Of a stretch of 53,886 nt of DNA, positions 1 to 53,886 are shown piece by piece. Origin of the DNA: Candidatus Rokuibacteriota bacterium (GTDB lineage: Bacteria > Methylomirabilota > Methylomirabilia > Rokubacteriales > CSP1-6); assembly GCA_016179925.1 (NCBI GenBank), contig JACPCG010000097.1, forward strand, positions 1 through 53,886, written 5' to 3'. The notes under the pieces were generated by a model. That model saw nothing but the letters and a program-made list of their open reading frames with translations, searched no databases and was not told where the DNA came from. Numbering within the stretch: the first letter of the stretch is position 1; every line of letters begins with the position of its first letter. The position numbers were made by a program, and so were the translations under genes.

Positions 1-414
1 ATCTGGAAGCCCGACCGGCTCCCCGCGCTCCTCGCCGCCTCCGACGTCGTCGTCATCGGGCTCCCGCTCACGAAGGCGACCCACCACCTGTTCACGCGCG
101 ATCTCTTCCGGCGGATGCGCCCGAGCGCGATCCTCATCAACGTCACGCGAGGCCCGATCGTCTTCGGCGACGATCTCCTCGCGGCGCTGGAGGAGGGGCT
201 CATCGGGGGCGCCGGGCTCGACGTGACCGACCCCGAGCCGCTGCCCCCGGATCATCCGCTCTGGACGCACCCGCGCGTGATCGTCACGCCGCACACCGCG
301 GGCGGCTCGCCGCGCCGGGCCGGACGCGTGATCGCCACGTTCTGCGAGAACCTCCGGCGGCTCCGTTCGGGCGAGCCGCTCCTGGCCCTCATCGACAAGC
401 GCAAGGGGTACTGA
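1..414 (+). CDS. D-2-hydroxyacid dehydrogenase, C-terminal part (5' end outside window)
   Basis: The frame is open from the first base, so the N-terminus lies outside the window. The 137 visible residues are the second part of the NAD-binding Rossmann domain and the C-terminal return helix of the D-isomer-specific 2-hydroxyacid dehydrogenase family, which reduces 2-keto acids with NAD(P)H. Family catalytic residues are visible: Arg in NVTRGPIV, Glu in the DPEPLPP stretch and His in TPHTAG. The stop is followed after one base by the ATG of the alcohol dehydrogenase, so both are probably one transcript and one oxidoreductase pathway. The substrate cannot be told from this fragment. Confidence 0.88.
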   Translation: MWKPDRLPALLAASDVVVIGLPLTKATHHLFTRDLFRRMRPSAILINVTRGPIVFGDDLLAALEEGLIGGAGLDVTDPEPLPPDHPLWTHPRVIVTPHTAGGSPRRAGRVIATFCENLRRLRSGEPLLALIDKRKGY

Positions 415-415
415 G

Positions 416-1462
416 ATGAAAGGCGTCGTCTTCCTCGGCAACCGGAAGCTCGAGCTCCGCGACTTTCCCGACCCGACGCCGGGCCCCGGCGAGGTCGTCC
501 TCGCCATCAAGGCCTCGGGCATGTGCGGGAGCGACCTCCATCCCTACCGCGCCGTCGGCAACGCCGCGGCGGCGCTCGGCCTCGGCGGGAGCGGCGGGCC
601 CGTCATCGGCGGCCACGAGCCGTGCGGCGTCGTCGCGGCGCGCGGCGCGGGCGTCGCGGAAGAGGACGCGCCGCTCGACCGGCGCGTGATGAACCACCAC
701 TACAAGGGCTGCGGGCGCTGCAAGCACTGCCGCGTGGGCTGGTCGCAGCTCTGCCCCCACGGCATCGTCGTGTACGGCATGACCGGCCACGGCGCGCACG
801 CGCCCTACATGAAGGTGCCGGCCTACACGCTCGTCCCGCTGCCCGACGCGCTCTCGTTCGAGGAGGGCGCGGCGATCTCGTGCGGCACGGGCACGGCCTA
901 CGGGGCGCTCAAGCGGCTGGAGGTCTCCGGGCGCGACACGCTCGCCGTCTTCGGCCAGGGGCCGGTCGGGCTCAGCGCGACGATCCTCGGGAGCGCGATG
1001 GGCGCGCGCGTCATCGCGGTGGACATCGCGCGCGAGCGGCTGACCCTCGCGCGGGAGTTCGGCGCCGACGCGGTCGTGAACGCGAAGGAGACCGACCCCG
1101 TCGCGGCGCTCCGCGAGCTGACGCGCGGTGAAGGCGTGGAAGCGTCGATGGACTGCACGGGCAACCCGGACGCGCGCGTGGCCGCCGTGCGGAGCGCCGC
1201 CACGTGGGGGCGGGTCTGCTTCGTGGGCGAGGGCAACACGACGACCTTCGACATCAGCCAGGACATGATCCGGAAGCAGCTCACGCTCCACGCCTCGTGG
1301 ACCTTCTCGACGGTGGGCCAGGAAGAGTGCGCGCGCTTCATCGCCGGCCGCAAGATCCGGCTCGAGCGGCTCCTCACCCACCGGTTCAAGCTCGAACAGG
1401 CGGACGAGGCCTACCGGCTCTTCGACACGCAGACCACGGGCAAGGGCGTCTTCGTGTTCTAG
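416..1462 (+). CDS. Zinc-dependent alcohol dehydrogenase (MDR family)
   Basis: A 348-residue medium-chain dehydrogenase/reductase. The N-terminal GroES-like domain has the catalytic zinc ligands (Cys in SGMCGSD near residue 38, the GGHEP His-Glu pair) and the structural zinc lobe with four Cys in GCGRCKHCRVGWSQLC (about 98-112). The Rossmann domain has the nucleotide loop GQGPVGL near residue 180. The family oxidises alcohols or polyols with NAD(P)+; threonine, sorbitol and butanediol dehydrogenases are relatives and the exact substrate is unknown. It is one base after the hydroxyacid dehydrogenase, with AAGGGG upstream of the ATG. Its TAG stop lies inside the terminal inverted repeat of the palindromic element that follows. 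Confidence 0.9.
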   Translation: MKGVVFLGNRKLELRDFPDPTPGPGEVVLAIKASGMCGSDLHPYRAVGNAAAALGLGGSGGPVIGGHEPCGVVAARGAGVAEEDAPLDRRVMNHHYKGCGRCKHCRVGWSQLCPHGIVVYGMTGHGAHAPYMKVPAYTLVPLPDALSFEEGAAISCGTGTAYGALKRLEVSGRDTLAVFGQGPVGLSATILGSAMGARVIAVDIARERLTLAREFGADAVVNAKETDPVAALRELTRGEGVEASMDCTGNPDARVAAVRSAATWGRVCFVGEGNTTTFDISQDMIRKQLTLHASWTFSTVGQEECARFIAGRKIRLERLLTHRFKLEQADEAYRLFDTQTTGKGVFVF

Positions 1463-1610
1463 CAGGCTGCTGAAAAAGGCCCAGCTGCGGCGTTGGCGCC
1501 CTCGGCCGCACGCTCAACGTACAGGGAGTACGCCTCGCATGCGGCCAGCGGGCGCCGCCTTGCATCTGGACCTTTTTGAGCAGCCTGCAAGTTTGTCAGC
1601 AGCCTGCTAG
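1459..1610. repeat. Palindromic repeat, family 1, copy 1 (stop-codon supplying)
   Basis: An element between two convergent genes. Its outer ends are an exact 15-bp inverted repeat, CTAGCAGGCTGCTGA at 1459-1473 and its complement at 1596-1610. Nested inside is an imperfect palindrome at 1462-1588 with arms of about 36 nt. The TAG of the alcohol dehydrogenase (1460-1462) and the TAG of the amidase on the other strand (1607-1609) are both part of the terminal repeat. A second copy lies at 26373-26503. No transposase is encoded, so this is a MITE-like or REP-like sequence that may also act as a bidirectional terminator. Confidence 0.85.
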
Positions 1611-3016
1611 CCGAGCGGCGGACGGCGGGAGGCCCACGGGCGCGCGGCCTCGTAGGCCGCGGAGGCCTGGAGCACGGTGAGATCGGCGAACCGCCGGCCC
1701 ACGATCTGCAGGCCCACGGGCAACCCGCCGGGCGTGAATCCTGCGGGCACGGTCGCAGCGGGCTGGCCGGTGAAGTTGAACGGATAGCTGAACGAGGCCC
1801 AGCCGAGCCAGTCCCACGCGTGCTGCGGCCAGCCCTCGGGGTTCAGCCGCCCGACGGGGAGTGCCGCGACCGAGGTCGTCGGCGTCAGGAGGAGCGCGTA
1901 CTTCTCGAAGAGCGGCCGCACGCTGTCCCAAAAGGCGAACTTCCGCCCGCGCGCCTCGACGTAGTCCACGACGCTGTAGCGCAAGCCCTCCTCGATGCAG
2001 GCGACGAGCCCCGTGTCCATCCGGTCCCGCCACCGTGGGAGGTACTGGGCGTAGTTCCCGGCCTCGTGGGCGCTCCACATGCAGCGGATCAGGTCGTGCG
2101 AGTCGGCGAAGGCCGGCTTGACCTCCTCGACGGCGCAGCCCAGTTCGGCGAACGTGCGCGCAGCCTGCGTCACGACCGACGCCACCTCGGCGTCCACCCG
2201 AAGCCCGCCCAGGTCGGGGCTGAACGCCACCCTGAGCCCCGTGATCCCCTTGTCGAGCAGCCCGAGGTAGTCCTCCGGGGCGCGCTCGAGCGAGGTGCGG
2301 TCCCAGTCATCAGGGCCGGCCATCACGGCGAGCATCAGCGCCGCGTCGGCGACCGTCCGCGTCATCGGCCCAACGTGCGAGGTGTAGTCGCTGTTGGAAA
2401 CGGGCCACATCGGGACGCGGCCGTAGGTGGGCTTCAAGCCGTAGATGCCGCAGAACCCCGACGGGATGCGGATGGAGCCCGCGCCGTCGGAGCCTTGATG
2501 GAGCGGCCCGAGGCCGGCGGCCGCGCCGGCGCCGGCGCCCGCGCTCGAGCCGCCCGTGGTCATCCCGGTGTTCCAGGGATTGCGCGTGATGCCCGTCAGC
2601 GGGCTGTCGCCGATCGCCTTCCAGCCGAACTCGGGTGTCGTCGTCTTGCCGACCATGATGCCGCCGGCCGCGTGGAGACGCCGCACGAAGGGCGCGTCCA
2701 CCTCGGGCACGCGCTCGGCGAAGATGAACGACCCCGACATCGTCTTCACGCCCCGGGTGAAGTGGAGGTCCTTGATCGAAAACGGAATCCCGTGGAGCGG
2801 ACCCAGCGGCCCGCCTTGCATCACGGCCTGCTCGGCCGCGCGGGCCGCCTGGAGGGCGGCGTCCGACGTCAGCGTGCAGAAGGCGTTGACGACGGGATTG
2901 AGCCGCTCGATCCGCTCAAGCACCGCGCGCGTCAGCTCGACGGGCGAGAGCTGCTTCGCGCGGATCAGACGCGCGAGCTGCGTGGCCGGCGTGTAGCAGA
3001 GGTCCGTGGCGTTCAT
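1607..3016 (-). CDS. Amidase (amidase-signature family)
   Basis: A 469-residue serine amidase that hydrolyses carboxamides to acid and ammonia. The Ser-cisSer-Lys machinery is visible: Lys in FSIKDLHF near residue 85, the glycine/serine-rich [14 protein letters not shown] and the nucleophile segment GSDGAGSIRIP, followed by GLKPTYGRVP. The length is normal for the family. I start it at the ATG at 3016 because GGAGG lies about 5 nt upstream and the residues further upstream are low-complexity and unlike the family. It ends on a TAG inside the palindromic repeat. It follows the broken carbamoyltransferase on the same strand after 23 nt. The substrate is unknown. Confidence 0.9.
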   Translation of the reverse strand: MNATDLCYTPATQLARLIRAKQLSPVELTRAVLERIERLNPVVNAFCTLTSDAALQAARAAEQAVMQGGPLGPLHGIPFSIKDLHFTRGVKTMSGSFIFAERVPEVDAPFVRRLHAAGGIMVGKTTTPEFGWKAIGDSPLTGITRNPWNTGMTTGGSSAGAGAGAAAGLGPLHQGSDGAGSIRIPSGFCGIYGLKPTYGRVPMWPVSNSDYTSHVGPMTRTVADAALMLAVMAGPDDWDRTSLERAPEDYLGLLDKGITGLRVAFSPDLGGLRVDAEVASVVTQAARTFAELGCAVEEVKPAFADSHDLIRCMWSAHEAGNYAQYLPRWRDRMDTGLVACIEEGLRYSVVDYVEARGRKFAFWDSVRPLFEKYALLLTPTTSVAALPVGRLNPEGWPQHAWDWLGWASFSYPFNFTGQPAATVPAGFTPGGLPVGLQIVGRRFADLTVLQASAAYEAARPWASRRPPLG

Positions 3017-3039
3017 GACGTCCTCCGGTGCCTGGACGG

Positions 3040-3966
3040 CTACTTCTTCGAGATGAGGAAGCGACCGAGCGCCAGATGCTGGAGGCCGGAGCGCTCGAAG
3101 GTGTCCACCGCGTCCTGGGGCGAGCAGACGAGCGGCTCGCCGTGGAGGTTGAACGAGGTGTTCAGCACGGCGCCGATCCCCGTGCGCGACTCGAACTCGC
3201 GGATGACCCGGTGGTACGCCGGGTTCCACGCCTCGTCCACGATGTGGGCGCGCGCCGTCCCGTCGTGAGGGTGCACGGCGGCGACGATCTCGTCGCGCCG
3301 CTTCGGGTTCGTCGGGAAGGCGAGCATCATGTACGGCGAGGCAACCCCCTTCGGGTTCAGGAGGTAGTCGGCCTCGCGCTCCCGCAGCACGCTCGGCGCG
3401 AACGGCATCCAGAAATCGCGGTTCTTGATCATCCGGTTGATGAGCGGGACCACCCGGTGATCGGAGGGGTTCGCGAGGATCGAGCGGTTGCCGAGGGCGC
3501 GCGCGCCGAATTCCATCCGCCCCGCGCAGCGGGCGACGATACCGTCGGACACCAGTAGCTCGGCGATCTTCTCCTCGATCGCAGCGGGCTCGCTCACGCG
3601 GTGGCGCGCCGCGAGGTCGCGGGTGCGGATGACCGCCTCCACCTCGGCATCGTCGATCCCGGGCCCGAGGTACGCGGAGCCGAAGGGGCGCGGCGCCGGC
3701 GCGACACGCTGCCGGGCGCAGAGGTCAAGGTAGCCGAGGTAGGCTGCCCCGACGGCGTTGGACTCGTCGCCGCACGACGGAAAGACGAACAGCTCCCTCA
3801 CCCACTCTTCCTGGGCGAGGAGCATGTTCGCCTTCACGTTCATGAAGACGCCGCCGCCGAGCGCCAGGCGTTCAGCGCGGTAGCGCCCGCGCGCGAGGCG
3901 CGCCCACCCGAGGAGCCATTCCTCGAGGAGCCGCTGGGCGCCGCCGGCGATCCCGTCGAAGCGCAA
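3040..3966 (-). pseudogene. Carbamoyltransferase (NodU/CmcH family), C-terminal fragment
   Basis: The C-terminal half of the same gene as the fragment upstream, displaced by one reading frame. It includes the glycine-rich nucleotide-binding strand LALGGGVFMNVK, CGDESNAVGAAYLG, the RMEFGARALGNRSILA block and the terminal NTSFNLHGEPLV, all hallmarks of the carbamoyltransferase C-terminal domain. In the shifted frame the reading joins the N-terminal part near 3996, within 'SLGSL-YRALLEATLG'. The conserved family segment normally following that point (around KxMGLAxYG) is absent, so I infer a frameshift plus an internal deletion of several tens of residues. Confidence 0.75.
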
Positions 3967-4615
3967 GCCCAGCGTCGCCTCCAGGAGCGCCCGGTAGGGA
4001 GCCGAGGGAACCCGGGCCGCTCGGCGTCGCCTCGTGCCGCTCGAGCGTGGTGCCGCGCGCGCTCGACACGGTCGCGCAGAGCCCGTCGCCCGCGTTGTCG
4101 TGGGTGAGGACGAGCGCGGGCCGGCCCGCGAACGGCGAGCCGAAGTAGGCCGCCGCCGCGTGGCACGTGTGGTGGTCCACGATGCTGACGCGCTCGGAGC
4201 CGATCCGGAGGTGCTCCGTCACGTGGGCGCGCCGCTCTCCGTCCGTGAGCGCCGCCTTGCCGGGCGCCGGATCGAGCAGGCCGAGCTTCGCGCCGAGCTT
4301 GCGCGCGCGGCCGCCGAGCCCGCGCCGGGGTGGGAGCAGCCGCACGCCGTAGTACTGCCGGGTGTACGCCTCGTCGCGCATCACGCGGTTCATCCACTCG
4401 TAGGAGGGGATCCGCGTGCCGGCGAGGACGGCGAGGTCGATCGCGGAGGGCGCCAGGCGCAGCTCGCGGAGGAGCGCGTCCACGGCGCGCTTCGGGTAGC
4501 CCGCGTCGTTCTTCAGCCGCGAGAAGCGCTCCTCCGACGCGCAGCCGACGATCTCGCCGTCGCGCAGGATCGCCGCCGTCGCGCAGTGGGTCTCGCTGAT
4601 CCCGAGCACGATCAT
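3872..4615 (-). pseudogene. Carbamoyltransferase (NodU/CmcH family), N-terminal fragment, frameshifted
   Basis: The N-terminal ASKHA-type domain of a NodU/HypF-like O-carbamoyltransferase, which transfers carbamoyl from carbamoyl phosphate to a hydroxyl of a small molecule or glycan. It begins with ILGISETHCATAAILRDG and has EERFSRLKND, the metal-binding VDHHTCHAAAAYFGS and LTHDNAGDG. Meaningful coding stops near 3996; the remaining residues to 3872 are out-of-frame sequence. Both parts together span about 525 codons, shorter than the usual 570-600. A TAAGAT box 9 nt upstream suggests a leaderless start at 4615. It could be a true pseudogene or an assembly collapse. Confidence 0.78.
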
Positions 4616-4624
4616 GCCGCGGCC

Positions 4625-4630
4625 ATCTTA
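4625..4630 (-). promoter_or_regulatory. -10 box for short-leader start of the carbamoyltransferase
   Basis: TAAGAT on the minus strand ends 9 nt upstream of the ATG at 4615. It fits the leaderless pattern seen at several other genes in this window. No clear -35 is visible. Confidence 0.35.
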
Positions 4631-4808
4631 TCAGACGGGCCGACGCGAACGGCCGGCCCGCGTTCGCCGTCTGACGCCGCCGTTCTCGGGAGAACTGACT
4701 CCAACACGGGCGCGGGCCGGGAGCGCGGTGCGGGGTCCGCCGGCCCGTCCCCGGCCCCCGATCGCGAGTCGACTAGCGTCCCGTCGCTGAAATCACGTCA
4801 AGTGGCCC

Positions 4809-4963
4809 CGGCGCCGACGGACGCGGGCGACAGGGGTCGCGGGACCCGTTCCCGCCCCGGGAGGGGCGGACCTGGCGCGCCCGGCTGGAGCCCAGCCGCA
4901 ACGCGGCAGCGGACGCGTGCCGCGTGGTCCCGCGACCCCTGTCGCCCGCGCCCGTCGGCGCCG
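4809..4963. repeat. Palindromic element, family 2, copy A
   Basis: A 155-bp imperfect palindrome. The left arm 4809-4846 and right arm 4926-4963 are inverted repeats over about 38 nt with essentially one mismatch, beginning CGGCGCCGACGG. The centre, read on the minus strand, has CGTTGCGGCTGGGCTCCAGCCG, an internal hairpin shared with copies at 19238-19394 and 43560-43716. It starts 36 nt downstream of the stop of the PfpI gene. The rest of the 4616-4999 gap shows no gene. Confidence 0.85.
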
Positions 4964-4999
4964 CCGCGCGCTCGCGAACATGAGTTCGCCGACGCGACG

Positions 5000-5524
5000 C
5001 TAGCCCTTGCCGAGGGCGGCGACGATCGCGCGGCAGAACGCCGGCAGGTCGTCCGGGCGGCGCGAGGTGATGAGGTTGCCGTCCACGACGACCTCCTCGT
5101 CCACCCAGTCGGCGCCGGCCGCGACGAGGTCGTCCTTGATCGAGAAGAAGGACGTCGCCCGCCGGCCCCTCAGCACGCCCGCGGACACGAGCATCCAGCC
5201 GGCGTGGCAGATCGCCGCGACCACCTTCCCCTGCTGAGCCGCCTCGCGCACCAGCTTCACCATCGGCGCGTGGCGCCGCATCATGTCGGGCGCGTAGCCG
5301 CCCGGCACGACCACGGCGTCGAACTCGACGGCGCTGACTTGGTCGGCCTGGACGTCCACGTTCACCGGGTAGCCGTGCTTGGACGTGTAGGACTTGGCGC
5401 CCCCCGCGCCGACCACCTTCACCTCGGCGCCCTCCTCCTTCAGCCGGTAGTAGGGCACCCAGAGCTCCATCTCCTGGTACATGTTCTCGGACAGGATCGC
5501 GATCCGCTTGCCGGCGAGCTTCAT
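5000..5524 (-). CDS. DJ-1/PfpI family protein (intracellular protease/deglycase-like)
   Basis: A 174-residue single-domain member of the DJ-1/PfpI superfamily. The nucleophile-elbow cysteine lies in VVAAICHAGWML near residue 106 with the adjacent His, as in PfpI and YhbO. The motif DAVVVPGGYAPDMMRR is the conserved loop containing the supporting residues. Characterised relatives are proteases or methylglyoxal-adduct deglycases, so a stress or protein-quality role is likely but not proven. The ATG at 5524 is preceded by GAGAGGAGA. It lies 11 nt downstream of the FmdB-like gene and probably shares its transcript. Confidence 0.88.
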   Translation of the reverse strand: MKLAGKRIAILSENMYQEMELWVPYYRLKEEGAEVKVVGAGGAKSYTSKHGYPVNVDVQADQVSAVEFDAVVVPGGYAPDMMRRHAPMVKLVREAAQQGKVVAAICHAGWMLVSAGVLRGRRATSFFSIKDDLVAAGADWVDEEVVVDGNLITSRRPDDLPAFCRAIVAALGKG

Positions 5525-5535
5525 CGGGTCTCCTC

Positions 5536-5700
5536 TCAGGACTTCTTCGACGTCTTGGAGTAGAACGTGCCCACGAGCGGGCGCATCTCCCGGTTGCCGC
5601 ACTTCGGACAGGCCGCCTCGCCCTTCTCGCGCTCGCGGATGGACAGGGTCATCGACACTTCCTTCTTGCACTTGTCGCAGTAGAACTCGTAGAGAGGCAT
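5536..5700 (-). CDS. FmdB-type zinc ribbon protein
   Basis: A 54-residue protein starting MPLYEFYCDKC, the standard opening of the FmdB putative regulatory/zinc-ribbon family. Two CxxC knuckles (CDKC near residue 8 and CPKC near residue 35) should bind one zinc. The start at 5700 is chosen because the family begins with MPxYEF and GGAGGAG lies just upstream; a longer frame is unlikely. It sits between the dehydrogenase and the PfpI-like gene on the same strand. Function in the family is unclear; it was named from the formamidase regulator FmdB. Confidence 0.85.
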   Translation of the reverse strand: MPLYEFYCDKCKKEVSMTLSIREREKGEAACPKCGNREMRPLVGTFYSKTSKKS

Positions 5701-5730
5701 GCTCGCTCCTCCTCTCCCGTCCAACGGGAT

Positions 5731-7182
5731 TCAGCTGAGATTCACGACGACTGATTTTACCTCGGTGTACTCCTCGATGCCCTCGTGGCCTCCCTCCCGC
5801 CCGAGGCCGGACTCCTTGAACCCGCCGAACGGGATCTCGTGGGTGTAGCCCGCGGCGTCGTTGGCTCCGACGAGCCCGTACTCGAGCTGCTCGGCCACCC
5901 GGATGAGCCGGGTCATGTCGCGCGTGTAGAAGTAGGCGGCCAGCCCGAACTTGGTCGCGTTGGCGCGCCGGATCACCTCCTCCTCGGTCTCGAACGTGAG
6001 GATCGGGGCGGCCGGCCCGAAGATCTCCTCCCGGGCGATCGCCATGTCGTCGGTCACGTCGAGGAGCACGGCGGGCGCGTAGAAGAATCCCTTCGCGTAC
6101 GGCTCACCGTCGAGGTAGTGACCGCCGGTGACGAGCCGGGCGCCCCGCTTGACGGCGTCCTCGACCAGCGCGTGGACCTTGGCGCGCGTTTCCTCGTTGA
6201 TCAGGGGGCCGATCTGGGCGCCCGGCTTGAAGCCCGGCGCGACCCGGAGCCGCGTGACCGCGTCGATGAACGCCGGCACGAAGCGGTCGGCGATCGACCG
6301 CTGGACGTAGATCCGGTTGGCGCAGATGCACGACTGGCCGGCGACGCGCAGGAACTTCATCGCGACGGCGCCGTCGAGCGCCGCCTGGAAGTCCGCGTCC
6401 TCGAACACGATGAAGGGCGCGTTGCCCCCGAGCTCGAACGACAGCCGCTTGATCTGCCGGGCCGCCGCCGCCATGATCCCCTTGCCCACGCCCGTCGAGC
6501 CGGTGAAGCCGATCTTGCGGATGAGCGGGTGGGTCAACAGCTCCGTGCCGACCAGGCCCGAGCGGTTGGTCGTCAGTACGTTGAACACCCCCGGCGGCAG
6601 CCCGGCGTCCTGGGCGATCTTCGCGATCGCGAGCGCCGTCAGCGGCGTGGCGGAGGCCGGCTTGAGCACGACGGTGCAGCCCGCCGCGAGGGCGGGCGCG
6701 ATCTTGCGCGTCACCATCGTCGCCGGGAAGTTCCACGGCGTCACGGCGGCCACGGGCCCGATCGGCTGGTGCAGCACCCAGTACCGCTTCCCGGGCTGGG
6801 GCGACGGGATCCACTCGCCGGTCAATCGCCGCGCCTCCTCGGCGAACCAGCCGAAGTAGCCGAGCGAGAACTGGACCTCCTTCTTCGCCTCGTCGAACGG
6901 CTTGCCGTTCTCGAGCGTGACGAGCCGCGCCAGGTCGTCCCGCCGCTCCTCCATCAGCTCCTGGATCTTGAGAAGGACCCGGCCGCGATCCTTGGGCGCG
7001 AGGAGGGACCATTCGCGGAAGGCCGCGTGCGCCGCCGTCACGGCGCGCTCGACCTCGGGCACGGCGCCGTTGGTGACGCGGGCGACCACGGAGCGGTCGG
7101 CGGGATTGACGACGTCGAACGTCGCCCCGCCCTGGGCGAGCACCCATTCGCCGTTGACATACATCCGCTCGACGTCCGCCAT
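5731..7182 (-). CDS. gabD: NAD(P)-dependent aldehyde dehydrogenase, succinate-semialdehyde type
   Basis: A 483-residue aldehyde dehydrogenase. Catalytic features are FELGGNAPFIVF (general-base Glu near residue 254), GQSCICANR (nucleophile Cys near 289), the NAD site VTPWNFPATMVTRK and GFTGSTGVGK, and the terminal EIPFGGFKESGLGREGG. The CxC after the nucleophile and the overall pattern match succinate-semialdehyde dehydrogenases, which feed succinate to the TCA cycle. GGGAGGG lies 6 nt upstream of the ATG. It is last in the TRAP-DctQM-amidase-membrane protein block, so it may oxidise an aldehyde or semialdehyde derived from the imported compound. The symbol is by similarity only. Confidence 0.87.
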   Translation of the reverse strand: MADVERMYVNGEWVLAQGGATFDVVNPADRSVVARVTNGAVPEVERAVTAAHAAFREWSLLAPKDRGRVLLKIQELMEERRDDLARLVTLENGKPFDEAKKEVQFSLGYFGWFAEEARRLTGEWIPSPQPGKRYWVLHQPIGPVAAVTPWNFPATMVTRKIAPALAAGCTVVLKPASATPLTALAIAKIAQDAGLPPGVFNVLTTNRSGLVGTELLTHPLIRKIGFTGSTGVGKGIMAAAARQIKRLSFELGGNAPFIVFEDADFQAALDGAVAMKFLRVAGQSCICANRIYVQRSIADRFVPAFIDAVTRLRVAPGFKPGAQIGPLINEETRAKVHALVEDAVKRGARLVTGGHYLDGEPYAKGFFYAPAVLLDVTDDMAIAREEIFGPAAPILTFETEEEVIRRANATKFGLAAYFYTRDMTRLIRVAEQLEYGLVGANDAAGYTHEIPFGGFKESGLGREGGHEGIEEYTEVKSVVVNLS

Positions 7183-7376
7183 GCGCGGCCCTCCCGTGCT
7201 CCCGGGCGTTCGCCGCCCTTCCGCGCCGAGAGCCTACGCCCCGGGGCCGCCGCGCGCTAGACGCGATGCGCCATCAGCCGGAGGGGAGGTCCGGACCGCT
7301 CTCGTCCCGGGGCCGCGTCAGGGGCGACCTGGAGCAACGGGGGAGGATCTCGGGACGTCCGACGCGACGACGCGCG

Positions 7377-7553
7377 TCACCGCCTGGCGCCGCCGTCGCC
7401 ATAGCGCAGAGTTCGCACGAAGTCGTAGACCAGCATGACGACGACGGCGACCACGATGATGGTAAAGGGCAGGTCCCTGATCCACCACGCCAGAAAGCCC
7501 AGGAACACCAGCAGCATGGCAATGCCGACGAGACCCGTGACGAGGGTCATCAT
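7377..7553 (-). CDS. Small membrane protein (58 aa), translationally coupled to amidase
   Basis: A short gene starting MMTLVTGLVGIAMLL and ending in RRTGA-free basic residues (GDGGARR). It is almost wholly hydrophobic, with two predicted membrane segments (about residues 4-25 and 30-49) separated by a WWIRD turn and followed by a basic tail, so the C-terminus is probably cytoplasmic. The ATG at 7553 overlaps the TGA of the amidase (ATGA), which argues for real translation. I do not recognise a family. It could be a small accessory subunit or a hydrophobic stress peptide. Confidence 0.7.
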   Translation of the reverse strand: MMTLVTGLVGIAMLLVFLGFLAWWIRDLPFTIIVVAVVVMLVYDFVRTLRYGDGGARR

Positions 7554-8953
7554 GACGATTTCCTCTTCCTGGGACGCAGGGAACCGCCCCGGCGGGCGGC
7601 TGGCCCCTTCTGGCCGCGCCGACGTCTCCCGCTCCCCAGTGTCGCGACGAGCCAGCGAGCGGTGCGCAAGAGGCGCGCATCGGCGTCCCGACGTCCAACC
7701 AGCTGCACGCCGAGTGGCATCCCCGCCTCAGACCACAACAGCGGCAACGTCACCGCCGGAGTACCCAGATAGGTCCAGAGGGTGCAGAAGATCGGATCGC
7801 CGGTGGTCTCGAGTCCGCGTGGTGCCTCGCCCGGGGCTGCCGGTGTGAGAATCGCGTCGAACTCGTCGAACACCGGACCGAGCGCGACGTTGAGTGACGG
7901 GATGCCCGCGACCGCGGCAGCGTAGTCGACCGCCGAGTCGCGGCGGCCGCGCTCGATGGCCCCGCGGAGCGCCGGGCTGAGGCGGTCGCGGCTTTTCTCG
8001 TAATCGCGACGGAGATTGTGCGCCATCTCGACTTCCATGACCGTGCGGTGCATCTCGACGGCGCGCGCGAAGCTCGCGCCGAGCTCGACCTCGGCGACCG
8101 CCTCACCCAGCGCCTCGACGAGCTCGGCGAAGGCCTCGCGTGTCACGGGCTCGGCGTGCTGCCAGACCGGCGAGCGTACGAAGGCCAGGCGCGGCGGCAG
8201 CGGCGGCTCCGACGCGGCCACCGCCGCGAGCGGCGGACGGGCGACGGGTCGCGTGTCGGAATCGTCCTCGTCGAAGCCGACGAGCGCCTCGGTGACGAGC
8301 GCCGCGTCCGCGACCGTGCGCGCGAACACGCCGACGTGATCCAGGGCGCGCGACAAGAGCAGCGCCCCGGATCTTGGAATAAGGCCGTGGGTGGGCTTGA
8401 AGCCGACGACGCCGCAGAACGCGGCCGGCCGGATCACCGACCCGTTGGTCTGCGAGCCGACGGCGGCCGGCACCATGTGCGCCGCCACCGCCGCGGCCGA
8501 GCCGCTGGAGGAGCCGCCCGGCGTGCGGCCGGCATCGTGGGGATTCGTGGTCTTGCCGGGCTGACGATACGCGTACTCCGTGGTCACGGTCTTGCCCATG
8601 ATCACGGCGCCCGCCGCGCGCAGCCTGGCGACGACCGCCGCATCCCGTCGCGGCGTGCGGCCCGCCCAGAGTGGCGACCCGAGCTCGGTCGGCATGTCGC
8701 CGGTATCGAAGATGTCCTTGATGCCGACCGGCACGCCGTGCAGCGGCCCCAGCGCCTTGCCCTGCTTGCGATGCCGGTCGGCGGCATCCGCCTGCTGCAT
8801 GGCGTGGTCGCGGTCGAGAAACACCCAGGCCTGGACCTTCGATTCGACCTCGTCGACCCGCTTGAGGCAGTCGCCCACCAGCTCCGCCGAGGTGATGCGA
8901 CCCTCCCGAATGTCCGCCGCCGCTTGGGTGAGCGACAGGGCGCACAGGCTCAT
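7550..8953 (-). CDS. Amidase (GatA-like amidase-signature family)
   Basis: A 467-residue amidase-signature protein, complete. The Lys in VGIKDIFDTGDMP near residue 79, the serine-rich GGSSSGSAAAVAAHMVP and the nucleophile region VGSQTNGSVIRPAAFCG followed by GFKPTHGLIP form the Ser-cisSer-Lys centre. It differs clearly from the amidase at 1607-3016. It starts 35 nt after the TRAP large permease and overlaps the small membrane gene downstream, so it is embedded in the uptake operon. An imported amide or acyl-amide is a plausible substrate. Asp/Glu-tRNA amidotransferase subunit A is less likely because GatB and GatC are absent. Confidence 0.9.
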   Translation of the reverse strand: MSLCALSLTQAAADIREGRITSAELVGDCLKRVDEVESKVQAWVFLDRDHAMQQADAADRHRKQGKALGPLHGVPVGIKDIFDTGDMPTELGSPLWAGRTPRRDAAVVARLRAAGAVIMGKTVTTEYAYRQPGKTTNPHDAGRTPGGSSSGSAAAVAAHMVPAAVGSQTNGSVIRPAAFCGVVGFKPTHGLIPRSGALLLSRALDHVGVFARTVADAALVTEALVGFDEDDSDTRPVARPPLAAVAASEPPLPPRLAFVRSPVWQHAEPVTREAFAELVEALGEAVAEVELGASFARAVEMHRTVMEVEMAHNLRRDYEKSRDRLSPALRGAIERGRRDSAVDYAAAVAGIPSLNVALGPVFDEFDAILTPAAPGEAPRGLETTGDPIFCTLWTYLGTPAVTLPLLWSEAGMPLGVQLVGRRDADARLLRTARWLVATLGSGRRRRGQKGPAARRGGSLRPRKRKSS

Positions 8954-8987
8954 CCGGAGCGGTCCCTCGCCGCGCGGCCGGCGCGGC

Positions 8988-10337
8988 TCACCGCGGCGTG
9001 TACAGGTAGTCCGGCAGCCACAAGGCCAACGCCGGAAAGACGTAGACGAGCACCATGGCCATGAACACCATCCACACGAAGGGCAGCGCCCCCCTGAAGA
9101 TATCCGCCAGCGCGACGTGCGGTGGAGCGACCCCCTTCAGATAAAACGCGGCCATCGCCACGGGCGGCGTGTTGAAGGCGGTCTGGGTGTTGAGCGCGAC
9201 CAGAATGCCGAAAAAGATCGGGTCGACCTTGAAGTCGTCGAGCAACGGCAGGAAGATCGGGACGAAGATGATGATGATCTCGGTCCATTCCAGCGGCCAC
9301 CCGAGCAGGAAGATGATGAATTGAGTGAGGATCAGGAACTGCACCGTCGACAGGTTCAGCCCGAGGAAAAATCGCTCGATCAACCCCTGGCCGCCGAGAA
9401 GCGCGAACACGGACGCAAAGGTCCATGACCCGATGAACAGGAAACAGACCATGGCCGTCGCCCGCGCGCACAGGAATACGGATTCCTTCAGCATCTGGAA
9501 GTTGAGCGCCCGATACGCGCCGGCCAGGACGAGGCTGGCGAGCGCGCCGCCGCCTGCCGCTTCCGACGGCGTCGCCAATCCGAAGAGGATGGCGCCGAGC
9601 ACCGAGAGGATCAGGACCGCCAACGGAAAGAACGAGGTCAGCAGCAGGCGCATCACTTCGCCGAATGGAACGTCGGTCTGTTCCTTGGGCAACTTGGGGC
9701 AGAGCGCCGGATTCAGCATCGCCCGCAGCATCACGTACAACACGTAGAGGCTCGCCAGGATGAATCCTGGAATCATGGCGGCGGCGTAGAGCTTGACCGC
9801 CGAGATTCCGGCGGTGGCCGCATAGACGATGAGCAGGATGCTGGGCGGGATCAGGATGCCGAGGCAGCCGCCCGCGCACACGACCCCCGCCGCGAGCTTG
9901 GTGTCATAGCCGGCCCGCAGCATGGCGGGAAAGGCCAGGAGCCCCATCAGCGTCACCACCGCCCCGACGATCCCCGTGGCCGTGGCGAACATCGCGCACG
10001 TGAGAAGCGTCGCCACGGCCAGCGATCCCGGGACGCGCTTGGCGGCGACCTGCAGCGAGTGAAACAGACGGTCGAGGATATTCGCGCGCTCGACCACGTA
10101 CCCCATGAACAGGAACAAGGGCACGGCCGTCAGCACGTCGTTGGACGTGACCTCGAAGGTCTTCTGGACCAGGAGCGTGAAGATGCGGTTGTTGAAGAAG
10201 TCCTGGCCGGGCGTGTAATAGGCGTAGTAGCCGAAGCCCACCCCCATCGCGATCAAGGTGAAGGCGATCGGATAGCCGAGCATGATGATGAAGATGAACA
10301 GGCCCAGCATCAAGAGGCCGACCTGGGGATCGGTCAT
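8988..10337 (-). CDS. dctM: TRAP transporter large permease (DctM)
   Basis: A 449-residue integral membrane protein made almost entirely of hydrophobic segments, with the DctM-family blocks VPLFLFMGYVVERA, GLLAFPAMLRAGYD and GCLGILIPPSILLIVYA. It forms the ion-driven channel of a tripartite ATP-independent periplasmic transporter for carboxylates. The ATG at 10337 overlaps the stop of the small permease (ATGA). A GTP-rich upstream extension in the same frame is spurious. The partner binding protein at 11027-12059 appears broken, so function of the system depends on whether that damage is real. Confidence 0.92.
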   Translation of the reverse strand: MTDPQVGLLMLGLFIFIIMLGYPIAFTLIAMGVGFGYYAYYTPGQDFFNNRIFTLLVQKTFEVTSNDVLTAVPLFLFMGYVVERANILDRLFHSLQVAAKRVPGSLAVATLLTCAMFATATGIVGAVVTLMGLLAFPAMLRAGYDTKLAAGVVCAGGCLGILIPPSILLIVYAATAGISAVKLYAAAMIPGFILASLYVLYVMLRAMLNPALCPKLPKEQTDVPFGEVMRLLLTSFFPLAVLILSVLGAILFGLATPSEAAGGGALASLVLAGAYRALNFQMLKESVFLCARATAMVCFLFIGSWTFASVFALLGGQGLIERFFLGLNLSTVQFLILTQFIIFLLGWPLEWTEIIIIFVPIFLPLLDDFKVDPIFFGILVALNTQTAFNTPPVAMAAFYLKGVAPPHVALADIFRGALPFVWMVFMAMVLVYVFPALALWLPDYLYTPR

Positions 10338-10948
10338 GCTCGAGGCCCCGGGCGAGCGGGCGGCGCCTGTTCGCCGTGCTCGGCGAGATATTGCTTCTCG
10401 CGGAGGACGACGGTCTCGATCTCCTCGACGTCGTGAAGACGCTGCGGCCATTCGCCCGAACGGATGCACAGGACGCAGCGGATGATCTCGGCGACCCCCT
10501 GCGCGAGGAGGAGCACCCCGGTCACTGGGATCAGGGCCTTGAGCGGGAACACGGGAACCCCGGCAGGGCTGAAGATGCTCAGCTCTCGAAACCGGATGGC
10601 GCGCTCCGCGAAGCCCCACCCGGAGTAGATCCAGGCCCCGACGGCGGGAAGGAAGAACACGATGTAGAGCACGAGATCCACCGTGGCCTGCACCCGTGGC
10701 GGCCAGAAGCGGTAGAGCACATCGCCGCGCACGTGTCCGTTGCGCGACAGGGTATAGGCGCCGGCCATCAGGAACATGGCGCCGTAGCTGATGTAGCTGA
10801 TGTCGAAGGCCCAGGTCGTCGGCCTCCCCAGGACGTAGCGCACGAAGACCTCGTAGCTGACGCCGAACGTGAGCACGAGGATCAGCCAGGCGAACGCCTT
10901 CCCGACCCAGGTGCTGAGCGAGTCGATGAAGAACAGAAACCGAGTCAT
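10334..10948 (-). CDS. dctQ: TRAP transporter small permease (DctQ)
   Basis: A 204-residue DctQ-type subunit with four membrane segments (LILVLTFGVSYEVFVRYVLG, ISYISYGAMFLMAGAYTL, VDLVLYIVFFLPAVGAW and ALIPVTGVLLLAQGVAEIIR) and a polar C-terminal tail. The RYVLGRPTTWAFDIS region, with Arg and Trp-Asp, is typical of the family. It bridges the large permease and the periplasmic binding protein. I choose the ATG at 10948 because it directly precedes the first hydrophobic segment; an upstream in-frame start adds only 12 unlikely residues. Confidence 0.88.
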   Translation of the reverse strand: MTRFLFFIDSLSTWVGKAFAWLILVLTFGVSYEVFVRYVLGRPTTWAFDISYISYGAMFLMAGAYTLSRNGHVRGDVLYRFWPPRVQATVDLVLYIVFFLPAVGAWIYSGWGFAERAIRFRELSIFSPAGVPVFPLKALIPVTGVLLLAQGVAEIIRCVLCIRSGEWPQRLHDVEEIETVVLREKQYLAEHGEQAPPARPGPRA

Positions 10949-11026
10949 GTCCCCCCTACACAGGCTCGGGCGGCGTGGATCCACGCCGCCCGACCGGAAC
11001 GAGCACGATCAGTGCCGACGAAGGGG

Positions 11027-11440
11027 CTACAGCTTCAGCTTGCCGAAGTGATGCTCGTAGGCGACGCGGTAATCGGCCGAGTTGAACAGCCCGTAATAGA
11101 CGACGCGCTGCACCCACGCCTTCTGCGAATCCATCACCTTCTTCATGAATGGGTCCTTGCCGAGCGTCTCGATCAAACCGTCCCAGGCCTTGATCTGAGC
11201 CTCGAACACGTCCTTGGGCGTCCGGATGACGTTCACCTTGTCCTTGCTGATCAGCTCCTGGAGGTCCTTCGAGTAATAGTCCATCCCCTTCCACTCGTTG
11301 GCGGAGGAGACGGCCTCGGCGGCGTACTGAAGAATGGCCTGATGCTCCTTGGGCAACGAGGTGAACTTGGACTTGTTGAACATGATCTCGAAGTACTCGG
11401 TGGCCTGATGGTAGCTGCCCAGCATGTAGTTCTTGGCCAC
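11027..11440 (-). pseudogene. TRAP substrate-binding protein, C-terminal fragment
   Basis: C-terminal lobe of the binding protein, one frame away from its N-terminal part. It reads from GAQDVAKNYMLGSYHQATEYFEI (in frame upstream of 11440) through the helical tail that ends YRVAYEHHFGKLKL. The region is well formed and still uses normal codons, so the damage is recent or artificial. Confidence 0.75.
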
Positions 11441-12059
11441 GTCCTGGGCGCCGAAGCGTGAGGCCCATGGCCTGGAACAGGTCGGCGGCCAGGCCCACCG
11501 TGCGGTACTTCAGCCCCTTCAGGTCGGCCACGCCCCGCACCGGCTTCTTGAACCAGCCGAGCGGCTGGGTCGGCATCGGCATGGCGAAGAAGCTGATGAT
11601 GTTGAGCTTCATGATGTCGCTGAGCAGCTCGTTGAACAGCTCGCGCCCGCCGCCGTTGTGGATCCAGCCGAGTCCCTCATTGGCGTTGAAGCCGAACACC
11701 GGGCCGGTGCCGAACAGCGACGCGGCCTTGTGCTTGCCGTACCAGTACACGGTCACCGTGTGGGCGGCGTCGATCTGTCCCCCATGGACACCCTCCTGCA
11801 CCTGGAAGGGGTGGACGACGGAGCCGCCGACCAGATAGTCGATCCTGAGCCGCCCGCCGGCCATTTCGTTGACGCGCTTGACGTAGTCTTCGGCGAATTC
11901 GTTGAACACGTCCTTGGCGCCCCACGAACCCTGCATCTTCAGGGTGACCGTCTGGGCACGCGAAACCTGTGGCATAGCGATCGTGGCCGCCCCGGTCAGG
12001 GCGGCACCCGCGAGGAACTTGCGTCGGGTCGTGGCAGTTCGATTCCGTGCTGTGGTCAT
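11441..12059 (-). pseudogene. TRAP transporter substrate-binding protein (DctP family), N-terminal fragment, frameshifted
   Basis: Begins with a twin-arginine-like signal (TTRRKFLAGAALTG, cleavage likely after SRA near residue 36), then the DctP ligand-binding domain: VTLKMQGSWGAKDVFNEFAEDYVKR, GGQIDAAHTVTVYWYGK, and PVRGVADLKGLKYRTVGLAADLFQAMG near residue 190. Just after this the reading frame is lost (about 11445-11455). In intact relatives about 30 residues, including the LPGGEIVPAL ligand-contacting block, lie between FQAMG and the sequence that resumes in the other frame; here they are missing. GGGAGG lies upstream of the ATG. This is a deletion plus frameshift, or an assembly collapse, in the first gene of the TRAP operon. 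Confidence 0.8.
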
Positions 12060-12380
12060 GGCTGAGGTCCTCCCATGGTTGACCGCGGCCTTCGCCGCTC
12101 ACTTGGACGAGATACCGATCTCACGCGCTTCGTTTCGCCGCAACTCGTCGCGTCTGGAACAGCGGTCCACCCCCGCTATCGTTGGCCACCAGCTCTCTCG
12201 TGCCCCGCCACCTAGCCTGGGGCACTGCCCCCTGCCAGAGCACAGGCACCATAAGAGCAACATCAAGGCTTCCCAACCGTAGCCGTACCAGGCGCCCCGT
12301 ATCTAACGCAGGGAGAGCGAAGGGCATCCTGCGCCAGGAACGGCGGCGCTGTCAAGGAGCACGGCGTGTGGCGGCGGCCG
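12060..12380. other. Gap upstream of the TRAP operon, no confident gene
   Basis: A region of somewhat lower GC between the TRAP binding protein start and the end of the PDZ gene. One 68-codon minus-strand frame (12121-12327) exists but has no family resemblance. The only structure I see is a short GC-rich hairpin near 12223-12235 (GGGGCACTGCCCC). It presumably holds the TRAP operon promoter, but I cannot pick convincing -35/-10 boxes. Confidence 0.4.
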
Positions 12381-12605
12381 TCAGCGGGCGGTCAGGGTGA
12401 GGCTCAGGCGGCGCTCCCCACGTCGGACCGTGAGCCTGAGCGGCCGCTCGGCACTCGCCTCCGCGAGCGCCTCTCTCGTTGCCTCACGCGTCACCACCCC
12501 CTGATCGTTCACCTGGACGATCACGTCGCCCACCTCCAGGCCCGCGCGCTCGGCCGGGCTCCCCTTCACGACGACGGCCACGGCCGTCGGGGTCTCGCAC
12601 GACAA
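12381..12605 (-). pseudogene. PDZ-domain protein, second PDZ domain (out of frame with first)
   Basis: Continuation of the gene at 12600-13047 in another frame. It encodes a second PDZ domain (VVVKGSPAERAGLEVGDVIVQVNDQGV) ending LSLTLTAR. Restoring one base near 12595-12605 would join FGFVV to ETPTAVAVVV and give a single 222-residue double-PDZ protein. Confidence 0.7.
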
Positions 12606-13047
12606 AACCGAACTCGGCGGCGATCCGTTCCCCGACGATCGCCCGGGGCATGGCGGCGAGCGTCACCGCGACGCGCTGCCGCCCCTCCGCGCGGAGCACG
12701 GTCAGCGGGGTCTCCCGCTCGATGGGCGCCGCGGCGATCAGCCGCTGGAGGAGCCGCGTCTCGGTGACCGGCCGGTCGTCGAAGGCGACGACGATGTCCC
12801 CGGCTCTGAGGCCGGCCTTCTCGGCGGGCGCCCCCTCGATCACCTCGACGATCACGACGCCGAAGCCCTCGCGGATCCCGTGCCTGGCCGCGATCTCTTC
12901 CATCTCCTGCTCCGAGAGGTCGCGGATGCGCACGCCGAGCCACGACCACTGCCGCGCGTCCGCCGCCGACGCCAGCGCGCCGATCAGCAGTAGCGCCACG
13001 ATCGCCACGCGGCCGAGAGCGAGGGTGCGCGCCGGCGCGGCGCTCAC
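12600..13047 (-). pseudogene. Secreted double-PDZ protein, N-terminal part, single frameshift
   Basis: Starts at GTG 13047, which overlaps the TGA of the LON-domain gene (GTGA). Residues 10-35 form a signal peptide or membrane anchor (VAIVALLLIGALASAADA), followed by WSWLGVRIRDLSEQEMEEIAARHGI and a PDZ domain (VIEGAPAEKAGLRAGDIVVAFDDRPV). The family resembles the PDZ modules of periplasmic HtrA/S2P-associated proteins without a protease domain, so a periplasmic peptide-binding or quality-control role is inferred. The frame is lost near 12600 with no loss of similarity, which suggests a one-base indel and possibly a sequencing error. Confidence 0.75.
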
Positions 13048-13682
13048 CCGCGTCCCCGCAAGAGCTCGTTGACGAGCTGGTCGAGCGCGCGGGACAGGCG
13101 GTCGAGGCGGTCGGCGACGTCGAGCGTCTCCAGCAGCTCCTGGCGGAGGTCGGCGTCCGGGATGACGGCGGAGGCGATCCGGTCGGCGATCGCTCCGGGC
13201 GGCTGCCCCTCGGCGAGCGCCGTGTCGAGGAGGTCGGCCGGACGGTCGAGCGCCCGCAAGAGCCGCCCGCACGCTCCGCGGATCCGGCCGACGACCGGCG
13301 CGACGTCGGTCGCGGGCGGGACATCCTCGAGCCGGTGGGCCGTGACGAGCCGGTAGAGCGTGTCGCTCGGCTTCTCGCTCGCGAGGCGGACCCGGCAGTC
13401 GCCCTTGAGCAGGATGTTGTAGCGGCCCGTCGCAAGCCGCTCCCAGCTGACGATCTCCCCCGCCCCGGCGACGGCGTGGACGGCGGGCTTGCCGGCGTAC
13501 GTCGTCTCGTAGCCGGGGCGGAGCCTCACCACCGCGAGTCTCCGGTCGCGGGCGAGCGCGTCCATGACCATCGCGCGGTAGCGCGCCTCGAAGACGTGGA
13601 GCGGCAGGAGCGTGTGCGGGAAGAACGCGACGTCGGGCAGCGGGAAGATCGGGAGGATCAGCGCCGGCGTCGGGCTCGGCAC
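13044..13682 (-). CDS. Stand-alone LON substrate-binding domain protein
   Basis: A 212-residue protein with the LON N-terminal fold: ALILPIFPLPDVAFFPHTLLPLHVFEARYRAMVMDAL at residues 6-43, then GYETTYAGKPAVHAVAGAGEIVSWERLATGRYNILLKGDCRVRL. There is no AAA+ or protease domain, as in the many small LON_substr_bdg proteins; such proteins may bind unfolded clients but have no proven activity. The GTG at 13682 lies 4 nt after the Mrp stop and directly precedes the conserved start; the stop overlaps the PDZ gene start. An upstream extension antisense-like in composition was rejected. Confidence 0.82.
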   Translation of the reverse strand: MPSPTPALILPIFPLPDVAFFPHTLLPLHVFEARYRAMVMDALARDRRLAVVRLRPGYETTYAGKPAVHAVAGAGEIVSWERLATGRYNILLKGDCRVRLASEKPSDTLYRLVTAHRLEDVPPATDVAPVVGRIRGACGRLLRALDRPADLLDTALAEGQPPGAIADRIASAVIPDADLRQELLETLDVADRLDRLSRALDQLVNELLRGRG

Positions 13683-13686
13683 CGGA

Positions 13687-14730
13687 TCAGCTGATCGTCG
13701 GGAGCGGCCCGAGCGCGGCGAGCTGGTCCAGGCGCTTGCGGACCGCCTCGGCGAGCTCGCGGAAGGCCTTGGCCTGCGGCGAGTCGGGCCGGCGGATCGT
13801 GATCGGCGAGCCCTCGTCGCCACCCGCGCGCGTCTCGGGGTCGAGCGGGATCTGCGCGAGGAGCGGGATGCCGTACTCCTCCGCGATGCGCCGGCCGCCG
13901 CCCTCGCCGAAGATCGCGTAGCGCGGCACGTTCAGCCGCTGGAACATCCCGATCGCCTTGCGCACGTCGAGGAGCGCCACGTCCTGGGGCGTCGTCACCA
14001 TGACGACGCCGGAGAGCGGGATCACCTGCGAGAGCGAGAGCTGGGCGTCGCCGGTGCCGGGCGGCATGTCGAACACGAGGTAGTCGAGCGCGCCCCACAT
14101 GACGTCCCGGAGCATCTGCTGGATGAACGAGTGGATCATCGGGCCGCGCCAGACGAGCGGCTCCCGGTCGTTCACGAGCAGGCCGATGGACATCATCTTG
14201 ATCCCGTGCGCCTCGACCGGGAGGATCTTGTTGTCGAACATCCCGGGCCGCCCGCGCGAGCCGAGCATCATCGGCACGTCCGGCCCGTAGACGTCGGAGT
14301 CGACGATCCCGACGGCCGCGCCGCCCTGGCGCAGCGCGATGGCGAGGTTCACGGCGACCGTGGACTTGCCGACGCCGCCCTTGCCGGAGGACACGGCGAG
14401 CGTGTGGCGGACCTCCGGGATGAACTCCGCCGAGCGCGCCGGCGCCTGCCCGTGCGCGTGAGGCTGCGGCGCTGGCTGCGCCGGCTGCGCCGCGCCGCCC
14501 ATCGCGACCTTCACCTTCGACACGCCCGGGAGCTGGCCCACGAGGCGCGAGGCCATGCTGTGCATCGCCGCCTTGGACTGCGGGGACTGGTCCGTGAAGG
14601 CCAGCGTGAAGGCGACCTCCGAGTCGGAGATCCGCAAGTCCCGGACGAGGCCGAGCGTGACGATGTCCTTCTGCTGCTGGGGGTCTTTCACCCCCCGGAG
14701 GACGTCGAGCACCTTGTCCTGGCTCACCAT
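13687..14730 (-). CDS. mrp: Mrp/ApbC iron-sulfur carrier ATPase, lacking the CxxC region
   Basis: A 347-residue Mrp-type P-loop ATPase that delivers Fe-S clusters. An N-terminal DUF59 (MIP18) domain spans about residues 1-85; the deviant Walker A SSGKGGVGKSTVAVNLA is near 112, followed by VDSDVYGPDVPMMLG and the switch DYLVFDMPPGTGDAQLSL. After QRLNVP the sequence jumps straight to RYAIFGEGGGRR. Intact relatives have about 20 further residues there, including ENMSYF and the CPHC cluster-binding motif, and I find no CxxC anywhere in this protein. It is either an in-frame deletion, an assembly collapse or a specialised variant. A TATAGT box 10 nt upstream suggests a near-leaderless start. Confidence 0.88.
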   Translation of the reverse strand: MVSQDKVLDVLRGVKDPQQQKDIVTLGLVRDLRISDSEVAFTLAFTDQSPQSKAAMHSMASRLVGQLPGVSKVKVAMGGAAQPAQPAPQPHAHGQAPARSAEFIPEVRHTLAVSSGKGGVGKSTVAVNLAIALRQGGAAVGIVDSDVYGPDVPMMLGSRGRPGMFDNKILPVEAHGIKMMSIGLLVNDREPLVWRGPMIHSFIQQMLRDVMWGALDYLVFDMPPGTGDAQLSLSQVIPLSGVVMVTTPQDVALLDVRKAIGMFQRLNVPRYAIFGEGGGRRIAEEYGIPLLAQIPLDPETRAGGDEGSPITIRRPDSPQAKAFRELAEAVRKRLDQLAALGPLPTIS

Positions 14731-14740
14731 ACTCACGAGG

Positions 14741-14746
14741 ACTATA
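14741..14746 (-). promoter_or_regulatory. -10 box for mrp
   Basis: TATAGT on the minus strand, 10 nt upstream of the ATG at 14730, giving a leader of only a few nucleotides. It is divergent from the flavin reductase promoter. Confidence 0.5.
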
Positions 14747-14785
14747 CCATCGGTGTGGAGTCCACGCATATCTATGCGCAAAACC

Positions 14786-14814
14786 TTGCAATTTCGGGGC
14801 TGACCTGCTACATA
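14786..14814 (+). promoter_or_regulatory. Sigma-70-type promoter, leaderless, for the flavin reductase operon
   Basis: TTGCAA at 14786-14791, a 17-nt spacer and TACATA at 14809-14814. The GTG start is only 6 nt further, so the transcript would begin at or within a few bases of the start codon. Confidence 0.55.
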
Positions 14815-14820
14815 AAGACG

Positions 14821-15303
14821 GTGATTTCCTCCGACGAATTCCGGCGCGCGCTCGGCCACTTCGCCACCGGCGTCACGGTCGTCTCCACGTGCGACGGCGA
14901 CGGGCGTCCCACCGGCCTGACGGCGAGCGCGTTCACGTCCGTGTCGCTCGATCCGCCCCTGGTCCTGGTCTGCGTGGACCACAAGTCGCAGAGCTACCCG
15001 GCGCTCCTCGAGCGCGGGCGGTTCGCCGTCAATGTCCTGCGCGCGGACCAGGAGGCGGTGTCGCGCCGGTTCGCGACGACGCGGCTCGACAAGTTCGACG
15101 GCGTCCCGTTCCACATGAGCCCGCTCGCGCTGCCGCTTCTCGACGATGCGCTGGCCCAGCTCGAGTGCGTCACGGTCAGCACGCACGTCGAGGGCGACCA
15201 CACGATTCTCGTCGGACGCGTCGAGTGCGTCCACTTCGGCTCCGGCCAGCCGCTGGTCTATTACCGCGGTCGCTACGATCGCCTGTCGGGAGCGAGCGCG
15301 TGA
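14821..15303 (+). CDS. Flavin reductase-like protein
   Basis: A 160-residue FMN-binding split-barrel protein of the flavin reductase family (HpaC/RutF type). It has the core FATGVTVVSTCDGDGRPTGLTASAFTSVSLDPPLVLVCVD followed by FAVNVLRADQEAVSRRFA, and the terminal PLVYYRGRYDRL. Such enzymes reduce FMN or FAD with NAD(P)H for a partner monooxygenase; no partner lies nearby. The GTG start is fixed by the promoter 6 nt upstream and by the family N-terminus (SSDEFRRALGHFATGV). The stop overlaps the GTG of the aminotransferase (GTGA), so it leads the operon. Confidence 0.88.
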   Translation: MISSDEFRRALGHFATGVTVVSTCDGDGRPTGLTASAFTSVSLDPPLVLVCVDHKSQSYPALLERGRFAVNVLRADQEAVSRRFATTRLDKFDGVPFHMSPLALPLLDDALAQLECVTVSTHVEGDHTILVGRVECVHFGSGQPLVYYRGRYDRLSGASA

Positions 15304-16382
15304 CTCCGATTCCCCTGTCCCGTCCCCCGATCGACGACGAGCTCAAGCAGGCCGTGCTGGCCGCGATCGACTCGCGCCGGTACGTCCTCGGCCCCCAGTG
15401 CCGCGCGCTCGAGACCGAGCTGGCGAAATACACGGACGCCAAGCACGCCGTCCTGACGAGCTCCGCGACCGCCGCGCTCTGGATGACCGTCCGCGCCCTC
15501 GGCGTCGGGCCGGGCGACGAGGTCCTCGTGCCCTCGCACACGGCGTTTCCGACGGTGGAGGCCGTCTGCGTCGCCGGGGCGACGCCCGTGTTCGTCGACG
15601 TGGACGACTGGTACACGATCGATCCGAAGGACGCCGTGGCGAAGGTGACGCCGAAGACGGTCGGCATCGTGCCCGTGCACCTCTACGGGCAGCCCGTCGA
15701 TCTCCCCGCGGTCCAGGACCTCGCCGCGCGCTTCGGCCTCTGGCTGCTCGAGGACTGCGCCCAGGCGCAGGGCGCCGCGTGGGACGGCCGGAAGGTTGGC
15801 GCCTTCGGGCGCGCGGCCGTGTTCTCCTTCTACCCGTCGAAGAACCTCCCGGCGATGGGCGACGGGGGCTGCGTGGTCACGAGCGACAACGACGTCGCGG
15901 CGCGCTGCCGCCGGCTCCGCGACCACGGCCGGCTCAACAAGGACGTGCACGCCGAGGTCGGCTTCAACCTCCGCTTCAACGAGCTCCAGGCCGCGGCGCT
16001 GCGCGTCCTGCTGCCGCGACTGGACCGGATGAACGACCGGCGCCGCGCGCTCGCGGCCCGCTACGCGGCCGGGCTGGCCGGCCTCCCGCTCGCGTTGCCC
16101 GCCGAGCGCGAGCACGCGCGCCACGTCTACCACCTCTACGTCGTGGCGACGCCACGGCGGAAGGCGCTCGCCGAATTCCTGAAATCGCGCGGGATCCAGA
16201 CCGGCATCCACTACCCCGTGCCGGCGCACCGCCAGCCGGCGGTGGCGCGGCTCGCTGCACCCGCGCTGCCGCGGACGGAGCGGCTGGTCGAGGAGATCCT
16301 GTCGCTGCCGATCTCGGCGAGCCACACCGAGGCCGAGATCGACATCGTCGTCACGGCCGTGCGGGACTTCTTCGGAAGTTGA
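15300..16382 (+). CDS. DegT/DnrJ/EryC1/StrS aminotransferase
   Basis: A 360-residue PLP-dependent aminotransferase of the sugar-aminating family. The Schiff-base lysine is in FSFYPSKNLPAMGDGG near residue 180; VLTSSATAALWMTVRALGVGPGDEV, the cofactor-stacking block LLEDCAQAQG near 152 and FNLRFNELQAAALRVLL are also present. These enzymes transfer an amino group to a keto-sugar nucleotide, typically for O-antigen, LPS or antibiotic sugars. It overlaps the preceding and following genes (GTGA, TGATG). With the glycosyltransferase and MsbA-like exporter it forms a cell-surface glycoconjugate unit. Confidence 0.9.
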   Translation: MTPIPLSRPPIDDELKQAVLAAIDSRRYVLGPQCRALETELAKYTDAKHAVLTSSATAALWMTVRALGVGPGDEVLVPSHTAFPTVEAVCVAGATPVFVDVDDWYTIDPKDAVAKVTPKTVGIVPVHLYGQPVDLPAVQDLAARFGLWLLEDCAQAQGAAWDGRKVGAFGRAAVFSFYPSKNLPAMGDGGCVVTSDNDVAARCRRLRDHGRLNKDVHAEVGFNLRFNELQAAALRVLLPRLDRMNDRRRALAARYAAGLAGLPLALPAEREHARHVYHLYVVATPRRKALAEFLKSRGIQTGIHYPVPAHRQPAVARLAAPALPRTERLVEEILSLPISASHTEAEIDIVVTAVRDFFGS

Positions 16383-17494
16383 TGGGAGCGCCCCTCCGCA
16401 TCCTCCAGGTCTATCCGAAGGACGACTACTTCACCGGCGCCGCGATCCAGCTGTGCGAGCTCGCGACGGGGCTGAAGGGCCGCGGCCACGAGGTCGTCGT
16501 CGCGACCCGCCCGAGTGAGACCTGGGCCGCGAGGATGCGCGAGGCGAGGATCCCCCACTATGCGCTGCCGATGAAGTCGGAAGTCGATCTCGCGTCGGTC
16601 AGGCGCCTCGTGCGGATCCTCAAGCGGCACCGGATCCAGGTGGTCCACGCCCAGAAGGGCAAGGCGCGCACGCTCGCGATGATCGCCGGGCTGGTCACGC
16701 GGATTCCCGTTCTCGTCCTCAACCGCGGCGTGAGCTTCCCGCTCGACCGGTTCAACCGCCTCGGCCACACCACGCGTCGCGTGACGGCGATCGTGGCCGT
16801 CTGCGAGTCGATCAAGCGCGGTCTCGTCGCCCAGGGGGTGCCGGCGGAGAAGATCCACGTCATCTACTCCGGGACCGACACCGACCGCTTCAACCCGCAG
16901 GCGGACGGCAGCGGGATCCGCCGGGAGCTCGGCCTCTCGCCCGATCACTTCCTCTTCACCCAGATCGGCGTGAGGAGCTGGCGGGGGAACGACGACACGA
17001 TCGACGCCTTGGCGCTCGTCGCGGCGCGGGCGCCGCAGGCGCGGCTGCTCATCGTCGGCGCGCGCGGCCCGCGGATCCTCTACGACCGGGCCCGGGCGCG
17101 CGGGATCGCGGACCGCGTCCACGTCCTCGGCTACCGGGAGGACATCCCGGAGATCCTCGCGGGCAGCGACTGCTGCGTGGACGCCTCGTACGCGGGGCTC
17201 GGCATCACGGGCATGCTCCGCGAGGCGCTCGCCGTCGAGACCGCGGTGGTCGCGAGCGACCTCGCGGGCAACCCGGAGCTGGTGATCGACGGCGAGACGG
17301 GCCTGCTCTTCCCGCCCCGTGACGTCCCGGCGCTCGCGCGCGCGATGCTCCGGATGGCGGACGAGGGCGCGTTCAGGGACGCGACGGCGCGCGCGGGGCG
17401 GAAGCTCGTGGAGGCGAGGTTCTCGACGCGCGCCAAGCTCGACGCGATCGAGGCCCTCTACCGGCGCCTGCTCGGCGCGGGGGGGTCCGCGTGA
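16382..17494 (+). CDS. Glycosyltransferase, GT4-like (GT-B fold)
   Basis: A 370-residue group 1 glycosyltransferase. The N-terminal Rossmann half begins LRILQVYPKDDYFTGAAIQLCELATGLKGRGHEV; the C-terminal nucleotide-sugar half has LLIVGARGP, VHVLGYREDIPEILAGSD and the EAL-containing GITGMLREALAVETAVVASDLAGNPELV near residues 277-304. It transfers a sugar from a nucleotide donor, probably on the cytoplasmic membrane during LPS or polysaccharide assembly. Its ATG overlaps the aminotransferase stop and its stop overlaps the exporter GTG, so translation is likely coupled through the operon. Confidence 0.9.
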   Translation: MGAPLRILQVYPKDDYFTGAAIQLCELATGLKGRGHEVVVATRPSETWAARMREARIPHYALPMKSEVDLASVRRLVRILKRHRIQVVHAQKGKARTLAMIAGLVTRIPVLVLNRGVSFPLDRFNRLGHTTRRVTAIVAVCESIKRGLVAQGVPAEKIHVIYSGTDTDRFNPQADGSGIRRELGLSPDHFLFTQIGVRSWRGNDDTIDALALVAARAPQARLLIVGARGPRILYDRARARGIADRVHVLGYREDIPEILAGSDCCVDASYAGLGITGMLREALAVETAVVASDLAGNPELVIDGETGLLFPPRDVPALARAMLRMADEGAFRDATARAGRKLVEARFSTRAKLDAIEALYRRLLGAGGSA

Positions 17495-19236
17495 TCCGCG
17501 CGCTCCCGCTCTACCGGCGCCTCCTCCCCTACCTGCGCCCGCACGTGCCCGTGCTCGTGCTCGGGGCGCTCCTCGCGCTCGTCGTCTCGGCGATGGAAGG
17601 CCTCACGGCGTGGCTCGTCAAGCCGGTGATGGACGACATCTTCATCCGGCGCGACCTGTTCATGCTCAAGGTGATCCCGCTCCTCCTGCTGGTGGCCTAC
17701 GTGGTCAAGGGCGCCGCGCGCTACGGCCAGTCCTACCTCATGGCCGCGGTCGGCGAGCGCGTGATCGCGGCGCTGCGGCGCACGCTCTACGTCCACCTCC
17801 AGCAGATGCCGCTCTCGTTCTTCACCGGACGCCATTCGGCCGACCTCATGTCCCGCGTGGTCACCGACGTGAACCGCCTGGCCCGTCTGTCGTCGACCGT
17901 CCTGGTGATGGCGATCCGCCAGATAGCGATGATCGTCGCGCTCGTCGCCGTGATGTTCGCGCGCGAGTGGCGCCTGGCGCTGATCGCGCTCGTCGTGTTC
18001 CCGCTGGTCGGCGTCGCGGTCCGGGCGATCGGCCGGCGGCTGTACAAGATCAACAAACGGGCGCAGCAGAAGATCGCGGAGCTGAACGTGCTCCTCCACG
18101 AGGCCTTCTCGGGCACGAAGATCGTCAAGGCGTTCGGCCGCGAGCCGCACGAGGTCGAGCGCTTCGACCGGGTCAACCGGCGGCTGCTCGCGCTCTCGCT
18201 CAAGGACCACCGCACCGACCAGCTCACCGAGCCGCTCATGGAGGTGCTCGCGGCGCTCGGCATCATGGGCGCGCTCTGGTACGGCGGCCACCGGGTCATC
18301 GCCGGCGCGATGACGCCGGGCGACTTCTTCTCGTTCATCGCGGCGGTCGCGCTGCTCTACGGCCCGGTCCGGCAGCTCTCACGGATCGCCAACACCGTCC
18401 AGCAGTCCACCTCGTCGGTCGAGCGCGTCTTCGAGATCGTCGACACGCCACCCGAGATCACCGACCGGCCCGGCGCCGTCGTGCTCGACGGCTTCCGCGA
18501 CGCGCTGGTCTTCGAGCACGTGAGCTTCCGCTACCCCGGGTCGGACGAGCCCACGCTCCGCGACATCTCGCTGACGGTCCCCAAGGGCGAGGTCGTGGCC
18601 TTCGTGGGGCTCTCCGGCGCGGGCAAGTCCACGCTGATGGACCTGGTGCCGCGCTTCCACGACGTGACCGCCGGACGCATCACGATCGACGGCCGCGACC
18701 TCCGCGACGTCACGCAGGCCTCGCTCCGCGCGCAGATCGGCGTCGTCACGCAGGGCACGTTCCTGTTCAGCGACACGGTCCGCTGCAACATCGCCTACGG
18801 CCGGCCCGACGCCTCGTTCGACGACGTCGTGCGCGCGGCCCGCCACGCCCACGCCCACGACTTCGTCATGGCGGGCCCCGACGGCTACGAGACGCTCGTG
18901 GGCGAGCGTGGCGTGCGGCTCTCGGGCGGCCAGCGGCAGCGCATCGCGATCGCCCGCGCCTTCCTCAAGGACCCGCCGATCCTCATCCTCGACGAGGCGA
19001 CCTCGGACCTCGACGCCGAGAGCGAGTTCATGGTCCACCAGGCGCTGGCGGATCTGATGCGGGGCCGGACGGTGCTCGTGATCGCCCACCGCCTGGCGAC
19101 CGTGAGGAGCGCCGAGCGCATCGTCGTCGTCCACGATGGGCGCATCGCGGAGGTCGGCCGTCACGACGAGCTGCTCGCGCGCGACGGCATCTACCGGCGC
19201 CTCTACGCGCTCCAGATGGAAGGCGTCGCGGGGTAG
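17491..19236 (+). CDS. msbA: MsbA-like ABC exporter (fused permease and ATPase)
   Basis: A 581-residue half-transporter. Six membrane helices occupy residues 20-300 (for example VPVLVLGALLALVVSAMEGLTAWLV), then the ATPase: Walker A GLSGAGKST near 374, signature LSGGQRQRIAIARA near 475, Walker B ILILDEATSDLD near 497 and H-loop IAHRLAT near 531. It resembles lipid A and glycolipid flippases, which work as homodimers in the inner membrane. It is the last gene of the glycoconjugate operon; a repeat of family 2 begins 1-2 nt after its TAG. The symbol is by similarity; the cargo could be another lipid-linked sugar. Confidence 0.88.
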   Translation: MIRALPLYRRLLPYLRPHVPVLVLGALLALVVSAMEGLTAWLVKPVMDDIFIRRDLFMLKVIPLLLLVAYVVKGAARYGQSYLMAAVGERVIAALRRTLYVHLQQMPLSFFTGRHSADLMSRVVTDVNRLARLSSTVLVMAIRQIAMIVALVAVMFAREWRLALIALVVFPLVGVAVRAIGRRLYKINKRAQQKIAELNVLLHEAFSGTKIVKAFGREPHEVERFDRVNRRLLALSLKDHRTDQLTEPLMEVLAALGIMGALWYGGHRVIAGAMTPGDFFSFIAAVALLYGPVRQLSRIANTVQQSTSSVERVFEIVDTPPEITDRPGAVVLDGFRDALVFEHVSFRYPGSDEPTLRDISLTVPKGEVVAFVGLSGAGKSTLMDLVPRFHDVTAGRITIDGRDLRDVTQASLRAQIGVVTQGTFLFSDTVRCNIAYGRPDASFDDVVRAARHAHAHDFVMAGPDGYETLVGERGVRLSGGQRQRIAIARAFLKDPPILILDEATSDLDAESEFMVHQALADLMRGRTVLVIAHRLATVRSAERIVVVHDGRIAEVGRHDELLARDGIYRRLYALQMEGVAG

Positions 19237-19237
19237 C

Positions 19238-19394
19238 CGGGGCCGACGGACAGGGGCGGCAGGGGTCGCGGGACCACGCGGCACACGTCCGCTACCCCGT
19301 TGCGGCTGGGCTCCAGCCGGGCACGCTCCGTCCGCTTTCCCGTGGGAGGGAACGGGCTCCCGCGACCCCTGCCACCCCTGTCCGTCGGCCCCGC
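19238..19394. repeat. Palindromic element, family 2, copy B
   Basis: A palindrome of about 157 bp starting directly after the exporter stop codon. Its arms begin GGGGCCGACGGACAGGGG and pair with the right end at about 19358-19394. The central hairpin CGGCTGG-GCT-CCAGCCG lies at 19303-19319 on the plus strand. The arm bases differ from copy A, yet they remain complementary to each other. Confidence 0.85.
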
Positions 19395-19599
19395 CCCGGA
19401 GTCGCCGCCGTTCGGGCGCCGGCTCCGCCGGCGCAATCATCCTGGGGGGAGGTTTCGGAGGGGGCAGGATTCCCCTTGTGCAGAATCCTGCCAAGGTCCG
19501 CAAGGCCCTCGAAGTGCCACCCGCCCGGGTCCGGCGTCACGACGACGCGGGCGAGGATCGCTCCCCCGGCCCGTCGTTCGAGCATCGGCAGCGATAGAG
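19395..19599. other. Non-coding stretch with two hairpins
   Basis: No gene is recognisable. Two hairpins stand out: GCGCCGG-CTCCG-CCGGCGC at about 19416-19434, and CAGGATTC at about 19474-19481 paired with GAATCCTG about ten bases later. The stretch connects the family 2 element to the lower-GC island. Confidence 0.4.
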
Positions 19600-19869
19600 C
19601 TACACCCCGTTACTTGGCCCAAATCGTGCCACCTTGGGCCCGACCCGGCGTGCCTCCTCCGCGTCGTGCCAGCCCATGACGACGAACGTGTCGATCCGTT
19701 CGACTTGAACGGAGGCGCCGGCGAATGAACGATGACATGATCCCTTCTGCGCCCCAGGCGCTCGCCGCAGCGCCTCGAACGTCTTGCCGAGCGGCGGTTC
19801 GCCGTACCACCCCTCCAGACAGGCGTCGAAGGCGTGTGGCTGATCTTGGTCGTCGTGAATGAGGCGCGA
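19600..19869 (-). pseudogene. Orphan coding-like remnant, unrecognised
   Basis: A minus-strand frame of 90 codons open from a stop at 19870-19872 to a TAG at 19600-19602. It has amino-acid usage that looks protein-like (for example HAFDACLEGWYGEPPLGKTF and DTFVVMGWHDAEEARRVG) but no plausible start near its N-terminus. It may be the C-terminal remnant of a gene whose 5' part was lost when the reverse transcriptase segment was acquired. I do not recognise a family; it could equally be chance. Confidence 0.25.
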
Positions 19870-19906
19870 CTAAGAAACGGAGCCCTGGTTTCCATCGGAA
19901 GGACTT

Positions 19907-19935
19907 TTGACAGCGCGGCCGTGGTGACCTAGCCT
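19907..19935 (+). promoter_or_regulatory. Sigma-70-type promoter of the reverse transcriptase gene
   Basis: TTGACA at 19907-19912, a 17-nt spacer and TAGCCT at 19930-19935. The start codon follows 27 nt after the -10 box, with GGAGG in the short leader. A consensus -35 suggests the gene is independently expressed. Confidence 0.55.
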
Positions 19936-19962
19936 CTTTAAGCTGGAGGCCCCAAGGCAACC

Positions 19963-21054
19963 GTGGACCTAGAGGCTCTACTCAGCCGAGGTTACTTTCC
20001 GAGGGAACTGCCGCCGACATTTACGACGGCGACCTTTAGCCGAGTCGTTGGTGGCGGATGGCCGATGCTGCCCCCCGCCTTCAAGGACCAGAGCACCAAG
20101 GCGCAACCTCTACGACACAGCCTGGCCCGCACGGGGTTCCTTCGACGCATTCTGACGCTGCCGAATCCTATCCTGTACGCCAATCTGTGCTCGGAGATTG
20201 TCGCGGGATGGGCCGACATTCAAGCAGTCATCGCGAAGGGCAGTCTTTCTCGAAGCAAGCCCCAGTTCAACCCAAAGGCGGGACGCTCCGTCCTTCCGCT
20301 CGTGCCCATTCAATCTGATTTAATGCCGATAAGGGCGGAGGTGCGCGCTGGCGCCCGGGCGCTTCTCCGAACCGACCTCAGCCGCTTCTACGGTTCGATC
20401 TATACCCACAGCATCCCCTGGGCTCTTCACACGAAGCCCGTCGCAAAGGCTCGTCGTCATGATGACTCGCTCCTCGGAAACAGACTCGATCTGTGGCTGC
20501 GGAACGCGCAGGATTCGCAGACTGTCGGGATCGCGATAGGCCCCGATGCGTCATTAGTGATCGCCGAGTCCTTACTCGCGGCGGTGGATGAGCGATTGCA
20601 GAAGGAAGCGAAAATACTGCGCGGACTGCGATACGTGGACGACTACGAGCTGGCGTTCGACTCTCGCTCAGCCGCGGAGGAAGCATTGTCTATGCTAGAA
20701 CAAATCCTCGGTGAGTTTGAGCTCGAACTGAATCCACGAAAGACGATGCTACAGGATCTGCCTTTGCCGCATGAACCCCAATGGGTGTCGACATTAAGAT
20801 CTATGCCGGTCCGTGACACACCAGCTGCCCAAGCCAATGATCTTGTGCACCTCTCGGATCGAGCCTTTGAGTTTGCCCGCGAAGATACTACCAGCCCCGT
20901 GCTCCGCTACGCCGTTGGTCGCCTCAAGAGCATCGACATCAAGCAAGAGAACCGAACGCTCCTCCAGCATTTGCTTCTCCAGTACGTCGTCGCGGCGCCG
21001 GGGACCCTGGCTACGACTCTCGGCGTGCTTATCAAAGGAATGCACGATGGCTAG
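19963..21054 (+). CDS. Reverse transcriptase (Abi/unknown-group type), ends at in-frame TAG
   Basis: 363 residues up to a TAG at 21052-21054. The polymerase domain is clear: motif A with catalytic Asp in LRTDLSRFYGSIYTHSIPWA (about 137-156), QTVGIAIGPDASLVIAESLL (about 186-206), the active-site YVDDYELAF (about 226-234) and LELNPRKTML (about 257-266). The SIYTHSIPWA block and YVDD with a long C-terminal helical part are typical of the Abi/unknown-group reverse transcriptases, several of which are antiphage (DRT) systems. No group II intron or retron genes are seen. GTG start; leader GGAGG; lower GC than neighbours. Beyond the TAG the same frame continues with family-like sequence. Confidence 0.85.
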   Translation: MDLEALLSRGYFPRELPPTFTTATFSRVVGGGWPMLPPAFKDQSTKAQPLRHSLARTGFLRRILTLPNPILYANLCSEIVAGWADIQAVIAKGSLSRSKPQFNPKAGRSVLPLVPIQSDLMPIRAEVRAGARALLRTDLSRFYGSIYTHSIPWALHTKPVAKARRHDDSLLGNRLDLWLRNAQDSQTVGIAIGPDASLVIAESLLAAVDERLQKEAKILRGLRYVDDYELAFDSRSAAEEALSMLEQILGEFELELNPRKTMLQDLPLPHEPQWVSTLRSMPVRDTPAAQANDLVHLSDRAFEFAREDTTSPVLRYAVGRLKSIDIKQENRTLLQHLLLQYVVAAPGTLATTLGVLIKGMHDG

Positions 21055-21525
21055 CAGCTGGAGGAGGACATCATTGCGGAGACGCTAAATCGCCTGATGA
21101 GGGAGCTGCTGGCGATGGGGCACGGCAATGAGGCCTGTTGGTGTCTGTGGGGGATATTCGCACTGGAGCTTTTAGTAGAAGCCTCGTCCGCGGCCGCGAT
21201 CAGTGTCTCCGAAGATCCCCTCGTGGCCCTGCTTGCCCTCCACGGTCGAGCCCACGGTCTCTTGCCGGATTCGCTGGATACCACAAACTGGGAGAGCGCC
21301 ATGACGGGCGAGGACTTATATGGTGATCGCTGGTTGCTCGCTTACGAGGCGCTTGTCAAAGGCTGGCTCCCATCGCTGAATGGAGTCGACTACGTCGGAG
21401 TCGATCCTAGGTTCTCAATTCTCCAGAACGCTAAGGTCGAGTTCTTCGATGGCAACATGATCGCGGGCGTTGTACCGACGGGTGTTGCTCCCAGTGTTGG
21501 AGTGGCACCCATTTTCAGCTTGTAG
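21055..21525 (+). pseudogene. Reverse transcriptase C-terminal helical region, after the in-frame TAG
   Basis: Same reading frame as the gene upstream, with no shift: 156 residues from QLEEDIIAETLNRLMRELL to the TAA-type end at FSL (TAG). The blocks GHGNEACWCLWGIF, DTTNWESAMTG and DRWLLAYEALVKGWLP resemble the C-terminal helical domain of full-length unknown-group reverse transcriptases of about 520 residues. So the intact gene was 19963-21525 and one codon became TAG. An ATG at 21097 might be used for a separate product, but that is not the family architecture. Readthrough, suppression, mutation or base error are the alternatives. Confidence 0.7.
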
Positions 21526-21883
21526 AGCCGCGCGGAATGCTCCCTAGCTGCCCGGTCCCCCGCCGCCCCCAGATTCCGCGTGTGCGCGCCCACGGGGCGA
21601 CCTGGGGGGCGCAGGCGCGCGACCCCCCCCATGACCCCGGCCCCTGACGGCCGCCAGTCTGGGCCTCTTCTCCCCTGTGGAGCCCTTGCAGGTACTCGGG
21701 GGCAGGGGCGGCAGGGTCCGCCCCGTTCGGGCGCCGGGGATCAGCCGGTGCCTAGCCCGTCAAAGGGATATTACCTGCCCGGTACGCCGATCTCGCATGT
21801 GCTCGCGCGTCGGTCGAAGCAGAGCCGCCACAATTCTGGTAGGCAACAATAAATGGCCGGAACCCTGTAGACTTGCGCCAGTC
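21526..21883 (+). other. Gap between reverse transcriptase and DUF3800-like gene
   Basis: No gene is convincing. The first part is GC-rich with homopolymer runs (a C7 run near 21624). Towards the right the composition drops. TAGACT near 21868-21873 lies 10 nt upstream of the DUF3800-like ATG and is a likely -10 box with a very short leader. Confidence 0.45.
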
Positions 21884-22441
21884 ATGGCGCGACGCCCTAG
21901 ACGACTACACGTCTGTTCCGACGAAACAGGTCAGGACACTAAGGGGGAATTCTTTTTAGTCGCTACAATCATCTTTCAGGGAGACCGAGATCAGTTCGCT
22001 GCGTGGCTCGAAGAAGGGGAGAGGTCGAATGTCCGAGGTTCGGTTGAAGAGCGACGCCTTCATTTTGTAGACGTTGTGATTTCAAGTCCCCGACTCGCTG
22101 GCTCGATCTTCTTCTCTGAGTACACCAAAACAACCGCCTACCGAGATCATACGATTGCCTCGATACGCCGAGCGCTGGATATGGCCGCCCCCGATAGAGA
22201 TTACGAGGCCGACATTGTTGTCGATGGATTGCCCCGCTCGGAAGTTCGCCTCTTCGGTAAGGAGCTACGCGCTGTCGGCATTCCGGTACACCGGGTGCGT
22301 GGGGCCCGGGACGAATCGGATGCTCTTACACGGCTTGCCCACCGGGTCGCGACGTTCATCAGACACGCCCGCCAGGGCCGCCGGGGGCGGGGCGAGCGGC
22401 TTCAAAAGCTGCTCCGCATCGGTGCGATCCGTGAAGCGTAG
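21884..22441 (+). CDS. DUF3800-like protein of unknown function
   Basis: A 185-residue protein beginning RRLHVCSDETGQDTKGEFFLVATIIF. The acidic DE(T/S)G strand at the N-terminus, a mid-protein DGLPRSEVRLFGKELRAVGI and a C-terminal RDESDALTRLAHRVATFI helix follow the layout of DUF3800, a family with a predicted RNase H-like fold often found next to mobile or defence genes. The nuclease role is only predicted. I start at the ATG at 21884; upstream in-frame residues are low-complexity and lie beyond a TAGACT -10 box. A hairpin with a T-rich tail follows, and a candidate small RNA is encoded convergently. Confidence 0.6.
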   Translation: MARRPRRLHVCSDETGQDTKGEFFLVATIIFQGDRDQFAAWLEEGERSNVRGSVEERRLHFVDVVISSPRLAGSIFFSEYTKTTAYRDHTIASIRRALDMAAPDRDYEADIVVDGLPRSEVRLFGKELRAVGIPVHRVRGARDESDALTRLAHRVATFIRHARQGRRGRGERLQKLLRIGAIREA

Positions 22442-22445
22442 AGAT

Positions 22446-22472
22446 AAAAAAACCCCGGCCGGAGCCGGGGTT
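22446..22472 (-). terminator. Intrinsic terminator of the candidate small RNA (minus strand)
   Basis: Stem AACCCCGGC/GCCGGGGTT (22451-22459 with 22464-22472) around a 4-nt loop, followed on the minus strand by seven T (22452-22446). On the plus strand the hairpin is followed by AAAATTT, which is weaker. It sits 4 nt after the DUF3800-like stop codon. Confidence 0.75.
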
Positions 22473-22516
22473 AAAATTTCGGCCTAGGTCCTCTCGGACC
22501 ACCCACCTGTTAGGGT

Positions 22517-22537
22517 GGCTTTCAGCCTTATTTTTTT
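22517..22537 (+). terminator. Plus-strand terminator-like hairpin with T run
   Basis: GGCT-TTC-AGCC (22517-22527) followed by TTATTTTTTT. The stem is only 4 bp, but the T-rich tail and the upstream CCACCC/GGGTGG pairing make it a plausible end for the DUF3800-like transcript. Confidence 0.5.
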
Positions 22538-22546
22538 CTAACCCGT

Positions 22547-22574
22547 AGTGTATACGCATGACCGGGTAAGTCAA
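22547..22574 (-). promoter_or_regulatory. Promoter of the candidate small RNA
   Basis: On the minus strand TTGACT (22574-22569), a 16-nt spacer and TACACT (22552-22547). The predicted start is near 22540. Confidence 0.5.
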
Positions 22575-22978
22575 GAGGTAAAGAATTCTTTAACTTCAGT
22601 ATTTTGGGCTACGGCTACAACTTGTTCCGTTGGGACCGTCCCTGCGACTCTTGAACTCCACCCGCGCATCGCCTGCTCCGCGGGCGTCCGTTTCAGCGCG
22701 TCCATTTCCTCGCTTCTCATCGGGGTGTTCGGTCACCCGCCGTCCATGAACCCGCGCCCCGCGCTCCTCAGTCTGCGGCGGCAAGTGCCTGAGAGCCGCG
22801 CTGCCGTCGGCGGGCGTTCGGCCCCCAGGCGCATCCTCAACCTGCCCGGTCTCGCCGTGCGTGTCGCGCCCGGGCCTGTTTCGTGGTACGGTCGGTTTCG
22901 ATCCGGCCGGAAAATTCACACGTAAAGACGGTGCAAAAGGGGTCTTCGGAGGGAGCCGCCGAGGCCCCTCCGACAACA
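22575..22978. other. Gap between island and nadE, no confident gene
   Basis: Open frames exist on both strands (for example a minus-strand frame ending VEFKSRRDGPNGTSC at 22596) but none shows a recognisable domain or a good start. GC rises from island-like to genome-like across this stretch, so the right edge of the island probably lies near 22620-22680. I see no matching direct repeat at the left side. Confidence 0.35.
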
Positions 22979-24706
22979 CTAGCGTTCGCGGAAGCGGTTG
23001 ACGATCGGGAGGCGCCAGTCGCGCCCGAAGGCGCGCGGCGTGATCTTGACCCCGATGGGCGCCTGGCGGCGCTTGTACTCGTTCCGATCCACCATGGCGA
23101 TGACCCGGCGGACGGTCTCGGCCTCGAACCCGCGCGCGATGAGGTCGTTCACGCCGCGGTCCTCCTCCACGTAGCCCTCGAGGATCGGGTCGAGCGCGGC
23201 GTAGGGCGGCAGCGTGTCCTGGTCGGTCTGGTCGGGGCGGAGCTCGGCGGAGGGCGCGCGCTCGAAGACGCTCGCCGGAATCACCTCGCGCCCCGCGAGC
23301 TCGTTGACCTTCCGCGCGACCTCGTAGACGAGCATCTTCGGCACGTCCTTGATCACCGCGAAGCCGCCGGCCATGTCGCCGTAGAGGGTCGTGTAGCCGA
23401 CGCTGTACTCGCTCTTGTTGCCGGTGGTCAGCACGAGCCAGCCGAACTTGTTCGAGAGCGCCATGAGGAGGTTGCCGCGGATGCGCGCCTGGATGTTCTC
23501 CTCGGTGACGTCCTCCTTCAGCCCCTTGAACGCCTTCGCGAGCGACCGCTTGTACGCCCGGAAGACGGACGTGATCGCGATCGAGAGGAACTCGATCCCG
23601 AGGCTCTTCGCCAGGCGCGCGCCGTCCCGCCGCGTGCCGGCCGACGTGTAGGGCGACGGCATCGTCACGCCCGCGACGTTCTCCCGGCCGAGCGCCTCGA
23701 CGGCGATCGCCGCGACGAGCGAGGAGTCGATGCCGCCCGACAGGCCGACGACCACGCGCGTGAAGCCGTTCTTCCGCACGTAGTCGCGGGTGCCGAGGAC
23801 GAGCGCGCGGTACACCTCCTCCACCGGCTCGAGCGGGGTCGGTGCGCTCGGCGATAGCGCGGGCGCCGGCTCGGCCGCGGGCAGCGCCGGCAGGACCACG
23901 CGCGCGGCGGCCTCCTCGACCCGCAGCTTCTCCTTCCGCCGGCGCGAGTCGTGCAGGCGCGCGCGGAAGACGGCGTCCAGGTCGAGGTCAGCGGCGACGA
24001 AGTCCTCCTCGAACTGCCGCCCGCGCGCGACCACCTCGCCGCGCTCGTCCACGATCAGGCTGGTCCCGTCGAAGACGAGCTCGTCCTGGCCGCCCACCAG
24101 ATTGACGAAGGCGAGGCACACGAGGTCGTCCGCGGCGCGCGTCGCGACCATCTTCTCGCGGAAGTGCGCCTTGCCCGCGTGGTAGGGCGAGGCGTTGATC
24201 GTCACGATCAGCTCGGCGCCCGCGAGCGCCTGCTGCGTGCCGGGGCCCGTCGGGTACCAGATGTCCTCGCAGATGTTGACGGCGAACGTCGTCTCGCCCG
24301 CCTGGAAGACGGGCGCCTCGGTGCCGGCCTGGAAGTAGCGGTTCTCGTCGAAGACGCCGTAGTTCGGCAGGTACTGCTTGTGGTAGACCCCCGCGCGCCG
24401 GCCGTCGTGGAGCACCGCGGCGGCGTTGAAGATGTCGTCGCGCTTGTCCACGAACCCGACGACGGCCGTGAGCCCGCGCGTGGCGCGCGCCACCTCGTCG
24501 AGCGCGCGCAGGTTCGCCTCGATGAACGCGGGCTTGAACAGGAGGTCCTCGGGCGGGTACCCGGTGACCGCCAGCTCGGGGAAGGCGACCAGCCCGCAGC
24601 CGAGGCCGCGCGCCCGCTCGATCCCCTCGACGATCTTGCGGACGTTGCCCTCGAAGTCCCCGACGGTCGGGTTGATCTGGGCGAGCCCGATGCGGAACCG
24701 TCGCAT
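22979..24706 (-). CDS. nadE: Glutamine-dependent NAD+ synthetase
   Basis: A 575-residue two-domain enzyme making NAD+ from deamido-NAD+, ATP and glutamine. The N-terminal nitrilase-like glutaminase has the Glu in AFPELAVTGYPPEDLL near residue 41, a Lys in YHKQYLPNYGVF and the nucleophile Cys in NICEDIWYP near 148. The C-terminal synthetase has the PP-loop VVGLSGGIDSSL near 304, TGNKSEYSVGYTTLYGD near 435 and the terminal YKRRQAPIGVKITPRAFGRDWRLPI. Complete and normal in length. A TAGAAT box 6 nt upstream of the ATG implies a leaderless transcript. It is monocistronic. Confidence 0.95.
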   Translation of the reverse strand: MRRFRIGLAQINPTVGDFEGNVRKIVEGIERARGLGCGLVAFPELAVTGYPPEDLLFKPAFIEANLRALDEVARATRGLTAVVGFVDKRDDIFNAAAVLHDGRRAGVYHKQYLPNYGVFDENRYFQAGTEAPVFQAGETTFAVNICEDIWYPTGPGTQQALAGAELIVTINASPYHAGKAHFREKMVATRAADDLVCLAFVNLVGGQDELVFDGTSLIVDERGEVVARGRQFEEDFVAADLDLDAVFRARLHDSRRRKEKLRVEEAAARVVLPALPAAEPAPALSPSAPTPLEPVEEVYRALVLGTRDYVRKNGFTRVVVGLSGGIDSSLVAAIAVEALGRENVAGVTMPSPYTSAGTRRDGARLAKSLGIEFLSIAITSVFRAYKRSLAKAFKGLKEDVTEENIQARIRGNLLMALSNKFGWLVLTTGNKSEYSVGYTTLYGDMAGGFAVIKDVPKMLVYEVARKVNELAGREVIPASVFERAPSAELRPDQTDQDTLPPYAALDPILEGYVEEDRGVNDLIARGFEAETVRRVIAMVDRNEYKRRQAPIGVKITPRAFGRDWRLPIVNRFRER

Positions 24707-24712
24707 GCCGCT

Positions 24713-24718
24713 ATTCTA
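24713..24718 (-). promoter_or_regulatory. -10 box for leaderless nadE
   Basis: TAGAAT on the minus strand ends 6 nt upstream of the ATG at 24706. This spacing places the transcription start at the start codon. Confidence 0.5.
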
Positions 24719-24755
24719 CCCGCTGAGCCCGATCCCGGCCTAACACCTGGCCCCA

Positions 24756-24785
24756 TTGTCAACGGTGCCGGGATCGTGGTATACG
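24756..24785 (+). promoter_or_regulatory. Promoter of the peptide-type ABC operon
   Basis: TTGTCA at 24756-24761, an 18-nt spacer and TATACG at 24780-24785. This leaves a 5' leader of about 65 nt with a good ribosome-binding site before the ATG. Confidence 0.45.
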
Positions 24786-24855
24786 CTCGGACACGGCATA
24801 GTCCCGAGGCCATCGGCGCCCTTGCCACTGCTCGTTTCTTCTTCGAAGGAGGCAC

Positions 24856-26376
24856 ATGATGAAGCGCTGGTTTCTCCCGATCGTCCTCCTCGCGGTCCTC
24901 CTTGCGACCGTCGCGCAGTCGGGCGCCCAGCCCAAGGACACGCTGGTCGTAGCGCTCGTGTCGCACGCGCCGGTGCTCGACCCGCACTTCCACTTCGAGC
25001 GGGTGGGCATCCTCGTCAACATCAACATGTTCGACTCGCTCCTGCACAAGAACACCAAGCTCGAGTACGAACCGTCCCTCGCGACCTCGTGGAAGCCGCT
25101 GAGCGACACCCAGTGGGAGTTCAAGCTCCGCCGGGGCGTGAAGTTCCACAACGGCGAGACGATGACCGCGGAGGACGTCAAGTACTCGTTCGAGCGCGTG
25201 CTGGACCAGAAGAAGAAGTCGCCGCAGTTCGGCAACATCCGCGCCATCAAGGAAGTCCGGATCGTCAGTCCGGACACGATCCACATCGTGACCGACAAGC
25301 CGTTTCCGCTGCTCCTCGAGCGCCTCGTCTTCTTCCCCATCGTCCCCAAGAAGCACGTCGAAGCCGTCGGCGACCAGGCGTTCGGCCTCAGCGCGCCCGT
25401 GGGGACGGGGCCGTGGAAGTTCGTCGAGTGGAAGAAGGACCAGCTCATCCGGCTCGAGGCCTTCGACCAGCACTGGCGCGGCAAGCCCGCCTTCACGCAT
25501 CTGGTGATCCGGGCCATCCCCGAGATCGCGACCCAGATCGCCGAGCTGAAGACTGGCGGGGTCGACCTGATCCGCAACGTGTCCGCCGACCTCGTGCCCG
25601 AGCTGAAGGCGCATCCCCAGACGTACGTCAGCTCGGCGCCGATCCTCCGCACCCACTACGTCCATCTCGACATGCGGACGGAGCCGTTCAACAAGAAGCT
25701 GGTGCGGCAGGCCGCGAACTACGCCATCGACCGCGAGGCGATCGTCCAGAAGATGATGGCGGGGCTCGGCCGGGTCGTGCCCACCGTCGTGCATCCGGCC
25801 GCCTTCGGCTACGACCCCTCCGTCACGGCCTATCCCTTCGACCCGAAGAAGGCCAAGGAGCTCCTCGCGCGGGCCGGCTATCCCAACGGGGTGGACATCA
25901 CGCTGCACAGCGCCTTCGTCGAGTTCCGCCCCGTCTTCGAGGCGATCGGCCAGATGCTGACGGAGGTGGGCATCCGCACCACGACGAAGATGTGGGATCC
26001 GGGCCCGGCCTGGAACAAGTTCTTCCAGACCGAGGGCAAGGCGACCCACGGCTACTACGGGAGCTGGGGGTACTACTCAGTCTTCGACGCCGAGGCCATC
26101 CTGCACCCGCTGTATCACACCGAGCCCGGGGGCTGGGTCGGCAGGCACTACATCCGCGTGGAAGGGCTCGACGCGCTCATCGACCAGGGCAAGTCGACGG
26201 TGGACCAGGCCGCGCGCAAGCGCACCTATTCCCAGATCCTGCGCCTCCTGAAGGAGGAGGCGCCGAGCGTCTACCTCTTCCATCAGTTCGACACGCTGGG
26301 GATCTCGAAGAAGGTCGAGTACGCGGCGCGCGGCGACGAGTGGCTGTGGCTCTTCGACGGCAAGCCGAAGCGCTAG
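24856..26376 (+). CDS. ABC transporter substrate-binding protein (peptide/nickel family 5)
   Basis: A 506-residue exported solute-binding protein. A signal peptide (MKRWFLPIVLLAVLLATVAQSGAQ) precedes the family 5 domain: ATSWKPLSDTQWEFKLRRGVKFHNGETMTAEDVKYSFERV is the classic signature, and PVGTGPWKFVEWKKDQLIRLEAFDQHWRGKPAF follows near residue 190. Family members bind oligopeptides, nickel, glutathione or other small molecules. GAAGGAGG lies 5 nt upstream of tandem ATG codons. Two permeases follow, but no ATPase genes, so these must be elsewhere. Its TAG stop is inside copy 2 of the family 1 repeat. Confidence 0.92.
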   Translation: MMKRWFLPIVLLAVLLATVAQSGAQPKDTLVVALVSHAPVLDPHFHFERVGILVNINMFDSLLHKNTKLEYEPSLATSWKPLSDTQWEFKLRRGVKFHNGETMTAEDVKYSFERVLDQKKKSPQFGNIRAIKEVRIVSPDTIHIVTDKPFPLLLERLVFFPIVPKKHVEAVGDQAFGLSAPVGTGPWKFVEWKKDQLIRLEAFDQHWRGKPAFTHLVIRAIPEIATQIAELKTGGVDLIRNVSADLVPELKAHPQTYVSSAPILRTHYVHLDMRTEPFNKKLVRQAANYAIDREAIVQKMMAGLGRVVPTVVHPAAFGYDPSVTAYPFDPKKAKELLARAGYPNGVDITLHSAFVEFRPVFEAIGQMLTEVGIRTTTKMWDPGPAWNKFFQTEGKATHGYYGSWGYYSVFDAEAILHPLYHTEPGGWVGRHYIRVEGLDALIDQGKSTVDQAARKRTYSQILRLLKEEAPSVYLFHQFDTLGISKKVEYAARGDEWLWLFDGKPKR

Positions 26377-26503
26377 CAGGCTGCTGAAAAAAGCCCATCT
26401 GCTGCGTTGGCGCCCTCGGTCGCACGCTCAACGTACAGGAGAGTACGCATCGCGTGCGCCCATCGGGCGCCGCCTTGCATCTGGACCTTTTTGAGCAGCC
26501 TGC
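26373..26503. repeat. Palindromic repeat, family 1, copy 2
   Basis: Starts with the same CTAGCAGGCTGCTGA as copy 1 and supplies the TAG (26374-26376) of the substrate-binding protein. It ends with GAGCAGCCTGC at 26493-26503. Over its length it is highly similar to 1459-1588, including CGTTGGCGCCCTCGG and CGCTCAACGTACAGG, and the left and right 35-nt arms are inverted repeats. It lies within an operon, between the binding protein and permease genes. The second terminal repeat seen in copy 1 is missing. Confidence 0.85.
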
Positions 26504-26554
26504 AAGTCTCAGGACCGGAGGTCCCCGGGACCGCTCGCCCGTGAGCGCGCTGCC

Positions 26555-27469
26555 GTGACGGCGCTCGTCATCCGCCGGGTCATCCGCCTGGTGGTCGTGC
26601 TTGCGGGCGTGTCGCTCGTCACGTTCGCGATCCTCCAGGTCAGCGGCGATCCGGTGGCCCTCATGATGCCGGAGGCGCCGGAGTCCGACCGCGCCGTGCT
26701 CCGCGAGACCATGGGGTTCAACGAGCCCCTGCCCGTGCAGTTCGTGAAGTTCCTCGGCAGCACGGCCCGCGGCGACTTCGGCAACTCGTTCTTCCATCGG
26801 GCGCCGGCGATGCCGCTGGTCCTCGAGCGGATGCCGACCACGCTGCTCCTCACGAGCCTCGCCCTCCTGATCGCCGTCGTCGTCGCCGTGCCCGTCGGGA
26901 TCTACAGCGCGGTCCGCCGGGGCTCGCTCGTGGACCAAACGGCCACGCTGGCGGTCTTCCTCGGCCAGTCCATGCCGGTCTTCTGGACAGGGATCATGCT
27001 CATCCTGCTGTTCGCCGTGCAGTGGCGCCTCCTGCCGGTCTCGGGCTGGGACTCCTGGGCGGCGCTCGTGCTGCCCGCGATCACCCTCGGCACCTTCTCG
27101 GCACCCCTCTTCCTCCGGATCGTCCGCTCGAGCATGCTGGAGGTCATCGGGCTCGACTACGTGCGGACCGCGCGGGCCAAGGGCGTGTCCGAGTGGTTCG
27201 TCATCTGCCGCCACGCCCTCGTCAACGCGGCGCTGCCGCTCGTGACGGTGATCGGGCTCCAGTTCGGGCTCCTGCTCGGCGGCGCGATCGTCACCGAGAC
27301 CGTGTTTGCCGTGCCCGGCGTCGGCCGCCTGATCGTCGGCGCCATCCGCCAGCTCGACTTCCCGATCGTGCAGGCCGCCGTCTTCCTCTTCGCGTCGATC
27401 ATCGTGCTCGTCAACTTCACCGTGGACCTCCTCTACCTCTACCTCAACCCCCAGATCCGGGTACGGTAG
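26555..27469 (+). CDS. ABC transporter permease (DppB-like)
   Basis: A 304-residue permease with six membrane segments. The cytoplasmic coupling loop with the EAA-type motif is EVIGLDYVRTARAKGVSEWFVICRHALVNAALPLVTVIG near residues 192-230, and the N-terminal RVIRLVVVLAGVSLVTFAILQVSGDP is typical of DppB/OppB. It pairs with the DppC-like permease 7 nt downstream. GTG start at 26555; an obvious ribosome-binding site is not seen, possibly because the repeat upstream altered the spacing. Confidence 0.9.
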   Translation: MTALVIRRVIRLVVVLAGVSLVTFAILQVSGDPVALMMPEAPESDRAVLRETMGFNEPLPVQFVKFLGSTARGDFGNSFFHRAPAMPLVLERMPTTLLLTSLALLIAVVVAVPVGIYSAVRRGSLVDQTATLAVFLGQSMPVFWTGIMLILLFAVQWRLLPVSGWDSWAALVLPAITLGTFSAPLFLRIVRSSMLEVIGLDYVRTARAKGVSEWFVICRHALVNAALPLVTVIGLQFGLLLGGAIVTETVFAVPGVGRLIVGAIRQLDFPIVQAAVFLFASIIVLVNFTVDLLYLYLNPQIRVR

Positions 27470-27476
27470 GCGCGCG

Positions 27477-28388
27477 ATGGCCGTCGGCACGCTCGCCCCG
27501 CCCGACGTCGCCGCGGCCCAGGCGCGCGAGCCCGTCGCGGAGCGGTCGCGGGTCTGGCGCAAGTTCGTCCGCAACCCGGCCGCCATCACCGGCGCGCTGA
27601 TCCTCCTGGTCGTGGTCGGCGCGGCGGTGGCGGCGCCCTGGGTCGCGCCGCACAGCCCGGCGCGCCAGAGCCTGATCCGCCGGTTCACCCCGCCGGTGTG
27701 GGCGGCGGGCGGCCACTCCGCCCACTGGCTCGGCACCGATCAGGTGGGCCGGGACATCCTGAGCCGCATCATCCACGGCGCGCGCATCTCGCTCATCGTG
27801 GGCGTCGCCGCGGTGGCGGTGAGCCTCGTGGTGGGCGTCGCGCTCGGCCTCCTGAGCGGGTTCGTCGGCGGGCGCGTGGACGTCGTCGTGATGACCGTCG
27901 TGGACGTCACCCTCTCCTTCCCCCAGCTCCTGCTGGCGCTCGCGTTCGTGGCGGCGCTCGGGCCGAGCATGGTGACCATCATCGTCGTGCTCGGCCTCAC
28001 CGGCTGGGAGCGCTACGCGCGGGTCGTGCGGGCCGAGGTGCTGGCGCTCCGCGAGAAGGATTTCGTCGAGGCCGCGCGCGCGATGGGCGTCACCTCCACG
28101 CGGATCGTGATGCGGCACGTCCTACCGAACACGTTCTCGTCGATCATCGTGATGTCCACGCTCCAGGTCGCCCAGGCGATCCTGCAAGAGGCGGCGCTCT
28201 CGTTCCTCGGGGTGGGCTCCGGGACCGCCTACCCGACGTGGGGCCAGATGATCGCGCTGGGACGCGACTTCGTGAGCATCGCGTGGTGGCTGCCGACCTT
28301 TCCCGGCCTCGCCATCCTCGCGACCGTGCTCGCGATCAATCTCGTCGGTGACCGCCTGCGCGACGCTCTGGACCCGCGCGTCACGTGA
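27477..28388 (+). CDS. ABC transporter permease (DppC-like)
   Basis: A 303-residue permease of the DppC/OppC type: N-terminal RVWRKFVRNPAAITGALILLVVVGAAV, then the hallmark HWLGTDQVGRDILSRIIHGARISLIVG near residue 83, the coupling loop EKDFVEAARAMGVTSTRIVMRHVLPN near 190 and the C-terminal GDRLRDALDPR. It forms the heterodimeric channel with the DppB-like protein. The stop overlaps a GTG of the next frame. No ATPase gene follows. Confidence 0.92.
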   Translation: MAVGTLAPPDVAAAQAREPVAERSRVWRKFVRNPAAITGALILLVVVGAAVAAPWVAPHSPARQSLIRRFTPPVWAAGGHSAHWLGTDQVGRDILSRIIHGARISLIVGVAAVAVSLVVGVALGLLSGFVGGRVDVVVMTVVDVTLSFPQLLLALAFVAALGPSMVTIIVVLGLTGWERYARVVRAEVLALREKDFVEAARAMGVTSTRIVMRHVLPNTFSSIIVMSTLQVAQAILQEAALSFLGVGSGTAYPTWGQMIALGRDFVSIAWWLPTFPGLAILATVLAINLVGDRLRDALDPRVT

Positions 28389-28417
28389 CCGACGTGGAGG
28401 GTGCGTCGGCCCCGGGG

Positions 28418-28423
28418 TATGAT
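28418..28423 (+). promoter_or_regulatory. -10 box for the small zinc-ribbon gene
   Basis: TATGAT ends 9 nt upstream of the ATG at 28433. It supports the shorter start and a nearly leaderless transcript. Confidence 0.4.
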
Positions 28424-28432
28424 ACGGAGCCG

Positions 28433-28621
28433 ATGCCGGCCAAGATTCCGTGGCTCCCCGCGACCCTCCAGCCCGGCGCGCGGCCGGAGCCCTGCCGCCG
28501 CTGTGGGCGAAAGGCCCTGATCCCCTGGACCCTGCGCCGGGACGACCGCAGCAAGCAGGTGCTGCGCACGTGGGTCTGCACCGAGTGCCAGACGACGGAG
28601 GAGCGCCCCGAACCGGAGTGA
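28433..28621 (+). CDS. Small zinc-ribbon protein
   Basis: A 62-residue protein with two cysteine pairs, CRRCG near residue 20 and CTEC near residue 50, which should form one zinc ribbon. Between them lies a basic, tryptophan-containing stretch (ALIPWTLRRDDRSK). I chose the ATG at 28433 because a TATGAT -10 box and GGAG precede it; a GTG at 28385 overlapping the permease stop is possible. No known family; a nucleic-acid or protein-binding role is a guess. It ends just before a bidirectional terminator. Confidence 0.55.
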   Translation: MPAKIPWLPATLQPGARPEPCRRCGRKALIPWTLRRDDRSKQVLRTWVCTECQTTEERPEPE

Positions 28622-28637
28622 CGGGCTGACAGCCCGA

Positions 28638-28675
28638 CCGTCGGGCGCCGGAGCCCTGCGAAGGCGCCCCGACGG
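28638..28675. terminator. Bidirectional terminator hairpin
   Basis: CCGTCGGGCGCC (28638-28649) pairs with GGCGCCCCGACGG (28663-28675) with one bulged base. It lies between two convergent genes and abuts the stop of the LOG-family gene. There is no T-run, so it may need Rho or act as an mRNA end. Confidence 0.6.
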
Positions 28676-29704
28676 CTAAAGTTGGTTGACGAAGTCGATG
28701 AGCTGCCGCAGCCGCGGGTAGGACGCGCGGTCGAACGGCAGGATCAGCCGCGGCAGCTCCGGAAACTCGTCGAGCTCCTGCTCCACCGGTCCCGGCGCCT
28801 GATCGGCCGGGCCCTTCAGCACGTCCTCGAACGTCCGCTGGAGCTCGGCGAGCTGCCCGTCGGCGAGCGGGCGGAGGAGGCGGAACACGAGCTTGTCGCC
28901 GACGATCCGCGACGAGTGGTAGACGCGGTAGAAGCCCGTGATCTCGCGCACCGCCTCCTCGACGCTGTCCACGACGCGGTAGAACGTCGTGTCCACCGCC
29001 TCGATGAGCCGCCGCTCGACCATCGTCCCGAGCCAGCGGTCCCAGATCCGCCAGTAGGGCTTCGGCCCCGCCTCGACGAGCACCACGGGGACGATGGCCG
29101 CCTTGCCCGTCTGCATGAGCGTCAGGAGCTCGAAAGTCTCGTCCATCGTGCCGAACCCTCCCGGGAAGAGCGCGACACCGTTCGCCTCCTTCACGAGGAA
29201 GAGCTTGCGCGTGAAGAAGTACTTGAACGTGATGAGCTTCGGGTCGGAGGCGATCCACGGGTTCGCCTCCTGCTCGAACGGCAGGCGGACGTTCAGGCCG
29301 AAGCTCTGCTCGCCGCCGGCTCCCTGCTGCGTCGCGCCCATGATGCCCCCGCCCGCGCCGGTGACCACCATCCAGCCCTCGCCGACCATCTGCCGGCCGA
29401 ACTCGCGCGCGGCCGCCGCGGCATCGGAGTCGGGCGCCGTCCGCGCCGAGCCGAAGACCGTGACCTTGCGCGTGTCGCGATACGGCGCGAAGACCTTGTA
29501 GGCGTAGCGCAGCTCTTTGAGCGCCGTGTTGGTGATCTTGAGGTCGCCGGTGGAGGCGCCGTCCTCGTGGAGCTTGAGCACCGTGGTGAGGAGCTGCTGG
29601 AAATAGTTCCGCCGCTCCGCGGGGATCCCGGCCGCGTCGAGGAGCTCGGCGATCAGGCGGTTGGCGGCGTCGCTCTGGAGCTGGTAGCGGTGCTGGACGG
29701 CCAC
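28676..29704 (-). CDS. LOG-family Rossmann protein (TIGR00730-like)
   Basis: A 342-residue protein with a central LOG domain: VTVFGSARTAP near residue 82, VTGAGGGIMGATQQGA near 116 and the catalytic PGGFGTMDETFELLTLMQTGK near 184. The family hydrolyses nucleoside 5'-monophosphates such as cytokinin ribotides, releasing ribose 5-phosphate, or binds nucleotides. N- and C-terminal helical extensions make it longer than plant-type LOG (about 200 residues). The GTG at 29704 is selected because TATACT lies 7 nt upstream, giving a leaderless transcript; the longer upstream frame overlaps the neighbour and is low-complexity. Confidence 0.85.
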   Translation of the reverse strand: MAVQHRYQLQSDAANRLIAELLDAAGIPAERRNYFQQLLTTVLKLHEDGASTGDLKITNTALKELRYAYKVFAPYRDTRKVTVFGSARTAPDSDAAAAAREFGRQMVGEGWMVVTGAGGGIMGATQQGAGGEQSFGLNVRLPFEQEANPWIASDPKLITFKYFFTRKLFLVKEANGVALFPGGFGTMDETFELLTLMQTGKAAIVPVVLVEAGPKPYWRIWDRWLGTMVERRLIEAVDTTFYRVVDSVEEAVREITGFYRVYHSSRIVGDKLVFRLLRPLADGQLAELQRTFEDVLKGPADQAPGPVEQELDEFPELPRLILPFDRASYPRLRQLIDFVNQL

Positions 29705-29711
29705 GTCTTCG

Positions 29712-29717
29712 AGTATA
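29712..29717 (-). promoter_or_regulatory. -10 box for the leaderless LOG-family gene
   Basis: TATACT on the minus strand, 7 nt upstream of the GTG at 29704. Confidence 0.5.
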
Positions 29718-29720
29718 CCG

Positions 29721-30602
29721 TCAGCGCCCCGCGTTCCCGAACGCCGCGGCGAGCCCGGCGACGATGAGCGCGCCACCCGCAAGCGTGAACGCCGTGAGCG
29801 GCTCGCCCAGGAGTGCCACGCCAAGGAGCGCGCCCACGACGGGCTGGACGTTCAGGAAGATCGCCGCGCGCGCGGCCTCGACGCGGCGGAGCGCCCAGTT
29901 CCACGCGAGGTAGCCGAACGCGGTGATGACGAGCGCGAGGTAGAGGGTCCCGGCGACCGCCGCCTGCGTCCAGACCGGGCGCCGCCCGTCCATCCACTCC
30001 GCGGCGGCGAGCGGGAGCAGCGCCGCCACGCCCCAGAGGATCGACCAGGCGGTGACGCGCAGCGCCGGGTGCCGACCGAGCACGTCGCGCCCGAAGAGCG
30101 AGTAGGACGCGTACGCGAGGCCGGAGAGGACGAGGAGGACGTCGCCGCGCCAGTGCGGCGCGAGCGTCTCGGTCACCCCGGGGATGCCGTTGACGACGAC
30201 GAGCACGGCGCCGGCGACGGCCAGCGCCGCGCCGACGGCCTCGCGCCGCGCGAGCCGCTCGCCCAGGAGCAGCGGGCCCAGGAGCATCAGCGAGACCGGC
30301 TCGACGACGATGAGGAGCGCCGCGTTCGTCGCCGTCGAGGCCCCGATCCCCCAGTTGGCGAGGACGAACGCCCCCGCGAACCCGAGAATCCCCATCCACG
30401 CGACCTTCCACCGGTCGCCGCGCGAGAGCGCCGGGCCCGCGGGGTCAAGCCGCGCGAGCGGGAACAGCACGAGCGAGCCCAGGACGAGGCGGAGCAGCGC
30501 GAGCGTCGCCGGCGGGACGCTCCCGAGCGTGACGCGCGTCGCCACGTACGAGGTGCCGTAGACGACGTTGGCGGCGAGCAGGACGAGGTAGGCGGCGAGC
30601 AC
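29721..30602 (-). CDS. EamA/DMT family transporter
   Basis: A 293-residue membrane protein with ten hydrophobic segments arranged as two EamA repeats: LVLLAANVVYGTSYVATRVTLG to about residue 135, and LVLSGLAYASYSLFGRDVLG to the end. The repeat signature is visible as ALLIVVEPVSLMLLGPLLLGERL and AIFLNVQPVVGALLGVALLGEPL. Family members export amino acids, metabolites or drugs; substrate unknown. I choose the GTG at 30602 because TATCCT lies 6 nt upstream; a GTG at 30620 is an alternative. Confidence 0.85.
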   Translation of the reverse strand: MLAAYLVLLAANVVYGTSYVATRVTLGSVPPATLALLRLVLGSLVLFPLARLDPAGPALSRGDRWKVAWMGILGFAGAFVLANWGIGASTATNAALLIVVEPVSLMLLGPLLLGERLARREAVGAALAVAGAVLVVVNGIPGVTETLAPHWRGDVLLVLSGLAYASYSLFGRDVLGRHPALRVTAWSILWGVAALLPLAAAEWMDGRRPVWTQAAVAGTLYLALVITAFGYLAWNWALRRVEAARAAIFLNVQPVVGALLGVALLGEPLTAFTLAGGALIVAGLAAAFGNAGR

Positions 30603-30608
30603 CCGTCG

Positions 30609-30614
30609 AGGATA
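30609..30614 (-). promoter_or_regulatory. -10 box for the leaderless EamA gene
   Basis: TATCCT on the minus strand, 6 nt upstream of the GTG at 30602. Confidence 0.4.
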
Positions 30615-30669
30615 CGGCACCCGCGGGTCGGCCCGCTGGAGGACCTTCGGCGGGGCGCTCGCGCCACGC

Positions 30670-33225
30670 GTGGGGTGCGAGTGCCCCATGGTCGAGGTCG
30701 CGTGCAAGGGCCAGGCCGGCCTCCAGTCCACGTACGATCCCTACCGGATCGTGAAGGTCCTCAAGCGCGCCGGTCCGCGCGGATCGAACAAGTGGACGAC
30801 GATCCCGTTCGATCAGGCCATCCGCGAGATCAGCGACGGCGGCGAGCTGTTCAAGCACGTCCCCGGCGAGGAGCACCGGAAGGTCGAAGGCCTCAAGGAT
30901 CTCTGGGCGCTCCGCGATCCCAAGCTCGCGAAGACGCTGGCGGACGACGCCAAGGCGGTCGCCACCAAGAAGATGACGCTCGCCGACTTCAAGGCCAAGC
31001 ATGCCGCGTCGCTCTCGACGCTGATCGACCCCGACCATCCCGATCTCGGCCCGAAGAACAACCAGTTCGTCTTCGCGTGGGGCCGCCTCAAGGCGGGACG
31101 GGGGGATCTCATCAGCCGCTTCGCGCGGGACGGCTTCGGCACCCATAACACCCACGGCCACACGACGGTGTGCCAGGGCTCGCTCTACTTCTCGGGCAAG
31201 GCGATGAGCGAACAGTACCGCGACGGCCGCTGGACGGGCGGCGCCAAGTTCTACTGGCAGGCCGATCTCTCCAACGCCGAGTTCGCCATCTTCGTCGGCG
31301 CCTCCCCGCTCGAGAGCAACTACGGCCCGCCCCACCGCATCCCCAAGATCACCGAGGGCCTCACCTCCGGCCGCTTCCGCTTCGCGGTCGTGGACCCGCG
31401 CTTCTCCAAGACCGCGTCGAAGGCGTGGCGCTGGCTCCCGAACAAGCCCGGCACCGAAGGGGCGCTCGCGCTGGGGCTCGTCCGCTGGGTCCTCGACAAC
31501 CAGAAGTACGACGCCCGCTTCCTCGCCAACAGTAACCGCGCCGCGGCGAAGGCGGACGGCGAGCCGACGTGGTGCAACGCCACGTGGCTGGTCAAGCTCG
31601 AGCCGGACGGTTCCCCCGGCGCGTTCCTGCGCGCCAAGGAGCTCGGGCTCTCGGAGAAGGACCTCTTCGTGGTCCTCAAGGACGGCAAGCCCGTCGCGGT
31701 CGACGCTTACGACGACCAGAACGCCGTCGAGGGCGATCTCTTCGTCGCCGCCGAGCTCGGAGGCTTCAAGGTCAAGAGCGGCCTCCAACTGCTCCGCGAG
31801 TCGGCGAGCGTCAACACCGTCGAGCGATGGGCCGAGATCGCGGGGCTCGAGCCGCGCGACGTGATCGACCTCGCCGTCGAGTTCACGAGCCACGGCAAGA
31901 AGGCGGTGGCGGACATCCACCGCGGTGTCAGCCAGCACACGAACGGCTTCTACAACGTGATCGCGTGGTACTCGCTCAACCTCCTCATCGGCAACTACGA
32001 CTGGAAGGGCGGCATGGTGAAGGCGACCGTCTACAACCCGGCCGGCGCCCGCGAGGGCGCGCCGTTCCCGCTCGGCCAGCTCATGCCGGGGAAGGCGGCG
32101 CCCTGGGGGATCAGCATCATCCGCCACGACGTGAAGTACGAGGACACCACGCTCTTCGCCGGCTATCCGGCCAGGCGTCAGTGGTTCCCGCTCGCCTCGG
32201 ACATCTACCAGGAGATCGTGCCGTCGATCGGCGACGCCTACCCCTACCCGGTCAAGGCGCTGTTCCTCTACATGGGGTCGCCCGTCTACGCGCTCCCCGC
32301 GGGGCACACGAATATCCCCATCCTCGCCGACGTGCAGAAAGTCCCGCTCTTCGTGGCGAGCGACATCGTGATCGGCGAGACGTCGATGTACGCCGACTAC
32401 ATCTTCCCCGACACCACCTACCTCGAGCGCTGGGAGTTCCACGGCAGTCACCCGTCGGTGGTCCCGAAGATCCAGCCGATCCGCCAGCCGGTGATCGGGC
32501 CGATCTCCGAGACCGTTCGGGTGTTCGGCGAGGAGATGCCGATCTCGCTCGAGGCGACGCTGCTCGCGCTCGCAAAGCGGCTCGGGCTGCCCGGCTTCGG
32601 CAAGGACGGCTTCGGCCCCGGCCAGCCCTTCACCCACCCCGACCACTTCTATCTCCGGATGGTCGCCAACGTCGCGGCCGGCGACCGGGCCGGCGACGAG
32701 GTGCCGGACGCCACCGAGGACGAGGTCAAGCTCTTCCTCGCCTCGCGGCGCCATCTGCCGAAGAGCGTGTTCGACGCCGCGCGCTGGGAGCAGGTCGCCG
32801 GCAACAGCTGGTGGCGGAAGGTCGTCTACGTGCTGAACCGCGGCGGCCGCTTCCAGGACTGGGAGAAGGCCTGGGACGGCGACAAGGTCGCCAACAAGTA
32901 CGGGAGGCTGATCAACCTCTACCAGGAAAAGACCGCGAAGACGAAGAACGCGATGACGGGCAAGGCGCTCCCGGGGATCCCGACGTACATCCCGGCGCCG
33001 CTCGATGCCCGCGGCCGCCCGGTCGAGGACCGGGGCTACGATCTCCAGCTCATCACGTTCCGCGAGATCAGCCACACCAAGTCGCGGACCGCCCCCGACT
33101 ACTGGCTGCTGCATCTCCTGCCCGAGAACTCCGTCATCCTCAACGAGGTGAACGCCAGGCGGTTGGGCCTCAAGGATGGCCAGCCGGTGAAGCTCGTCTC
33201 GGCCTCCAATCCCGAGGGCGTCTGA
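30670..33225 (+). CDS. Molybdopterin oxidoreductase (DMSO reductase superfamily), N-truncated, in-frame TGA
   Basis: 851 residues of a large Mo-bisMGD catalytic subunit, broadly related to tetrathionate, thiosulfate and polysulfide reductase A subunits. The sequence enters the family at CKGQAGLQSTYDPYRIVKVLKRAGPRG, normally just after the fourth Cys of the N-terminal [4Fe-4S] site; the preceding Cys motif and export signal (roughly 80-100 residues) are absent. Later blocks are intact: HTTVCQGSLYFSG, NAEFAIFVGASPLESNYG, FVASDIVIGETSMYADYIFPDTTYLERWE. The frame stops at TGA 33223-33225 after SNPEGV, and family-like sequence resumes immediately in frame. No electron-transfer subunits are adjacent. 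It is probably inactive unless misassembled. Confidence 0.8.
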   Translation: MGCECPMVEVACKGQAGLQSTYDPYRIVKVLKRAGPRGSNKWTTIPFDQAIREISDGGELFKHVPGEEHRKVEGLKDLWALRDPKLAKTLADDAKAVATKKMTLADFKAKHAASLSTLIDPDHPDLGPKNNQFVFAWGRLKAGRGDLISRFARDGFGTHNTHGHTTVCQGSLYFSGKAMSEQYRDGRWTGGAKFYWQADLSNAEFAIFVGASPLESNYGPPHRIPKITEGLTSGRFRFAVVDPRFSKTASKAWRWLPNKPGTEGALALGLVRWVLDNQKYDARFLANSNRAAAKADGEPTWCNATWLVKLEPDGSPGAFLRAKELGLSEKDLFVVLKDGKPVAVDAYDDQNAVEGDLFVAAELGGFKVKSGLQLLRESASVNTVERWAEIAGLEPRDVIDLAVEFTSHGKKAVADIHRGVSQHTNGFYNVIAWYSLNLLIGNYDWKGGMVKATVYNPAGAREGAPFPLGQLMPGKAAPWGISIIRHDVKYEDTTLFAGYPARRQWFPLASDIYQEIVPSIGDAYPYPVKALFLYMGSPVYALPAGHTNIPILADVQKVPLFVASDIVIGETSMYADYIFPDTTYLERWEFHGSHPSVVPKIQPIRQPVIGPISETVRVFGEEMPISLEATLLALAKRLGLPGFGKDGFGPGQPFTHPDHFYLRMVANVAAGDRAGDEVPDATEDEVKLFLASRRHLPKSVFDAARWEQVAGNSWWRKVVYVLNRGGRFQDWEKAWDGDKVANKYGRLINLYQEKTAKTKNAMTGKALPGIPTYIPAPLDARGRPVEDRGYDLQLITFREISHTKSRTAPDYWLLHLLPENSVILNEVNARRLGLKDGQPVKLVSASNPEGV

Positions 33226-33513
33226 GACCTCGGCAACGGGCAGAAGAAGCCGATGGCCGGCACGCTCAGGGTGATCCAGGGCATCCGGCCCGGTGTGGTG
33301 GCGTTCTCGCTCGGCCACGGCCACTGGGCCTATGGCTCGTCCGACGTGGTCGTGGACGGCAAGGTCGTCAAGGGCGACGCCCGCAGGGGCAAGGGCGTTC
33401 ACGGCAACGCGGCCATGCGCGTGGATCCCGTGCTCGGCAACACGTGCCTGGCGGACCCGGTGGGGGCGAGCGCGGTCTTCTACGACACGCGCGTGAAGCT
33501 GGTCCGGGCGTAA
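33226..33513 (+). pseudogene. Molybdopterin oxidoreductase, C-terminal part after in-frame TGA
   Basis: The same frame continues for 95 codons: [38 protein letters not shown] and the terminal [19 protein letters not shown]. This is the molybdopterin dinucleotide-binding C-terminal barrel. A Trp codon (TGG) changed to TGA would explain the interruption. An ATG at 33253 could restart translation, but the family is a single chain. Confidence 0.7.
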
Positions 33514-33532
33514 GAGCCCGCGGGGGCGCCGC

Positions 33533-34390
33533 TCAGCCGCGCTGGAGCGCGCGGCGCCCCCGCGTGAGCTCGCGCGCTGCCGGATCGAGGTGGAGGGCGA
33601 CGACCGCGAGCACGGCGACCAGGCCCGCTAGGCCCAAGCTGCCGAACGCGGGCCCCCACGCGCCGCCGCCCGCCGCCGAGCCGCCCAGCGCGTCGAGGAG
33701 CGCGCCGAAGACGAGCGGCGCCGCCGCGCCCGCGCCGTAGCCGGCGAGCGACCGGAGCGCGAGCGCCGCGCCGCGATACGCCGGCGCGACGACCTCGGTG
33801 ATCGCGGTCGAGTAGATCGGCGAGTCGCCGAGGGCCGTGAAGCCGTAGAGCAGCCCGATGGCCACGACCACCCAGATCGGCCCGCCGATCAGCCAGCCGA
33901 AGACGAGCGAGCATGCCGCGCTGAGGCTCGCCATCGCGAAGATCACCGGCGTGCGGCCCCACCGGTCGGCGAGCACGCCGGCGACGAGCGAGGCAACGGT
34001 GCCCGTCACGTGAAACGCGGAGGTCAGGTACGGGCCGAGGCCCGCCGCCCGGGTCGCTTCCGTCCCGGCGGCGACGAAGCACGCGGCGAGGAATGCGGGC
34101 GTCCACGTCCACATCCCGAGCAGCTCCCACGAGTGGAACGTGTAGCCGGCGATGACGAGGAGCGCCGGTCGGTTCGTGAGCACCGCCCCGGTGAACCGCT
34201 CGTCGTGGGCGCGCGCCGTCACCACGTTCGGCGTCCGGCGGAGGGCGAGCCACGCCAGCGCGCCGCCGACGACGGGGCCGAGGCCGATGAGAACGAAGGC
34301 CAGCCGGTAGCCGCCGAGCGGGATCGCCAGGCCCGCGAGCACGAGCGCCAGCGCGAGCCCGAGCGAGTGGCCGCCGAGGAAGAACCCCAT
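33533..34390 (-). pseudogene. MFS transporter, C-terminal fragment (frameshifted)
   Basis: Continues the transporter in another frame from MGFFLGGHSLGLALALVLAGLAIPLGGYRLAF to the C-terminus (HLDPAARELTRGRRAL). It supplies helices 4-12, including the central loop and TGTVASLVAGVLADRWGR, the second-half copy of the MFS loop motif. Confidence 0.75.
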
Positions 34391-34772
34391 CGGCGACGAG
34401 AAGGATCCCGGTCGTGTACGTCCCGCCGAGCACGAGCGCGAGCAGCGTGTAGAACAGGAGCCCGGACCAGTAGTCGCGCGCGAAGAGCGCGAAGAGCCCC
34501 GCGCCGATCGCCCCCGCGACCGTTCCAGCGAGGAAGACGCGACGGGCCCCGACACGGTCGGCGATCTCGGAGCAGCCCATGAGCGAGAGCGCGTACGCTA
34601 CCTGGAACGCGGAGGCGATCGAGCCGGCCGCCGCGTTGGACATCTGCCATTCGCGCTGGAGCGCCGGCAGCGTCGCGGCGTAGGCGATGTAGACCATGTA
34701 GGCCCCGACCCGCGAGAGACAGATGGCGAGGAGCCAGCTCTCGCCGCCCAGAGCGAAGCGATTGATTGTCAA
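34385..34772 (-). pseudogene. MFS transporter in the ars operon, N-terminal fragment (frameshifted)
   Basis: Begins at TTG 34772, overlapping the arsC stop (TTGA). The first helices read SWLLAICLSRVGAYMVYIAYAATLPALQREWQMS, then the MFS loop EIADRVGARRVFLAG and GGTYTTGILLVAD. After this the frame is lost near 34390; about ten residues usual in relatives appear to be missing before MGFFLGGHS. Position after arsC suggests a role in efflux of an arsenical, though the substrate is unproven. The break may be real or an assembly error. Confidence 0.75.
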
Positions 34773-35217
34773 CGAGCGGTGCTGATGCGGTTACCCGACT
34801 GCGTTTCCTGCTCTGCGAGCCAGGTACGGAGGCGGCCGGCGATCTCGTCGCGGACCCGGCGGAAGACCGCGAGCCGTCCGTCCTCCGTCCCCGTCGCCTG
34901 CGAGGGATCCTCGAAGCTCCAGTGGATCCGGGTCGTGCGGGACGGGAACACGGGACACCGCTCGTTGGCGCTGTCGCACACCGTGATCACGTAGTCCCAC
35001 GGCTGGCCGACGAACCGGTCCACCGTCTTCGAGATGTGGGCCGAGATGTCGATTCCCAGCTCCGCCATCGCCCGGATCGCCAGCGGATGCACGCGCGTCG
35101 CCTCGGTGCCCGCGCTCTCGACCTCGAACCGGTCCCCCGCGAGGACACGGAGAACGCCCTCCGCCATCTGGCTCCGCGCCGAGTTGTGGGTGCAGAGCAC
35201 GAGCACCCGGCGCCGCG

Positions 35218-35221
<4 letters not shown>
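34769..35221 (-). CDS. arsC: Arsenate reductase, low-molecular-weight phosphatase type
   Basis: A 150-residue thioredoxin-coupled-type ArsC related to low-molecular-weight tyrosine phosphatases. The P-loop nucleophile is in VLCTHNSARSQMAEG (Cys near residue 9, then five residues and Arg), with VESAGTEATRVHPLA and VITVCDSANERCPVFP (redox Cys near 82 and 89) downstream. It reduces arsenate to arsenite for the Acr3 pump upstream. The GTG at 35221 overlaps the acr3 stop (GTGA), and its stop overlaps the MFS start. Confidence 0.92.
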
Positions 35222-36299
<1,078 letters not shown>

Positions 36300-36303
<4 letters not shown>

Positions 36304-37121
36304 GCCACGGCGGGCTTGCGGGCGCGGACGAACGCGCTCATGAACTTGCCGTCCACCTGCGGCGCGATCGTTTCCACGTCCAGCCCCGCGCGCGCGAGGA
36401 ACTCGCGGGCGTCTTCCACCTTGTAGATCCGTGTGGGCTCGACGTCGATCGCCTCGAAGCCCGCCTTGGCGAGCTTCTCGCGGTACTCCCGCTCCTCGAG
36501 CGCGCCCGCGACGCAGCCGATCCAGAGCTCGACGCTCTGGCGGATCGCCGCCGGCACCTCGCCCCGGACGACGACGTCCGAGACCGCGAAGCGCCCGCCC
36601 GGCCGCAGCACGCGAAACGCCTCGGCGAGCACGCGGTCCTTGTCGGCGGAGAGGTTGATGACGCAGTTGGAGATGATCACGTCTACGGAGTCGTCCGGGA
36701 GCGGGATCTGCTCGATCTCCCCCTTGAGGAACTCGACGTTGGCGACGCCGGCCTTCCGCTGGTTCTCGCGGGCGAGCGCCAGCATCTCGTCGGTCATGTC
36801 GAGCCCGTACGCCTTGCCCGCCGGGCCCACGCGCTTCGCGGACAGGAGCACGTCGATGCCGCCGCCCGAGCCGAGGTCGAGCACGGTCTCGCCCGGCCGC
36901 AGCTCGGCGAGCGCCGCCGGGTTGCCGCAGCCGAGCGACGCGGCCACGGCTTCCGCCGGCAGCTCCGCCGTCTCGCCGCAGCCGTAGAGGTTCGACGTGA
37001 TCGGGTCCGCCTGGCCGCGGGACGAGGCCGAACTGCAGCAGGAGCTCCCGCCGCTCGTCACCCGCAGCGCCGCCTGGCCGTACTTCTCCTTCACGACCTG
37101 CTTGATGGACTCGTCGCCCAT
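36300..37121 (-). CDS. arsM: Arsenite S-adenosylmethionine methyltransferase
   Basis: A 273-residue ArsM. It has the SAM-binding motif VLDLGSGGGIDVLLSAKRVG near residue 75, IISNCVINLSADKDRVLAEAFRVLRPGGR near 145 and LWIGCVAGALEEREY near 195. The conserved arsenic-binding cysteines are present: SLGCGNPAALA, SNCVINL and WIGCVAG. An N-terminal cysteine cluster (SSCCSS) adds metal-thiol character. It methylates As(III) to volatile or less toxic forms. GAGGGG lies upstream of the ATG. It is first in the operon; promoter and palindrome lie at 37176-37204. Confidence 0.92.
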
Positions 37122-37175
37122 GGTCCCCTCCCATGATTCCCGTGGCGCCTCGGGGCCCGCGGTCCAGCGAGACCG

Positions 37176-37204
37176 AGGGTATTCGATATTTCGAGAACTG
37201 TCAA
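37176..37204 (-). promoter_or_regulatory. ars operon promoter with operator-like palindrome
   Basis: On the minus strand TTGACA (37204-37199), a 17-nt spacer and TACCCT (37181-37176). The spacer contains TCGATATTTCGA (37183-37194), an imperfect palindrome matching its complement at 10 of 12 positions. Its position suits an ArsR/SmtB-type repressor, but no arsR gene is in the window. Confidence 0.5.
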
Positions 37205-37205
37205 A

Positions 37206-37380
37206 TTGTTTCCCGGCCGGCCGTTCCTGCTCCTCCGGTCCACGGTTATCGGCGTGTGGATCGGCGTGCTGCCCGCGATCGGCGGCAGCGCCGCCAACGT
37301 CATGGCCTACGACCAGGCGAAGAAGTTCTCCAGGCACCCGGAGAAGTTCGGCACCGGCATCCCGGAGGGCGTCACGCCCG
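37206..37380 (+). pseudogene. Remnant of a TctA tricarboxylate permease
   Basis: About 58 codons with no start or stop of their own: LLLRSTVIGVWIGVLPAIGGSAANVMAYDQAKKFSRHPEKFGTGIPEGV. This is the middle conserved block of TctA, the large membrane subunit of tripartite tricarboxylate transporters. It is flanked by the ars promoter and the pit stop codon, so it is a leftover of a lost ttt operon or an assembly join. Confidence 0.75.
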
Positions 37381-38376
37381 TCAGAAGCCCTCGAGCACGC
37401 GCATCAGGAACCAGGCGGCGCCCGCGATGAGCGCGGAGGCGGGGATCGTCAGAATCCACGCCCAGAGGATGCGGCCGGCGACGCCCCAGCGCACGGCGGA
37501 GAAGCGCTGCGTCGCGCCCACGCCCATGATCGAGCCCGTGATCGTGTGCGTCGTGCTGACCGGGATGCCGGCGATCGCGGTGCCGATGAGGGTGACCGCG
37601 CCCCCCGTCTCGGCGCAGAATCCGCCGACAGGGCGGAGCTTGGTGATGCGCATGCCCATGGTCTTGACGATTCGCCAGCCACCGGCCAGCGTGCCGAGGC
37701 CGAGCGCCGCGTGCGCCGCCAGGACGACCCAGAACGGCACGTAGAACTCCGGCCCCAGGTGGCCGGTCGTGAAGAGCAGCACCGCGATGATCCCCATCGT
37801 CTTCTGCGCGTCGTTGGTGCCGTGGCCGAGGCTGTAGGCGGCCGCCGAGACGAGCTGGCCCCGGCGGAAGACCCGGTCCACGCGGCCGGGCGTCTCGTTC
37901 TTGAAGGTCCGCAGCGTGAGCAGCATCATCGCGAAGCCGACGACGAGCCCGATCAGGGGCGCCAGGATCATGAAGACGCCGATCTTGATCAGCCCGCTCG
38001 CGACCAGCGAGCCGAACCCGGCCTTGACCACTGCCGCGCCGGCGAAGCCGCCGATGAGCGCGTGGGAGGAGCTGGTGGGAAGCCCCCAGTGCCACGTGAT
38101 GAGATCCCAGACGATCGCGCCGAGGAGCCCGGCGAGGATCACCCACTGGTCCACCACGGCCGTCTCCACCACGCCCTTGCCCACGGTCCTGGCGACGCTG
38201 ACGCCGAAGCCGAAGGCGGCGACGAAGTTGAAGAACGCGGCCCACACGACGGCCTGGAGGGGGGTCAGCACGCGCGTCGAGACGACGGTGGCGATCGAGT
38301 TCGCGGCGTCGTGGAAGCCGTTGATGAAGTCGAAGACGAGCGCGACGAGGACGATGAAGACGACCAGAGTCAGCAC
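37381..38376 (-). CDS. pit: Inorganic phosphate transporter, PiT family
   Basis: A 331-residue permease with about ten membrane segments. The duplicated PiT signatures are FDFINGFHDAANSIATVVSTR near residue 15 and GHGTNDAQKTMGIIAV near 200, with LPTSSSHALIGG near 100 and IPVSTTHTITGSIMGVG near 275. It imports metal-phosphate with protons. GTG start. It follows the DUF47 gene by 18 nt, a widespread pairing in which the PhoU-like DUF47 protein regulates the transporter. Confidence 0.93.
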   Translation of the reverse strand: MLTLVVFIVLVALVFDFINGFHDAANSIATVVSTRVLTPLQAVVWAAFFNFVAAFGFGVSVARTVGKGVVETAVVDQWVILAGLLGAIVWDLITWHWGLPTSSSHALIGGFAGAAVVKAGFGSLVASGLIKIGVFMILAPLIGLVVGFAMMLLTLRTFKNETPGRVDRVFRRGQLVSAAAYSLGHGTNDAQKTMGIIAVLLFTTGHLGPEFYVPFWVVLAAHAALGLGTLAGGWRIVKTMGMRITKLRPVGGFCAETGGAVTLIGTAIAGIPVSTTHTITGSIMGVGATQRFSAVRWGVAGRILWAWILTIPASALIAGAAWFLMRVLEGF

Positions 38377-38394
38377 GCGCTCAGGCCGGGACGG

Positions 38395-38988
38395 TCACGC
38401 CATCTTGAGGATGATTCCCTCGATGACGTTGGCGACGTCCTCGCAGCGGTCGGTGACGTTCTCCATCGTCTCGTAGATCTCCTTCCACTTGATGACCTCG
38501 ATGGGATCGTTCGACTCCTCGAACATCGCCGCGAGGCTGTCGCGCAGGAGGGTGTCGGCGCGGTTCTCCAGGCGGTTCACCTCGACCGCCTGCTCGTGGA
38601 AGCCGGGGTCCATGGTGCGCAGGCACCGGATGCACCGGTCCACCGCCTCGATCTGCGCCACGATGACGTCGGCCATCGCCCGGCACGCCGAGGTCGGCTC
38701 CTTGATGTGGTAGACCACCAGCCGCTCGGAGGCAGCCTCGATGTAGTCGAGGACGTCGTCGAGCCGCGTTGCCAGCTCGTGGATGTCTTCGCGGTCGAGC
38801 GGGGTGATGAAGGTCGTGTTGAGCCGGCGCATGATCTCGTGGGTGACCTGATCGCCGGCGTGCTCGAGCTCCTTGATGGCGGAGGCCTTGGCCCGGGCGT
38901 CGGAGAAGTTGTGGACGAGGTCGTGCAGGAGCGCGCCGGCCTGGACGATATGCTGCGACTGCTGCTCGAAGTACTGGATGCCAGGCAC
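38395..38988 (-). CDS. DUF47/PhoU-like phosphate transport regulator, N-terminus truncated
   Basis: 197 residues from GTG 38988: a helical bundle with QYFEQQSQHIVQAGALLHDLV, IKELEHAGDQVTHEIMRRLNTTFITPLDREDIHELA and KWKEIYETMENVTDRCEDVANVIEGIILK, where the DxxHE and EDVAN motifs bind metal. Relatives start 12-20 residues earlier; here the sequence upstream is ureD, which in turn lacks its own C-terminus. The two genes are fused out of frame near 38990, so this start may not be native. It partners with pit downstream. Confidence 0.75.
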   Translation of the reverse strand: MPGIQYFEQQSQHIVQAGALLHDLVHNFSDARAKASAIKELEHAGDQVTHEIMRRLNTTFITPLDREDIHELATRLDDVLDYIEAASERLVVYHIKEPTSACRAMADVIVAQIEAVDRCIRCLRTMDPGFHEQAVEVNRLENRADTLLRDSLAAMFEESNDPIEVIKWKEIYETMENVTDRCEDVANVIEGIILKMA

Positions 38989-39764
38989 CGCACGACGGCG
39001 CCGCGGCGGGGCAGCCGGCCGATGCCCGCCGTCGCGCCCTCCACTTCCGCGAGGAGGGGGCGGGCCGCGGCGGCGAAGGCGTCGAGGCCGCGGTCGGCGA
39101 CGACCACGAAGGACGCGAAATAGTCGTGGCCTTCGGCCAGACCCAGGCCCGCCGCCGCGCGGCCGGCGTCGAGCACGAACCGGTCGCGCAGGAGCCAGCC
39201 GCGGCGGTCGCGCACGCTGACGCTGCTCTCGAGGAGCCTGAACCGCCACGCCTCGTCCCGCGCGATCCGGCCGGCGGCGAAGGCGTCGAGCAGGATCAGC
39301 GCGGCGCCGTCGTCGAGCTCGATGTCGAAGGTCTGGTGGAACGCCGAGTCCGCGAACGGAATCGTGTGGTCGGGCACCCACTCGACGATCGCCCGGGGCC
39401 CGAGGCGGAGGGACACCGTCTGAACGGCCGCCTCGCCCTTCGTCCGGTAGACCCGGCTCGCAGACGGCGTCGTGAGGACCGCGTGCGCCCCTTCCCGGGC
39501 GTCCACCTCGATCAGGAGGCGGTCGCCGCCGACGAGGCCGCCGGTGGGGTTCAGGACCGACACGACGGCGGCGGGATCCTCGAGCGCGACCGGCGCCAGC
39601 ACCTGGAGCGGGAGCGTGGAGCGGCACCCGCTGACGACGGTCGCCGGGCCGCGCCGCTCGAACCTGAGCGCGAGCGCGCCGTCGCGGCCGACGCGGGCCG
39701 GGTCGACGCTAGCGCGCGGCGGGTTCGAGGAGGAGCTCGTGACGGATCCAGGCGAGGACCGCAT
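38985..39764 (-). pseudogene. ureD: Urease accessory protein UreD, C-terminus missing
   Basis: About 260 residues with full UreD character: RRGPATVVSGCRSTLPLQVLAPV, VLNPTGGLVGGDRLLIEVDAREGAHAVLTTPSASRVYR, EWVPDHTIPFADSAFHQTFDIEL and ATAGIGRLPRRGAVVRCLA. Family members continue for roughly 40-50 residues; here the sequence instead passes into the DUF47 gene in a different frame, ending at a chance stop at 38577. UreD docks on urease and channels nickel from UreG. The only reasonable start is the ATG at 39764, within the end of ureG. It is damaged or misassembled. Confidence 0.8.
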
Positions 39765-39993
39765 CGACGCCCTCGCCCGTCCGGAGGTTGGTGAAGACGA
39801 ACGGCCGGGCGCCGCGCATCCGGCGCGCGTCGCGCTCCATCACCCCGAGGTCGGCGCCCACGTGGGGCGCGAGGTCGATCTTGTTGATCACGAGCAGATC
39901 GGAGCGCGTGATGCCGGGCCCGCCCTTGCGCGGGATCTTCTCCCCCTCGGCGACGTCGATCACGTAAATTCCCGGATCGCCGTGTGCGGGCAC
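39709..39993 (-). pseudogene. ureG: Urease GTPase UreG, C-terminal fragment
   Basis: Continues UreG in another frame from [38 protein letters not shown] (the NKxD guanine-specificity motif) to LLEPAAR. Joined to the upstream fragment near 39970. Confidence 0.8.
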
Positions 39994-40214
39994 CCGCCCG
40001 TCTCGACGCCGACGACGCGCTCGGGCGGGAGCGCGCCGCGCCGGATCAGGAACTCGGCGTCCTCCTTCGTGTAGATGTCGTTGGTGATCACCGCCATGTC
40101 GAGCGCCTCCCGGAGGCGCACGCAGAGGGCCTCGGCCAGCGCGGTCTTGCCCGAGCCGACGGGGCCACCGATGCCGATCTTCAGGGGCCGGGGGACGGCA
40201 GGATTCGCGCTCAT
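39960..40214 (-). pseudogene. ureG: Urease GTPase UreG, N-terminal fragment with internal deletion downstream
   Basis: The first 80 residues of UreG: P-loop [18 protein letters not shown] near residue 16, [16 protein letters not shown] and the metal-binding [14 protein letters not shown] near 75 (Cys-Pro-His). Normally about 43 residues follow, including the ESGGDNL motif, before [10 protein letters not shown]. Here that stretch is missing and the frame changes at the join. UreG hydrolyses GTP to drive nickel insertion, so the enzyme as written could not work. The ATG overlaps the ureF stop (ATGA). Confidence 0.82.
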
Positions 40215-40903
40215 GACCTGAACAGCCTCATGTCGAGCGCCGCGTGGCGGAGGCCCGCGAGCTCGAGGCCGGGGTTGAAGCTCCACATGTCGTCGATGGT
40301 CTTCGCGGCTGTCGCCGCGACGAGCCGCTCGATCCGCGGCCGCATCGCCGCGAGCGCCCGCTGGCCGTCGATCTGGCCCAGGGCGACGAGACGCAGGCCG
40401 GCGCCCACCAGCAGCGCGGCGGTCGCGTAAAGGTACGCCGTCGCCGCGCGCTCGGGGTCGGCGCCCGCGCGTCCGAGCGCCCCGCCGAAGGCGACCGCGT
40501 GGTGGCCGGGCGCGAGCCCGTCGTCGACGGCGTGCAGCAGCTCGCCGAGGACCGGATCGTCGCCGAGCGCCGCGGCGGCACGGAGCGTCTGGCGGCCCAT
40601 CTGCCGGCTCGCCGCCCGGAACTCGGGCACGCACTTCATCGCGTCGAGTCTCTCGTCGAGCGAAACGATCCCCGGGACATCGGAGGCGGCGGCCCGGCGC
40701 GTCGCCAGCGCGACCGCCACGGCGTCGCAGGGGCCGGCGCTCCCCTCGAGGTGGGCGGCGACGAACGCCTCGAGCCCGGAACGGTCGCGCACACGTCCCT
40801 CTTGCACGTACGTCTCGAGCCCGAACGAGTGCGCGAACCCGCCCGCGGGGAACAGCCCGTCGGCGAACTGGAGGAGCGCCAGGAGCGCGCGGTCAGTGGT
40901 CAT
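40211..40903 (-). CDS. ureF: Urease accessory protein UreF
   Basis: A 230-residue all-helical UreF. It has the family blocks [29 protein letters not shown] at residues 10-38, [26 protein letters not shown] and the C-terminal [22 protein letters not shown]. It joins UreD and UreG in the nickel-loading complex. The ATG overlaps the end of ureE by 11 nt and its stop overlaps ureG. It is complete, in contrast to its partners ureG and ureD. Confidence 0.93.
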
Positions 40904-41374
40904 GGCGGTGACCCGCGCCGCCGACAGGCAGGAACACGCTCTGGACGCGCTCGAAGGCGAGGCCGAGCCGCGTCAGGAGCTGGTCCATCGCGGGATCGTC
41001 AGGGACGAGCAGCCGGTCGCCGTCGAGCGCCAGGGTGAAGTGGCGGTTGCCGACCTCGAAGGCGACGCGGATCGCCTCCTCGCGCGAGCGCGGCGCGACG
41101 GCGAGCACCGGTTCCGGCGCCGCCTCGATCACGACGTACCACCCGGGACCGACGTGGAGGATCTCACCCGGTGTGAGCACGCTCCCCGTCGGCAGCGCCA
41201 GCGCCAGGGTCCGGCCCGCGCGCGTGGTGACGCGGCGCCGCCCCCAGCGGCGCTCTTCCGCCGTCAGGACGAGGGCGTCGCGCTCGAGTCGTGCCAGCGT
41301 GCCGTCCGGCACGTGGACGTGCGGCTCGGTGATCACCGGCACCGGTGACTCTCCGGAGAGGAGGGGCCGCCGCA

Positions 41375-41375
<1 letters not shown>
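40893..41375 (-). CDS. ureE: Urease accessory protein UreE (nickel metallochaperone)
   Basis: A 160-residue UreE: N-terminal peptide-binding domain with LTAEERRWGRRRVTTRAGRTLALALPTGSVLTPGEIL, then the metal-binding domain with EVGNRHFTLALDGDRLLVPDDPAMDQLLTRLG (nickel-binding His in GNRHF near residue 113). The C-terminus is short with a few His (GHRHDH) rather than a long His tail. It delivers nickel to UreG. The start overlaps the ureC stop (TGATG). Confidence 0.88.
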
Positions 41376-43089
<1,714 letters not shown>

Positions 43090-43093
<4 letters not shown>

Positions 43094-43440
43094 GACCGCC
43101 GCTCCCACTCGGCGAGCTTCGCGAGGGCCTGCGCCTTCGTGCCGCCCTGGCTCAACGCGTTCAGGCCGTAGATCGTCCGCGCGCCCGCGAGCTCGACGAG
43201 CGTGACGCGCTTGGCGTCGCCGGGCTCGAAGCGCACCGCGGTGCCCGCCGGCACGTTGAGGCGCATCCCGAACGCCTGCGCCCGATCGAAGCGGAGCGCC
43301 CGGTTCACTTCGAAAAAGTGGAAGTGGGAACCGACCTGGATAGGCCGGTCGCCCGTATTCGCCACGCTCAGCTCGACCGTCCTGCGCCCCGCGTTGGCCA
43401 CGATGTCGCCCTCGCCCAGAAGATACTCGCCGGGAATCAC
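43090..43440 (-). CDS. ureB: Urease subunit beta
   Basis: A 116-residue Ure[75 protein letters not shown], the canonical beta-barrel subunit. I start at GTG 43440, preceded by GGAGG at a good distance and matching the family N-terminus; longer in-frame starts run through the repeat element. The stop overlaps ureC. It is separated from ureA by a palindromic repeat of about 157 bp, which is unusual in urease operons. Confidence 0.93.
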
Positions 43441-43502
43441 GTGCTGCCTCCTTCCAGGAGCCGGTAGGAGAAGGCTCCGAGCGCCTCGACGACCACGTCC
43501 AT
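43437..43502 (-). CDS. Possible 21-residue ORF coupled to ureB
   Basis: ATG 43502 opens a short frame ([21 protein letters not shown]) whose TGA overlaps the GTG of ureB. It might be a leader peptide coupling ureB translation, or the remnant of a gene. There is no independent support. Confidence 0.25.
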
Positions 43503-43559
43503 CGCGCCTCAGCGTCCCATCGCCGGAATCATGTGGAGACCCCGCGTGCATGCGGGCCC

Positions 43560-43716
43560 CGGGGCCGACGGGCGCGTGTCGAGAGGGGGCGTGGGAACCC
43601 GTTCCCTCCACGGGGCAGCGGACCGAGCGCCTCCGGATGGAGCCCAGCCGCAACGGGGCAGCGCACGCCTGCCGCGTGGTCCCACGCTCCTTCTCGACAC
43701 GCGCCCGTCGGCCCCG
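43560..43716. repeat. Palindromic element, family 2, copy C, inside the urease operon
   Basis: A 157-bp palindrome with 37-nt arms (43560-43596 and 43680-43716, two mismatches) beginning CGGGGCCGACGGGCGCG. The centre read on the minus strand has CGTTGCGGCTGGGCTCCATCC, the same core as copies A and B. It starts 12 nt after the ureA stop and lies upstream of ureB, so the transcript of the operon would contain it as a large hairpin. Confidence 0.85.
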
Positions 43717-43728
43717 TCCGGCAAGACA

Positions 43729-44031
43729 CTAGCGGATCGGGTGGTGGATCGTGACGAGCTTGGTGCCGTCGGGGAACGTCCCCTCCACCTGCACCTCGTC
43801 GATCATCTCGGGCACGCCGTCCATCACGTCGTCGCGGCCCAGGATCGAGAGGCCCGACGCCATCAGCTCCGAGACGGTCCGTCCGTCGCGGATGCCCTCG
43901 AGGATCTCGGCCGTGATGAGCGCGAGCGCTTCGGGGTGGTTGAGCCTGAGCCCGCGCGCCCGGCGGCGGCGCGCCACCTCGGCGGCGGTGAAGATCAGGA
44001 GCTTCTCCTGCTCCCGAGGAGTGAGGTGCAT
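43729..44031 (-). CDS. ureA: Urease subunit gamma
   Basis: A 100-residue UreA with the family sequence [46 protein letters not shown] and the C-terminal [18 protein letters not shown]. It forms the trimer interface with UreB and UreC. It starts 18 nt after urtE, showing that transporter and enzyme are one transcription unit. GGAGG precedes the ATG. Confidence 0.95.
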
Positions 44032-44049
44032 CGTCGAACCTCCCTGACG

Positions 44050-44742
44050 TCAGACGCTGAGCAAGGCGCTCACCCGGTCCACGTCGAACGTCTGCCGCTC
44101 GCCCTCCAGCGCCACCACGCCCTTGTCCATCACGTAGAAGCGGTCGCAGATCGAGCGCGCGAACTCGAGGTACTGCTCGACCAGCAGGATGGACCGCCGG
44201 CCCTCACGCTTGATCCGCTGCAGCACCTCGGCGATTTCGTCCACGATCGAGGGCTGGATGCCCTCGGTCGGCTCGTCGAGCAGGAGGAGCGCGGGGTCGG
44301 CGATCAGCGCCCGCGCGATCGCGAGCTGCTGTTGCTGGCCGCCGCTGAGGTCCCCGCCGCGCTTGCCGAGCATCCCGCCGAGCGCGGGGAAGAGCGCGAG
44401 GACGTAGTCCAGGCGCTCGGGCGCCGGCTGCTTGCGCCGGGCGCCGAGGGTGAGGTTGTCGCGCACCGTCAGGCCCGGGAAGATCTCCCGCCCCTGCGGC
44501 ACGTAGCCGATCCCCAGGCGGGCGCGCTCGTAGGGCGGCCGGCGGGTGATGTTCCGGCCCCTGAACTCGACGGCGCCCCGGCGGGGGACCAGCAGTCCCA
44601 TGATGGTCTTGAGCAGCGTCGTCTTCCCCACCCCGTTCCGGCCCATGACGCACACCACCTGGCCGTCCGCGACGGACAGGCCGACGTGCGTCAGGACACG
44701 GCTCTCGCCGTAGTAGACGTCGATCCCGTTCACGGCGAGCAT
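44050..44742 (-). CDS. urtE: Urea ABC transporter ATPase UrtE
   Basis: A 230-residue LivF-type ATPase. Walker A GRNGVGKTTLLKTIMGLL near residue 37, signature LSGGQQQQLAIARALIADP near 136 and Walker B LLLLDEPTEGIQPSIVDEI near 158. It powers urea import with UrtD. The TGATG overlap with urtD and the close spacing to ureA argue for a single operon. The UrtE assignment over branched-chain amino acid LivF rests on the urtABCD-ureABC context. Confidence 0.92.
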   Translation of the reverse strand: MLAVNGIDVYYGESRVLTHVGLSVADGQVVCVMGRNGVGKTTLLKTIMGLLVPRRGAVEFRGRNITRRPPYERARLGIGYVPQGREIFPGLTVRDNLTLGARRKQPAPERLDYVLALFPALGGMLGKRGGDLSGGQQQQLAIARALIADPALLLLDEPTEGIQPSIVDEIAEVLQRIKREGRRSILLVEQYLEFARSICDRFYVMDKGVVALEGERQTFDVDRVSALLSV

Positions 44743-45515
44743 CAGGCCGCTCCTCTCACCTTGCCGCGCCCGAGGTACGCTTCCACGACACGCTCGTCGG
44801 CCTGGACCCGGTCCAGGGAGCCCTCCGAGAGCACGGTGCCCTCGTGCAGCACCGTGACCCGGTGACCCTGCCGCGCGATCTGCCGGACGAACTCCATGTC
44901 GTGCTCGATGAGCATCACGCTGCAGGCCGAGCGCGCCACGATCGCCTCGATCAGCGCGACGGTCTTCTCCTTCTCGGGTCGGGTCATGCCCGCCGCGGGC
45001 TCGTCGAGCAGGAGGAGGGTCGGCTCCTGGACCAGCAGCATCGCGATCTCGAGCCACTGCTTCTCCCCGTGGGAGAGGGTGCCGGCCAGGTGCTGGGCGC
45101 GCTCGCGGAGCCCCACCCGGTCCAGCACATCGACGATCGCCTCGTGGTCGCGGAACACCCGGCCCGCGCCGAGCGTCGCGACGAAGCGCTTGCGGCCCGC
45201 GGACAGGAGCATGTTCTCGAACACGGTGTGCCCGGGGAAGACCGAGGGGGTCTGGAACTTGCGGATCACGCCGGTGTTGGCGATCTCGTGCGGCCTCATC
45301 CCGAGCACATTCACGGTGTCGCGGAACAGGACACGGCCGGCCGTCGGCGTCACGTACCCGGTCAGGACGTCGAACAGCGTCGTCTTCCCCGCGCCGTTCG
45401 GCCCGATCAGCAGGCGGACCCGCTCGTTCCGCTCGATGATGAGGTTCAGGTTCCTCAGCGCGAGGAATCCGTCGAACGACACCGTGAGGCTCTCGACGTA
45501 GAGCAGTGTCTCCAT
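44742..45515 (-). CDS. urtD: Urea ABC transporter ATPase UrtD
   Basis: A 257-residue LivG-type ATPase: Walker A GPNGAGKTTLFDVLTGYV near residue 38, signature LSHGEKQWLEIAMLL near 146 (SHGEKQW is typical of UrtD), Walker B LLLLDEPAAGMTRPEKEKT near 170 and the C-terminal LGRGKVRG. ATG start 45515, four bases from the urtC stop. Cytoplasmic partner of UrtE at the inner membrane. Confidence 0.93.
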   Translation of the reverse strand: METLLYVESLTVSFDGFLALRNLNLIIERNERVRLLIGPNGAGKTTLFDVLTGYVTPTAGRVLFRDTVNVLGMRPHEIANTGVIRKFQTPSVFPGHTVFENMLLSAGRKRFVATLGAGRVFRDHEAIVDVLDRVGLRERAQHLAGTLSHGEKQWLEIAMLLVQEPTLLLLDEPAAGMTRPEKEKTVALIEAIVARSACSVMLIEHDMEFVRQIARQGHRVTVLHEGTVLSEGSLDRVQADERVVEAYLGRGKVRGAA

Positions 45516-45518
45516 GGA

Positions 45519-46655
45519 TCAGGCGGTGTGCTCGTTCACGCCGGACGGGGCGACTTCGGCGGCGGACACGGCGCGCCGGCCCGTGAGGACGGCCGTGGCC
45601 CGCGCCGCGAGCCCCACGAGGCCCGACGGGAAGAGCAGCATGACGGTCATGAAGAGCCCGCCCAGGATGATCGGCCAGAGACTGGGGTAGGTCGCCGTCA
45701 GCACGCTTCGCAGCCAGTTCACCGAGATCGCTCCGACCAGCGCGCCCCACAGCGTGCCCCGGCCGCCGAAGGCGACCCAGATCACGATCTCGAGCGACGG
45801 CAGCACGCCGACCTGGCTCGGCGTGATGATCCCGACCTGGGGGGCGTAGAGGAGGCCGGCGAGCCCCGCCAGCGCCGCCGAGACCGCGAACACGAAGATC
45901 TTGAAGCCCGCCGCGTCGTAGCCGAGGAACTCCAGGCGCCGTTCGTTGTCGCGGATCGCCTCCAGCACGAGCCCGGTCTTCGAGCGGACGAGCGCACGTG
46001 AGAGGAGGAGCGCGCCGACGAGGAGCACGGCGGTGACGACGTAGACCGCCCGGAGCGTCGCGGGGCTGCCGAGCGAGAATCCGAGGATCGATTTGAAGTC
46101 GGTCAACCCATTGGTCCCACCGAGCTTCATCTCGTTGCGGTTGACCATCAGCCACACTGCGAACGCGATCGCCTGCGTGAGGATGGCGAAGTAGGTGCCG
46201 CGCAGCCGCCGGCGGAGCGTGAGGAACCCGATGACCATCGCGAAGAGGGCGGGGAGCAGGATCGCGGAGGCGAGCGCCAGGACGGCGTACTTGTAGGGCT
46301 TCCAGAACAGGGGGAGCTGGTACACCTGGTTCCAGATCATGAAGTCGGGCACCGGCTCGCCGTAGACGCCCTTGCCCGCGCCCTCGAGCATCATGTGCAT
46401 GCCGATCGAGTACGCCCCGATCCCGAAGAAGATCGCCTGGCCGAGCGAGAGGATCCCCGCGTAGCCCCAGATGAGGTCCATGCCGAGCGCCAGGATGGCG
46501 AGGGCGAGGTACTTCCCGAAGAGGTTCAGGAAGTAGTCCGACACGAACCCCAGCGCGTTCGCCGCCGGCAACCCGACGATGAAGACGACGGCGAAGAGCC
46601 CCACCCACACGAGCTGGGGATCCCGCGTCCGCGCGAGGTCCGGCGCCACGGTCAC
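45519..46655 (-). CDS. urtC: Urea ABC transporter permease UrtC
   Basis: A 378-residue LivM-type permease with about nine membrane segments: FLNLFGKYLALAILALGMDLIWGYAGILSLGQAIFFGIGAYSIGMHMML, TYFAILTQAIAFAVWLMVNRNEMKLGGTNGLTDF (a urea-permease hallmark) and WVAFGGRGTLWGALVGAISVNWLRS. The GTG at 46655 overlaps the urtB stop (GTGA). It forms the channel with UrtB. Confidence 0.93.
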   Translation of the reverse strand: MTVAPDLARTRDPQLVWVGLFAVVFIVGLPAANALGFVSDYFLNLFGKYLALAILALGMDLIWGYAGILSLGQAIFFGIGAYSIGMHMMLEGAGKGVYGEPVPDFMIWNQVYQLPLFWKPYKYAVLALASAILLPALFAMVIGFLTLRRRLRGTYFAILTQAIAFAVWLMVNRNEMKLGGTNGLTDFKSILGFSLGSPATLRAVYVVTAVLLVGALLLSRALVRSKTGLVLEAIRDNERRLEFLGYDAAGFKIFVFAVSAALAGLAGLLYAPQVGIITPSQVGVLPSLEIVIWVAFGGRGTLWGALVGAISVNWLRSVLTATYPSLWPIILGGLFMTVMLLFPSGLVGLAARATAVLTGRRAVSAAEVAPSGVNEHTA

Positions 46656-48283
46656 GCCGTCTCCGCTGCCGCGCGCCCCCGCTGAGCGAAGAGCCCTGTG
46701 GGACGCCACTGGAGGAACCAGATCACGATCACCAGCACCGCGACCTTCGCGTAGACGGCCGCCGCGGTGCCGCCGATCGCGGGCTCGATGAGCTTGTTGG
46801 ACAGGCCGAGGCAGAAGGCGGCCACGACCGTCCCGACGAGCTTGCCGACGCCGCCGAGGACCACGACCATGAACGAATCGACGATGTAAGTCTTGCCGAC
46901 CTCCGGATCCACGGTGCCGATGAGGGCGAGGGCGCAGCCCGCCACGCCGGCGAGCGCGGTGCCGAGGGCAAAGGTGACCGCGTCCACCTTGCGCGTCGAG
47001 ACGCCGAGGCACGAGGCCATCGCGCGGTTCTGCATGACCGCCTGCACCTTCATGCCCGCGTAGGTGCGGTTCAGGAGGAACCAGAGCGCGCCCAGCGCCG
47101 CGAGCGCCAGCGCCACGATGAAGATCCGGCTCCAGGGGAAGATGAGCCCGGTGAGGGCCTCCACCCCGCCCCGGAACCACGTCGGGGAGTTCACGCTCGT
47201 CTGGTCGCCGAAGTAGAGCCGGGCGCACTGCTGCAGGATCATCCCCACGCCCCAGGTCACGATCAGCGTCTCGAGCGGCCGGCCGTAGAGGAAGCGGATG
47301 ACGCCCAGCTCCAGGACGAGCCCCACCAGCCCGGCGGCGACGAACGACAGCGGCAGCGCGACGAAGAAGTAGTAGTCCTGGTACGCCGCGAACCGCGCGT
47401 GGAAGATCTCCTGCACGACGTAGGCCGTGTAGGAGCCGATCATGAGCATCTCGCCGTGCGCCATGTTGATGATGCCCATCAGGCCGAAGGTCACGGCGAG
47501 CCCGAGACTCATGATCAGGAGGACCGCCGCGAGGCTGATCCCGTTGAAGAGATAGCCGACGATGTTTCGCCGGACCACGAAGCGGTCGATGTCCTCGAGG
47601 GCCGTGCGCGCGGCAGCCTTCACCGCGGGGTCCGGCTCCTGCTCGAGCAGCGCCCGGAGCTGCGGCACGGCCGCCTCCGAGCTGGAGCGCCCCAGCCGCT
47701 TGACGGCGTCCAGCCGGTCCTTCGGCTCGGGCGACCGGAGCCTGAGCTTGGCCAGCGCCTCTTCCATGACGAGCCTGACGCCCCCGTCGGCCTCGCGTGC
47801 GACGGCCTGGGCGAGCACGCCCACCGCCGCCGGATCGCCCGAGGTCCCGAGCTTGAAGGCCGCCGACTGCCGCTTGGCGCGGTCCGGGCTGAACACCTCG
47901 AAGCGTTCGAGGATGCGCTGGATGATGCCGAAATGCGCTTCCTCCAGCGCCACCGATTCCTGGCCGGTCTCGACCGACGCCGGTTGGCCTTGGGCGTCGA
48001 GAACGGGCTGGCTCGCGACGTCCGTGAGGCCGCCGTCGTCACCGAGGATCACGATCCGTCCCTTGTAGGTGTAGAGCGCCCCGTCCTTGAGCGCCCTCAG
48101 GAGACGCTCGACCGCCGGGTCATCTGCCTCCGCGAGCCCGACGATCGCTGCCTTTTGCGTCGCCGGCGCGGCGAGCCGGCGCGCGACGGCCTCGAGGTCG
48201 AGAGCGCCGGGCCCGGCGGCCGCCGCGCCGCCGAGCCCGGTCAGTGCCCACGCCGCCACGAGGGCGGCGACGAGCGCGCGCAC
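46652..48283 (-). CDS. urtB: Urea ABC transporter permease UrtB
   Basis: A 543-residue UrtB. Unlike LivH it has a signal peptide (ALVAALVAAWALTGLGGAAAA) and a periplasmic N-terminal domain of about 200 residues with helical repeats (AVPQLRALLEQEPDPAVKAAARTALEDI), then the membrane domain: VTFGLMGIINMAHGEMLMIGSYTAYVVQ, TWGVGMILQQCARLYFGDQTSVNSPTW and VVLGGVGKLVGTVVAAF. GTG start overlaps the urtA TAG. Complete. Confidence 0.93.
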   Translation of the reverse strand: MRALVAALVAAWALTGLGGAAAAGPGALDLEAVARRLAAPATQKAAIVGLAEADDPAVERLLRALKDGALYTYKGRIVILGDDGGLTDVASQPVLDAQGQPASVETGQESVALEEAHFGIIQRILERFEVFSPDRAKRQSAAFKLGTSGDPAAVGVLAQAVAREADGGVRLVMEEALAKLRLRSPEPKDRLDAVKRLGRSSSEAAVPQLRALLEQEPDPAVKAAARTALEDIDRFVVRRNIVGYLFNGISLAAVLLIMSLGLAVTFGLMGIINMAHGEMLMIGSYTAYVVQEIFHARFAAYQDYYFFVALPLSFVAAGLVGLVLELGVIRFLYGRPLETLIVTWGVGMILQQCARLYFGDQTSVNSPTWFRGGVEALTGLIFPWSRIFIVALALAALGALWFLLNRTYAGMKVQAVMQNRAMASCLGVSTRKVDAVTFALGTALAGVAGCALALIGTVDPEVGKTYIVDSFMVVVLGGVGKLVGTVVAAFCLGLSNKLIEPAIGGTAAAVYAKVAVLVIVIWFLQWRPTGLFAQRGRAAAETA

Positions 48284-49614
48284 TACGACTTGTCCGACAG
48301 CCACACCCGCTTGCCGCCGACCATGTCGTACGAGCCCTTGCCGTTCTTGCTCCAGTCGCAGCCGCGACCGGGGTACGTCACATCGCTCCACGGCTCGGGC
48401 CGGACCCACGACTTCGTCTTCCAGACGACGTCGAACTGGCCGTCGGCGCGGATCTTACCGATGTAGACGGGCTTCCACGTGTGGTGGTTCTTCTCGTCCA
48501 CCTTGTACTTGCCGACCGGGCTCGCGATCTCGAGCCCCTCGAGCGCCTTCAGGACACGGTCGACCTCGGTGGACTCCGCCTTCTGGACCGCCTTGGCCCA
48601 GAGGTGGACGTGGATGTAGGCGTGCATCATCGGGTCGTCGGTGACGCACTGCTTGGCCGCGATGTTGTGGCCCTTGCACCACTCCTTGTACGCCTTCACC
48701 CACTTGAGGTTCTCGGGCGTCTTCAGCGACATGTAGTAGTTCCAGGAGGCGAGGTGCCCGACGAGCGGCTTGACGTCGAGCGTCTGCAGCTCGACCTCGG
48801 CGAAACTGTACGACATGGTGGGCGTCTTGTCGGCAGTCACGCCCTGGTTGGCGAGCTCCTTGAAGAACGGCACGTTGCTGTCGCCGTTGATCGTGTTGAT
48901 GACGGCCGCGTCGCCCGCCGCGCTGAAGCTTTTGATCTTGCCGACGATCGTCTGGTAGTCCTGGTGGTGGAACGGCGTGTACTCCTCGGCGATGGCGGAC
49001 TCGGGGACCTTCTTCACCTTCGTGAGGTAGAGCCGGAGGATCTTGTTCGTCGTCCGCGGGTACACGTAGTCGGATCCGAGCAGGTAGAACCTCTTCTTGC
49101 CGCCGCCCTCGGGGCTCATCAGGTAGTCGATCCCCGGCGTCGCCTGCTGGTTGATCGTCGCGCCGGTATAGATCACGTTCTTCGAGCACTCCTCACCCTC
49201 GTACTGCACCGGGTAGAAGAGGAGGCCGTTGTTCTTCTCGAAGACGGGCAGCACCGACTTCCGGCTGACCGACGTCCAGCACCCGAAGACCGTCGCCACC
49301 TTGTCCTGGAGCAGGAGCTTCTTCGACTTCTCGGCGAAGAGGTCCCAGTTGGAGGCCGGGTCCTCCACGATGGGCTCGACCTTGCGGCCGAGGACGCCGC
49401 CCGCCTTGTTGATCTCCTGGATCGCCATCAGGACCACTTCCTTGATCGGCGCCTCGCTGATGGCCATCGTGCCGCTGAGCGAATGCAGGATCCCGACCTT
49501 GATCGGCTCCTTGCCCTGCGCGGTCAGGATCTTCGGGAAGCCGACCCCGGCCGCGAGGCCGGTGCCGGCGACGAGCGAGCCCTTGAGGAACTCACGACGT
49601 GACCAAGCGGACAT
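48283..49614 (-). CDS. urtA: Urea ABC transporter substrate-binding protein UrtA
   Basis: A 443-residue periplasmic binding protein with a twin-arginine signal (SRREFLKGSLVAGTGLAAG) and the UrtA-specific run EPIKVGILHSLSGTMAISEAPIKEVVLMAIQEINKAGGVLGR, GCWTSVSRKSVLPVFEKNNGLLFYPVQYEGEECSKNVIYTGA. These positions are the strongest evidence that the system carries urea (or short amides) rather than branched-chain amino acids. AAAGGAG precedes the ATG. First gene of the urt-ure operon, behind a sigma-54-like promoter and an ANTAR-type leader. Confidence 0.95.
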   Translation of the reverse strand: MSAWSRREFLKGSLVAGTGLAAGVGFPKILTAQGKEPIKVGILHSLSGTMAISEAPIKEVVLMAIQEINKAGGVLGRKVEPIVEDPASNWDLFAEKSKKLLLQDKVATVFGCWTSVSRKSVLPVFEKNNGLLFYPVQYEGEECSKNVIYTGATINQQATPGIDYLMSPEGGGKKRFYLLGSDYVYPRTTNKILRLYLTKVKKVPESAIAEEYTPFHHQDYQTIVGKIKSFSAAGDAAVINTINGDSNVPFFKELANQGVTADKTPTMSYSFAEVELQTLDVKPLVGHLASWNYYMSLKTPENLKWVKAYKEWCKGHNIAAKQCVTDDPMMHAYIHVHLWAKAVQKAESTEVDRVLKALEGLEIASPVGKYKVDEKNHHTWKPVYIGKIRADGQFDVVWKTKSWVRPEPWSDVTYPGRGCDWSKNGKGSYDMVGGKRVWLSDKS

Positions 49615-49633
49615 GATGTCTCCTTTCGTGTTT

Positions 49634-49658
49634 GCCGGCGTGCCCTTTGACGCCGGGC
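49634..49658 (-). promoter_or_regulatory. Third hairpin of the urtA leader, next to the ribosome-binding site
   Basis: Stem of seven or more base pairs (GCCGGCGT with ACGCCGGGC). Read on the minus strand, its loop is CAAAGGGC, and within a C-C mismatch the inner six bases AAAGGG again have A1 and G4. It ends about 10 nt before AAAGGAG, so it could alternate with the upstream hairpins or mask the start of translation. Confidence 0.45.
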
Positions 49659-49677
49659 GAGCCATGGGAGCTCTTCC

Positions 49678-49718
49678 GCGCGGCGCCCCTGCCGCGCTCA
49701 CGAGGGACGTCGTTGTCC
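49678..49718 (-). promoter_or_regulatory. ANTAR-type double hairpin in the urtA leader
   Basis: On the minus strand, GGAC-AACGAC-GTCC (49718-49705) is followed after 7 nt by GCGCGGC-AGGGGC-GCCGCGC (49697-49678). Both have six-base loops with A at position 1 and G at position 4, the consensus bound by ANTAR antiterminators such as NasR and EutV. An ANTAR gene lies just upstream. Confidence 0.65.
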
Positions 49719-49736
49719 ACTCGACCGGGGAACGGC

Positions 49737-49752
49737 TGCAAGGCCTGTACCG
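49737..49752 (-). promoter_or_regulatory. Sigma-54-like promoter of urtA
   Basis: Minus strand GGTACAGGCCTTGCA: GG and GC are separated by exactly 10 nt and TTGCA is perfect for the -12 element. The predicted start near 49726 would give a leader that begins just ahead of the ANTAR hairpins. Confidence 0.55.
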
Positions 49753-49807
49753 AACCCGAAGTCAGGGATTTCGTTGAGTTAGCTCCGACCCATTCAGAGC
49801 GGTCTGC

Positions 49808-50392
49808 CTATTCCGCAGGCACATCGCGCGTGACTGACTCCGACACAAGCAGCGCCTTGGCGATCTCCACCATCGGCTTCCTGCTGTCCATCGCCGCGCG
49901 GCGGAGGCGGTGGAACGCCTCCGCCTCGGTGAGGCGGTAGCGGGACATGAGCATCCCCTTCGCCCGCTCGATGAGCTTGCGGCCCTCGAGCGTCTGGCGG
50001 AGCTGCCGGTTCTCGCCGAAGCGCGCGATCGCGAGATCGAGCGCAGGCGCGAGCTCCGCGGCGCGCAGGGGCTTCAGGAGATAGGCCATCACCCCCGCCT
50101 CGCGCGCGCGCTCGAGCAGCGCCTCGTTCGTGTGGCTCGTGAAGAGCACGACCGGACAGTCGGTCGCCAGAATCGCGTGGGCCGCTGCCTCGATGCCGTC
50201 GCCGTCGGGCAGACCGACGGCGAAGATCGCCACGTCGGGGCGCGTGCGCTTGATGAGCGGGACGGCGTCGGCGCAGCAGAGCGCGACGCCAACGACCTCG
50301 CCGCTGGCGGCCCGGATCGCCTCGCGCACGACCGCGCGCGAGGGCTCGTGGTCGTCGAGAATTGCCACTCGCCAGCGCGGCTTCGTCGGCAT
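49808..50392 (-). CDS. ANTAR-domain response regulator (NasT-like)
   Basis: A 194-residue two-domain regulator. The N-terminal receiver-like domain (AILDDHEPSRAVVREAI, RPDVAIFAVGLPDGDGIEAA, VLFTSHTNEALLERAREAGVMAYLLKPL) has an altered pocket: the usual phospho-acceptor Asp in the MD(I/L) strand is replaced around FAVGLPDGDG, so control may not be by phosphorylation. The C-terminal ANTAR domain (LEGRKLIERAKGMLMSRYRLTEAEAFHRLRRAAMDSRKPMVEIAKALL) binds paired RNA hairpins and prevents termination. It lies between glnA and urtA. A sigma-54-like element ends about 14 nt upstream of the ATG. No sensor (NasS-like) gene is nearby. Confidence 0.9.
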   Translation of the reverse strand: MPTKPRWRVAILDDHEPSRAVVREAIRAASGEVVGVALCCADAVPLIKRTRPDVAIFAVGLPDGDGIEAAAHAILATDCPVVLFTSHTNEALLERAREAGVMAYLLKPLRAAELAPALDLAIARFGENRQLRQTLEGRKLIERAKGMLMSRYRLTEAEAFHRLRRAAMDSRKPMVEIAKALLVSESVTRDVPAE

Positions 50393-50405
50393 GTCCGTGC
50401 GGGCC

Positions 50406-50421
50406 CGCAAGGGCGATGCCA
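50406..50421 (-). promoter_or_regulatory. Sigma-54-like promoter of the ANTAR gene
   Basis: Minus strand TGGCATCGCCCTTGCG matches the -24/-12 consensus closely (TGGCA, GG-N10-GC, TTGC). The start would be within a few bases of the ATG at 50392, making the message nearly leaderless. Confidence 0.6.
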
Positions 50422-50523
50422 GAGGCGGGATGTTCAAAATCGGGCACTTAGACGCGCTGCGACTCCGCTGCGATGCCCAACCATTCGGCACCGCGCTCTG
50501 CCGTGCTCATGCGGACGGCAAGG

Positions 50524-50557
50524 GGCATGGGCGTGGCGACAGCCCGGGGCCCATGCC
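50524..50557 (-). terminator. Hairpin after glnA (attenuator or terminator-like)
   Basis: A perfect 9-bp stem, GGCATGGGC with GCCCATGCC, starts 4 nt after the glnA stop. There is no T-run on the minus strand, so it may be a Rho-independent-like end of reduced strength or an mRNA-stabilising structure. Confidence 0.5.
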
Positions 50558-50561
50558 TGTT

Positions 50562-51986
50562 CTAAATATCGAAATACAGCGCGAACTCCCACGGATGCGG
50601 GCGGAGCCGCACCGGGTCCACCTCGTTCTTCCGCTTGTACTCGATCCACGTCTCGATGACGTCTGGCGTGAAGACGTCGCCCTTCAGGAGCCAGTCGTGC
50701 GACCGCTCTAGATTCTCGAGCACGGTGCCGAGGTCGCCGGGGAGCTGCTTGATCTTCTTCGCCTCCGCCGGCGGCAGCTCGTAGAGGTCCTTGTCCACGG
50801 GCTTGCCCGGGTCGATCTTGTTGGCGACGCCGTCGAGGCCCGCCATGAGGCACGCCGCGAACGAGAGGTAGGGGTTGCAGGTGTTGTCGGGCGTCCTGAA
50901 CTCGATGCGCTTGGACGCTTCCGACTTCGAGTACACCGGGATGCGCACGCACGCCGAGCGGTTGCGCTGGCTGTACACGAGGTTGATCGGCGCCTCGTAG
51001 CCCGGGACCAGCCGCTTGTAGGAGTTGGTCGACGGCGCGATCAGGGCGAGCAGCGCCGGGGCGTGCTTCAGGATGCCACCGATGTAGTAGAGACAGGTCT
51101 TTGAGATGTCGGCGTACCCGCCCCGCTCATAGAAGAGATTCTTCCCGTTCTTCCAAATGCTCTGGTGCGTGTGCATGCCGGAGCCGTTGTCCTGGAAGAG
51201 CGGCTTCGGCATGAACGTGGCGGTCTTGCCCCACTTCCGCGCGGTGTTCTTGGCGCAGTACTTGTACCACATCACCTTGTCGGCCATCTTGGTGAGCGTG
51301 TCGAACCGCATGTCGACCTCGGTCTGGCCGGCGGTGGCGACTTCGTGGTGATGCACTTCGATTCGAACTCCGACACTCTCGAGCGCCAGCACCATGTCCG
51401 ACCGGATGTCCTGGAACTTGTCCATCGGCGGGACCGGGAAGTAGCCCTGCTTGTAGCGCGGCTTGTAGCCGAGGTTCGGGTTCTCCGGGGTCCCCTCCTT
51501 GCCCGCGTTCCAGAAGCCGGCCTCGGAATCGATGAAGTAGTAGCCGCAGTTGAAGCTCTGGTCGAAGCGGATCGAGTCGAAGAAGAAGAACTCGAGCTCG
51601 GGGCCGATGTAGACCGTGTCGCCGAGACCCGTCTTCTTCAGGTACGCTTCGGCCTTCTGGGCGATGTAGCGCGGGTCGCGGGTGTACCACTTGCCCGTGA
51701 CCGGGTCCTTCACGTTGCAGGTCAGCACCAGCGTCGGCACCGCCGTGAACGGGTCCATGACGGCGCTGGACGGGTCGGGGATGAGCAGCATGTCCGACTC
51801 GTCGATCGTCTGGAACCCGCGGATCGACGAGCCGTCGAAGCCGAGCCCCTCCTCGAAGATGTCCTCGTTCAGCTCGGACACCGGGATCGAGAAGTGCTGC
51901 CAGAGGCCCGGCAGGTCGATGAAGCGGAGATCGACGATCTTGGCGCCTTTCTCCTTGGCCAGCTTGAGAACGTCCTTCGCGGTCAT
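50562..51986 (-). CDS. glnA: Glutamine synthetase, type I
   Basis: A complete 474-residue GSI-beta type enzyme that makes glutamine from glutamate, ammonia and ATP. Landmarks: [20 protein letters not shown] near residue 49, the metal and glutamate site [12 protein letters not shown] near 128, [17 protein letters not shown] near 208, the ATP site [21 protein letters not shown] near 262 and RIEFRTPD. The Tyr in [10 protein letters not shown] near 395 corresponds to the adenylylation site, implying GlnE/PII control. A sigma-70-type promoter lies at 52026-52054 and AGAAGGAG precedes the ATG. Confidence 0.97.
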
Positions 51987-52025
51987 GCGGAACTCCTTCT
52001 CTTCCTTAGAATGAGCAGCGCGACT

Positions 52026-52054
52026 ACCTTAGGTGAACTGCCCGGCCGAATCAA
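52026..52054 (-). promoter_or_regulatory. Sigma-70-type promoter of glnA
   Basis: Minus strand TTGATT (52054-52049), a 17-nt spacer and TAAGGT (52031-52026), about 40 nt upstream of the glnA ATG. It allows glnA to be expressed separately from amt. Confidence 0.5.
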
Positions 52055-52088
52055 GCGGCCTCCCCCTCCCGGCGCACCCACTCGCCGG

Positions 52089-52147
52089 GGTGAGGCATGA
52101 CCGGTCCCGCCGACGGCGGACGGCGGCGGGACCGGTCATGCCTCACC
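52089..52147. terminator. Long perfect palindrome between amt and glnA
   Basis: Two 24-nt arms (52089-52112 and 52124-52147) are exact inverted repeats around an 11-nt centre. It starts 4 nt downstream of the amt stop. RNA from either strand would form a very stable hairpin; there is no T-run. It probably insulates glnA from the amt transcript. Confidence 0.7.
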
Positions 52148-52151
52148 CGGG

Positions 52152-53606
52152 CTAGTGGGCGGTGCGCGCCCTGGCCTCGGCGAACGCTCCGCTGCCCCCG
52201 CCCGCCGTGAACTCGCCGTACCCGCCGCCGGCGGCGTACGCCGTCTCGGAGTGCTGCGAGAGATCGAGTCCCGCCACCTCCTCCTCTTCGGTCACGCGGA
52301 GGCCGACGAGCGCGTCCACGACCTTGAGGATGACGGCGGTCCCCACGACCGCCAGCGCGTACGTCGCCAGGATCGCGACGATCTGCGTCCAGAGCTGGCC
52401 CGGGTTGCCGAAGAAGAGCCCGTCGGCGCCCGCCTCGTTGACCGCCTTGGAGGCGAAGAGCCCGGTGGCGAACGCGCCCCAGGTCCCGCCGACCGCGTGC
52501 ACGCCGACGACGTCGAGCGAGTCGTCGTAGCCGAGCTTCGACTTGAGGTTGCACGCCGCGTAGCAGAGCGCCCCCGCCACGGCGCCGATGATGAGGGACG
52601 ACATCGGCCCGACGTAGCCGGAGGCCGGCGTGATCGCGACGAGCCCCGCGACGGCGCCCGACGCGGCGCCGAGCACGGTGGGCTTCCCCCGGCTCATCCA
52701 CTCGGTGAACATCCACCCGAGCGCCGCGGCGGCCGCGCCCGTGTTCGTCGCCACGAACGCGCTGGCCGCGAGGCCGCTGGCCTCGAGCGCGCTGCCCGCG
52801 TTGAACCCGAACCAGCCGACCCAGAGGAGCGCCGAGCCCATCACGGTCATCGGCAGGTTGTGCGGCTGCATCGGCTGGTGGCCGAAGCCCTTGCGCTTGC
52901 CGATCATGACGGCGCAGACGAGCGCCGACACGCCCGAGGAGATGTGCACGACCGTCCCGCCCGCGAAGTCGAGCGCGCCGAGCTTCTTGAGCCAGCCGCC
53001 GTCGCCCCAGACCCAGTGGGCGAGCGGGTCGTAGACGAGCGTCGCCCAGAGGACGGTGAAGAGGAGAAACGCCGAGAACTTCTTGCGCTCGGCGAATGCC
53101 CCCGTGATGAGCGCCGGCGTGATGATCGCGAACATCATCTGGAAGAGCATGAAGACCTGGTGCGGGATCGTCTTGGAATAGGCATCGAACGGCTCCACCC
53201 CGACACCCCGGAGTCCGATCCACTCCAGTCCGCCGACGATGCCGCCTTTGTCAGGGCCGAACGCCAGGCTGTAGCCCCAGAGGACCCACTGGATCGAGAT
53301 GACCGCCGCGATGATGAAGCTCTGCATCAGCGTCCCGAGGGCGTTCTTCTGACGCACCATCCCGCCGTAGAAGAGCGCGAGCCCCGGGGCGGTCATCAGG
53401 AGCACCAGCGCAGAGGAGGTCAGCATCCACGCCGTGTCGCCCTTGTCGATCTTCGAGGCCGGAGCCGGCGCGACGGCGGCCGCCGGGGCGGGAGCGGCCG
53501 CGGGCGCGGCCGGCGCCGCGGGGGCCGCCGGCTGCTGAGCGTGCGCCGCGAGCACGGTGGCGCCCAGCACCAGCACCATTGCCAGCGCGAGACTGAATCG
53601 CTTCAC
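52152..53606 (-). CDS. amt: Ammonium transporter
   Basis: A 484-residue Amt/MEP channel. A signal peptide ([23 protein letters not shown]) and an Ala/Pro-rich linker precede eleven membrane segments. Family motifs: [29 protein letters not shown] near residue 57, [20 protein letters not shown] near 212 (pore His), [11 protein letters not shown] near 258 and [21 protein letters not shown] near 366 (second pore His). The cytoplasmic C-tail ([20 protein letters not shown]) is the PII-binding region. It lies 31 nt after glnK on the same strand. Confidence 0.95.
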
Positions 53607-53637
53607 GTCACCCTCCTTTGGAAATGAGGCCTGGGAG

Positions 53638-53886
<249 letters not shown>

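Follow-up and report, generated by a model that had tools for sequence, protein, structure and literature searches.

Covarying stems are commonly accepted as proof of a selected RNA, and a 53,886-nucleotide stretch of the Candidatus Rokuibacteriota contig JACPCG010000097.1 (hereafter the window) raises the question of whether such a reading holds for a dispersed palindrome whose arms differ from copy to copy while remaining complementary within each. A preliminary description had noted three such palindromes in the window, just beyond stop codons, and had attributed them to selection on, or repeated regeneration of, a folded structure at gene 3' ends. The host is an uncultured soil bacterium, and all genomes considered here are draft short-read MAG assemblies.

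Three palindromes and their relatives

The three palindromes have the coordinates, the core and the GCCGACGG ends first reported for them, and the arms of each copy are indeed complementary, by 90-97% over 38-42 nt (38 nt, 97%; 41 nt, 93%; 42 nt, 90%). Copy A (4809-4963, minus strand) consists of arms at 4809-4846 and 4926-4963, 97% complementary, that flank the conserved core, and it lies 36 nt beyond the stop codon of a DJ-1/PfpI family gene (5000-5671, minus strand). Copy B (19238-19394, plus strand) is found immediately 3' of the stop codon (19234-19236) of a gene for an MsbA-like ABC transporter (17491-19236, plus strand), at a distance of 1 nt; this gene served for the orthologous-site test described below. 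Copy C (43560-43716, minus strand) sits between ureA (urease gamma, 43729-44031) and ureB (urease beta, 43090-43440), both on the minus strand, 12 nt from the stop codon of the former. No T-run follows the stem in any of the three window copies.

With copy A as the query, blastn locates the element at about 41 sites in a genome of 3.57 Mb; a covariance model trained on 41 copies brings the number to about 70, which is far above chance and bears out the earlier expectation of tens of copies. With the same model, 16 of the 36 genomes of the family are positive, the element's own genome counted, and none of 24 genomes outside the family has a copy. When 84,980 genomes were searched for exact matches to the core, at least 92 stretches were returned, of which 90, among the matches listed, are from Candidatus Rokubacteria; pattern matches in Mycobacterium and Bordetella are probably due to chance, the former having no covariance-model match and the latter a 30-nt partial one (E = 0.05). 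The viral contigs searched contained no copy, and in Rfam the copies match no family at either threshold used, the gathering threshold not being reached. Counts of gene context and covariation rest on 210 copies from 15 genomes.

The window holds other structures of this general kind. Another palindromic repeat (CTAGCAGGCTGCTGAAAAAGG...CTTTTTGAGCAGCCTGC), also dispersed, occurs at 1459-1592 and 26373-26507, in copies 94% identical, and likewise begins at a CTAG that contains the upstream gene's stop codon. A nearly perfect inverted repeat with 39-nt arms and a 5-nt loop occupies 52077-52159. Finally, positions 42643-42940 (plus strand) match Rfam RF02514 (5' ureB sRNA) with 60.2 bits and run antisense to a large gene (41375-43108) that adjoins ureB; this match may be a mere reflection of conserved coding sequence.

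Element ends, partner insertion sequences and the CTAG target

The preliminary description missed that the palindrome sits inside a longer element whose terminal repeats end in CTAG. Conservation of the flanks continues beyond the palindrome to a CTAG on both sides, and 20 complete elements measure 222-285 bp, with CTAG or CTAA at both ends. Copy A in full spans 4773-5003 (minus strand; 231 bp, CTAG to CTAG, with IS630-type ends), and the TAG stop of its DJ-1/PfpI neighbour lies within the CTAG at 5000-5003. Copy C probably extends over 43509-43732 (minus strand); at one end the CTAG (43729-43732) is the ureA stop codon and the tip is partly lost, and at the other there is a degenerate tip near 43509. 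Copy B, like many copies in relatives, has no recognisable terminal repeats or insertion sequence (IS) ends.

The ends fall into two families, type I (CTAGTGTCGCGTCTGCGAAATCATGTTAAC...) and type II (CTAGCCTGGACTATTCATGAACG...), and the same conserved core of about 80 nt is found inside both. In two hybrids (L031 and L032:8552) the outer arms are of type II and the inner stem and core of type I, with the same arrangement on either side, and coreless short derivatives are also present. Each end family has an autonomous counterpart in a relative. Type I ends match an IS630-family element of 1144 bp (genome G075, C11, 23450-24593) at 28 of 30 tip bases, and its transposase scores 247.9 bits against the IS630-family model NF033545 (cut-off 100). 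Type II ends match an IS1380-family element of 1692 bp (genome G018, C91, 10868-12559), whose transposase scores 361.9 bits against NF033539 (cut-off 180). IS870/IS5, considered as a CTAG-targeting partner, was dropped because these elements with matching ends were found. IS630 is said, after work by Tenzen and Ohtsubo in 1991, to prefer the TA in CTAG. The element's own genome, 81% complete, yielded no IS630 transposase at E <= 1e-20 and no IS1380 transposase at 1e-30, so present-day mobility is only putative.

In several relatives the joined flanks are contiguous at CTAG, as seen for the insertions at msrP-msrQ, E2-lpd, infB-DUF503 and proB-proA (gene names read from the sequences), and many insertions are species-specific. 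Short length, high copy number, terminal inverted repeats shared with insertion sequences, target duplication and empty sites, all of them seen here, are together the features by which MITEs are recognised. Rearranged forms also occur: at L084 a type I element beginning at about 1496 has an apparent coding-sequence fragment in place of the core, and at L029 two copies, one of type II and one of type I, adjoin in opposite orientation (2762-2919 and 3001-3156). Genome G077 has 61 type II (IS1380-like) tips, the highest number among the genomes searched.

The anticipated bias to gene 3' ends is pronounced. By our own codon-usage gene caller, a non-standard annotation, 61 of the 210 copies are flanked by convergent genes and 4 by divergent genes. 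CTAG itself is depleted seven-fold in the 406 kb of the genome counted (151 observed, 1066 expected), and 74 of the remaining 151 are called stop codons. The 3'-end position therefore arises largely because the CTAG target is rare except at stop codons and because elements are absent at promoters. In the three window copies the core always faces the same way relative to the upstream gene, as had been reported, but this does not extend to the genomes as a whole, where tandem genes have 70 copies in sense and 39 in antisense orientation (p = 0.004). The sense bias is clearest in the element's own genome (31:14); orientation is biased, not fixed.

Arm changes and core inversion at orthologous sites

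Mutual information across the 210 copies places all top-scoring pairs on one stem register, and arms pair at 92% within a copy as against 79% with the arms of other copies from the same genome. The strongest evidence comes from orthologous sites, where orthology means matching flanks, at some sites a single flank only. Across 15 orthologous pairs of the same orientation we counted 60 two-sided changes that preserve pairing, seven times higher than under a null of independent placement (8.4 +/- 2.7, maximum 19 in 2000 draws); the changes are partly clustered and the events undated. For example, between L287 in genome G014 and L263 in genome G079 there are five arm changes, and all five are two-sided. 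Matched arm changes so far above the null at orthologous sites establish that the covariation first seen among three copies is genuine. The window copies take part in this pattern. The site of copy B is also occupied in G014, G024, G003 and G079, copy C has an ortholog in G079 (L262) in the same orientation, and orthologs of copies B and C in other genera have different yet complementary arms. At the 3' end of this transporter gene in one further genome (L161, G032), a different long hairpin (GAGCTGCGCCGGGGGCCGCGGGCACCGTG stem, other loop) stands where relatives carry the element.

At three orthologous sites the core is flipped relative to outer parts whose direction is unchanged, and in 4 of the 18 classifiable copies of the element's own genome it is reversed relative to the element tips. 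Mutual information over the 210 copies detects no covariation inside the core. Its positions are unequal in rate: 43 of them, picked on copies that were not part of the test, differ between orthologs at 5.3%, and the other 37 at 24.9%. The simplest reading of the slow positions is constraint on the core, which may be functional, although conversion between copies in the same genome could contribute to its conservation. Since covariation is absent, the constraint is on sequence and not on a detectable fold. Folding predicts three hairpins within the core, and no covariation backs them.

Mismatches in the stem were read on the gene-sense strand. There, A.C mismatches outnumber G.U ones in the element's own genome (54 versus 24), in other genomes (149 versus 47) and at 22 of 27 positions, the genome counts including shared ancestry. 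With hot columns left out, the A.C excess is significant only for sense-tandem copies among the classified contexts, and for this reason it was not relied on as a sign of an opposite-strand RNA. Given the shared ancestry and the hot-column result, these counts support only the absence of a G.U excess.

We consider it probable that the palindromes belong to a MITE family of the IS630/IS1380 type in which recopying in place keeps the arms matched, rather than being a demonstrated RNA. The preference follows from the inverted cores, the merely biased orientation (70:39), the lack of a G.U excess and the lack of covariation in the core. Of the two origins that had been put forward for the fold, repeated regeneration accordingly fits better than selection on a gene-sense RNA, although selection on a hairpin or on the core keeps some plausibility, given the constrained core positions. 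Under the MITE reading, transposases acting in trans would insert elements at CTAG, and as CTAG is rare except at TAG stops, insertions would fall at gene 3' ends. The CTAG bias is observed directly; insertions at promoters would presumably be lost. The interior is a stem of about 38 bp around the conserved core of about 80 nt, and one arm would be recopied from the other in place, so that stem complementarity persists, a proposed mechanism for the co-change that we observe. The most likely route would be that the inverted repeats undergo template switching or conversion as the DNA replicates, a process that might also flip the core occasionally; recombination between the arms would look alike. 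Arm recopying would give covariation without a selected RNA, and the conserved core positions might contribute to mobility or serve some host function. Against this reading stand the moderate sense preference, the absence of the transposases from the genome as recovered, the slow core positions, the copies that have no recognisable IS ends and the far shorter spacers of the published template-switch cases.

Competing readings and known elements

A bolder possibility, which we advance only tentatively, is that the core is itself a functional cassette, a selected, invertible hairpin that has entered MITEs belonging to two unrelated transposase families and acts, as DNA or RNA and in either orientation, at gene 3' ends in Rokubacteria. 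Somewhat more doubtful still is selection for a hairpin or cruciform in the DNA to which a protein responds, whether a transposase, a recombinase or a host factor, so that pairing and core are kept in either core direction. Pairing maintained without G.U preference, a conserved core of free orientation and the presence of that core within both IS630- and IS1380-ended elements are what such recognition would lead one to expect, but there is no candidate protein, and arm recopying by itself accounts for the pairing.

Selection for a folded gene-sense RNA at 3' ends, as a 3' UTR structure, a terminator or a stability element, appears unlikely. Strong stem covariation with compensation in place would suit it, as would the location between convergent genes, the mild sense bias and the constrained core positions. 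Such selection, however, predicts more G.U than A.C on the gene-sense strand, the reverse of what is found; it also has to contend with cores inverted at orthologous sites, an unfixed orientation and stems that come without core covariation, a T-run in the window copies or an Rfam match.

We give little credence to the idea that these are ordinary decaying MITEs whose complementary arm differences are inherited subfamilies with no maintenance in place. Two end families, hybrids, coreless derivatives and many species-specific insertions are all consistent with it, but orthologs in sister species carry matched arm changes far beyond the null, as at L287 and L263, and already contradict it unless elements reinserted independently at the orthologous sites. 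The slow core positions likewise argue against plain decay of a dead element. An assembly artefact, in which fold-back of palindromes by the assembler makes arms seem perfect, is scarcely credible as a general cause, since 15 genomes show the pattern in copies that retain mismatches, have arms particular to their species and are correctly flanked at either end, even if fold-back is probable for one palindrome in G014 (L120), which reaches into a gene and, beyond that, an N gap.

Among known elements, a close parallel is RUP of Streptococcus pneumoniae, a 107-bp repeat mobilised by IS630-Spn1 (PMC2229807). Like RUP, the Rokubacteria element is small, repeated and mostly intergenic, with IS630-type ends and a TA-containing target; unlike it, the element has a long co-evolving stem and a conserved core, and that core also occurs between IS1380-family ends. 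The Rickettsia palindromic elements are dispersed and form long stem-loops at 105-146 bp (PMC2229807), but their sequence differs, whereas the Rokubacteria element is CTAG-targeted and linked to known IS ends. REP and BIME elements with RAYT transposases (PMC3733652, PMC2817692) are likewise dispersed extragenic palindromes. REPs, however, are palindromes of 20-40 bp with a GTAG or CGTC tag, whereas the present elements are 222-285 bp long, have CTAG-ended terminal repeats and do not fit that short, tagged form.

For the stem, a close precedent is template switching between inverted repeats, which is reported to homogenise arms and invert spacers (PMC8604942) and to yield compensatory changes and loop inversions, with a proposed part in the origin and upkeep of RNA hairpins (PMC8794818). 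Arm homogenisation and inversion of the spacer or loop are both seen in the Rokubacteria element. The published spacers are a few bp long, whereas here a conserved spacer of about 75 nt lies between arms of about 38 bp, and the Rokubacteria element is dispersed, bacterial and compared across many copies at orthologous sites.

These findings bear on three points. First, a family of more than 200 copies, which includes orthologous sites and cores inverted in place, offers a gauge for how much covariation arm-to-arm copying alone would produce in bacteria. Second, one conserved hairpin core is common to elements with IS630-family and IS1380-family ends. Finally, the near-absence of CTAG elsewhere in the genome accounts for the position of these elements on stop codons.

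Follow-up and report, generated by a model that had tools for sequence, protein, structure and literature searches.

A predicted sigma-54-type promoter and ANTAR recognition element before the urea uptake genes of Rokubacteria

How is urea uptake controlled in the Rokubacteria, a poorly known, uncultured phylum, and does an RNA-binding protein of the ANTAR family take part? The question is raised by a locus of a soil bacterium, Candidatus Rokuibacteriota bacterium, on a contig that we analysed at its full length of 53,886 nt (JACPCG010000097.1, assembly GCA_016179925.1; hereafter the window) and that belongs to a MAG 81% complete. Read along the minus strand, amtB and glnA are followed by a receiver–ANTAR gene, a gap of ~190 nt, urtA, urtBCDE and the urease genes. 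The gap contains CGGTACAGGCCTTGCA, hairpin 1, hairpin 2, a third hairpin and the urtA ribosome-binding site, and an initial annotation had proposed that sigma-54 and antitermination by the ANTAR protein both act on the operon from here. In window coordinates, the features are as follows.

50406–50420, minus strand: second sigma-54-like element (TGGCATCGCCCTTGCG), before the ANTAR gene, with the start codon ~28 nt downstream of its GG
49808–50392, minus strand: gene for a pseudo-receiver and ANTAR RNA-binding protein (194 aa, P0001; Pfam ANTAR PF03861 2.4e-22, Response_reg 9.7e-16)
49805–49821, no strand assigned: inverted repeat (TGCCT-N7-AGGCA) overlapping the ANTAR stop codon, upstream of the urtA promoter; candidate site for an activator
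49737–49752, minus strand: sigma-54-like promoter of urtA
49702–49722, minus strand: hairpin 1 (P1), covariance-model match, hexaloop AACGAC at 49714–49709
49678–49697, minus strand: hairpin 2 (P2), covariance-model match, hexaloop AGGGGC at 49690–49685
49635–49656, minus strand: third hairpin, CCGGCG (49656–49651) with CGCCGG (49640–49635), read from the sequence, just upstream of the Shine-Dalgarno sequence
48283–49614, minus strand: urtA, urea ABC transporter substrate-binding protein with a Tat signal (P0002; TIGR03407 at 555 bits, above the cut-off of 492.75 bits; TIGR01409)
39700–48282 (approximate bounds), minus strand: presumed rest of the transcription unit, urtBCDE and urease and accessory genes (ORFs all on the minus strand; urtB–E by tblastn in relatives; urease gene names from reading translations, without a family search)

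The urtA ATG lies at 49614, behind a Shine-Dalgarno sequence AAAGGAG at 49626–49620. The order ANTAR gene–urtA is the same in the relatives' loci (ANTAR searches of the order and of named genomes), with glnA upstream wherever the flank suffices. Some relatives carry a beta-barrel porin-like gene between glnA and the ANTAR gene (L031, 3623–4846; L074, 3663–4859). The ANTAR-to-leader cassette stands in tandem in L018 (1126–3119) at a repeat distance of 983 bp, possibly an assembly artefact, and a short Fis/NtrC-like DNA-binding reading frame lies behind ANTAR there. Within the window, an Rfam match to 5_ureB_sRNA (42643–42940, plus strand, 60.2 bits) runs antisense to ureC and may merely mirror the conserved urease coding sequence.

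The two hexaloop hairpins were found exactly where the initial annotation had placed them. Hairpin 1 is GGAC-AACGAC-GUCC, extended by GAG/CUC across a bulged U, and hairpin 2 is GCGCGGC-AGGGGC-GCCGCGC, with 7 nt between the GUCC end of the first and the start of the second. Both loops have A at position 1 and G at position 4 (A1 and G4), and the ANTAR gene is indeed adjacent, with a Pfam ANTAR match of 78.9 bits at 50392–49808. A search of Rfam at gathering thresholds returned nothing at the urtA leader. Folding of the single sequence was uninformative as evidence; its energies are unremarkable (z of 0.18 for the hairpin pair and −0.74 for the leader), so the case rests on comparison, in which the conservation seen in relatives greatly exceeds chance.

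Several lines of comparison bear on these hairpins. First, pairs of adjacent hairpins, each with a stem of 3 bp or more and a loop of six bases, occur in the window leader and in most relatives, and strict dual A1/G4 hairpins are present in 16 of 30 distinct leaders, against 0 of 30 for each of the remaining 15 combinations of letters at loop positions 1 and 4 and a mean of 0.055 (maximum 1) in shuffled leaders; for shuffles of the window leader itself, the probability of a dual A1/G4 hairpin is 0.0018. The loop pattern on which the proposal of ANTAR control turned is thus conserved in orthologous urtA leaders.

Second, in an alignment of 20 leaders, picked partly by eye, A1 is kept in 19 and G4 in all 20 in both loops, the closing C–G pair is found in 20 of 20 in both hairpins, and loop positions 2, 3, 5 and 6 vary. 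Stem pairing (percent paired) and the covariation score exceed those of all 500 shuffles, counts that lean towards the structure, with which in mind the alignment was built. When hairpin 1 is picked by stem score alone, A1 appears in 36 of 38 leaders and G4 in 30 of 38.

Third, the loops lie 21–25 nt apart, in keeping with the spacing that EutV is reported to require (PMC8934654), and the closing C–G pair with A1 and G4 equals the NasR SELEX consensus (PMC7496416). Departures occur: ten leaders, mainly of a more diverged ANTAR clade, have no second hairpin at the standard spacing, hairpin 1 has G1 in L028 and A4 in L140, and hairpin 1 frequently fails to dominate the free ensemble (mean P 0.34). 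The third hairpin, which the annotation had noted by the urtA ribosome-binding site, is present there but in the leader comparison is limited to the window's genus and the nearest genus, and has no U-tract. Together, these comparisons support a putative ANTAR recognition element before urtA that is conserved in relatives.

A covariance model scores the window leader at 62.3 bits over 49725–49676, with the next site in the genome at 24.1; the genome has one strong model site and one ANTAR gene, P0001. Leaders outside the training set also match (L130, L134, L137–L140 and L144), some of them from the same genera as the training leaders, and in L137 urtA lies away from ANTAR, yet its leader carries both elements. 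A model match at E<1e-3 was obtained in 27 of 59 genomes of the order, all with ANTAR, and in none of the 16 ANTAR-less genomes searched; the hypergeometric chance of this co-occurrence, ~5e-6 by hand, is not independent and is confounded because the ANTAR-less genomes mostly lack urtA too. A separate case is L148 (genome G053), which keeps the sigma-54 element and hairpins before urtA, with no ANTAR gene found in G053. Two wider uses of the model were abandoned: it gave no second strong site for a genome-wide hairpin regulon, and weak matches only on the ANTAR loci of other phyla.

Inverted repeats just downstream of a promoter might instead be DNA sites for a DNA-binding regulator, palindromic operators being common. 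Yet the conserved bases are the unpaired A1 and G4, the stems vary with pairing kept, and the neighbouring regulator belongs to an RNA-binding family. Further, four leaders (L010, L014, L019 and L036) lack the urtA promoter element and keep the hairpins directly behind the ANTAR stop codon, within the ANTAR–urtA transcript; the hairpins thus form an element in their own right, distinct from the promoter. We find a role at the DNA level hardly credible and treat the hairpins as RNA.

What, then, would start the transcript that carries them? The GG-N10-GC element with TTGC that had been read ahead of urtA is exactly in position: in CGGTACAGGCCTTGCA (49752–49737, minus strand), ten bases separate GG (49751–49750) from GC (49739–49738), and GGYAYNNNNYTTGCW has no other exact match in the window. 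GG-N8-TTGC recurs in 35 of 39 distinct Rokubacteria urtA leaders (shuffled mean 1.8, maximum 6), with the ten-base step from GG to GC falling inside TGGCAY-N5-TTGC and with GG, A and TTGC invariant across leaders. The predicted sigma-54 start, ~49726, lies upstream of the hairpins as proposed, and in silico every predicted start among the leaders precedes them; the loop of hairpin 1 follows GG at a near-fixed distance of 35–44 nt. The ANTAR gene has the same kind of element in 35 of 37 distinct Rokubacteria loci (shuffled mean 1.6, maximum 5), with 27–29 nt from GG to the start codon in most. With its sigma-54 element placed ~28 nt ahead of the start codon, the ANTAR gene would be transcribed with few bases upstream of that codon, an arrangement that suggests a nearly leaderless ANTAR mRNA, conserved among relatives.

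Whether sigma-54 itself reads these elements is a separate matter, since RpoN was not found in the window's own MAG and the four relatives without the urtA element must read through from ANTAR. Both observations favour a reading in which GG-N10-GC is unused by sigma-54 and urt is transcribed via ANTAR read-through or another promoter. However, RpoN is present in 58 of 60 genomes of the order and in 36 of 36 near-complete ones, the failure to find it in the window's MAG is most simply explained by incompleteness, and the window's genome encodes at least 17 strong sigma-54 activator domains; no protein of that genome passes the NtrC equivalog cut-off (best 467 versus 558.6). Given also the invariant bases at a fixed distance from the hairpins in 35 of 39 leaders, we hold transcription without sigma-54 to be very unlikely. 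The comparison supports a sigma-54-type promoter before urtA, conserved in relatives, and we infer that sigma-54 is used at both promoters.

Upstream of the urtA promoter, TGCCT-N7-AGGCA resembles an activator site. The TGCCT/AGGCA repeat occurs in 21 of 39 leaders, in 20 of them with N7 (mono-shuffle mean 1.6, maximum 4), and its distance to the downstream GG is ~70, 81 or 103 bp, values about a whole number of helical turns apart; the repeat and the ANTAR stop codon overlap in some loci. Genome-wide it is no commoner than the reversed pattern, and since it is not enriched, no regulon can be read from it.

The protein that would read the hairpins aligns to EutV (6wsh) and Rv1626 (1s8n). Its ANTAR domain aligns with that of EutV without gaps, and of the 11 RNA-contact residues reported for EutV (PMC8934654), seven are identical (R142, K143, K149, E160, R168, M172 and R175) and three more are conservative (K147R, Y164F and N173D). 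In every aligned Rokubacteria sequence, Ala takes the place of the receiver's phospho-acceptor Asp, which Chloroflexi and actinobacterial relatives retain. A receiver without this Asp points to control by a partner, and a partner protein or ligand, rather than phosphorylation, probably frees the ANTAR protein. A search for a partner sensor gene beside ANTAR found no leaderless AmiC/NasS-like gene, the neighbours being glnA and urtA. As for UrtA as the specific partner, leader similarity is no less closely tied to ANTAR than to UrtA (partial r 0.40 and 0.28), a comparison that speaks neither for nor clearly against the idea. In one genus, two loci (L023 and L024) are 85% alike in both ANTAR and leader and only 66% identical in UrtA, a pattern that would fit exchange of the urt operon with its control left in place.

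Of the dual control that the initial annotation envisaged, the sigma-54-type promoter and the ANTAR element stand, but antitermination is not established: an intrinsic terminator overlapping hairpin 2 is absent from the window leader and occurs in 1 of 39 leaders, L028. There the 3′ arm of hairpin 2 doubles as part of a terminator that ends in TTTTTGTTTGTT, and the unaided ensemble favours the terminator (P of hairpin 2 0.01). A U-tract is missing from the other 38 leaders, which brings Rho or translation into consideration. The same recognition element could accordingly have another output, with ANTAR acting on translation start, Rho-dependent termination or RNA stability, an option to which we give somewhat less than even chances. 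Besides the missing U-tracts, it is favoured by the position of hairpin 2, about 40–60 nt before the start codon in many relatives, and by the remark of Ramesh et al. that terminator-less motifs may act on translation (PMC3369931). Against it stand the textbook overlapping terminator of L028 and the lack of support for simple sequestration: predicted Shine-Dalgarno accessibility hardly depends on whether hairpin 2 can form (0.56 versus 0.60), and with no clear change translational sequestration by this hairpin was set aside. A Desulfobacterota relative, a MAG (L041, 4695–4810), resembles L028 in this: a sigma-54 element, an A/G hairpin and an overlapping T6 terminator precede the nitrite reductase gene nirA and nitrate-transporter-like genes, in a locus with a D-to-A ANTAR gene.

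In our preferred scheme the step acted on is early termination, and we think it likely that urea uptake and urease are under a two-layer, AND-gate control, by sigma-54 promoters and then by ANTAR-read hairpins. Under nitrogen limitation, sigma-54 RNA polymerase with an enhancer-binding activator would fire the ANTAR-gene and urtA promoters, giving a nearly leaderless ANTAR transcript and a urtA transcript starting at ~49726, at whose extreme 5′ end the two hexaloop hairpins would fold. Active ANTAR protein, a pseudo-receiver type probably freed by a partner protein or ligand rather than by phosphorylation, would bind the hairpins through the flipped-out G4 of each loop, and the transcript would continue through urtABCDE–ure. 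Within this proposal the scheme is a coherent feed-forward loop. Comparison across relatives shows that the promoter and recognition elements are there, that a single ANTAR gene lies adjacent, and that its product has the RNA-contact residues and lacks the Asp; we infer ANTAR binding, the partner requirement and action by preventing early transcription termination. A more elaborate version seems to us unlikely: a terminator-less ANTAR hairpin pair, Rho- or translation-based, in a sigma-54 feed-forward loop with a nearly leaderless ANTAR mRNA and, holding the pseudo-receiver, an unusual partner, perhaps the precursor form of UrtA with its Tat signal, working as a sensor like AmiC, or else the glutamine synthetase encoded next to the ANTAR gene.

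How much of this is new? The joint use of sigma-54 and ANTAR, which the initial annotation took for a new combination, has a precedent in Klebsiella nas, where the Ntr system is combined with NasR antitermination (PMC5424462); promoters for ANTAR genes have been predicted in a sigma-54 regulon survey (PMC12316311), and a Ralstonia locus (L102) has both sigma-54 and ANTAR elements. Nor is an ANTAR RNA before urea uptake genes new as such, since Ramesh et al. 2012 already list urea transporters among the genes behind ANTAR-type RNA motifs (PMC3369931). Those predictions share motif kind and target gene class with our locus but, in the text consulted, form one item of a computed list, with no description of Rokubacteria, a sigma-54 layer or a leader comparison.

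Among characterized systems, Klebsiella oxytoca nasF is similar in that an operon for scavenging nitrogen is under Ntr control and has a leader with two A1/G4 hexaloop hairpins, read by an ANTAR protein whose gene is likewise Ntr-induced (PMC5424462, PMC7496416). By contrast, nasF serves nitrate rather than urea uptake and urease, NasR has a NIT-domain sensor in place of a pseudo-receiver, and the window leader has no intrinsic terminator. AmiR/AmiC offers a pseudo-receiver ANTAR protein and a target concerned with amide nitrogen, and UrtA is an AmiC homologue (1pea, 150.6 bits); however, AmiR (1qo0) matches the window protein weakly in sequence (2.6e-6), no cytoplasmic AmiC-like gene lies beside the window ANTAR gene, and the window UrtA has a Tat signal. 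Enterococcus faecalis EutV shares the dual hexaloop RNA and most RNA-contact residues (PMC8934654), but is phosphorylated by EutW, whereas the window protein has no Asp to receive the phosphate, and eut leaders carry overlapping terminators. In NasS–NasT of Paracoccus, Azotobacter and Bradyrhizobium, the ANTAR gene likewise lies directly upstream of a nitrogen-assimilation operon leader; unlike there, a NasS-like sensor gene is absent beside the window ANTAR gene.

A search of the literature available to us found no report of this Rokubacteria system. The parts are already known; the Rokubacteria urt case itself is new and well supported. It provides a clear, phylogenetically supported case, from an uncultured phylum, of ANTAR–RNA control acting on urea uptake and urease. 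Its promoter and RNA layers are separable, as four relatives with the RNA layer alone ahead of urtA illustrate, and the near-universal absence of a terminator makes the role of terminator-less ANTAR hairpins directly testable.
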